From NCBI GenBank assembly GCA_003820645.1, contig RPOR01000015.1:1-35290 (forward strand): a stretch of 35,290 nt of DNA. The letters run 5' to 3'. Position 1 is the first letter of the stretch. Each line of letters opens with the position of its first letter. The stretch comes from Betaproteobacteria bacterium. Its GTDB lineage: Bacteria > Pseudomonadota > Gammaproteobacteria > Burkholderiales > SG8-41. Shown here piece after piece: positions 1-35,290 of the stretch. The notes beneath the pieces are model-generated. The model did no database searches. It was not told the DNA's origin and was given only the letters and a program-made list of their open reading frames with translations. The translations under genes were made by a program, and so were the position numbers.

Positions 1-153
1 GTTACAACAATAACTTAGGTATGGAAAAGTCAAGGGAATCTGCCATAATTACCGCCGTGGTTGGGTTGTCGTAGCATCTGGCTGTTTGGGGTTCATGGCG
101 GTCATTGCCGTGGGTGTTTTAAGAAAAACCATTTAAAAACAATGGGTTATAAA

Positions 154-1734
154 ATGACTGTGCTACGCCGACTGTTCGCGATCGTCATTTTGGTCACCGC
201 TGCCAGCGGAGTCGCTGCCCAGAACGCGGTGCCGCCTGCCCCCAAATTCGAAATCCAGCGCTTCGAAGTCATTGGCGATACCCTGCTCGGGGCCGAGACC
301 GTGCAGGAACTGGTGACGCCCTTCACCGGGCAGCAGAAAGATTTCGCGGATGTCCAGCGCGCACTGGAGGCGCTCGAAGGCGCCTACCGCGACCGCGGTT
401 ACGGCGTGATCCAGGTGCGATTGCCGGAGCAGGACATCACTCGTGGCGTGGTGCGTTTCAATATTTTCCAGCCGAAGGTGGGCAAGGTCATCGTCGAAGG
501 CAACCAGCACTTCAGCACCGAAAACGTGCGCCGGTCATTGCCTGCGGTGAAGGAGGGCGAGACGCCCAATTCGCATGACATCGCGCGCAACCTGCAGATT
601 GCCGCCGAACACCCGGTCAAGCAGACCAGCGTCCTGCTGCGCTCCGGCGCCGACGAAGGCGTGGTCGACGTCAACGTGCGGGTGGCTGACGACCGGCCGT
701 GGCGGCTGGTAGGCACCCTCGACAATTCCGGCACCCCCGACACAGGTGACTATCGCCTCGGTATCGGTTACCAGCATACCAACCTGTTCGATCGCGATCA
801 CACGCTGTCTCTGCAATACATCACTTCGCCGGACAACCTGGACCAGGTTTCGATTTATGGTCTGGGCTACCGCATTCCGTATTACCGGCTGAACAGCTCG
901 CTGGATCTCTACGCCGGCTATTCCAACGTCGACTCGGGCACCGTGGCCAACCTGTTCAATGTCAGCGGCAAGGGCAACATTGCCGGCGGGCGCTGGAATT
1001 ATTACCTGGAGAAATGGCAGGACCTCGAGCACCGGGTATATCTGGGCCTCGATTACCGCGCGTACCAGAACAACGTTCTTTTGGGCGGGGTGGGATTCGT
1101 GCCGGATATCACCGTGCACCCGGTGTCCTTCGGTTATGCCGGCGTGAAGCGGATGACAGCGAGCGAATTGTCGTTCAACGCGTCATTCGCCACCAATATT
1201 CCCGGCGGCAATGACGGCACGCAGGCGAATTTCGACGCTACGCGCACCGGGGCGACTGCCTATTACAACGTGCTGCGCGGAGGCGTCAACTTCGCACATG
1301 CCTTCCGCAACGACTGGCAAAGCCGGATTGGCCTCACCGGGCAATATGCCGATGATTTGCTGATTCCGGGCGAACAGTTCGGTATCGGCGGCATGGATAC
1401 CGTGCGCGGTTATCTGCCGCGGGAGGTGGCGGCCGACAAGGGCTATGCCGCCCAGCTCGAGCTGTATACCCCGAATTTCGCCGAGACCGCAGGCCTGAGC
1501 GACAAATGGCGCTCGCGGGTGGTCGGTTTCTATGATTACGGCAACGTCAGGAACAACGATCCGCTGCCGGGCGAGCTGTCCAGCCAATCGCTGGCCAGTA
1601 CCGGACTCGGGTTGCGGATGTCCTACGGCAAGAGCGTCATCCTGCGGTTCGACGTGGCGCAGATTCTCAGGGCTTTCGGCACCCGCGAGACCAGTGACCA
1701 GCGCATTGCTGCCAGCCTGGCGGTAATTTACTGA
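154..1734 (+). CDS. Two-partner secretion outer-membrane transporter (ShlB/FhaC/HecB family, TpsB)
   Basis: The product is about 526 residues. It begins with a hydrophobic signal peptide (MTVLRRLFAIVILVTAASG, then an AA-Q cleavage-like site). A POTRA-type segment follows at about residues 35-110 (FEVIGDTLLGAETVQELVTP), then a second POTRA-like repeat (VEGNQHFSTENVRRSLP). The C-terminal beta-barrel shows the ShlB signature VRGY near GIGGMDTVRGYLPRE. The chain ends in an aromatic residue (AVIY), as outer-membrane barrels do. By family knowledge it exports a large TpsA adhesin or exoprotein across the outer membrane. No TpsA partner is visible, so it may lie upstream of the window. The ATG at 154 is chosen over in-frame starts at 61 and 142 because only it puts the signal peptide at the N-terminus; 142 remains possible. 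The substrate is unknown. Confidence 0.88.
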   Translation: MTVLRRLFAIVILVTAASGVAAQNAVPPAPKFEIQRFEVIGDTLLGAETVQELVTPFTGQQKDFADVQRALEALEGAYRDRGYGVIQVRLPEQDITRGVVRFNIFQPKVGKVIVEGNQHFSTENVRRSLPAVKEGETPNSHDIARNLQIAAEHPVKQTSVLLRSGADEGVVDVNVRVADDRPWRLVGTLDNSGTPDTGDYRLGIGYQHTNLFDRDHTLSLQYITSPDNLDQVSIYGLGYRIPYYRLNSSLDLYAGYSNVDSGTVANLFNVSGKGNIAGGRWNYYLEKWQDLEHRVYLGLDYRAYQNNVLLGGVGFVPDITVHPVSFGYAGVKRMTASELSFNASFATNIPGGNDGTQANFDATRTGATAYYNVLRGGVNFAHAFRNDWQSRIGLTGQYADDLLIPGEQFGIGGMDTVRGYLPREVAADKGYAAQLELYTPNFAETAGLSDKWRSRVVGFYDYGNVRNNDPLPGELSSQSLASTGLGLRMSYGKSVILRFDVAQILRAFGTRETSDQRIAASLAVIY

Positions 1735-1759
1735 TGTTGCCGACGGTTGGCCCCCGCCC

Positions 1760-1787
1760 TTGAAGCGGAGGCCGGTTCCGGTATAAT
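1760..1787 (+). promoter_or_regulatory. Sigma70 promoter of the rpsF-priB-rpsR-rplI operon
   Basis: TTGAAG at 1760-1765 and a perfect TATAAT at 1782-1787 are separated by 16 nt, a near-consensus sigma70 promoter. It lies about 95 nt upstream of rpsF, leaving a GC-rich leader (roughly 1795-1865) with several complementary GC runs. In many bacteria the rpsF leader binds the S6:S18 pair for autoregulation. A structured leader is visible here, but I cannot prove that motif by eye. Confidence 0.8.
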
Positions 1788-1880
1788 GTCGCCCTTTCGC
1801 GCGGTACCCCGCTGCGCGACATCCTTGCCGCACCGCGCTCGCATCGCGGGCGGCCCAACCAGCCCATAAGGAGACCATAA

Positions 1881-2270
1881 ATGCGACATTACGAGATCGT
1901 TTTGATCGTCCATCCGGACCAAAGCGAGCAGGTGCCGGCGATGCTTGATCGTTATCGCCAGATGGTTAGCAGCCGTAAAGGTGCAATCCATCGCCTTGAG
2001 GACTGGGGCCGCCGCCAAATGACCTATCCGATCCAGAAGCTGCACAAGGCGCATTACGTGATGATGAACATCGAGTGCGACAATGAAACGCTGCTCGAGC
2101 TGGAGCACGCGTTCAAATTCAACGACGCCGTGCTGCGCCATTTGACCGTCAGCATGACCGAGGCCGTTACCGGCCCGTCGGTGATGATGCGGGAAGAGAA
2201 ATCGCGACCGGTTGCCGCCGCTGATGAGCCCGCCAAGGCCGCGCCGGCCGTCGTGGAGAGCGCAGCCTAG
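1881..2270 (+). CDS. rpsF: 30S ribosomal protein S6
   Basis: The 129-residue product opens with the characteristic S6 sequence [19 protein letters not shown]. It continues through the family core ([36 protein letters not shown]). The C-terminal tail after about residue 100 is Ala/Pro-rich and acidic, as is common in proteobacterial S6. S6 binds 16S rRNA as a heterodimer with S18, which is encoded two genes downstream. An AAGGAG ribosome-binding site at 1868-1873 sits a normal distance before the ATG. It is the first gene of a four-gene operon behind the promoter at 1760-1787, and its stop directly abuts the GTG of priB. Confidence 0.98.
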
Positions 2271-2567
2271 GTGAACCGGAACACGGTCAGATTGAGTGCA
2301 ACTCTGGCCGCGATTGATCCACTGCGCCATACACCCGCCGGATTGCCGGTTGTCGATTTCACGCTGGCCCATGCCTCCACGCAAGCCGAGGCAGGCAGCC
2401 AGCGCCAAGTGGAGTTCGACTTGCCGGCCAAAGCCACCGGAGACCTCGCCACCCGCATCGCCAAAGTGCGCCAGGGAAGCCAGGTTGAGGTGCAGGGATT
2501 TCTGAACCGGAAGCATCGCATGAGCAGGCAAGTGGTCCTGCATGTAACGAACATCGAATTGATCTAG
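2271..2567 (+). CDS. priB: Primosomal replication protein N (PriB)
   Basis: The 98-residue protein has an OB fold like single-stranded-DNA-binding proteins (VRLSATLAAIDPLRHTPAG, VVDFTLAHAS, LRQG-like stretch VRQGSQVEVQGFLN). PriB helps PriA restart stalled replication forks by reloading DnaB, which is encoded downstream. It starts with GTG immediately after the rpsF stop codon, so translation is probably coupled. Position between rpsF and rpsR is the classic beta/gammaproteobacterial arrangement and supports the call strongly, since the family diverges quickly in sequence. Confidence 0.93.
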   Translation: MNRNTVRLSATLAAIDPLRHTPAGLPVVDFTLAHASTQAEAGSQRQVEFDLPAKATGDLATRIAKVRQGSQVEVQGFLNRKHRMSRQVVLHVTNIELI

Positions 2568-2582
2568 AAAAGGAAAACGCAA

Positions 2583-2882
2583 ATGCCAAGAATGGGCGGA
2601 AGTGGTGGTAAAGGCAGGTTCAAGGGTAAAGGCAAGGGCAAGGACGGTCGCAAAAAAGGCAATCCCCTGTTCCGTCGCCGCAAGTTCTGTCGGTTCACCG
2701 CGGAAGGCATCAAGCAGGTGGACTACAAGGATGTCGGCCTGCTGAAGGACTTCATCAACGAAAACGGCAGGATCATCCCGGCCCGTATCACGGGCACCAA
2801 GGCGCATTTCCAGCGCCAACTGTCGATTGCGGTCAAGCGCGCACGTTTCCTGGCGCTGCTGCCGTATACCGACCTGCACTGA
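2583..2882 (+). CDS. rpsR: 30S ribosomal protein S18 with basic N-terminal extension
   Basis: The conserved S18 core begins near residue 28 ([16 protein letters not shown]) and runs through [20 protein letters not shown]-like [10 protein letters not shown] and [26 protein letters not shown]. The total length is 99 residues, about 24 more than the usual ~75. The excess is an N-terminal Gly/Lys-rich tail ([20 protein letters not shown]) made of GK/GR repeats. An AAAAGGAAAA ribosome-binding site precedes the ATG, which supports the long form over an internal start. S18 sits on the small-subunit platform with S6. Confidence 0.97.
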
Positions 2883-2892
2883 GAGGCCAGAC

Positions 2893-3345
2893 ATGCAAGT
2901 CATACTGCTTGAGAAAATTACCAACCTCGGGACGCTGGGTGACGTGGTCCGCGTCAAGGACGGCTTTGCCCGCAACTTCCTGATTCCGCAGCGCAAGGCG
3001 AAGCGTGCGACGACTGCCAATCTGGCGGAATTCGAAAAGCGTCGCGCCGAGCTGGAAAAAGCCCACGCCGAGACTCTCGCGCAAGCCCAGGAGAAAGCCG
3101 CCAAACTCGAAGGCCTGATGGTGCAGGTCACGCAGAAGGCCGGCGTTGACGGCAAGCTGTTCGGTTCGGTGACCAATGTCGACATTTCGGAGGCGCTGAA
3201 AAAACAGGGCTTCGACGTGCCCAAGGCATCGATCCGCATGCCGGCAGGTCCGCTGAAAGCCATCGGCGACTATCCGCTGAAGCTGTCACTGCACGCCGAC
3301 GTGGTGGTGTCGATCACCGTGTCCGTACTCGGAGAAGCTGCGTAG
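2893..3345 (+). CDS. rplI: 50S ribosomal protein L9
   Basis: The 150-residue product matches the usual L9 length. It has the N-terminal rRNA-binding domain ([36 protein letters not shown]), a long connecting helix at about residues 40-75 rich in Ala/Glu/Lys, and the C-terminal domain ([26 protein letters not shown]-like stretch). The ATG at 2893 is chosen because it gives the canonical MQVILLE start and follows a GAGAGG site. An upstream in-frame start at 2827 would add residues overlapping the end of rpsR that do not belong to the family. Confidence 0.97.
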
Positions 3346-3377
3346 TCGCTGAATCAACAGCGTTTTTTGCGACGAAG

Positions 3378-3406
3378 AAAAAGGGCTGGCGACAGCCCTT
3401 TTTTTT
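3378..3406 (+). terminator. Rho-independent terminator after rplI
   Basis: AAAAAGGGCTG (3378-3388) pairs with CAGCCCTTTTT (from 3393) around a GCGA tetraloop, followed by a run of eight T residues. It lies 33 nt past the rplI stop and ends the ribosomal operon before dnaB. Confidence 0.92.
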
Positions 3407-3501
3407 CTGTAGATTGAATCGCCAGTCGGCCATATTTCCCGCGTCAACGATATAAAAATATCAATATAAAACAACAGGTTAAATAGGTCTTTCAGACACA
3501 G
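3407..3501 (+). other. AT-rich leader upstream of dnaB
   Basis: This 95-nt spacer is much more AT-rich than its surroundings. It contains a perfect GATAT-AAAA-ATATC inverted repeat (3449-3462) and two TATAAA hexamers. It probably holds the dnaB promoter, but no convincing -35/-10 pair could be fixed by eye. Confidence 0.4.
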
Positions 3502-4896
3502 ATGGTGCAGGTCGTCACACCTTTCGTCAAAGATGCGCAGCTTGAGGCGGCGCGCACGCCGCCGCATTCGGTCGAAGCGGAGCAATCAGTGCTGGGTGGA
3601 TTGCTGCTCGACAATTCGGCATGGGATCGCATTGCTGACGTGATCAACGAGAGTGATTTCTACCGCGCTGACCACCGCACGATTTTCCAGCATCTCGCGC
3701 AACTGATCGAGCACAACAAGCCGGCGGATGCGCTGACGGTAGCCGACAGTCTGGAACGCAGCGGCAAGCTGGCTGAAGTTGGCGGGCAGGCCTACATCGG
3801 ATCGCTGGCTCTGAATACGCCGAGCGCGGCGAACATCCGGCGATATGGCGAAATCGTGCGTGAGCGCTCCATCCTGCGCAATCTGGCGGCGGTGGGCACG
3901 GCGATTGCCGACTCCGCCTACAGCGCCCATGGCAAGGATGCACTGGTGCTGATCGACGAAGCCGAGGCGAAGGTGTTCCAGATCGCCGAGGCCGGCGCCA
4001 AGACCAAGCAGGGTTTCGTCAAGATCGATCCGCTGCTGACCGAAACGGTCGAGCGCATCGACATGCTCTACAGCCGCGAAAACAAGAACGATGTCATCGG
4101 GCTGTCCACCGGTTTTGTCGATCTGGACCGTTATACCTCAGGCCTGCAGCAGGGCGAACTGATCGTCATCGCCGGCCGCCCGTCGATGGGCAAGACCGCG
4201 CTGGCGATGAACATGGTGGAGAGCGCGGCGCTCGACAGCAAAAAAGCCGTTGCCGTGTTCAGCATGGAGATGTCAGGCCCGCAGCTGGCGATGCGGATGA
4301 TCGGCTCGGTGGGCCGGGTCGACCAGCACCAGCTGCGCACCGGCACCTTCAAGGAAGAAGACTGGCCGCGGCTGGTCGATGCGGTCGGCAAGCTCAATGA
4401 TGCGCAAATCTTCATCGACGACACCGCCGGCCTCAATGCGCTGGAAGTGCGCTCGCGCGCGCGACGCCTGCACCGGCAGTGTGGCGGGCTGTCGCTGATC
4501 GTCATCGACTACCTGCAACTGATGTCCGGTACCTCGGGCGGCCGCGACGAAAACCGTGCCACCGAGATCGCCGAGATTTCGCGGGGACTGAAGGGGCTCG
4601 CCAAGGAACTCAAGGTGCCGGTGATCGCGCTGTCGCAGCTCAATCGCAGCGTCGATTCGCGCCAGGACAAGCGACCGATGATGTCGGATCTGCGCGAATC
4701 GGGCGCCATCGAGCAGGACGCCGACGTGATCCTGTTCATTTACCGCGACGAAGTCTACAACCAGGACTCGCCGCGCAAGGGCATTGCCGAGATCATCATC
4801 GCCAAGCAGCGTAACGGCCCGGTCGGCAAGATCGACCTGACTTTCCTCGGCCGCCACACGCGCTTCGAGAGTTACGCCGGCGGCGACCAGTTCTGA
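3502..4896 (+). CDS. dnaB: Replicative DNA helicase DnaB
   Basis: The 464-residue product has the DnaB N-terminal domain at about residues 20-120 (PHSVEAEQSVLGGLLLDN) and a RecA-like ATPase domain. Walker A is GRPSMGKTA at 225-233. The Walker B and adjacent segment is LIVIDYLQLMSG, and the arginine-finger region is near DLRESGAIEQDADVILF. DnaB unwinds DNA at the replication fork as a hexamer and recruits primase. Length and motif order are normal, with no intein. It follows the terminator of the ribosomal operon and so has its own promoter in the AT-rich leader. PriB, encoded upstream, assists its reloading. Confidence 0.98.
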   Translation: MVQVVTPFVKDAQLEAARTPPHSVEAEQSVLGGLLLDNSAWDRIADVINESDFYRADHRTIFQHLAQLIEHNKPADALTVADSLERSGKLAEVGGQAYIGSLALNTPSAANIRRYGEIVRERSILRNLAAVGTAIADSAYSAHGKDALVLIDEAEAKVFQIAEAGAKTKQGFVKIDPLLTETVERIDMLYSRENKNDVIGLSTGFVDLDRYTSGLQQGELIVIAGRPSMGKTALAMNMVESAALDSKKAVAVFSMEMSGPQLAMRMIGSVGRVDQHQLRTGTFKEEDWPRLVDAVGKLNDAQIFIDDTAGLNALEVRSRARRLHRQCGGLSLIVIDYLQLMSGTSGGRDENRATEIAEISRGLKGLAKELKVPVIALSQLNRSVDSRQDKRPMMSDLRESGAIEQDADVILFIYRDEVYNQDSPRKGIAEIIIAKQRNGPVGKIDLTFLGRHTRFESYAGGDQF

Positions 4897-4951
4897 TCGG
4901 CCGGGTTCGAACAGGGTTCGCGGGGCAGGGCGGCGCTTGCCTGCGTTCCTG

Positions 4952-6388
4952 CTACAACGACTCAGCGGCGTAGTCCGCCAGCCGCGAGCGCTCCCCGCGC
5001 ATCAGCGTGACATGGCCGCCGTGCGGCCAGCCTTTCATCCGGTCCACGACGTAGGTCAGTCCCGAACTGCCTTCGGTCAGGTATGGCGTGTCGATCTGCG
5101 AGATGTTGCCCAGGCAGACGACCTTGGTACCGGGCCCGGCACGGGTGATCAGCGTTTTCATCTGCTTGGGCGTCAGGTTCTGCGCCTCGTCGATCACCAG
5201 GAATTTGTTGAGGAAGGTGCGGCCACGCATGAAGTTCAGCGATTTGACCTTGATCCGCGAGCGGATCAGGTCGCGGGTCGCCGCGCGGCCCCACTCGCCG
5301 GCTTCGTCATCGGTCTTGTTCAGCACGTCGAGGTTGTCTTCCAGTGCCCCCATCCACGGATTCATTTTTTCTTCTTCGGTGCCGGGCAGAAAACCGATGT
5401 CTTCGCCCACCGGCACGGTGACCCTCGTGAAGATGATTTCCGAGAACAGCTTGTCCTCCAGCGTCTGCGTCAGGCCCGCGGCCAGCGTCATCAGCGTCTT
5501 GCCGCTGCCGGCCTGGCCGAGCAGGGTGATGAAGTCGATGTCCGGATTGAGCAGTGCATTCATCGCGAAGTTCTGCTCGCGGTTGCGCGCGGTGATGCCC
5601 CAGACGCTGTTGCGCTGATGGCTGTAGTCCTTCAGGGTCTGCAGGATCGCGGTCTTGCCGCTGACTTCCCGCACCTGGGCCTGGAACGGCTGGTCACCTT
5701 CGAGGTAGACGAACTGGTTGACCAGCAGGCTGCGGCATAGCGGGCCGTGCACCCGGTAATAGGTGTGCCCGGCCTGTTGCCAGGATTCCATGTCCTTGCC
5801 GTGGGTGTCCCAGAAATCGACCGGCAGCGCACAGATGCCGGTGTAGAGCAGGTCGGTGTCTTCGAGAACCTTGTCGTTGAAATAGTCTTCCGCGGCGAGG
5901 CCCAGGGCGCGGGCCTTGATGCGCATGTTGATGTCTTTCGACACCAGGATGACCTGCCGCTTGGCGTGGATTTCCTGCAGGTGTTTGACCACGCCGATGA
6001 TCTGGTTGTCGGCCTTGCCGCTGGGCAGGCGTGCCGGCAATTCGCCGTTGATCGCCTCGGTCTGCAGGAACACCCGCCCGGAGGCGGACTTGTCGCCGTG
6101 CAGTTCCAGCGGAATGCCGCCGGAAATATCACCCTGCAGCGCGCTGACCATCTCATCAAGGTAACGGCTGGCCTGGCGCGCATTGCGCGACACCTCGGAC
6201 ATGCCTTTCTTGTTGCCGTCCAGTTCCTCGAGCGTGGCCATCGGGATGAAGATGTCGTGTTCCTCGAACCGGAACAGGCTGGTCGGATCGTGCATCAGCA
6301 CGTTGGTGTCCAGCACGAACAGCTTGGTAGCGGAAGTGCCGAGGCGGGTGACGACGGCAGATGAGGGCGCTGCTTTGCGTTGAATCAT
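4952..6388 (-). CDS. PIN domain-PhoH family ATPase (PhoH2/YlaK-like)
   Basis: The 478-residue protein has two domains. The N-terminal PIN nuclease-like domain (about 22-170) carries the acidic motif FVLDTNVLMHD with Asp27 and later acidic stretches (VILVSKDINMRIKARALGL). The C-terminal PhoH P-loop domain has Walker A GQAGSGKT at 291-298 and Walker B FLVIDEAQNLTPKQMK. In mycobacteria this architecture is an ATP-dependent RNA unwinding and cleaving enzyme paired with a small antitoxin-like gene; no such partner is adjacent here. The bcp gene lies upstream on the same strand with a 56-nt gap, so they may be co-transcribed. The cellular role in betaproteobacteria is not established. Confidence 0.92.
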   Translation of the reverse strand: MIQRKAAPSSAVVTRLGTSATKLFVLDTNVLMHDPTSLFRFEEHDIFIPMATLEELDGNKKGMSEVSRNARQASRYLDEMVSALQGDISGGIPLELHGDKSASGRVFLQTEAINGELPARLPSGKADNQIIGVVKHLQEIHAKRQVILVSKDINMRIKARALGLAAEDYFNDKVLEDTDLLYTGICALPVDFWDTHGKDMESWQQAGHTYYRVHGPLCRSLLVNQFVYLEGDQPFQAQVREVSGKTAILQTLKDYSHQRNSVWGITARNREQNFAMNALLNPDIDFITLLGQAGSGKTLMTLAAGLTQTLEDKLFSEIIFTRVTVPVGEDIGFLPGTEEEKMNPWMGALEDNLDVLNKTDDEAGEWGRAATRDLIRSRIKVKSLNFMRGRTFLNKFLVIDEAQNLTPKQMKTLITRAGPGTKVVCLGNISQIDTPYLTEGSSGLTYVVDRMKGWPHGGHVTLMRGERSRLADYAAESL

Positions 6389-6444
6389 GAGCCTCCAGGC
6401 GTGCGGGGGTTACGGGGACAACGGTGAAGCGGATGGCCGGGAGG

Positions 6445-6903
6445 TCAGGCGAGGGTCTTTACGAATTCCAGCACCTCCTGCACATGCCCCGGAACCTTGA
6501 CGCCGCGCCATTCGCGGCGAACCATGCCATTGCGGTCGATGACGAAAGTGCTGCGCTCGATGCCGCGGACTTTCTTGCCGTACATGTTTTTCATCTTGAT
6601 GACGTCGAACAGCTTGCACGCGGTTTCGTCGGCATCGCTGAGCAAGTCGAACGGAAAGCTCATCTTTGCCTTGAAGTTTTCGTGCGATTTCAGGCTGTCG
6701 CGCGAAATGCCGTAGACCGCGCAGCCGGCTTTGACGAACTGCGCATGCAGGTCACGGAACTGCTGGCCCTCAGTCGTGCAGCCGGGCGTGTTGTCTTTCG
6801 GGTAAAAATAGAGGACTACCGTCTGGCCGAGCAGGGCGCTCAGCTTGAACCGCTTGCCGCCGGTGGCGGGAAGTTCTAAATCGGGCGCAGGTTGATCCAG
6901 CAC
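6445..6903 (-). CDS. bcp: Peroxiredoxin, Bcp/PrxQ type
   Basis: This 152-residue thioredoxin-fold peroxidase has the Bcp motif YPKDNTPGCTTEGQQFRDL, with peroxidatic Cys42. The family core (GISRDSLKSHENFKAKMSFPFDLLSD, FVIDRNGMVR) is intact. It reduces hydrogen peroxide and organic peroxides using thioredoxin or similar donors. E. coli Bcp has a resolving Cys five residues after the peroxidatic one, but this protein has none there (TPGCTTEGQQ). Two other cysteines (KAGCAVYG and ETACKLF) could serve, or it may act as a 1-Cys enzyme. The start is GTG at 6901-6903, chosen because family homology begins there. phoH follows on the same strand. Confidence 0.93.
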   Translation of the reverse strand: MLDQPAPDLELPATGGKRFKLSALLGQTVVLYFYPKDNTPGCTTEGQQFRDLHAQFVKAGCAVYGISRDSLKSHENFKAKMSFPFDLLSDADETACKLFDVIKMKNMYGKKVRGIERSTFVIDRNGMVRREWRGVKVPGHVQEVLEFVKTLA

Positions 6904-7102
6904 GCTGGTGAGTCGGAGAATTTGTGTGTGGAGTTACGAGTATCTTGGCGTAATTTTCTGCGGCATGCAACCGGCAAATTCCGGATCCCGCTTTCGCTGC
7001 CGCCAGTTCGTCGATTGCATCCGCGCCGAGGCGGCAATGTCATGCGACTGAAACAAATACATGGCTCGGTCGCAAATCCAGGGGTTGAATATTTCCTTTT
7101 TT

Positions 7103-8236
7103 CTAATTTCGCTGAACTGCCCGGGCAGCTGGATGCGCAGCGAGGCCGGCAATGACCGCATGCGCGAGATGTTCCATCGCCGCAGTGGTGTTGGCGGGCA
7201 ACGCCAGACGCACCGCCTGCGGCAGGCGCGGATAATGACTGGTGATGGCGCGCAGGTAAGCCGGGTCGTAATGCCTGACCAGCAGGTCTTCGGTCAGCCG
7301 TTCCCAGTGGCCGGCGCGTGCCAGCGCCTGCCATTCGTCGATGACGGCATTGCCATGCAGTGCGCGCAGGCAATCGAGTTGTGTGTTGAGCAGCGCGGCA
7401 TCCTCCAGAAAATGTGCGTATTCCTCCTTGAGCAGACTGACGCGGACGGCGATCGGCGCCTCGATCACGACGCAGATGCTCTGCCACATGGCATCGATCA
7501 GCGTCGCCGGCACGCGCAGCGCGCCGATTTTCCTGCTCTCCGATTCAACGAACACCGGACGGTCGGGGGCGAGATGTTTCAATGCGTGCCAGACCCGGCT
7601 TTCGAACAACTTTTGCGCGGGCTGGGCAGCGTCGGGCAGCGTGCCGAGCACCGAACCGCGGTGCGCAGCCAGTTCCTCCAGGTCCAGCACTTGGGCGCCT
7701 TGCGCCTGCAGCGCGCGCAGCAGCCGGCTTTTGCCGGTGCCGGTCATGCCGCAGATCACCCGCCAGTCGTGGCGTGCCGGCAGCACCTGCAGTTCATCGA
7801 TGACCGTGCGCCGGTAAGCCTTGTAGCCGCCATCGAGGCGGCCGACGCGCCAGCCAATCTGGGTCAGCACCTCGGCGAGCGCGCCGCTGCGGCCGCCGCC
7901 GCGCCAGCAGTAGACCAGCGGCCGCCACTGGCGCGGCCGATCGAGCAGCCGCTCGCGCAGATGGCGTGCAATGTTGGCGCTGACCAATGCGGCGCCGATT
8001 TTCTTGGCATCGAATGACGACGCCTGTTTGTAGATGGTGCCAACCTGTGCGCGTTCCGCATTGTTCAGCACCGGCAGATTGATGGCGCCGGGAATGTGAT
8101 CTTCGGCGAACTCGTCTTCCGACCGCACGTCGATGATCTCGTCAAACTCGTCGAGTTGTGCTACGGTGCACGCGCCCGCTGAACGCCCCTTGCCGGTGTT
8201 GTGATCTTGGGCGTGGCGATCCGTTGCGTCAGGCAT
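7103..8236 (-). CDS. selU: tRNA 2-selenouridine synthase (SelU/MnmH)
   Basis: The 377-residue protein has an N-terminal rhodanese domain (about 20-135; EIIDVRSEDEFAEDHIPGA, then LVYCWRGGGRSGAL with active-site Cys110). A C-terminal P-loop domain carries Walker A GMTGTGKS at 163-170. SelU replaces the sulfur of 2-thiouridine at the wobble position of certain tRNAs with selenium, using selenophosphate made by SelD. The divergent neighbour is selD, with only 67 bp between the two start codons, an arrangement that suggests co-regulation. Length is normal and both domains look intact. Confidence 0.95.
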   Translation of the reverse strand: MPDATDRHAQDHNTGKGRSAGACTVAQLDEFDEIIDVRSEDEFAEDHIPGAINLPVLNNAERAQVGTIYKQASSFDAKKIGAALVSANIARHLRERLLDRPRQWRPLVYCWRGGGRSGALAEVLTQIGWRVGRLDGGYKAYRRTVIDELQVLPARHDWRVICGMTGTGKSRLLRALQAQGAQVLDLEELAAHRGSVLGTLPDAAQPAQKLFESRVWHALKHLAPDRPVFVESESRKIGALRVPATLIDAMWQSICVVIEAPIAVRVSLLKEEYAHFLEDAALLNTQLDCLRALHGNAVIDEWQALARAGHWERLTEDLLVRHYDPAYLRAITSHYPRLPQAVRLALPANTTAAMEHLAHAVIAGLAAHPAARAVQRN

Positions 8237-8303
8237 GATGCGGCATTATCGCATCCGAATCGCATGCGGCGCAGCCATCTTTCCGGAAATCAGAAACCAA
8301 ATC

Positions 8304-9362
8304 ATGAGCACATCCATCGACCCCGCTGCCCTGCGCCTGACCCAGTTTTCGCACGGCGGTGGGTGAGGCTGCAAACTGACGCCAGCGTTGCTGAGCGAGG
8401 TTTTGGCGAATATGCCGGCAGCACAGCCGTTCAGGGATCTGCTGGTGGGCACGGAGTCCAGCGATGACGCCGCGGTGTATCGCATCAACGACACACAGGC
8501 TGTCGTTGCGACAACGGATTTTTTCATGCCCATTGTCGACGATCCCTACGATTTCGGCCGCATTGCGGCAACGAATGCGATATCCGATGTGTATGCGATG
8601 GGTGGCACGCCGTTCATGGCGCTGGCGCTGCTCGGCATCCCGGTTGGCAAGATACCCATGGCGGCGGTGCAACGCATCGTCGCCGGCGGCCATGACGTGT
8701 GCGCGTCCATCGGCATCCCGATCGCCGGCGGACATTCCATCGATTCGCCGGAGCCGATCTACGGGCTTGTTGTACTCGGTCTGGTACATCCGGACAAGGT
8801 CAAGCGCAATGACCGCGCGCAGGCAGGCGATGTGCTGATCCTCGGCAAGGGGCTCGGCGTCGGCATCATGAGTGCCGCGCTGAAAAAGGGCGAATTGCGC
8901 GACAAGGCGTATCAGCAGATGCTCGAGTCGGCCACCAAACTCAATACACCGGGCGTTGCGCTCGCCGACATGGCCGCGGTCCACGCGTTGACCGACATCA
9001 CCGGTTTCGGCCTGCTGGGCCATTTGCTCGAAATCGCCCGCGGTTCGGGGCTGGTTGCCGAGATCGAGTGGGCGCAAGTGCCGGTGCTCAGGGCAGCACG
9101 GCACCTGGTCGAGCAGGGATTCGTCACCGGCGCTTCCGAGCGCAACTGGGCGAGTTACGGTGCGCAGGTCACGCTGCCTGCGGGCGATACGACGGCGCAG
9201 CGCCGGCTGCTGACTGACCCGCAGACCAGCGGCGGCCTGCTGGTCGCGTGTGCGGCTGATGCCGCCCCTGCTGTCCTGGACATCTTCAGGGCGCAGGGGT
9301 TTGCCGAGGCCGCCGTCATCGGTCGTCTGCGCAGCGGTGCACCCGGGGTCCGGGTAAAATAG
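8304..9362 (+). CDS. selD: Selenide, water dikinase SelD with in-frame UGA (selenocysteine)
   Basis: SelD makes selenophosphate from selenide and ATP, feeding both SelU and selenocysteine synthesis. Without readthrough the ORF starts only at 8388 and lacks the catalytic N-terminus. In the same frame, ATG at 8304 gives MSTSIDPAALRLTQFSHGGG, then TGA at 8364-8366, then GCKLTPALLSEVL, which aligns with the canonical SelD start (LTQ.SHG.GCGCK in E. coli). The TGA is codon 21 and occupies the position of the active-site Cys/Sec. The rest is typical: DDAAVY, ATTDFFMPIVDDPYDFGRIAA, AGGHSIDSPEP, LTDITGFGLLGHL, DPQTSGGLL. The full product is 352 residues, of normal length. Translation past the UGA needs SelA, SelB and tRNA-Sec, which are not in this window. 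Confidence 0.93.
8364..8408 (+). promoter_or_regulatory. UGA selenocysteine codon and candidate bacterial SECIS hairpin
   Basis: The TGA at 8364-8366 is followed, inside the coding sequence, by a foldable element. An outer stem CGCCA (8380-8384) pairs with TGGCG (8404-8408). An inner stem CGTT (8386-8389) pairs with AGCG (8394-8397, one G-U pair). The apical loop GCTG starts with G at 8390, 23 nt after the UGA. Bacterial SECIS elements have a small apical loop with a G in its first two positions about 16-37 nt past the UGA, so this fits. I folded it by hand, and the internal loop is asymmetric. Confidence 0.72.
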
Positions 9363-9363
9363 A

Positions 9364-9990
9364 CTAACCTTTTGTTTTTATTGTATATTTCAACAGGGGT
9401 GCCAACGGTTTCCAGATCGTCTCGAGAATCAGCGGCTGTGCTGCGGCGACGGGATGCAGGTTGTCCGCCTGGAAATATTCGCGCTGGTCGGCAAAACCTT
9501 CGAGCAGGAAGGGCACCAGCGTCACGCGCCGGCTTTTGGCGATGTCGCGGTAGGTTGCCTGGAACTTTTCCGTGTACTTCTGGCCGTAGTTCGGTGGAAT
9601 GTGCATGCCGACCAGAACAACACGTGCGTGCATGCGCTGGGCGGCGTCGATCATGCGTTCGAGATTGCGGCGCATCGTCGCGAGATCGGCACCGCGCAGT
9701 CCGTCATTGGCGCCGAGCGCCAGGATGACGATGGCCGGGCGGTGCGTGCGCAGCGCGTTATCGATGCGATTCAGCCCGCCCAGCGTGGTCTCGCCGCTGA
9801 TGCTGGCGTTGGTGACCGTATAATCCAGCTTCTTCTCCTGCAGCCGCAGTGCCAGCAGATGCGCCCAGTCTTCACCGCGCGCAAGGCCATAACCTGCGGA
9901 CAGGCTGTCGCCAAACACGAGTATGGTTGCCGCGCCGGCGGCCGGCGCGCCGAGCAGGGCGACGATCAGTAACAACAAACGAATCAGCAT
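9364..9990 (-). CDS. tesA: Periplasmic arylesterase/lysophospholipase (TesA-like GDSL/SGNH hydrolase)
   Basis: The 208-residue protein has an N-terminal signal peptide (MLIRLLLLIVALLGAPAAGA). All SGNH blocks are present: FGDSLSAGYG with nucleophile Ser29, a conserved Gly in SISGETTLGG, GAND in block III, and DNLHP with His179 and Asp176. The family hydrolyses acyl esters and thioesters in the periplasm. The start at 9990 is chosen because it places the signal peptide at the N-terminus; a longer reading to 10155 only adds sequence antisense to ybbA. The gene is divergent from ybbA, as in E. coli, and convergent with selD, with one base between the two stop codons. Confidence 0.93.
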   Translation of the reverse strand: MLIRLLLLIVALLGAPAAGAATILVFGDSLSAGYGLARGEDWAHLLALRLQEKKLDYTVTNASISGETTLGGLNRIDNALRTHRPAIVILALGANDGLRGADLATMRRNLERMIDAAQRMHARVVLVGMHIPPNYGQKYTEKFQATYRDIAKSRRVTLVPFLLEGFADQREYFQADNLHPVAAAQPLILETIWKPLAPLLKYTIKTKG

Positions 9991-10684
9991 GAATAAAAAT
10001 ACCTCGACAGAATCTTCCAGTCCGATGGTGCGCGTCGCGCACCTCACCAAGCAGGTTACCACCGGCGATTCCAAGTTGACCATTTTGCGCGATGTGAGTT
10101 TCACCATCGCGGCGGGTGAAGCGGTGGCGGTCATCGGTGCATCCGGCTCCGGCAAATCGACCCTGCTGGGCTTGCTCGCCGGTCTTGATACGCCGACTGC
10201 CGGTACTGTGGCTGTTGACGGGGAAGACCTGTTTGCGCTCGATGAGGATGGCCGGGCGGCGTTGCGGGGGCGCCTGCTGGGTTTCGTTTTTCAGTCATTC
10301 AATCTGCTGCCGGCGATGACCGCCCTCGAGAACGTGATGCTGCCGCTGGAACTCGCCGGTATTCCGGATGCGGCCGCCGTCGCGCGGGAATCGTTGACGC
10401 GGGTCGGGCTGGCGGCACGGCTGACGCATTACCCGAAGCAATTGTCCGGCGGCGAGCAGCAGCGGGTTGCGATCGCCCGTGCCTTTGTCACCCGTCCCTC
10501 GCTGTTGCTGGCCGACGAGCCCACGGGCAATCTCGATGCTGCAACGGGCGCCGAAATCATCCAGCTGATGTTTGACTTGAACCGGGAATACGGCGCCACG
10601 CTGATTCTGGTGACCCATGATGCGGAGCTGTCGCAGCGCTGCGGCCGCGTGCTGCATCTCGCCGGCGGCATGTTGCAGCCATGA
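9989..10684 (+). CDS. ybbA: ABC transporter ATP-binding protein (YbbA/LolD-like)
   Basis: The 231-residue ATPase has Walker A GASGSGKST (50-58), Q-loop context GFVFQSFNLLPAMTALENV, signature LSGGEQQRVAIARA, Walker B LLLADEPTGNLD and an H-loop (LVTHD). It belongs to the MacB/LolD-type class that pairs with FtsX-like permeases. Its stop overlaps the ybbP ATG by four bases. The ATG at 9989 shares two bases with the opposing tesA start codon. An alternative start at 10025 (MVRVAHLTK) would still give a complete ATPase, and neither has a strong ribosome-binding site. The substrate is unknown; an envelope or lipid-related role is inferred from the tesA partnership. Confidence 0.93.
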   Translation: MNKNTSTESSSPMVRVAHLTKQVTTGDSKLTILRDVSFTIAAGEAVAVIGASGSGKSTLLGLLAGLDTPTAGTVAVDGEDLFALDEDGRAALRGRLLGFVFQSFNLLPAMTALENVMLPLELAGIPDAAAVARESLTRVGLAARLTHYPKQLSGGEQQRVAIARAFVTRPSLLLADEPTGNLDAATGAEIIQLMFDLNREYGATLILVTHDAELSQRCGRVLHLAGGMLQP

Positions 10685-12531
10685 GCCTGGGCGGCGAGAT
10701 CGCTCTTGCGCTGCGGCTGCTGGCACGGGACTGGCGCGCCGGCGAATTGACGCTGGTGGCCATCGCCGTGGTGGTGGCTGTCGCCAGTGTCACCACGGTG
10801 GGGTTTTTTGCCGATCGTGTGAACCAGGCGCTCAGCCGCCAGGCGAACCAGCTGCTGGGCGCCGATCTGGTGGTGTCTGCCGACCGGCCGCTCGATGCAC
10901 AGTTCGCCGCGGAAGCGGAGCGGCGCGGGCTGCGGGTCACGCGCATGCTGCGCTTCCCGAGCATGGCCGCGGCCAACGAACAGAACGTGCTGGCCGAGAT
11001 CAAGGTGGTCAGTGCGGGATACCCGCAGCGTGGCGAGTTGCGTATTGCCGACACGCTTTACGGACCCGATCGCCGGGCTGCTGCGATTCCCGCGGCGGGC
11101 ACGGTATGGGTCGACGACAAGCTCTACACTCGTCTGCAACTGCAGCCGGGCGATGCGGTGGAGGTCGGGCAAAGCCGTTTTCCGGTCGGCGCGATCATCA
11201 CGCAGGAACCCGACAGCGCGGTCGGCTTCATCAATGCCGGGCCACGGGTCATGCTCAATGAGGCCGACCTCGCCGCGACCGGACTGGTGCAGGTCGGCAG
11301 CCGCATCCGTTATCGCGTGCAGGTTGCCGGTGCGGCCGGTGCCGTCGATGCCTATCGGGATTGGGTTGCTGCGCGGCTGACCCCGGGCCAGCGCGTGGAA
11401 AGCATCCAGGACGCGCGTCCTGAAATCCGCTCGGCACTGCAGCGCGCCGAACAGTTCCTTAGCCTGGCGGCACTGCTCAGCGTGGTGCTCGCAGCAGTGG
11501 CGATCGCGCTGGCGGCACGGCGTTTCCTGCAGCGTCACCTCGATGCCTGTGCGATGATGCGTTGCCATGGGGCGTCGCAGGGCAAGGTAGTCAGGCTTTA
11601 TGTGCTGCAATTCATTGCGCTGGGTTGTCTCGCCAGCCTCGCCGGTTGCGCAGCCGGGCTGCTTGCACAGCATGTATTGGCACTGTGGCTGGGCAGTCTG
11701 GTCACGGTCGAACTGCCCGGTGCCGGGCCGCGCCCGGCGGTGCACGGCTTTGTCACGGGACTGGCCTTGTTACTGGGATTCGCGCTGCCGCCGCTGCTCG
11801 CGCTGGGGCGCGTGTCGACGCTGCGGGTGCTGCGGCGTGACATTGGCGCTCCGGGGGGCATGGGCTTGCTCGGCTATGCGCTGGGCGCCACGGTCATCGG
11901 TGCATTGGTCATCTGGAAAGCCGGCGATCTGCGCCTGGGCAGCCTGGTGTTTGGCGGATTTGCGCTGGCGATGCTGGTCGCGGGTGTGACGGCCTGGGGC
12001 GTGATCGTTGCGGTATCGCGGCTGCGCTCGGTCGGCGTGTCCTGGCGTTTCGGCATTGCCAATCTGCGCCGGCGGCGTTTTGCCAGCGTGCTGCAGGTCG
12101 TGGCGCTGGGCATCGGCGTGATGGCGCTGCTGACGCTGACCATCATCCGGGGCGAACTGCTGCAATTATGGAAGGCCAGTCTGCCGCCGGATGCGCCCAA
12201 TCGCTTCATTGTCAATATCCAGCAGGAGCAGATACCGGCGCTGAACAGGTTTTTCGCCGAACAACGCATCACCATGCCCGAGGTGTATCCGATGGTGCGG
12301 GCACGCCTGACCCGGATCAACGAGCGGCCGGTCGCGTCGGCCGACTATGCCGATGATCGCGCGCGCCGGCTGGTGGACCGGGAGTTCAATCTGTCCTGGG
12401 CGACGCGCCTGCAGCGCGACAATCTGCTGGTTGCCGGCCGCTGGTGGGAGAGCAGCCGCAGCGCAGCGACCAGTTTTCGATGGAGGACGGCATCGCACGT
12501 GCGCTCGACATCAAGCTGGGCGATGTGCTGA
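10681..12531 (+). CDS. ybbP: ABC transporter permease YbbP, N-terminal part (frameshifted)
   Basis: This reading frame covers roughly the first 590 real residues of an FtsX-type permease. It has an N-terminal TM segment (LTLVAIAVVVAVASVTTVGFF), a periplasmic domain with the MacB-like start (GADLVVSADRPLD), and several TM segments (LSLAALLSVVLAAVAIALAA; LGCLASLAGCAAGLLAQHVL; VLQVVALGIGVMALLTL). After AGRWW the frame breaks, and the last ~27 residues (ESSRSAATSFRW onward) are out-of-frame translation. The remainder continues in the next frame from about 12447. Inserting one G into the GGG at 12446-12448 would restore a single ~832-residue protein, close to the family length. It is either a recent pseudogene or a sequencing error. 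Confidence 0.85.
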   Translation: MSLGGEIALALRLLARDWRAGELTLVAIAVVVAVASVTTVGFFADRVNQALSRQANQLLGADLVVSADRPLDAQFAAEAERRGLRVTRMLRFPSMAAANEQNVLAEIKVVSAGYPQRGELRIADTLYGPDRRAAAIPAAGTVWVDDKLYTRLQLQPGDAVEVGQSRFPVGAIITQEPDSAVGFINAGPRVMLNEADLAATGLVQVGSRIRYRVQVAGAAGAVDAYRDWVAARLTPGQRVESIQDARPEIRSALQRAEQFLSLAALLSVVLAAVAIALAARRFLQRHLDACAMMRCHGASQGKVVRLYVLQFIALGCLASLAGCAAGLLAQHVLALWLGSLVTVELPGAGPRPAVHGFVTGLALLLGFALPPLLALGRVSTLRVLRRDIGAPGGMGLLGYALGATVIGALVIWKAGDLRLGSLVFGGFALAMLVAGVTAWGVIVAVSRLRSVGVSWRFGIANLRRRRFASVLQVVALGIGVMALLTLTIIRGELLQLWKASLPPDAPNRFIVNIQQEQIPALNRFFAEQRITMPEVYPMVRARLTRINERPVASADYADDRARRLVDREFNLSWATRLQRDNLLVAGRWWESSRSAATSFRWRTASHVRSTSSWAMC

Positions 12532-13178
12532 CGTTCGACGCTGCGGGTAACCGTTTCTCGGCAGAAGTCACCAGTCTGCGCAAAGTCGACTGGGATTCAT
12601 TCAATGTCAATTTCTTCCTGGTCGCGCCGCCCGGTCTGCTCGAACAGCAGCCGGTAAGTTATGTCACCAGCTTCTACCTGCCGCCGGGAAACGTGGCGCT
12701 GCTCAACGCCCTGGTCAAGCAGTTCCCGAATTTCCTGCTGATCGATGTGGCGCAGGTGCTCGCGCAGGTGCAGAAAATGATCGCGCAGGTTTCACGGGCG
12801 GTGCAGTTCGTGTTCCTGTTCACGCTGCTGGCCGGGCTGGTGGTGCTGTACGCGGCGATTGCCAGCACCCAGGATGAGCGCCTCTACCAGGCGACGATCA
12901 TGCGCACCCTCGGCGCCAGTCGCACACAGCTGGCGCGGGCGAACCTCGCCGAGTTTGCGCTGATCGGTGCGCTGGCCGGGCTGATCGCTGCAGCCGGCGC
13001 CAATGCCCTCGGTTATGCAATCGCCCAGCGCATCATCAACGTCGGCTATACCTTCAGTGGGGCCGTATGGGTGATCGGTATTGCCTGCAGCATCGCTGGC
13101 ATTGCGGTGGCCGGTCATCTCGGCACGCGGCAGGTGTTGCGGGTGTCGCCGTTGCGCGTGCTGCGCCAGTTGGCCTAG
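12444..13178 (+). CDS. ybbP: ABC transporter permease YbbP, C-terminal part (frameshifted)
   Basis: This frame holds the C-terminal third of the permease: FSMEDGIARALDIKLGDVLTFDAAG, the periplasmic segment (VDWDSFNVNFFLVAPPG), and the final FtsX domain with TM segments (VQFVFLFTLLAGLVVLYAAIAS; FALIGALAGLIAAAGANALG; GAVWVIGIACSIAGIAVAGH). It ends with the typical PLRVLRQL. The apparent GTG start at 12444 is an artefact of the frame change and has no ribosome-binding site, so this is not an independent gene. Whether the split halves make a working transporter is doubtful unless the frameshift is a sequencing error. Confidence 0.83.
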   Translation: MGEQPQRSDQFSMEDGIARALDIKLGDVLTFDAAGNRFSAEVTSLRKVDWDSFNVNFFLVAPPGLLEQQPVSYVTSFYLPPGNVALLNALVKQFPNFLLIDVAQVLAQVQKMIAQVSRAVQFVFLFTLLAGLVVLYAAIASTQDERLYQATIMRTLGASRTQLARANLAEFALIGALAGLIAAAGANALGYAIAQRIINVGYTFSGAVWVIGIACSIAGIAVAGHLGTRQVLRVSPLRVLRQLA

Positions 13179-13259
13179 GTTCGAGATGCGGCCGGTCCCG
13201 ATGAGCCTCCCACGCTGCGGGCGCCGGCGATATACTTCCCTGAACCGCGGCGCGCCCTC

Positions 13260-14528
13260 ATGAACGATATCCCGATAATCTACATCTTGTTGTTTTTATT
13301 GATATTTTTTTGCGCCATCGGCGTGGTGCTGATCGCCCAGAAGAAATCCCTGACGGGCATGACCCGCGAACTGCAACTGGGGTTTGAGGAGAAACACCGG
13401 GCGATGCTCGGCGACCTGCACGCGGGGCTGACCCGCCAGGGTGATCGTCTCGGCGTCCAGGTTGCCGAGGCCAGTGACCGCCAGCGGTTGTCCACTGCGG
13501 AGGAACTCAAGCAGACCCGCGACGTGTTGCATGCACTGCGACTGACGCTGACCCAGGAAATGGGGGGGCAGCGCGAGGCCCTGCTCGAACGCCTGGCGGC
13601 GACCACCGAATCGCTGAATGCGAAAATCGATGCCCGCCTCGGCGAAATCGCCGGCAAGGTCAACGAACGTCTCGACGAAGGATTTCGCAAGACCAATGAG
13701 ACTTTTGTCAATGTAATGACGCGGCTGGCGACCATCGACGAGGCGCAGAAGAAAATAGAGAGCCTGACCGGCAGCGTCGTCAGTCTGCAGGAATTGCTCG
13801 GCGACAAGCGCGCGCGCGGCGCGTTCGGTGAAGTGCAGCTCGAAGCGCTGGTGCGCAATGTGCTGCCCGCCAGCGCGTTTGAAATGCAGGCGACACTGTC
13901 CAACGGCACGCGTGCCGATTGCGTGATCCGGCTGCCGCCGCCGACGGGCATGGTGGCGGTGGACTCGAAGTTTCCGCTCGAAAACTATCACCGGATGTTC
14001 GAACCGGAAGCGAACGCCGTGGATCGCACGCTGGCGCAGAAACAGTTCCGCGCCGACGTCAAGAAACATGTCGACGATATTGCCCGCAAATACATCATCG
14101 CCGGTGAAACCGCGGACGGGGCCGTGATGTTCGTGCCGGCGGAGGCGGTGTTCGCGGAGATTCATGGTCACCACGCCGAGATTGCCGAATACGCCAGCGG
14201 CAAGCGGGTGTGGATCGTGTCGCCGACCACGCTGATGGCGGTGCTCAATACGGCACGCGCGGTGCTCAAGGACGTGGAGACGCGCAAGCAGATTCACGTC
14301 ATCAAGGAGTCGCTGTCGCGGCTGGCGGTCGAATTCGGGCGTTTCGATGAGCGCATGCGCGATCTGGCCAAGCATATCCGGCAGGCGCATGAGGACGTCG
14401 AGCGGGTGCAGGTGACCAGCGGCAAGATCTCGCAGCGCTTCGCGCAGATCGAGGGCGTCGACCTCGACGAGGAATCCGCGCAGGCGAAGGTCCTGCAGCT
14501 GCATGATGGCCGCGAAAGCAGCGCCTGA
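13260..14528 (+). CDS. rmuC: DNA recombination protein RmuC
   Basis: The 422-residue protein has one N-terminal membrane anchor (IIYILLFLLIFFCAIGVVLI, about 5-24). A long predicted coiled coil follows (about 30-190, Glu/Arg/Leu-rich). The RmuC domain comes last (GDKRARGAFGEVQLEALVRNVLP, VAVDSKFPLENYHRM, VWIVSPTTLMAVLNT). RmuC limits inversions between short inverted repeats in E. coli and is thought to act on DNA structures. mtfA begins inside its last codons (26-nt overlap in another frame), which suggests translational coupling. Confidence 0.95.
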   Translation: MNDIPIIYILLFLLIFFCAIGVVLIAQKKSLTGMTRELQLGFEEKHRAMLGDLHAGLTRQGDRLGVQVAEASDRQRLSTAEELKQTRDVLHALRLTLTQEMGGQREALLERLAATTESLNAKIDARLGEIAGKVNERLDEGFRKTNETFVNVMTRLATIDEAQKKIESLTGSVVSLQELLGDKRARGAFGEVQLEALVRNVLPASAFEMQATLSNGTRADCVIRLPPPTGMVAVDSKFPLENYHRMFEPEANAVDRTLAQKQFRADVKKHVDDIARKYIIAGETADGAVMFVPAEAVFAEIHGHHAEIAEYASGKRVWIVSPTTLMAVLNTARAVLKDVETRKQIHVIKESLSRLAVEFGRFDERMRDLAKHIRQAHEDVERVQVTSGKISQRFAQIEGVDLDEESAQAKVLQLHDGRESSA

Positions 14529-15333
14529 GTTGCCGGCCGCGCCGGGCTGGTTTGCGCGCTGGCGCCGGGCGCGCGTACTGCGGCGCCAGCCCATCGACAC
14601 CGCGCTGTGGCAGCGCGTCATCGCACGCTTTTCATTCCTGCAGACGCTGAGCAGTGACGAACAGCAGCGGTTGCGCGAGCTGGTGGCTTTGTTCCTCGAC
14701 CGCAAATCGGTAATCGGCGCTGGCGGACTGGTGATGACCCGGGCGATGCAGGTGGTAATCGCCGCGCAGGCCTGCCTGCTGGTGCTGAACCTGGACCTGG
14801 ATTTTTACGGGGATTGGGTGGAGGTCATCGTCTACCCGGACGAGTTTGTCGCGGATTACGAATATACGGATGATGCCGGCGTAGTGCACCGGGTACATGC
14901 GCCGATGAGCGGCGAGGCCTGGGAGCACGGTCCGGTCATATTGTCCTGGCGGGATGCGGCGGCGGCTGACGGTGGATTCGGGTATAACGTGGTGATGCAC
15001 GAGTTCGCGCACAAGATCGACATGCTGAACGGCACGCCGGACGGCTTTCCGCCGCTTCATGCCGGCATGGACCGCGCGGCATGGTCGCAGGCCTTCGGTG
15101 CGGCCTATGCGGATTTCAGGCAGCGACTGGAACGGCGCGAGGAGACGCTGATCGATCCCTATGCGGCAGAAGATCCCGCGGAATTTTTTGCAGTGCTCAG
15201 TGAAATGTTTTTCGAAACGCCGGATGCGGTGCGTGGCGCTTATCCGCAGGTCTATGACCAACTGGCTGCTTTTTATCGCCAGGATCCGCTGTTGCGGATG
15301 GCGGGTGATCCTGCGATGCGCGTGACGCGATGA
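14503..15333 (+). CDS. mtfA: Zinc-dependent peptidase MtfA (M90 family)
   Basis: The 276-residue protein carries the zinc site HEFAHKIDMLNG (HExxH at 166-170) and a third-ligand region with Glu (EDPAEFFAVLSEMFFETPD). The N-terminal part (RFSFLQTLSSDEQQRLRELV) matches the MtfA/YeeI family. In E. coli MtfA binds the glucose repressor Mlc and thereby raises ptsG expression, and it has peptidase activity. Tandem ATG codons at 14503 and 14506 make the exact start uncertain by one residue. It overlaps rmuC by 26 nt and its stop overlaps the glk ATG by four bases. The coupling to glk suggests a glucose-related role here too; that is inference. Confidence 0.92.
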   Translation: MMAAKAAPELPAAPGWFARWRRARVLRRQPIDTALWQRVIARFSFLQTLSSDEQQRLRELVALFLDRKSVIGAGGLVMTRAMQVVIAAQACLLVLNLDLDFYGDWVEVIVYPDEFVADYEYTDDAGVVHRVHAPMSGEAWEHGPVILSWRDAAAADGGFGYNVVMHEFAHKIDMLNGTPDGFPPLHAGMDRAAWSQAFGAAYADFRQRLERREETLIDPYAAEDPAEFFAVLSEMFFETPDAVRGAYPQVYDQLAAFYRQDPLLRMAGDPAMRVTR

Positions 15334-16361
15334 GCATCCATACCGGCCCTGCATTCCTGCTCGCGGCCGACGTCGGCGGCACCCACGCCAGTTTTGCGCT
15401 GGGCCGGCGTGACGCAGACGGTGTGCGATTGTTGCTGGAATGCTCGTATCCCAGCCAGGATTTTCCGGATTTTGCGTCGGCGCTGGAGTGCTTTCTGGCA
15501 ACGCCCGAGGCGGTCGCGGCGCGCGCCCACCTGGTGGCGACCTGTTTTGCGGTGGCCGGTCCCGTTGCGGAGGGGGCGGCGACACTGACCAATCTCGGCT
15601 GGCAGGTCGAGGCCGCCACGATCGCGGCCCGCTTTGGCCTGCAGCAGGTCAGTCTGCTCAACGATTTTCATGCGGCAGGACTGGGCGTTACGCTGTTGCC
15701 GCCCTCGAGCCTGGTCACCCTGCAGGCTGCGGAGGCCGAGGAGCACGGCACTGCCGTCATCATCGGCGCCGGCACCGGACTCGGCGTCGGCGTCATTACC
15801 TGGGACGGCGCCCGCTATCGCGTGCTGCCGTCCGAGGCAGGGCATGCCGATTTTGCCGCCACCGACGAGTTGCAGGATCGGCTGCTGATCTACATGCGGC
15901 GCAATTTCGTCCGGGCGTCCTGGGAGCGTGTCATCTCCGGCCCCGGGCTGATGCGCGTGTTCAGCTTTTTGCAGGACAGCGGACTCGGCGTGCCGTCGCG
16001 CCAGTTGCTGGAGGCGACCAAGCGGCCCGGGGTGGATCAGGCCGAGGTAATCTCTGAATATGCGCTGGCGAAACTGGATCCATTGGCGGTGCGCGCACTG
16101 GATTTATTCATTGCGGCTTATGGTTCGTTCGCCGGGAATATGGCGCTGACCGCACTGGCGCGCGGCGGGGTGTATATCGCCGGCGGCATCGCACCGCGGA
16201 TCATCAACCGCCTGAAAGACGGCGGTTTCATGCGCAGCTTCTCCAAGAAGGGCGCTTTCACTGCGCTGTTGTCTGGGATACCGGTGCGCGTGGTGATGGA
16301 CAAACAGGTCGGATTACTCGGTGCCCTGCACGCTGCGGGGCAGGACCTGGCGCACCTCTGA
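15330..16361 (+). CDS. glk: Glucokinase
   Basis: The 343-residue protein of the bacterial glucokinase family (not the ROK type) phosphorylates glucose to glucose-6-phosphate. Visible motifs are the N-terminal phosphate-binding LLAADVGGTHASFALG, the catalytic segment LLNDFHAAGLG with Asp112, the second ATP-binding motif IIGAGTGLGVG, and ISGPGLMRVFSFL. The late adenosine-contact region is GGVYIAGGIAPR. It starts within the mtfA stop codon (ATGA) and ends 14 nt before the convergent mobA stop codon. Length is slightly above the usual ~320. Confidence 0.95.
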   Translation: MSIHTGPAFLLAADVGGTHASFALGRRDADGVRLLLECSYPSQDFPDFASALECFLATPEAVAARAHLVATCFAVAGPVAEGAATLTNLGWQVEAATIAARFGLQQVSLLNDFHAAGLGVTLLPPSSLVTLQAAEAEEHGTAVIIGAGTGLGVGVITWDGARYRVLPSEAGHADFAATDELQDRLLIYMRRNFVRASWERVISGPGLMRVFSFLQDSGLGVPSRQLLEATKRPGVDQAEVISEYALAKLDPLAVRALDLFIAAYGSFAGNMALTALARGGVYIAGGIAPRIINRLKDGGFMRSFSKKGAFTALLSGIPVRVVMDKQVGLLGALHAAGQDLAHL

Positions 16362-16375
16362 GCGGTGCGTAGCGG

Positions 16376-16954
16376 TCAGGGCGTCCCGAGCTGCTGTGCC
16401 CGCAATTCCTCGGCAGTGTTGATGTTGCTGAATGCGGACTCATCGGGAAAGTCGACTTCGGCAACCTTCAATCTTGCATACCAGGCGTCGATTTTGCGCC
16501 CCCCTGCCACGAGATAGTCGGCGAGCCCGGCGGCGACCGACTTGCGGCACAGACAGAATACCGGGTGCGACTGGTCGCCGGTGCGGGCGACCGCGAGGTC
16601 GGCCTGCGCACGGTCCAGCGCAGCCCGGAGTTTCTCGATCAGGTCTTCGGGCAGGAACGGCGAATCGCAGGGCACGGTAGCCACCAGCGGATGGGTGGCT
16701 TCGCTGAGGCCGCGATGCAGTCCCGCCAGCGGGCCGACGAAACCGCCAATCGCATCCGGAATCACGCGGTGGCCGAACTGGGCGTAGCGATCAACGTTTT
16801 GATTGGCATTGATCAGGATTTCGTCGACCTGCGGTGCCAGGCGCTCGATGACCCAGGCCACCATCGGCCGTCCGCGCAGCAGCTGCAGTCCCTTGTCGAC
16901 GTGGCCCATGCGCCGGCCCTGGCCGCCGGCGAGCACGACGCCGGTGATTTTCAT
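16376..16954 (-). CDS. mobA: Molybdenum cofactor guanylyltransferase MobA
   Basis: The 192-residue nucleotidyltransferase has the signature VVLAGGQGRRMGHVDKGLQ at its N-terminus, GPLAGLHRGL, and the Mg-binding VPCDSPFLPEDL. MobA attaches GMP to Mo-molybdopterin, giving the guanine dinucleotide form used by DMSO-reductase-family enzymes, including the formate dehydrogenase encoded 6 kb away. Its ATG overlaps the fdhD stop codon by four bases, placing it last in the moaA-fdhD-mobA operon. The short C-terminal region (SAFSNINTAEEL) is also typical. Confidence 0.96.
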   Translation of the reverse strand: MKITGVVLAGGQGRRMGHVDKGLQLLRGRPMVAWVIERLAPQVDEILINANQNVDRYAQFGHRVIPDAIGGFVGPLAGLHRGLSEATHPLVATVPCDSPFLPEDLIEKLRAALDRAQADLAVARTGDQSHPVFCLCRKSVAAGLADYLVAGGRKIDAWYARLKVAEVDFPDESAFSNINTAEELRAQQLGTP

Positions 16955-17811
16955 GCCGAGGCGAGCATGGTGGGGGCAAGCTGCTTGACGAAACGGTGAC
17001 GCCCCGTAAACAGCAGGTAGTGCTTGTTGACGGCGCGACCGAGCATGGTGATGCCGGTGCGCTGCGCGATGTCATGGCCCATCTGGGTGAGGCCCGAGCG
17101 CGACACCAGGAACGGAATCTGCATCTGCGCGGCCTTGATGACCATTTCGGAGGTCAGGCGGCCGGTGGTGTAGAAAATCTTGTCGGAACCGTCCATACCG
17201 TTCAGCCACATCAGTCCGGCAATGGCATCCACGGCATTGTGCCGGCCGACGTCTTCGACAAAATCGAGAATTTCCGCACGCTCGCCATCGAGCGTCGCCA
17301 GTGCACAGCCATGCACGGCGCCTGCGGATTTGTAGATGGTCTCATGCCGGCGTACCGCATCAAGCAGGCTGTAGAGGCCGCTTTCGGTCAGGCGGACGTC
17401 ATCGCGCAGTTTGATCTGGTCGATTTCGTCCATCAAGTCGCCAAATACCGTGCCCTGGCCGCAACCGGTGGTTACCGTGCGTTTTTTCATGCGCTGGTCG
17501 AGATTCTTGATGGCCCGGCGGGTGGTCACCGCGGCGGATGCCGTTTCCCAGTCGACCTGCACCTCGGCAATGGCGTCGATCGAGGAGATCAGGCGCTGGT
17601 TGCGCAGATAACCGATGACCAGCGCCTCCGGCGCCTGGCCGAGCGTCATCAGCGTCACGACCTCGCGCTTGTCGACATAAATGGTCAGCGGATGTTCACC
17701 GGCAATCGGCGTGGCGAGCATTTCACCGCGTTCGTTCAGCGCGTCGACTTCCACCGTCAGCGTGCGGGAGGCGGTGCTGATTTTGGTTTTGGCGGAAGAG
17801 GGGATGGCCAC
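16951..17811 (-). CDS. fdhD: Formate dehydrogenase accessory sulfurtransferase FdhD
   Basis: The 286-residue protein has FdhD hallmarks: EHPLTIYVD, LGQAPEALVIGYL, HGCALAT, FVEDVGRHNAVDAIAG, IFYTTGRLTSEMVIKAAQM, LVSRSGLT. FdhD passes sulfur from a cysteine desulfurase to the molybdenum cofactor, which formate dehydrogenase needs for activity. E. coli FdhD has a CxxC (TGCGVCG) loop. Here the loop reads TTGCGQGTVF, keeping only the first cysteine. The gene sits 3 nt after moaA and overlaps mobA by 4 nt. Confidence 0.96.
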   Translation of the reverse strand: MAIPSSAKTKISTASRTLTVEVDALNERGEMLATPIAGEHPLTIYVDKREVVTLMTLGQAPEALVIGYLRNQRLISSIDAIAEVQVDWETASAAVTTRRAIKNLDQRMKKRTVTTGCGQGTVFGDLMDEIDQIKLRDDVRLTESGLYSLLDAVRRHETIYKSAGAVHGCALATLDGERAEILDFVEDVGRHNAVDAIAGLMWLNGMDGSDKIFYTTGRLTSEMVIKAAQMQIPFLVSRSGLTQMGHDIAQRTGITMLGRAVNKHYLLFTGRHRFVKQLAPTMLASA

Positions 17812-17814
17812 GCG

Positions 17815-18849
17815 TCAGCCGCCGATATAGGACATTTCGATTTTCTGCAGCGGCGCAGTGTGCGCGCCGCGGATTTCCGAATAACGGTCCTCGCGTCGCG
17901 ACCAGACGTTGCAGATTGCCGCACGGAGGTCGTCATCGCTGGCGCCGCTACGCAACAGTGCGCGCAGATCATGCCCGGTTGTCGCGAACAGGCAGGTATA
18001 GAGCTGACCTTCGGTGGAGATGCGCGCGCGGGTACAGTCGCGGCAGAACGCCTGGGTGACCGAAGCAATCACGCCGATTTCGCCGGAGCCGTCGCGGTAG
18101 CGCCAGCGTGCTGCGACTTCGCCAGTGTAATTGGGAGCGGCCGGCTCCAGCGGCATGGCGCGGGCAATGCGCTCGACGATTTCGCGCGCACTGACCACGT
18201 CATCCATGCGCCAGCCGTTGGTGGCGCCGACATCCATGTATTCGATAAAGCGCAGGATATGCCCGCGTTCGCGGAAGCATCGTGCCATCGGCACGATGCT
18301 GTCTTCATTGAGACCGCGCTTCACCACCATGTTGATCTTGATCGGGGAGAAACCGGCGGCCGCCGCGGCGTCGATCCCCTCGAGTACCCTGCTCACCGGG
18401 AAGTCGACATCGTTCATCGCCTTGAACACGGCATCATCGAGGGAGTCGAGGCTGACGGTGATGCGCTGCAATCCCGCGGCGCGCAGCGCGGCAGCCTTCT
18501 TTGCCAACAGCGAGCCGTTGGTCGTCAGCGTCAGATCGAGGCCGGGAATCGCGGCCAGCATCCGGATCAGCTGCTCGATATTGCGGCGTACCAAGGGTTC
18601 GCCGCCGGTGATGCGGATTTTTTCGATGCCGTGATGCCTGAATACCCGTGCCAGCCGCACAATCTCCTCGAAGCTCAGCAGCGCGGACCGTTCAAGGAAC
18701 TGATAATCGCTGCCGAATTTTTCCTTGGGCATGCAATAGACGCAGCGGAAATTGCAGCGGTCGGTGACGGAAATACGCAGGTCGCGCAGTGGTCGTCCGC
18801 GACGGTCACGGCTGACGGCGCTTTGCAGCAGGGAATTCGGAGGGTGCAT
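17815..18849 (-). CDS. moaA: GTP 3',8-cyclase MoaA
   Basis: This 344-residue radical SAM enzyme catalyses the first step of molybdopterin synthesis together with MoaC. The N-terminal [4Fe-4S] motif is CNFRCVYC (Cys32, 36, 39). A second cluster motif near the C-terminus is [18 protein letters not shown]. The protein ends in the conserved Gly-Gly (SYIGG). [10 protein letters not shown] and TTNGSLL are also typical. The start at 18849 (MHPPNSLL) is preferred, because the longer reading to 18915 would run into the divergent DUF3305 gene and adds nonconserved residues. It is the first gene of the moaA-fdhD-mobA operon, back-to-back with the formate dehydrogenase operon. Confidence 0.96.
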
Positions 18850-18905
18850 TCTATGGGTCCCGAGGAGGCGTTGATTATGGCAAAGTAGAATCCCGTGGCG
18901 CAAGG

Positions 18906-19484
18906 ATGACATCACTTGCGAATCAGGTATTTAACCGGGACATCGTGTTGAATCCGCCGGCGTGGTGGCGCAGAATGCGTGCCATGGTTACCGCAAGTCA
19001 GGTGAGTCCGCAGCGCTGGACTGCCGCCGTCATCATGGAGCGGTCGGCGGTGGTCAGTCGCTGGGCCAGCGAGAAGTGGGAAGCCAAGGGTGTGGTGCCC
19101 GATATTGCGCCGGGGTCGACGCCCCGTGTGCTGCTGGATCGGCCGGAATTGACCCGGGTGCTGCATTCCGGTCTGCAGATCGTGCTGCGGCGCGACGAGG
19201 CGGAAGGGCATTACATGAACATCACCTCGCCCGAGCCCAAGGTGTTTGTGTTGTGGCGCATGGTCGAGAGCATGGCCGTACCGCAATTGCTGACCGTGAG
19301 TTATCACGAGGGGGCGCGCTGGATGGATAGTGGCGACAACGTCGATGGTGTGCCGCTGCCGGCGGAACTGCTGCCCTGGATCGCGGTTTTCTGCGAAAAG
19401 CATTACCACCCGGAACCGCGCAAGAAGACCAGGTATGCGACGAGCAGGGACAAAGGGCGCATGGGTAACTGGCGGCCGGATTAA
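18906..19484 (+). CDS. DUF3305 domain protein, formate dehydrogenase operon
   Basis: The product is up to 192 residues. The conserved DUF3305 part starts near [25 protein letters not shown] and runs through [29 protein letters not shown] and [17 protein letters not shown]. It has no signal peptide or membrane segment, and the function is unknown. It occurs next to DUF3306 and formate dehydrogenase genes in many proteobacteria, so a maturation or assembly role is plausible. The start is uncertain: 18906 (only a weak AAGG), 18975 and 18984 are all in frame, and the conserved domain begins after the last of these. It is divergent from moaA, with about 56 bp between starts if 18906 is used. Confidence 0.85.
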
Positions 19485-19505
19485 TCACTGGCCGTCGCTG
19501 AACGC

Positions 19506-20096
19506 ATGACCGTATCCGATCCCAAGCCCAAGCGGCAGGAGACCGCAGAGCAGTTCCTCGCGCGATGGTCGCAGCGCAAGCAACAGGCGCGTGCGCAAAC
19601 ACCGGCGGCGTCGGCAGGCACTGCGCAGCCGATCGCAGAAACGCCGCTGCCGCAGCTGCCCGCCATCGAGCAACTGGACATCAATTCGGATTTCAGCGGC
19701 TTCTTTCATCCCAAGGTCGACGAGGTGCTGCGGCGCGCTGCGCTGAAAAAGCTGTTCAGCGATCCGCATTTCAATATCATGGATGGCCTCGATACCTACA
19801 TCGACGATTACGCGTCCGATCCGCTGCCTGCCGCGATGCTGGGTGAACTGAAACATGCGCAGCAGATACTCGCCTGGGCACGGGACCGCAAGGAAGATGA
19901 GGGCGGGGAACAGAGGGATCAGGTGCGCCAGGACCAGCCAATGGATGCAGTCGCCGGAGGCTCGCCGATCGTTGCCGACGCTTCGGGTGCCGGGGAGACT
20001 GCTGCAGTTGTTTCGTCCGCACCAGGCGAAGTTCCCGCGGGTCCGGCGGGTGCGGCGGGCAGGCGCGCCGCAAAAGACGACGGGCAGAACGCGTAG
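19506..20096 (+). CDS. DUF3306 domain protein, formate dehydrogenase operon
   Basis: The product is 196 residues. DUF3306 features include the N-terminal ETAEQFLARWSQRKQQAR, the central LDINSDFSGFFHPKVDEVLRRAALKKLF, and FNIMDGLDTYIDDYASDPLP. The C-terminal ~70 residues are low-complexity, Ala/Gly/Pro-rich and probably disordered. It has no signal peptide, and the function is unknown. It lies 21 nt after the DUF3305 gene in the same operon. The two families nearly always travel together with formate dehydrogenase. Confidence 0.87.
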   Translation: MTVSDPKPKRQETAEQFLARWSQRKQQARAQTPAASAGTAQPIAETPLPQLPAIEQLDINSDFSGFFHPKVDEVLRRAALKKLFSDPHFNIMDGLDTYIDDYASDPLPAAMLGELKHAQQILAWARDRKEDEGGEQRDQVRQDQPMDAVAGGSPIVADASGAGETAAVVSSAPGEVPAGPAGAAGRRAAKDDGQNA

Positions 20097-20153
20097 ACTC
20101 CGCACAGCACATCCCGGCACAGTCCGACACAGCGCGACATTTGCAGGAGCGAC

Positions 20154-22232
20154 ATGCGTCACAAGATTTTGTTATGCGATTGCAACCGGACGATGCAGAT
20201 CGACGCCAAGGCCATCGCGGGTGCACTGGATATCGGCAACCCGCCGCGCGTGCAAAGCGAACTGTGCCGGCGGCACCTCGCGGCCTTTGACGCGGCTGTC
20301 AACTCCGGTGACGATCTGCTGGTCGCCTGTACCCAGGAGGCGCCACTGTTTGCAGAGTTGCATGCGGAACTGAAGGGCAAGGGCGCCATCCAGTTTGTCA
20401 ATGTCCGTGAAACTGCGGGCTGGTCGGCAGTCGGGCGACAGGCAGCGCCGAAGATGGCGGCGTTGCTGGCCGCGGCTGATGTGGCCGCACCCGAGCCGGT
20501 GCCCGTGGTGACCTACGAAGCCGGGGTTGAGCTGCTGATCATCGGACCGGGTGCCGCCGCGCTGGCCTGGGCCGAACGCCTGGCCGAACAACTTTCGGTG
20601 ACGGTATTGCTGAGCGATGATGGCCGCGGTGCGGAGTTGCCGGTCGCGCGGCGGTACCCGGTCGTTTCGGGGCGCGTGACGACACTGACCGGCTATCTCG
20701 GCGCGTTTGCAGTGTCCTGGCAGCAGCGCAACCCCATCGATCTGGAAGCCTGTACGCGCTGCGGTGCGTGTATCGAGGCCTGCCCCGAGCAGGCGATCGA
20801 CTTCAGTTACCAGATTGATGCGAAAAAATGCGCCGGTCATCGCAAATGCGTGGCCGCGTGCGGTACTGTTCAGGCCATCGATTTCGCGCGGGCGGACGAT
20901 ATCCGGCAAGACCGCTTCGACCTGGTGCTTGACCTGTCAGCCGAACCGCTCATCCGCCAGCACGGTTTGCCACAGGGCTATTTGGCGCCGGGCCGCGACC
21001 CGCTGGAGCAGGCGCTGGCCGCCGGCCGGTTGACGCAGCTCACCGGAACCTTCGAAAAACCGAAGTTTTTCCTCTACAAGGAAAAGATCTGCGCGCATGC
21101 GCGATCGGAAATCATCGGCTGCACGCAGTGCATCGATGTCTGCTCCACCAGTGCCATCAGCAGCGTGCCCAGGGAAAATCGCGTCGCGATCGAGCCGCAT
21201 CTGTGCATGGGCTGCGGCGGCTGTGCAACGGTATGTCCATCGGGTGCGATGACCTACGCCTATCCGCGGGTTGCCGATGTCGGGCTGCGGCTGAAAGCCG
21301 CGCTCAAGGCCTATGCGGCGGCCGGTGGCCGCAATCCCCGGCTGCTGTTCCACAACAATACCGATGGTCGCGAATTGATCGCCCGCCTCGGCCGTCAGGG
21401 CAAGGGATTGCCCGCCGACATGATACCCATCGAAGTGTTGCATGTTGCCGCCATCGGCATCGATCTGCTGCTGGGCAGCCTGGCATTGGGCGCGGCGCAG
21501 GTGGTGATCCTGGCGGCGGGCTCTGAGGCGCCCGGCTATGCCGAAGCCACGGGGCGCCAGATTGCGCTGGCCGAGGAGATACTCCGGGGTTTCGGGCATG
21601 ACGCCGGCCGCCTCCAATGGCAGGCCGCCGCGAGCCTGCAGCGGGCCGAGCAGGTGCTGTGGAAACTGGTGACGCCGCCGGCGCTGCCTGCAGCCGCGTT
21701 CAACCTGACCAACGACAAGCGCAGTACCCTCGATTTCGTCTTCGACCATTTGCGCCGTCACGCGCCCAAGTCAGTGGATGTGATATCGCTGCAGGGGGGC
21801 GCCCCGTTTGGTGAAATTGCCGTCAATGCGGGGCGGTGCACCCTGTGCATGGCCTGCGTCGGTGCGTGCCCGGAAGGCGCGCTGCTCGATGCCAAGGAAA
21901 CACCGGCGCTACGCTTCATCGAGCAGAACTGCGTGCAATGCGGCTTGTGCGTACGCACATGCCCTGAACGAGCGCTTGAACTGCGGCCGCGATTGTTGCT
22001 GACACCCCAGGCGAAAGCGGCACGGACCCTCAACGAAGCGCAGGCGTTTGCCTGTATCAAATGTGGAAAACCGTTTGGAACCAAGCAGATGGTCGACAAC
22101 ATGCTGGGCAAGCTGGGCAAGCACTCGATGTTTGCCGAAGCCGGTGCACTGGATCGCATCAAGATGTGCGCGGACTGCCGCGTGATCGATCTGTTGCAGA
22201 CTTCGCGGCATGGCAACATCCACGATTTATAG
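20154..22232 (+). CDS. Multi-cluster 4Fe-4S protein (HdrA/MvhD-flavoured polyferredoxin)
   Basis: The product is 692 residues with at least four classic CxxCxxCxxxC motifs: Cys200-210, 351-361, 562-572 and 593-603. A variant set Cys313/323/326/330 and a degenerate KCAGHRKCVAACG are also present. Two CxxC pairs lie near the end (634/637 and 672/675). The N-terminus has Cys8, Cys10, Cys38 and Cys59 spaced as in the N-terminal cluster domain of heterodisulfide reductase HdrA. It is followed by a degenerate Rossmann-like segment (LLIIGPGAAALAWAERLAE). Residues ~420-470 (VLHVAAIGIDLLLGSLALGA) resemble MvhD-type electron-transfer subunits. It is soluble and has no signal peptide. It is encoded between DUF3306 and the chaperone, so it is probably a cytoplasmic electron carrier or maturation factor for formate dehydrogenase. 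The exact role is unknown. Confidence 0.85.
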   Translation: MRHKILLCDCNRTMQIDAKAIAGALDIGNPPRVQSELCRRHLAAFDAAVNSGDDLLVACTQEAPLFAELHAELKGKGAIQFVNVRETAGWSAVGRQAAPKMAALLAAADVAAPEPVPVVTYEAGVELLIIGPGAAALAWAERLAEQLSVTVLLSDDGRGAELPVARRYPVVSGRVTTLTGYLGAFAVSWQQRNPIDLEACTRCGACIEACPEQAIDFSYQIDAKKCAGHRKCVAACGTVQAIDFARADDIRQDRFDLVLDLSAEPLIRQHGLPQGYLAPGRDPLEQALAAGRLTQLTGTFEKPKFFLYKEKICAHARSEIIGCTQCIDVCSTSAISSVPRENRVAIEPHLCMGCGGCATVCPSGAMTYAYPRVADVGLRLKAALKAYAAAGGRNPRLLFHNNTDGRELIARLGRQGKGLPADMIPIEVLHVAAIGIDLLLGSLALGAAQVVILAAGSEAPGYAEATGRQIALAEEILRGFGHDAGRLQWQAAASLQRAEQVLWKLVTPPALPAAAFNLTNDKRSTLDFVFDHLRRHAPKSVDVISLQGGAPFGEIAVNAGRCTLCMACVGACPEGALLDAKETPALRFIEQNCVQCGLCVRTCPERALELRPRLLLTPQAKAARTLNEAQAFACIKCGKPFGTKQMVDNMLGKLGKHSMFAEAGALDRIKMCADCRVIDLLQTSRHGNIHDL

Positions 22233-22313
22233 CCGTACATGTTGCAGGGTTTTTTTGTGCGGAGTGGCGGGGTAGCGTTTTGGGGGAAAGCCACCTAAGA
22301 TGGGTTTCACATA

Positions 22314-22976
22314 GTGACTGCGACAATAGAAAAAATGATCACAGCGACGGTGAGCATTAACCAGCCGCAAGGGGTATTACCGGTCGCTGATGCGGAGGAG
22401 AGCGGTGCGCGGTCTGCGCTGTATGCCGTGCTCAGCCACCTGTTTATTGCCGCGCCCACTCAACCATTGCTGCAGCAGATCGCCGGATCGCGCCAGGCGA
22501 TCGCCGATGACCAGTCGGCGCTCGCGCTCGCCTGGAACCGCTTGTGTGACGCCGCACGCGATGCCGATGCCGCAACCGTGTGCCATGAATTCGACGAGGT
22601 TTTCGTGACTACCGGACGGCCGCCGGTTTCGCTGTATGCATCCAGCTACATGGCGGGACGCCAGCGCGGCCAACTGCTGGCCGAATTGCGCGAAGACCTG
22701 CGGCAGATGGGTTTTGAGCGCTCGGCCGACAGCAACGAATACGAGGACCATCTTTCGGCGCTGTGCGACGTCATGCGCGGCCTGATTGTCGATGAAGCAG
22801 CCGCGGCCGATGCATTTGCGGCGCAGCAGGTCTTTTTCAGGAATTATTTTGCCCCCTGGTATGAGCGCGTATGTACGGCGATCGGTTCCGCCGAGCAGGC
22901 GGCGTTTTACCGTCCGGTGGCGAAGTTCGCCCATGCTTTTTTTGCCAACGAGTCGGAATATTTCGAGTTAGCCTGA
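22314..22976 (+). CDS. TorD/DmsD-family redox enzyme maturation chaperone
   Basis: The 220-residue all-helical protein has TorD-like features: ALYAVLSHLFIAAPTQPLL, CHEFDEVFVTTGRPPVSLYAS, EYEDHLSALCDVMRGLI, FFRNYFAPWYERVC. Such chaperones bind the Tat signal of molybdoenzymes, hold the apoenzyme for cofactor insertion and proofread export. The client is presumably the Tat-dependent alpha subunit encoded two genes downstream. The start is GTG at 22314 or ATG at 22335; neither has a strong ribosome-binding site. The 81-nt gap upstream holds no recognisable gene. Confidence 0.88.
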   Translation: MTATIEKMITATVSINQPQGVLPVADAEESGARSALYAVLSHLFIAAPTQPLLQQIAGSRQAIADDQSALALAWNRLCDAARDADAATVCHEFDEVFVTTGRPPVSLYASSYMAGRQRGQLLAELREDLRQMGFERSADSNEYEDHLSALCDVMRGLIVDEAAAADAFAAQQVFFRNYFAPWYERVCTAIGSAEQAAFYRPVAKFAHAFFANESEYFELA

Positions 22977-22990
22977 AGGAGGTCATGACC

Positions 22991-23179
22991 ATGAGCACCA
23001 AGATGAGTCGCAGAAAATTCATTGCCGCCGCCGGTGTGGGCGGAGCCGCTGCAGCCGCCGTAGTGGCGACCAGGCTCGATGGCACCGCCGGTGCCGAGAT
23101 CAGGCAGACGGCCACCCAGGGCAAGGGTTATCAGCTGACCGCGCACGTGCGCCGTTACTACGAAACCACCAAGGTTTGA
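22991..23179 (+). CDS. Small Tat-signal protein of the formate dehydrogenase region
   Basis: This 62-residue protein is nearly half twin-arginine signal (MSRRKFIAAAGVGGAAAAA). The short mature tail ends in QGKGYQLTAHVRRYYETTKV. It matches the known small 'formate dehydrogenase region Tat target' type found just upstream of catalytic subunits. The start at 22991 is preferred over 22985 because a perfect AAGGAGGT sits 7-8 nt before it but almost touches 22985. The function is unknown. It might be a periplasmic small subunit or an export helper for the alpha subunit, whose gene follows after 10 nt. Confidence 0.88.
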   Translation: MSTKMSRRKFIAAAGVGGAAAAAVVATRLDGTAGAEIRQTATQGKGYQLTAHVRRYYETTKV

Positions 23180-23189
23180 GGAGGGTGCC

Positions 23190-26114
23190 ATGCTGCTGAC
23201 CAGGAAGTCGACCCGGACCGGAGTTGTGCCAAACCGTCTCGCGCGCAGTGCTTCGGCGTTTCTCGGCAATACCATTGACCGTCGCGCGTTTCTGAAACGC
23301 AGCGGCCTTGCTGCCGGCGGTGCCGCGGCGCTGTCGCAATTGCCGTTCGCGATGATGCGCAAGGCCGAGGCTGCCGACAAGCCGGCCGGCGGCAACATCG
23401 AAGTCAAACGCACGGTATGCACGCACTGCTCGGTGGGCTGCGCCGTCGATGCCGTGGTCCAGAACGGCGTATGGATCCGCCAGGAACCAGTGTTTGATTC
23501 GCCGATCAACCTCGGCGCGCATTGTGCCAAGGGTGCTTCGATCCGCGAACACGGCATGCACGAGATTTCGCATCGTTTGCGCACGCCGATGAAATTGAAC
23601 GGCGGCAAATGGGAAAAGATATCCTGGGACCAGGCCCTGACCGAAGTCAGCCAGAAGCTGATGGCGATCAAAAAGGAATCGGGTCCGGATGCCACGTTCT
23701 GGGTGGGATCATCCAAGCACAACAACGAGCAGTCCTACCTGTTCCGCAAGTTCGTGTCGTTTTTCGGCACCAACAACATGGATCACCAGGCGCGCATCTG
23801 CCATTCCACCACGGTCGCCGGCGTGGCGAATACCTGGGGTTATGGTGCGATGACCAACTCCTACAACGACGAACAGAATTCGAAGTGCATCCTGTTCTTC
23901 GGCAGCAACGCGGCGGAAGCGCATCCGGTGTCGATGCTGCATACGCTGCACGCCAAGGAAAACGGCGCCAAGGTCATCGTCGTGGATCCGCGTTTCACCC
24001 GGACCGCGGCCAAGGCCGATACCTACTACCGCATCCGTTCCGGCACTGACGTGGCATTCCTGATGGGCATGCTGCACCACATTTTCAAGAACGGCTGGGA
24101 AGACAAGGATTACATCAAGGCTCGTGTCTATGGCATGGACAAGGTGAAGGAAGAGGCTGCGAAGTGGACACCGGACAAGGTCGAGGAAGTGACCGGCATG
24201 AAGGAAGCCGAAGTCCGCGACGTTGCCGAACAAATGGCCAAGAACAAGCCCAGTACCATCGTCTGGGCGATGGGCCAGACCCAGCACACCAACGGCAATG
24301 CCATCGTGCGCGCCTCCTGCATCCTGCAGCTGGCGCTGGGCAATGTCGGCAAGTCCGGCGGCGGCTGCAACATCTATCGCGGCCATGACAACGTGCAGGG
24401 CGCCACCGATGTCGGCCCGAATCCGGACTCGCTGCCGGGCTATTACGGGCTGCTTCCCGGCTCCTGGGCGCATTTTGCGCGGGTCTGGGGCGTCGAACTC
24501 GACTGGATCAAGAAGCAGTTCGCGACGCCGGCGATGATGGAAAAACCCGGCATCACGGTTTCGCGCTGGATCGACGCGGTACTGGAGAAGAACGAGTTGA
24601 TCGACCAGGACAGCAATCTGAAGGCCGTCGTATTCTGGGGGCACGCGCCGAACAGCCAGTCGCGGGGCAAGGAAATGGTCGAGGCCATGAAAAAGCTCGA
24701 CCTGCTGGTGGTGGTTGATCCTTATCCCTCGGCGACTGCGGCAATGGCGGCGATGGTGCGCAAGGATGGTGTTTATCTGCTGCCGGCAGCGACGCAGCTG
24801 GAATGCGCGGGTTCGGCCACGGCGTCGAACCGCTCGATCCAGTGGCGGGAGAAGGTGATCGAGCCGATGTTCGAATCGCGCACCGACCACATGATCATGT
24901 ACCAGCTGGCGCAAAAATTCGGCTTCGCCAAGGAGTTCACCGCGAAGATCAAGTTGAGCAAGGGCAAGGGCGGCATGGACGAGCCGGACATGGAAGACAC
25001 GCTGCGCGAAATCAATCGCGGCGTGTGGACCATCGGTTACACCGGCCAGTCTCCGGAGCGCCTGCAGGCGCACATGCGCAACATGCATGTGTTCGACATC
25101 AAGACCCTGCGCGCCAAGGGCGGCAAGGATGCCAAGACCGGTTATGTGCTCGACGGCGATTATTTCGGCCTGCCGTGGCCGTGCTACGGGAACCCGGCGC
25201 TGAAGCATCCCGGCTCGCCGAACCTCTACCAGACCGACCGTCACATCATGGATGGCGGCGGTAATTTCCGCGCCAACTTCGGCGTGGAAAAGGACGGTGT
25301 CAGCCTGCTGGCGGAAGACGGTTCGTACTCGAAAGGTGCTGATATCACCACCGGGTATCCCGAGCTCGATCACGTGCTGCTGAAAAAACTGGGCTGGTGG
25401 GATGAACTGACCGAGGACGAGAAGAAACTCGCCGACGGGAAGAACTGGAAAACCGATCTGTCCGGCGGGCAGATCCGCGTGTTCATGAAAAACCACGGCT
25501 GCCATCCGTTTGGCAACGCCAAGGCCCGCGCAGTGGTGTGGAATTTCCCCGACGCCGTACCGCTGCACCGCGAGCCGCTGTACAGCCCGCGTGCCGACCT
25601 CGTCGACAAGTATCCAACGCATGACGACCAGAAGAACCGCTGGCGGCTGCCGGTGCTGTTCAAGACGGTGCAGCAGGCGAACAAGGATGCCGGCAAGCAG
25701 TATCCGCTGATCATGACCAGCGGGCGGCTGACAGAATACGAGGGCGGCGGCGACGAAACCCGGTCGAATCCCTGGCTGGCGGAATTGCAGCAGGAGATGT
25801 TCGTCGAGATCAACCCGAAGGATGCCAACGACCGGGGCGTACGTAACAACGAATACGTGTGGGTGGAGTCGCCGACGAAGGCTAAGCTCAAGGTCAAAAC
25901 GCTGGTTACCGAGCGTGTGGCGTCGGGTACGGTGTTCCTGCCGTTCCACTTTGCCGGCTGGTGGATGGGCGAGGACATGAAAAAGTATTACCCGGAAGGT
26001 GCTGCCCCGATCGTGCGCGGCGAGGCGGTCAACACGGCGACTACATATGGCTACGACATTGTGACCATGATGCAGGAAACCAAGACCACGTTGTGCCAGG
26101 TGTCCAAGGCATAA
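23190..26114 (+). CDS. fdhA: Formate dehydrogenase, catalytic alpha subunit (Mo/W-bisMGD, Tat-exported)
   Basis: The product is 974 residues. An unusually long n-region precedes the Tat motif DRRAFLKRSG (Arg31-Arg32). An N-terminal [4Fe-4S] site uses Cys77, 80, 84 and 112 (CTHCSVGC ... GAHCAKG). The DMSO-reductase-family catalytic core includes DHQARICHSTTVAG, where Cys204 occupies the metal-ligand position that is selenocysteine in E. coli FdnG/FdoG. The adjacent His is kept. Other family stretches are GSNAAEAHPVS, VVDPRFTRTAAKAD, YRIRSGTDVAFLMG and the C-terminal MoPterin domain (GRLTEYEGGGDETRSNP). It oxidises formate to CO2 in the periplasm, passing electrons to the beta subunit. A GAGGAGGG ribosome-binding site precedes the ATG. 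The neighbours encode its chaperone, beta and gamma subunits. Confidence 0.96.
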   Translation: MLLTRKSTRTGVVPNRLARSASAFLGNTIDRRAFLKRSGLAAGGAAALSQLPFAMMRKAEAADKPAGGNIEVKRTVCTHCSVGCAVDAVVQNGVWIRQEPVFDSPINLGAHCAKGASIREHGMHEISHRLRTPMKLNGGKWEKISWDQALTEVSQKLMAIKKESGPDATFWVGSSKHNNEQSYLFRKFVSFFGTNNMDHQARICHSTTVAGVANTWGYGAMTNSYNDEQNSKCILFFGSNAAEAHPVSMLHTLHAKENGAKVIVVDPRFTRTAAKADTYYRIRSGTDVAFLMGMLHHIFKNGWEDKDYIKARVYGMDKVKEEAAKWTPDKVEEVTGMKEAEVRDVAEQMAKNKPSTIVWAMGQTQHTNGNAIVRASCILQLALGNVGKSGGGCNIYRGHDNVQGATDVGPNPDSLPGYYGLLPGSWAHFARVWGVELDWIKKQFATPAMMEKPGITVSRWIDAVLEKNELIDQDSNLKAVVFWGHAPNSQSRGKEMVEAMKKLDLLVVVDPYPSATAAMAAMVRKDGVYLLPAATQLECAGSATASNRSIQWREKVIEPMFESRTDHMIMYQLAQKFGFAKEFTAKIKLSKGKGGMDEPDMEDTLREINRGVWTIGYTGQSPERLQAHMRNMHVFDIKTLRAKGGKDAKTGYVLDGDYFGLPWPCYGNPALKHPGSPNLYQTDRHIMDGGGNFRANFGVEKDGVSLLAEDGSYSKGADITTGYPELDHVLLKKLGWWDELTEDEKKLADGKNWKTDLSGGQIRVFMKNHGCHPFGNAKARAVVWNFPDAVPLHREPLYSPRADLVDKYPTHDDQKNRWRLPVLFKTVQQANKDAGKQYPLIMTSGRLTEYEGGGDETRSNPWLAELQQEMFVEINPKDANDRGVRNNEYVWVESPTKAKLKVKTLVTERVASGTVFLPFHFAGWWMGEDMKKYYPEGAAPIVRGEAVNTATTYGYDIVTMMQETKTTLCQVSKA

Positions 26115-26141
26115 CGACCCGATACCCGCGAGGAGAACAAT

Positions 26142-26765
26142 ATGGCCAGAATGAAATTCCTGTGTGACGCCGAGCGCTGCATCGAGTGCAACGGTTGCGT
26201 AACCGCCTGCAAGCAGGAGCACGAGGTGCCTTGGGGCGTGAACCGCCGGCGGGTGGTGACCCTGAACGACGGCCTGCCCGGCGAGAAATCGATCTCGGTC
26301 GCCTGCATGCACTGCTCGGATGCGCCGTGTATGGCGGTGTGCCCGGTCGACTGTTTCTATAAAACCGCCGAAGGCGTGGTGCTGCACGACAAGGACCTGT
26401 GCATCGGCTGCGGCTATTGTTTTTACGCCTGCCCGTTCGGCGCGCCGCAGTTCCCGCAGGACGGCGCATTTGGCCTGCGCGGCAAGATGGACAAGTGCAC
26501 GTTTTGCGCGGGCGGCCCCGAGCCGGACAACTCTGCGGCGGAATTCAAGAAATACGGCCGCAACCGGCTCGCCGAAGGCAAGCTGCCGGCCTGTGCCGAG
26601 ATGTGCTCGACCAAGGCCCTGCTGGGCGGTGATGGCGACGTCGTCGCCGACATTTACCGCAACCGCGTGCTGAAGCGCGGCAAAGGTTCGGAGGTATGGG
26701 GTTGGGGCACCGCTTACGGCAAGCCGGAGAAAGGCGCGGCACCGCCTGCCGGAGCGAAATCATGA
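26142..26765 (+). CDS. fdhB: Formate dehydrogenase beta subunit, four [4Fe-4S] clusters
   Basis: The 207-residue ferredoxin-like subunit has four Cys sets: CIECNGCVTACKQEH (from Cys13), CMHCSDAPCMAVCPVDC, CIGCGYCFYACPFG, and the split CTFC...CAEMCSTKA. It relays electrons from the alpha subunit to the gamma-subunit hemes. It lacks the C-terminal membrane helix of E. coli FdnH (about 290 residues), so it is of the shorter Fdh3B-like type. It has no own signal peptide and must be exported with the Tat-borne alpha subunit. The stop overlaps the next gene's ATG by four bases. Confidence 0.95.
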   Translation: MARMKFLCDAERCIECNGCVTACKQEHEVPWGVNRRRVVTLNDGLPGEKSISVACMHCSDAPCMAVCPVDCFYKTAEGVVLHDKDLCIGCGYCFYACPFGAPQFPQDGAFGLRGKMDKCTFCAGGPEPDNSAAEFKKYGRNRLAEGKLPACAEMCSTKALLGGDGDVVADIYRNRVLKRGKGSEVWGWGTAYGKPEKGAAPPAGAKS

Positions 26766-26986
26766 AACGTGCGCTGATTGCAGGTCTGGCAGCGTGCCTG
26801 GTAATTGTGACCGGTTGCGGCGAGCAATCGCAGGTCACGGTGTACGAGCAGGGTCAGTATCAGGGCAAGCCTGATACCCGTGCATGGGACAACGCCCAGT
26901 TCAAGAACGACCGGGCAGCCTGGGAAAACGCAATCAAGTCGCGCAACAGCGGGCAGAACGAATACTCGCGCGTCGCCGGCAACTAG
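26762..26986 (+). CDS. Small predicted lipoprotein in formate dehydrogenase operon
   Basis: The 74-residue product has a lipoprotein signal (MKRALIAGLAACLVIVTGC) with lipobox V-T-G-C. A short charged mature part follows (about 55 residues; QVTVYEQGQYQGKPDTRAWD, WENAIKSRNSGQNEYSR). It starts inside the fdhB stop (ATGA), so it is translationally coupled between the beta and gamma subunits. The function is unknown and no domain is recognised. Location suggests an anchor or assembly role at the outer face of the inner membrane. Confidence 0.82.
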   Translation: MKRALIAGLAACLVIVTGCGEQSQVTVYEQGQYQGKPDTRAWDNAQFKNDRAAWENAIKSRNSGQNEYSRVAGN

Positions 26987-27000
26987 AAAAGGGGCAAGCC

Positions 27001-28047
27001 ATGCAGGTTTTTCTGAGGCAATGGCTGTTGGTAATGCTGATGGCGGTGCTGGGCGCAGTAGCGTTTGTACCGGCATATGCAGCCGATACCAGTTCAGCGC
27101 AAGAGCAGGCGGCACGTCAGCAGACGCAGCCAGGCAACAATGCGCCGGTGTGGCGTGATGTCCGTGGCGGCGATAATCCGTATCAGACCACCCAGGTCCG
27201 TGGCGTCGAGTCCGCAGTGCTGGTGCAGCCCGCAGGCGAGACCTGGCGGCAGGTGCGTAACGGGCTGGTTACCGTCTATGGCGGCTGGCTGATCGTGGTG
27301 ATCATGGCCATGATCGGCGCGTTCTACTGGTGGAAGGGTCCCATCAAGCTGCACGAGCAGCCGACCGGCCGCCGTCTGCTGCGCTTCGGCGCCTGGGACC
27401 GGATGGTGCACTGGGGTGCCGCCATCAGTTTCATACTGCTGGCGGCGACCGGCATCATCATCCTGTTCGGTAAGCATATATTCCTGCCGGTCATCGGCTA
27501 CACGCTGTTCGGCTGGCTCGCGACACTGGCCAAGAATGTGCACAACTTCGTCGGGCCGGTGTTTGCATTTTGCACGATCCTGATGTTCGTCACGTTCGTC
27601 AAAGACAACTTTCCCAAGGCGCATGATCTGAAATGGCTTGCCAAGTTCGGCGGGCTGGTCTCGGGCGAGCACGTGCCGTCCGATCGCTTCAATGCCGCGG
27701 AAAAGGTCTGGTTCTGGCTGGGGGTGACGCTGCTTGGTATCGTCGTCAGCGTCACCGGGTTCATACTGAATTTCCCGAACTTCGAGCAGGGACGCGCGCT
27801 GATGCAGCAGGCTAACGTGATACACGCGACTGCCGCGGTGCTGTTCCTGACCTTCGCGTTGAGTCATATCTACCTCGGCACCGTCGGCGTGGAAGGCGCC
27901 TACCAGGCCATGCGCACCGGCTATGTCGACGAGGTCTGGGCCAAGGAGCATCACGAGTTCTGGTACCAGGACGTTATTGCCGGCAAAGGGGGTGGCGCAG
28001 CCAGTCCTGCTGCCGCGTCTGCGCTCAAGGAGGGGTGGAAAACATGA
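27001..28047 (+). CDS. fdhC: Formate dehydrogenase gamma subunit, membrane cytochrome b
   Basis: The 348-residue product has a cleavable-looking signal (MQVFLRQWLLVMLMAVLGAV...AYA) and a hydrophilic periplasmic stretch (about 28-90). TM helices follow at roughly 94-112, 138-160, 184-205, 236-258 and 273-295. Candidate heme-b histidines lie near the membrane faces (MVHWGAA, VHNFVGP, VIHATAA, LSHIYLG). This matches the FdnI/FdoI-type subunit, which passes electrons from the beta subunit to quinone. The ATG at 27001 follows an AAAAGGGG site; the longer frame from 26884 overlaps the lipoprotein gene and would bury the signal peptide. It overlaps the next small gene by four bases. Confidence 0.95.
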   Translation: MQVFLRQWLLVMLMAVLGAVAFVPAYAADTSSAQEQAARQQTQPGNNAPVWRDVRGGDNPYQTTQVRGVESAVLVQPAGETWRQVRNGLVTVYGGWLIVVIMAMIGAFYWWKGPIKLHEQPTGRRLLRFGAWDRMVHWGAAISFILLAATGIIILFGKHIFLPVIGYTLFGWLATLAKNVHNFVGPVFAFCTILMFVTFVKDNFPKAHDLKWLAKFGGLVSGEHVPSDRFNAAEKVWFWLGVTLLGIVVSVTGFILNFPNFEQGRALMQQANVIHATAAVLFLTFALSHIYLGTVGVEGAYQAMRTGYVDEVWAKEHHEFWYQDVIAGKGGGAASPAAASALKEGWKT

Positions 28048-28289
28048 ATGCCAGAACATTTTTGAAATTGACCACGGCCATGCTGGCCTGCTGCGTAGTG
28101 GGTATGGCCTCTGCCAAATTGCCGGCGCCGCCGCCGGTGGATCCGGCGAAGGCCGAGGAAGCCAAGAAAAAAGCCGCTGATGGTGCAAAGAAAGAGGCTG
28201 AACTGCTCAGCAAGGCACAGGATCGTGCAGCGGAAAACTACAAGAAGACCCTGCAGGGCACATCCGCGCCGGTGGCCAAGACGAAGTGA
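28044..28289 (+). CDS. Small secreted Ala/Lys-rich protein ending the formate dehydrogenase operon
   Basis: The 81-residue product has an N-terminal signal (MNARTFLKLTTAMLACCVVG ... ASA). The mature region is dominated by Ala, Lys and Glu (DPAKAEEAKKKAADGAKKEA) and likely forms one long charged helix. It has no recognised domain. It is coupled to fdhC by an ATGA overlap and preceded by AAGGAGGGG. The operon terminator follows 21 nt later. An association with the periplasmic face of the enzyme is inference from position only. Confidence 0.8.
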   Translation: MNARTFLKLTTAMLACCVVGMASAKLPAPPPVDPAKAEEAKKKAADGAKKEAELLSKAQDRAAENYKKTLQGTSAPVAKTK

Positions 28290-28310
28290 GCTGGCATTCG
28301 GCGCTTGGCA

Positions 28311-28347
28311 CGCAAAAAAGCCCGGGACCACCCGGGCTTTTTTTGCG
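28311..28347. terminator. Bidirectional rho-independent terminator
   Basis: CGCAAAAAAGCCCGGG (28311-28326) and CCCGGGCTTTTTTTGCG form a very strong stem with an ACCA loop. A-rich and T-rich flanks let it work both ways, ending the formate dehydrogenase operon on the plus strand and the TRAP/VOC genes on the minus strand. Confidence 0.94.
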
Positions 28348-28400
28348 TCACGGTTCAGGATCATACTGCCCGGTTAAAAAATAACAATAAAAACAATTAC

Positions 28401-29345
28401 TTATGATATTTTCCCGATACTGTTTTCGAGCAGTCGCCAGGCTGTTGCGCCGGTAGTTTCCCGCCAGCGCTGATAGAAGCCGGCGCCGCGCAACCGGTCG
28501 CGGAAGCCGGTGCGGTCCACGCGCGTGGCAACCATGCCCCAGTCTGCAAGCCTGGATTCCAGCGACCGGTTCAGCGCATCGGTGTGGGCACGCTGCCGCG
28601 CGACGTGCTTGCGCGCAGCGCGCTCAATGATCTGCTGCACGTCGGCGGGCAGCGTTTCCCAGAAGCGGCGACTGGCAATCAGATTGAAACCGGACCACAT
28701 GTGATAAGTCAGGCCGATATGGCGCGTTACCTCGTGCAATCGCAATGCCTCGGTGATCGCCAGCGGATTTTCCTGGGCATCGACCTCGCGGTTCTGCAGA
28801 GCTGCGTACAGCTTGAGCACGTTGACTTCGACCGGAATCGCGCCGAGGCTCGCAAAGGCATCGGCAAACATGTGCCCTTCGGGAATGCGGATGCGCAGCC
28901 CTTCCAGGTCTGCCGCAGTGTGCAGCGGCCGGTCGACAGTGGAAATATGGCGGAACCCGTTCTCCAGCAGGCCGTACGGCAACGCATGGATGCCCTTGGC
29001 CGCCAGTTCGCCGCGCAGATAGTCGCCCAGCGGTCCGTCCAGCGTGGCATGCACCTGGGCATGGTCCTGGAAGGCGAACGGCAGTCCCTGGATTTCCATG
29101 GCCGGCACCAGCGGGCCGAGAATGCCGCCCATCAGCACGTAGAACTCGATGTCGCCGGCGATCAGCAGATCGACGATGGCCAGGTGCGAGCCGGGCAATC
29201 CGGCGTTGCCGGCGGTGACCGTGGTCGAGAAGCGCCCGTCGGTTGCCTGGCGGACGTCTTCCCACAAATCGACCAGGAAGGGATGGACGTGACTGTCAGC
29301 GGAAAGGTAGTGGTACTGGCGGGCCTGCCATTGCGGTGCGCTCAT
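28401..29345 (-). CDS. TRAP-type (DctP family) solute-binding protein without signal peptide
   Basis: The product is 314 residues. DctP/SBP_bac_7 features include YLSADSHVHPFLVDLWEDVRQ, IQGLPFAFQD, the conserved Arg-rich ligand region LEGLRIRIPEG, VNVLKLYAALQNREVDAQENP (the family's AL..G.VDGQENP motif) and LPADVQQIIERAA. These proteins normally bind organic acids in the periplasm for a DctQM transporter. No Sec, Tat or lipoprotein signal is present, and no dctQ or dctM gene is nearby. The upstream sequence is the coding end of the VOC gene (4-nt overlap), so a missed signal peptide is unlikely. It may be a cytoplasmic relic or have been repurposed. Confidence 0.85.
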   Translation of the reverse strand: MSAPQWQARQYHYLSADSHVHPFLVDLWEDVRQATDGRFSTTVTAGNAGLPGSHLAIVDLLIAGDIEFYVLMGGILGPLVPAMEIQGLPFAFQDHAQVHATLDGPLGDYLRGELAAKGIHALPYGLLENGFRHISTVDRPLHTAADLEGLRIRIPEGHMFADAFASLGAIPVEVNVLKLYAALQNREVDAQENPLAITEALRLHEVTRHIGLTYHMWSGFNLIASRRFWETLPADVQQIIERAARKHVARQRAHTDALNRSLESRLADWGMVATRVDRTGFRDRLRGAGFYQRWRETTGATAWRLLENSIGKIS

Positions 29346-29818
29346 GCCGGCAATGCCGAGGCCATCAGTTCAGGGGCGATCCCTTGCGCCTCGGCATTGG
29401 AAAAGTTGAGTTCCACCTTGACGCCGTTCGGGTCGAGCATGAACAGCTGAAACAATCCCTGGTCGTCGACCATGCGGCGCCGGAATTCCACGTTGTGCCG
29501 TTGCAGGTTTTCCATCATGTCGCGCAACCCGGTGCAGCGGAATGCCACGTGGTCGACGACGCCGCTGCCATGCACCGCGTCGGACTGCTGGCCGAGGTAG
29601 GCCTTGCGGTTGGCGCTGACATCCTTGCCGCCCTGGGTCACATGTACCACATCGGTGTCGCCGAGGTACAGCCAGACCACCGGAAACTTGAAATCAGGGT
29701 GCGGACCTTCGCGAAAGCCCAGCACGTTGACGTACCAGTCGCGCGTTGCCTGGAGATCGGCGGTCTGGATCAGGAAATGCTCGAGATGGCTGATGGGCAC
29801 GTAAAATTCCTCCTGCAA
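29342..29818 (-). CDS. VOC-family (glyoxalase/bleomycin resistance/dioxygenase) protein
   Basis: The 158-residue product comprises two beta-alpha-beta-beta-beta modules. Candidate metal ligands are His in ISHLEHFLIQTADL, His in VVDHVAFRCTG and Glu near the end (DPNGVKVELNF). VTQGGKDVSANRKAYL is typical of a catabolism-associated VOC subgroup. The reaction is not identifiable from sequence. It is translationally coupled to the downstream DctP-like gene by an ATGA overlap, and the DUF1330 gene lies 8 nt upstream on the same strand. Confidence 0.88.
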   Translation of the reverse strand: MQEEFYVPISHLEHFLIQTADLQATRDWYVNVLGFREGPHPDFKFPVVWLYLGDTDVVHVTQGGKDVSANRKAYLGQQSDAVHGSGVVDHVAFRCTGLRDMMENLQRHNVEFRRRMVDDQGLFQLFMLDPNGVKVELNFSNAEAQGIAPELMASALPA

Positions 29819-29826
29819 GGTTTGGG

Positions 29827-30135
29827 TTACACCGGAGTCGCGTCGCCGGATTCGACGATGATCTGCTCAACTTCGCTGACGCCGGGCGCGCGCCGGAACG
29901 TGGCGGCAGCCTGATATTCCGTCGACTGGTGGCATTTTACTGCCTGCTCGAGCGACGGAAACTCGATGACTACAAAGCGCTGGAAACGGTCCGTGCCTTC
30001 CATGACCTGGTACCTGCCGCCGCGCGCCAGCACCTTGCCGCCGAACCGGGCGATGATGCCGGGCACCTGGTCGGTGTATTTCTTGTACTCGACAGGATCG
30101 TTGATTTTGCAGCGCGCAAGCCAATAGGCGGGCAT
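29827..30135 (-). CDS. DUF1330 family protein
   Basis: This 102-residue dimeric alpha-beta-barrel-like protein has typical features: MPAYWLARCKINDPVEYKKY, GGKVLARGGRYQVMEG, FVVIEFPSLEQAVKCHQSTEYQ. The start at 30135 is chosen because the family begins exactly at M-x-A-Y-W; an upstream continuation in frame crosses a terminator. Biochemical function is unknown, and it is often found with small-molecule catabolic genes. It is the first gene of a short operon with the VOC and DctP-like genes. Confidence 0.87.
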   Translation of the reverse strand: MPAYWLARCKINDPVEYKKYTDQVPGIIARFGGKVLARGGRYQVMEGTDRFQRFVVIEFPSLEQAVKCHQSTEYQAAATFRRAPGVSEVEQIIVESGDATPV

Positions 30136-30221
30136 GAAAGGTTCCTTTTTCCAGTGTGATTTCAGCGCTGCGGCGCGCGCGGGGATCGTCGTGGCGACTC
30201 CCTGAACGGCTGCGGTGATGC

Positions 30222-30253
30222 AAAAAAAGCCTGGCATGCCGGCTGGCTTTTTT
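30222..30253. terminator. Rho-independent terminator after the Bug-type gene
   Basis: AAAAAAGCC (30223-30231) pairs with GGCTTTTTT (30245-30253), and the loop TGGCATGCCGGCT can itself fold. It lies just past the stop of the minus-strand gene at 30272-31246. Confidence 0.85.
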
Positions 30254-30271
30254 ACGGCCGGGATAACGGCA

Positions 30272-31246
30272 TCAATTGACTTTGAGGCCGGCGGTCTTCG
30301 CCAGCTTGGCAAAATCTTCCACTTGTCGGCGAAGATAGGCGTTAAATTCATCGAGCGAGGCGCTGGCGACCAGCGGAATACCCAGCCCATCGAAGCGCGT
30401 CTGCAGGGCGGGCACGGCAGCGGCCTTGACCACGGAGTCGCGCAGTTTGTCGAGAGCCGGGCGCGGCGTGCCCGCGGGTGCGACCAGGCCATTGAAGGTC
30501 GTGTCTTCGAAGCCCTTGATGCCGGATTCGTCGATGGTTGGCAGATCAGGGAACAGCGGCGAGCGTTTCTTGCTGGTCACGCCCAGTGCGCGCAGGCGTC
30601 CGGACTTGATATAACCTGCCGATGTGCTGACCTGGTCAAACATCAGCATGATCTGGCCGCCGACCAGGTCGGTCGTTGCGGGGGCGTTGCCCTTGTACGG
30701 GATATGCATCAGTTTGATGCCGGCTTGCTGGCTGAGCATTTCTGCGGCGATATGGCCGGTGGCGCCGTTGCCCGAGGATCCGTAAGTCAGTTCTCCCGGC
30801 CGCTTTTTCGCCAGCGCAATGAACTCCTTGACGTTCTTGACCGGCAGGGACGGATTGACGACGAGCACCATCGGGATGTCGCAGGTCTGCGAGACGCCGG
30901 TGAAATCCTGCAACGGATCGTAACCGGCATCCCGGATAATGGCCGGCACGCGCGCAAAGGTATTGGCGATCGCCAGCAAAGTGTATCCGTCCGCAGGCTG
31001 TGATTTTACGTAGCGGGTGCCGACCAGGGCGCTCGCACCCGGGCGATTCTCCACCAGCACTTGCTGCCCCAGCAGCTTGCTCATCTGTTCCGCGATACCG
31101 CGCGCGACAATGTCGACATTGCCGCCGGCAGCCAGCGGATTGATGATGCGGATCAGCTTGCTCGGATAAGGGCCCGACTGGGCGGCAGCTGGCAGATTCG
31201 AGATTGCGAGCAGTCCGGCGACGAACGCGATGGTGACATTCTTCAT
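30272..31246 (-). CDS. Bug/TctC-family tripartite tricarboxylate transporter substrate-binding protein
   Basis: The 324-residue product has a signal peptide (MKNVTIAFVAGLLAISNLPAAAQ). The Bug fold is evident from YPSKLIRIINPLAAGGNVDIVARGIAEQM, VENRPGASALVGTRYV, LTYGSSGNGATGHIAAEML, HIPYKGNAPATTDLVGGQI and GLVAPAGTPRPALDKL. These periplasmic proteins bind small carboxylates and are hugely expanded in Burkholderiales, usually as orphans without TctAB, as here. The ligand cannot be predicted. It is monocistronic or first in a short unit, followed by a terminator at 30222-30253. Confidence 0.95.
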   Translation of the reverse strand: MKNVTIAFVAGLLAISNLPAAAQSGPYPSKLIRIINPLAAGGNVDIVARGIAEQMSKLLGQQVLVENRPGASALVGTRYVKSQPADGYTLLAIANTFARVPAIIRDAGYDPLQDFTGVSQTCDIPMVLVVNPSLPVKNVKEFIALAKKRPGELTYGSSGNGATGHIAAEMLSQQAGIKLMHIPYKGNAPATTDLVGGQIMLMFDQVSTSAGYIKSGRLRALGVTSKKRSPLFPDLPTIDESGIKGFEDTTFNGLVAPAGTPRPALDKLRDSVVKAAAVPALQTRFDGLGIPLVASASLDEFNAYLRRQVEDFAKLAKTAGLKVN

Positions 31247-31311
31247 TTACGCCTCCCTGGGTTTATTTTAGTTCGGTGCTGATTGTGCGGCGCCGCCGTG
31301 CCGCATGCAAG

Positions 31312-32313
31312 TCAGGCTGCGACAGGCACAATGCGCCGCTCGTTGATCGATTGCACAACCGCGTTGGTGACCGCTACCGTGTACAGGCTGTCCTCGCCGT
31401 CCGGCAGCAGGCTGCGCCCGCCGCGCACGTCGGTCTCGAAGGCCTGTACCTGCAGATCGTAGGCGGAGATGACCGGGAAACGCTCTGCGGTGCTGCCTTG
31501 TGCGTCGCGCACCGTGACCACATGCTCTTTCGCAAACCGCAGCGGCGAGGTGATCAGTGTCGCCTGTTCACCTTCAATAATGAGGTTGTTCTCGGCACTG
31601 CCGACTTCGCGGGTGGCTTTTGCCAGTGCATGGCAGTCGCCCTCGAGCCGGCCGAGCACGGTCATCGTGTCGTCAGGCAGTTTCTTGCGGCGGTCGGGAT
31701 GCGTGAACGCGGCCACTTCGACAAAGCGTCGCCCGCTGACGTACTGGATCAGGTCGAGCAGGTGCACGCCGACGTCGTACATCACGCCGCTCTGTTCGAA
31801 ATCGTTGCGCCACGAGACGCGGGAGCCCAGTCCGGAGGCGCGTTCCAGGGAAATCTCGGCGAGCCGTCCCAAGCGGCCCGACTGCACGATCTCGCGGGCG
31901 CGGACGACCGCGGCATCCAAGCGGATCTGGTGCGCAATTCGCAATACGACCCCGGCCTCGCGGCAGGCCTGGGCCATCTCGCGCGCGTGTTCCGTTTTGA
32001 TCGCAAACGGTTTTTCGCACAGGATGTGCTTGCCGGCGCGCGCCGCAGCCAATACCGCGGCATGGTGCAGCGCATTGGGCAGCGCAATGTAGATGGCGTC
32101 GACCTGCGGATCCCGGACCAGGCTATCGAGATCCGGGTGTGCGCGCTCGACATTGAACTTGGCCGCGAAGGCGCGGGTTTTCTCGGGCGTGCTGCCGAGG
32201 CAGGCGACCAGTTCGGAACCAGGACTTTTGAGGATGCCCGGGGCGACGAAATCGGTGGCGACCCAGCCCAGGCCGACCACTCCCCAGCGTACCGGCGTGT
32301 TGGTACTGTTCAC
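31312..32313 (-). CDS. Gfo/Idh/MocA family NAD(P)-dependent oxidoreductase
   Basis: The 333-residue product has an N-terminal Rossmann fold with VRWGVVGLGWVATDFVAP and acceptor motifs (AIYIALPNALHHAAVLAAARAGKHILCEKPFA, including the family's EKP). The C-terminal substrate domain contains a GVMYDVGVHLLDLIQY-type segment (D-x-G-x-H). Members oxidise or reduce sugars, inositols and other polyols; the substrate here is unknown. It is on the same strand as the Bug-type gene, 65 nt apart, and 52 nt downstream of moeA. Confidence 0.93.
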   Translation of the reverse strand: MNSTNTPVRWGVVGLGWVATDFVAPGILKSPGSELVACLGSTPEKTRAFAAKFNVERAHPDLDSLVRDPQVDAIYIALPNALHHAAVLAAARAGKHILCEKPFAIKTEHAREMAQACREAGVVLRIAHQIRLDAAVVRAREIVQSGRLGRLAEISLERASGLGSRVSWRNDFEQSGVMYDVGVHLLDLIQYVSGRRFVEVAAFTHPDRRKKLPDDTMTVLGRLEGDCHALAKATREVGSAENNLIIEGEQATLITSPLRFAKEHVVTVRDAQGSTAERFPVISAYDLQVQAFETDVRGGRSLLPDGEDSLYTVAVTNAVVQSINERRIVPVAA

Positions 32314-32365
32314 TGTGTTATACCTCCGTGGGCGGGGCCATGCGGCCAGCGGCCGCGACGATGGT

Positions 32366-33640
32366 CTAGATGACGCCTTCCATGACCTGCACCTCGACCA
32401 GCGTGCCCGGCGTGACGTTGCCCTGCGCGGTGGGCAGGATGATGAAGCAGTTGGCCTCCGACATCGAGCGCAGGATGCCGGACCCCTGCTCGCCGGTGAC
32501 GCGCACGCTCAACGTTCCGGAGCTGTCGCGCGACAGGATACCGCGCTGGAATTCAGTGCGCCCCGGGGCCTTTTTCAGGGTCGACGTGCAGGGCACCTTG
32601 AACGTTGGCAGCGGTTCGATCGGATCCCGGCCGGAGAGCTTCAGCAACGCATCGCGGACGAACTGGTAGAAGGTCACCATCACGGACACCGGATTGCCGG
32701 GCAGGCCGAAAAAATGCGCGTGGCCGATCTTGCCGTACGCAAGAGGACGACCCGGTTTCATCGCGATTTTCCAGAACACGACTTCGCCGAGCTTGTTCAG
32801 CAGGTCCTTGACGAAATCGGCTTCACCCACTGAAACGCCACCGCTGGTGATGACCACGTCGGCAACGGCTGCCGCTTCGCGGAATGCGGCTTCGAGCAGT
32901 TTCGGGTCATCGCGCACGACGCCCATGTCGATGACTTCGCAGCCCAGCCGCGTCAGCATGCCGTGGATGGTGTAGCGGTTGCTATCGTAGATCTGGCCTT
33001 CGCCCAGCGGCGAGCCAATCGACATCAGTTCGTCGCCGGTGGAAAAAAACGCGACACGCAGTTTGCGGTACACCGAAACTTCGGCGATGCCCAGCGAGGC
33101 GATCAGGCCGGTTTCCGCGGGACGCAGCGGCTGGCCGCGGCGCAGCGCCGGCTGGCCATGCTGCAGGTCTTCGCCGGCGCGGCGCAGGTGCTGGCCCTGC
33201 TTGTTGCCGCCGCCGACGGTGACCTGGTCGTCTTTCGCTGCCGCGTGTTCCTGCATGACGATGGTATCCGCCCCTTGCGGCACGACGCCACCAGTCATGA
33301 TGCGTACTGCTTCGCCTGCGCCCAAGGCGCCCTTGAATGGCGCGCCGGCGAACGAGCTACCCACCATTTTCAGCGTGACCCTGGCGTCGGCTTTGAGGTC
33401 GGCATAGCGTACTGCGTAGCCGTCCATCGCCGAGTTGTCATGGGAGGGTACATCGACCGGGGAGATCACGTCCTCTGCCAGCACGCGCCCCAACGCCGCG
33501 CGCACCGCGACGCGCTCGATGGTCGTGACCGGGGACAAAAACCGGGCAATGACTTCCCGCGCCTTGGGCACGGGCATCGAATTGGGATCGTAGTCGTCGG
33601 CACAGGACAACTCGTGCAAGGTCGGGCTGGCGGTGCTCAT
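32366..33640 (-). CDS. moeA: Molybdopterin molybdotransferase MoeA
   Basis: The 424-residue product inserts the oxyanion metal into adenylylated molybdopterin. Family motifs: VDVPSHDNSAMDGYAVR, GGVVPQGADTIVMQE, FFSTGDEL, YDSNRYTIHGML, ITSGGVSVGEADFVKDLL, FFGLPGNPVSVMVTF. The C-terminal domain IV is complete. It stands 60 nt downstream of the ModE-like regulator gene on the same strand, so it may share its transcript. It complements moaA, fdhD and mobA 15 kb away. It is typically specific for molybdate, but close paralogues prefer tungstate; the sequence does not decide between them by eye. Confidence 0.96.
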   Translation of the reverse strand: MSTASPTLHELSCADDYDPNSMPVPKAREVIARFLSPVTTIERVAVRAALGRVLAEDVISPVDVPSHDNSAMDGYAVRYADLKADARVTLKMVGSSFAGAPFKGALGAGEAVRIMTGGVVPQGADTIVMQEHAAAKDDQVTVGGGNKQGQHLRRAGEDLQHGQPALRRGQPLRPAETGLIASLGIAEVSVYRKLRVAFFSTGDELMSIGSPLGEGQIYDSNRYTIHGMLTRLGCEVIDMGVVRDDPKLLEAAFREAAAVADVVITSGGVSVGEADFVKDLLNKLGEVVFWKIAMKPGRPLAYGKIGHAHFFGLPGNPVSVMVTFYQFVRDALLKLSGRDPIEPLPTFKVPCTSTLKKAPGRTEFQRGILSRDSSGTLSVRVTGEQGSGILRSMSEANCFIILPTAQGNVTPGTLVEVQVMEGVI

Positions 33641-33700
33641 CGGACGGTCCTCGACTGCAGATTGCGGGATTGCGTGAATTTTATCAGGCAGGCGACCGCA

Positions 33701-34759
33701 TTAACCCAGTATTTCCGTTGCCGGCCGCCAGTCGAGTGCTCCCGCCGCGCGGTAGCCGGCGAGGCCGTTGACCAGCTTCTGGAACGCCGGACTTTCGATG
33801 CGGACCAGCAAGGCGTGCAGCCGCGGCTGGCGCAACGTCGTGCTGCGGGCCGCGAAATAATAATGCTCCTGCACCACGGGCACGAAGGCGAGATCCTGTT
33901 CGCGCGCCGCCGCTTCGATGCCAAACCCGGCGTCAGCCATGCCGCTGGCCACGGTGGCTGCGACCGCGGCGTGGGTAAATTCCTCGTGCGCATAGCCGTG
34001 GATGGCGCCGGGGCGCAGGCCCTGCTGCGCGAGGAGGAAATCGAAACACAGGCGCGTGCCCGATCCCGGCTGGCGATTGACAAAGCGCACGCCTTTGCGT
34101 GCGAGGTCAGCAATGGCGGAGAGTCTTTTCGGGTTACCGGTGGCGACCATCAGGCCCTGCGTGCGATCGAACAGGCGGGCGACGCGCAACGATTTCATGC
34201 GCAGCCACGGCCGCAACTGTGCCGCAAGTACGCTGGCCTCCGGCACCACCGGCAGGTGAAATCCCGCAACATCGCATTGCTTGCGGCGGAGTGCGGCCAG
34301 GCAATCGAGACTGCCCTGGAAATGCAGTTCCAGCGGCGTGCCGTGGCCGGTTTGCAGCAATTCGCGCAACCTGGCCAGCGCGAGGTCATGGCTGGCATGC
34401 ACCACCGCGGCCTTGGCAGGCGCGGAGGGCAGCGCCGTTTCCAGCGTCGCGTGCAGCCGGGCTTCCGCTTCGCGGATTGCCGCGGCCAGCGGACCGCTGG
34501 CATCCACCAGTCCGGCCAGCAGGCGTTCGGCCAGCGGCGAGAGTTGTGTGCCCCGGCCCTGCTGCGGCACGACCAGAGGTTCGCCCAATTGGTTGGCGGC
34601 AGCCTCCAGCAGACCCCAGGCATGCCGATACGACAGCCCGGTGACTTTGGTGGCGGCCTGCAAATTGCCCAGGCGGGCAATCGATTCCAGCAGCATCACC
34701 AGCCGCGGCTCCATGGTCAAGCCGTCGATGGTCCAGCGCACTTCCCCGGAAATCTTCAT
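33701..34759 (-). CDS. ModE-like HTH regulator with periplasmic-binding-like sensor domain
   Basis: The product is 352 residues. The N-terminal ~100 residues form a LysR/ModE-type winged helix-turn-helix (MLLESIARLGNLQAATKVTG, SYRHAWGLLEAAANQLGEPL, GRGTQLSPLAERLLAGL). Residues ~125-335 resemble a periplasmic binding-protein fold used as an intracellular sensor (HASHDLALARLRELL, VAGFHLP, FVNRQPGSGTRLCFDFLL, ASGMADAGFGIEAAA). It lacks the TOBE/Mop domains of classical ModE. It is divergent from the tungstate-type permease gene with a palindrome between them. It most likely senses tungstate or molybdate, or the state of the cofactor, and controls both sides. The ligand is inference. Confidence 0.88.
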   Translation of the reverse strand: MKISGEVRWTIDGLTMEPRLVMLLESIARLGNLQAATKVTGLSYRHAWGLLEAAANQLGEPLVVPQQGRGTQLSPLAERLLAGLVDASGPLAAAIREAEARLHATLETALPSAPAKAAVVHASHDLALARLRELLQTGHGTPLELHFQGSLDCLAALRRKQCDVAGFHLPVVPEASVLAAQLRPWLRMKSLRVARLFDRTQGLMVATGNPKRLSAIADLARKGVRFVNRQPGSGTRLCFDFLLAQQGLRPGAIHGYAHEEFTHAAVAATVASGMADAGFGIEAAAREQDLAFVPVVQEHYYFAARSTTLRQPRLHALLVRIESPAFQKLVNGLAGYRAAGALDWRPATEILG

Positions 34760-34780
34760 AGGTATGCTGATTCATGCATA

Positions 34781-34808
34781 TTGTGCCTATTTCATATACC
34801 CATAAAAT
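34781..34808 (+). promoter_or_regulatory. Candidate promoter of tupB
   Basis: TTGTGC (34781-34786) and TAAAAT (34803-34808) are separated by 16 nt, a moderate sigma70 match about 31 nt before the tupB ATG. The downstream palindrome would lie at the transcription start. Confidence 0.5.
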
Positions 34809-34821
34809 CAAATACTTTCAA
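34793..34821 (-). promoter_or_regulatory. Candidate promoter of the ModE-like regulator
   Basis: On the minus strand TTGAAA (34821-34816) and TATATG (34798-34793) are spaced by 17 nt. The -35 lies inside the palindrome at 34811-34826, which would allow autoregulation. Confidence 0.5.
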
Positions 34822-34826
34822 GTATT
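34811..34826. promoter_or_regulatory. Candidate operator palindrome between regulator and tupB
   Basis: AATACTT-TC-AAGTATT is a perfect 7-2-7 inverted repeat in the divergent intergenic region. It ends 12 nt before the tupB ATG and overlaps the predicted -35 of the regulator. Its size and position fit a dimeric HTH-protein binding site. Confidence 0.6.
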
Positions 34827-34838
34827 GCAAATAATTAC

Positions 34839-35290
34839 ATGAATAGTCTGGGGGCGTCATTCCGCGCAGCATGGCGGCTGCTTGCCGGGTTCGATGCGGA
34901 ACTGGCGCAGATTGTCGGGCTCAGCCTGCAGGTCAGTTTGACTGCCGTGGTGATCGCGACGCTGGTGGGATTGCCGCTGGGGGCAATGATCGCCGTGGAG
35001 CGGTTTCATGGCCGTCAGACGCTGATCGTCCTGCTCAATGCGCTGATGGGCCTGCCCCCGGTGGTGGTCGGCCTGCTGGTTTACCTGCTGCTGTCGCGTG
35101 CCGGGCCGCTGGGCGATCTGGGCATCCTGTTCACGCCGGCGGCCATGGTCATCGCGCAGGCGGTGCTGATCACGCCGATCATCGCCGCGCTGTCGCGGCA
35201 GACCATCGAGGATGCCTGGCGGGAATATGACGAGCAGCTGCGTTCACTGGGCGCGCGCCGGATCACCGCCGGCATGACGCTGATCTGGGA
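34839..35290 (+). CDS. tupB: Tungstate-type ABC transporter permease TupB (partial, runs off window end)
   Basis: The frame is open from ATG 34839 to the end of the window (about 150 residues). It shows LSLQVSLTAVVIATLVGLPLG, LLNALMGLPPVVVGLLVYLLL and FTPAAMVIAQAVLITPIIAAL. The MGLPPVVVGLLVYLLLSRAGPLG stretch is typical of TupB permeases and distinguishes them from ModB. The cytoplasmic EAA-like loop with its Gly (LRSLGARRITAGMTL) is at the truncated end. tupC and the binding protein tupA are expected downstream, outside the window. Start choice follows from the MNSLGASFRAAW N-terminus; an in-frame alternative at 34871 would be a different frame and is rejected. Confidence 0.86.
   Translation, partial: MNSLGASFRAAWRLLAGFDAELAQIVGLSLQVSLTAVVIATLVGLPLGAMIAVERFHGRQTLIVLLNALMGLPPVVVGLLVYLLLSRAGPLGDLGILFTPAAMVIAQAVLITPIIAALSRQTIEDAWREYDEQLRSLGARRITAGMTLIW

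Follow-up and report, generated by a model that had tools for sequence, protein, structure and literature searches.

The window, as we call the whole stretch of 35,290 nucleotides that was analysed, contains a selD gene (8304-9362, + strand) that almost certainly encodes a selenocysteine-containing selenophosphate synthetase (selenide,water dikinase), its in-frame UGA at 8364-8366 being decoded as Sec21 by the predicted selenocysteine machinery of the source genome together with a hairpin downstream of the codon.

Read directly, the selD frame starts with the ATG at 8304, ends with the TAG at 9360-9362 and is otherwise open past the TGA, which forms codon 21 and is predicted to encode the catalytic residue as selenocysteine. 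With the TGA translated as Sec the product has 352 aa and the N-terminus MSTSIDPAALRLTQFSHGGG-U-GCKLT. When Cys was placed at residue 21, the protein matched NF002098 with 514.8 bits (cut-off 299) and TIGR00476 with 430.8 bits (cut-off 125), the match being full-length. In an alignment of residues 9-342 to PDB 3u0o, which we take to be the SelD of E. coli, position 21 is matched with the first of the Cys residues in SHGAGCGCK. The N-terminal loop SHGGG-U-GCK has the Cys/Sec and a Lys three residues on, as in the motif of 3u0o, and this Lys24 (8373-8375, + strand), presumably the catalytic Lys of SelD, lies in the alignment opposite the Lys of GCGCK. A Met was found at the same place as ATG 8304 in loci L019, L107 and L108. 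The frame from ATG 8304, the alignment to 3u0o and the SelD models thus agree with the first-pass annotation, according to which the frame, once extended upstream to give a complete SelD, has a TGA where the catalytic Cys or Sec is expected.

The open reading frame reported by a code-11 caller is shorter, with a TTG start and 324 aa (8388-9362, + strand), and its start codon lies inside the downstream hairpin. It is plausible that automated annotation truncates the gene at this point, as had been claimed earlier, since the mechanical call starts there; the full length of this easily truncated selD is corrected to 8304-9362. The same call is what speaks for a real stop at the TGA, with selD either translated from TTG 8388 without the catalytic loop or a pseudogene. 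Such a reading can be given very little credence: the remainder of the frame has no stop, the protein sequence on either side of the TGA (the residues immediately before it and the GCK after it) is conserved in the relatives with TGA, and the same TGA is kept in proteins that are 65-85% identical.

At least 591 SelD loci were found in the genome_contigs collection; in the best-matching 80 of these, the equivalent of codon 21 was TGA in five and TGC or TGT in 75. Together with the source locus, the 81 loci included six with TGA, 68 with TGC and seven with TGT; the exchange of U and C at residue 21, for which the first-pass annotation had proposed an alignment of homologues, was therefore observed. 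In the order, 173 of 200 genomes had a SelD match, and a TGA within the match was listed for 14 of them, the source genome included (seven genomes that gave no match, along with some of the weak matches, do not appear in this listing). The 14 genomes belong to three families, with TGA in all the listed matches of each: the source family f1 (5/5), f6 (4/4) and f13 (5/5). A sample of 299 genomes of the phylum gave 74 SelD matches at 1e-40, and TGA was listed only for the source genome and for G210 and G305, which have genomes near 2 Mb, both belong to a single further family within the class and are taken for Pasteurellaceae by inference. Altogether 19 SelD genes with TGA, the source gene included, were collected from the order or from records titled Betaproteobacteria or untitled; their proteins are 65-100% identical to that of the window.

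Because the same TGA is present in independent SelD loci of two collections, it is not a product of chance or of sequencing error. The source assembly is a draft (3.25 Mb in 229 contigs, 91.7% complete), which leaves some room for an erroneous TGA in place of TGC or TGT. The probability of such an error is nevertheless practically negligible, as 18 further sequences of the two collections have the TGA as well and as the pattern downstream of it is present in the Sec genes and absent from the Cys genes.

Genes for selenocysteine synthesis and insertion were found on one other contig of the source genome, C3: selA (48117-49460; 570.8 bits, cut-off 267.9), selB (49673-51556; 419.2 bits, cut-off 242.25) and the tRNA-Sec (54973-55063; 75.9 bits, cut-off 47), which ARAGORN called SeC with anticodon tca. 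The earlier claim that the organism makes selenocysteine, against which an absence of selA, selB and selC was to count, is upheld by these genes. ARAGORN found no tRNA in the window itself. With a threshold of E ≤ 1e-60 and a score over the cut-off, selB was detected in 13 of the 14 genomes of the order with TGA-SelD and in 54 of the 200 genomes overall; the one TGA-SelD genome without a match at E ≤ 1e-60, G144, is 84% complete. Two genomes, G100 and G181, have two selB matches each over the cut-off. Directly 3' of selB in locus L018, an ORF at 11705-12613 resembles a thioredoxin-reductase-like flavoprotein with the motif KCADCDGP (named by eye).

An 18-nt hairpin lies within codons +5 to +11 after the TGA (8380-8397, + strand). 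It consists of a 7-bp stem (CGCCAGC / GCUG-A-GCG) with one bulged A and of the loop GUU at 8387-8389, at a distance of 20 nt from the UGA. Bacterial SECIS elements are hairpins 3' of the UGA with a short loop, a G in the first two bases and approximately 16-37 nt between UGA and loop, and the structure after the selD UGA fits this model. When the 22-nt stretch was folded alone, all 21 Sec sequences produced a hairpin whose loop had the same position, and the mean folding energy was -8.5 kcal/mol for the Sec sequences (n = 21) and -4.0 kcal/mol for the Cys sequences (n = 60). The stem model (7 bp, bulged A, 3-nt loop) was paired in 98.3% of 119 cells from 17 distinct betaproteobacterial sequences, and RNAalifold predicted the same hairpin structure.

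The conservation of this region was found at the nucleotide level. The roughly 20 bases after the UGA are nearly identical in the Sec genes despite proteins differing by up to 35% from that of the window. Codon identity, calculated among pairs with the same residue, was 0.904 over codons +5 to +11 in the Sec genes (n = 19), a value reached by none of the 283 seven-codon comparison segments beyond codon +20. The corresponding value in the Cys genes was 0.392 (n = 55, the 60 Cys rows of the tree minus five gammaproteobacterial ones), which was reached by 232 of 251 segments. The protein follows the same division: of 28 Sec rows, counted with duplicates, 25 have Thr at residue 25 (the others have one Pro and two Ser), as against none of 105 Cys rows, which have Ala (96) or Ser (9), so the RNA element apparently dictates the amino acid.

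The stability of the window's own stretch was not exceptional when compared to shuffled sequences (z = -1.48, 18 of 200 shuffles as good), nor was that of a longer stretch around the hairpin (z = -0.80, 37 of 200). Covariation was limited to one compensatory pair in one of the 17 distinct sequences, with 62 of 500 shuffles scoring as high; it is weak because the hairpin hardly varies. No Rfam family reached its gathering threshold in the window, and the SECIS pattern had no matches in viral_contigs. The segment 8380-8397 is a predicted bacterial SECIS element, constrained at the nucleotide level in Sec but not in Cys genes.

According to the mechanism proposed here, SelB carrying Sec-tRNA-Sec would bind the hairpin at 8380-8397 and decode the UGA at 8364-8366 as Sec, and Sec21 would be the catalytic residue of SelD. 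The selenophosphate produced would be used by SelA for the Sec-tRNA-Sec of SelD itself and of further predicted selenoproteins (at least three and probably four), and also by MnmH for 2-selenouridine in tRNA. As selenophosphate feeds the synthesis of Sec-tRNA-Sec, the synthesis of SelD would depend on its own product, and the autocatalytic feedback suggested in the first-pass annotation follows from the pathway as predicted. This raises the question of how an enzyme that activates selenium, and requires selenium for its own synthesis, can get started in the first place. Near-cognate read-through of UGA exists generally, and it could set the cycle going in the absence of Sec. That the UGA is regularly read as another amino acid, by a reassigned code or by near-cognate insertion of Trp or Cys, is on the other hand highly improbable: TGA is also an ordinary stop that ends 14 of the 25 chosen genes of the window, dedicated selA, selB and tRNA-Sec are present, and the hairpin is conserved.

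The second consumer of selenophosphate is encoded next to selD and divergently from it. This gene, mnmH (also selU or ybbB; 7103-8236, - strand), encodes a tRNA 2-selenouridine synthase (NF008752, 498.4 bits, cut-off 266). The divergent arrangement of mnmH and Sec-selD was found in 16 of 18 relatives' loci, the distance being within approximately half a kilobase in 15 of them and about 2.1 kb in L173; of the two exceptions, L174 stops close to the gene, and no mnmH was found in L020. No selA or selB match was found within the same 18 loci, some of which are short.

Four families besides SelD were searched for further selenoproteins, three of them over five genomes of f1 and the formate dehydrogenase alpha subunit (FDH-alpha) over the source genome, and the resulting count is a minimum. 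Four further genes of the source genome have a single in-frame TGA within a redox-type motif (L230-L233). The first is peroxiredoxin-like (C122:9646-10053; FTDTU), with the TGA on a Cys of the peroxiredoxin 2ywn. The second is TlpA/ResA-like (C118:257-601; FWASWUSSC), with the TGA on a Cys of 3kcm, and the third (C97:4531-4896) has a UxxC motif, YRGDWURYC. The fourth is AhpD-like (C3:19918-20166; HGCHYU), with the TGA on a Cys of Bmp8. The Pfam assignments were over the cut-off for all four, AhpC-TSA for the first three and CMD for the last, and the NCBIfam matches, to peroxiredoxin-, ResA/TlpA- and peroxidase-related models, were all below their cut-offs. The best structure alignment of the C97 gene was weak (E = 1e-6), with a Thr opposite the TGA and the relative's Cys opposite the second residue of UxxC; the case for this gene as a selenoprotein is therefore weaker. 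Since the TGA falls on a redox Cys in three genes besides selD and within a UxxC motif in one more, Sec decoding is predicted to be general in the source genome.

Corresponding genes were present in the four relatives of f1. The FTxTU/FTKxU, WUxxC and HGCxYU kinds of TGA gene were found in all four and an FTGGU kind in three, and no gene of the C97 kind with TGA was listed in any of the four. These results include 18 of the 19 listed matches, G131:C225 having been left out of the inspection. In L234, L237, L241 and L244 (genomes G046, G090, G131 and G169) the FTxxU and WUxxC genes, both of the AhpC/TSA family, are adjacent on the same strand; in the source genome the two genes are on separate contigs, C122 and C118, each close to a contig end. 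SelW-like proteins (PF10262) were detected in none of the five f1 genomes. A scan of all frames with TGA read through, comparing the loci of the source and its relatives, was swamped by shadow frames of real genes.

No TGA was found in the 17 FDH-alpha matches of the source genome, the incompleteness of which leaves room for a missed Sec-FDH. This result suggested that SelD might be the sole selenoprotein of the genome, a possibility ruled out by the other TGA genes. The window contains a cluster of the FDH3 type at 22871-28047 (a TAT-type small protein and the alpha, beta and gamma subunits), and also fdhD with ORFs that by eye resemble moaA and mobA (16376-18915). A Sec-dependent form of this formate dehydrogenase was ruled out, as it has Cys (QARICHSTTV) where the relative L201 has TGA (QARI*HAPTV). 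An FDH match with one TGA (at 1e-30) was listed in five of the 14 TGA-SelD genomes (G005, G090, G144, G169 and G181).

The trees included 81 SelD proteins: the 21 Sec proteins, the 40 Cys proteins most like that of the window, eight picked from other groups and one in five of the Cys proteins that were left, the selection being made from 125 after eight duplicates had been dropped. All positions through the 20th residue beyond the site were excluded from the alignment. In the LG+G4 tree the 19 Sec proteins formed two clades, one of 12 (f1 and f6) and one of seven (f13), within the Cys proteins of Betaproteobacteria, with altogether three changes of state when the Pasteurellaceae-like pair is included. 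Holding the 19 proteins as one clade was not rejected (p-AU = 0.308). The mixture-model tree placed them in one clade, labelled 7/60 (bootstrap/SH-aLRT, after re-rooting), with two changes in all; a history of losses only needs ten. The near-identical hairpin in f13 and in f1 and f6 suggests either one origin or an exchange between these lineages.

Because the Sec proteins are nested among Cys proteins of Betaproteobacteria, the betaproteobacterial Sec-SelD most likely arose from a Cys-SelD through a change of TGC or TGT to TGA and the creation of the hairpin. Horizontal transfer from a Sec-SelD lineage outside the tree, instead of conversion in place, is considered unlikely. Horizontal transfer of selenium traits has been reported (PMC5029168), Sec-SelD from outside the Proteobacteria is absent from the tree, and SelD does move between lineages, since three Cys proteins from outside the order are placed among the betaproteobacterial ones in the LG tree (L218 and L220 from the same phylum, L219 from the same class). 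Against transfer, the 19 Sec proteins lie among betaproteobacterial Cys-SelD and on both trees far from the two Pasteurellaceae-like Sec proteins, and the 299 genomes of the phylum gave no listed TGA-SelD beyond those already mentioned. A further sequence, L096, titled as a Rickettsia typhi MAG, groups with Polynucleobacter and Comamonadaceae proteins and is probably a mislabelled bin.

On balance we favour conversion in a wider form, as a second Cys-to-Sec event in SelD, this time in Betaproteobacteria, with a new SECIS element present today in no fewer than three families, and with the Sec trait kept by SelD and small redox selenoproteins so that Sec-FDH would be dispensable. If this is true, the self-dependent SelD had a working Cys ancestor, and misincorporation of Cys could restart the cycle after selenium starvation. 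The conversion would also provide a natural comparison of before and after, between Cys- and Sec-SelD that are approximately 65-70% identical, and make visible the cost of installing a SECIS element, with Ala or Ser replaced by Thr at residue 25 and the codons frozen.

Sec-SelD as such is already known, being a long-known and common selenoprotein. FdhA and SelD have been described as the most widespread bacterial selenoproteins (Zhang 2006, PMC1794560; Peng 2016, PMC5029168), and Sec was found in 19% of the SelD detected in reference genomes (Mariotti 2015, PMC4561486). The text of Zhang 2006 (PMC1794560) states that no Cys-to-Sec events were seen in FdhA or SelD, and proposes that in organisms lacking FdhA the Sec trait is maintained by SelD. 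Mariotti 2015 describes a conversion of SelD from Cys to Sec in Pasteurellales, called there the first clearly documented one (PMC4561486), and as far as the texts consulted go, this direction is documented only in that order. The main texts of PMC4561486, of the 2025 deep-Sep paper (PMC12013277) and of two reviews (2022, PMC9312934; 2026, PMC13188914) contain no mention of "Betaproteobacteria". The literature search found no betaproteobacterial conversion to Sec-SelD, although supplements may list such genes.

Like the window gene, the Sec-selD of Pasteurellales has a UGA in frame at this position, followed closely by a hairpin. The Pasteurellaceae-like proteins L211 and L212 (so taken from their class, genome size and TGA) are, however, of a different lineage, 48% and 47% identical to the window SelD, and the hairpin of this pair differs in sequence, with a longer loop and another stem register. 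Betaproteobacterial Cys-SelD and the SelD of 3u0o belong to the same family and share the motif, the nearest Cys relatives being approximately 69-70% identical to the window protein; they differ in having TGC or TGT for TGA, no codon constraint and a stretch that on average folds less well. The organisms with Sec-SelD and the selenouridine trait described in PMC1794560 are like the source in having selD beside mnmH/ybbB and no Sec-FDH found. For Betaproteobacteria the same survey gave one selenoprotein family with ten proteins, FdhA being their only selenoprotein (PMC1794560). The source genome differs from these in having SelD and at least three other predicted selenoproteins with no Sec-FDH found, so that for this lineage of Betaproteobacteria a broader range of selenoproteins is predicted than the class was credited with in 2006.
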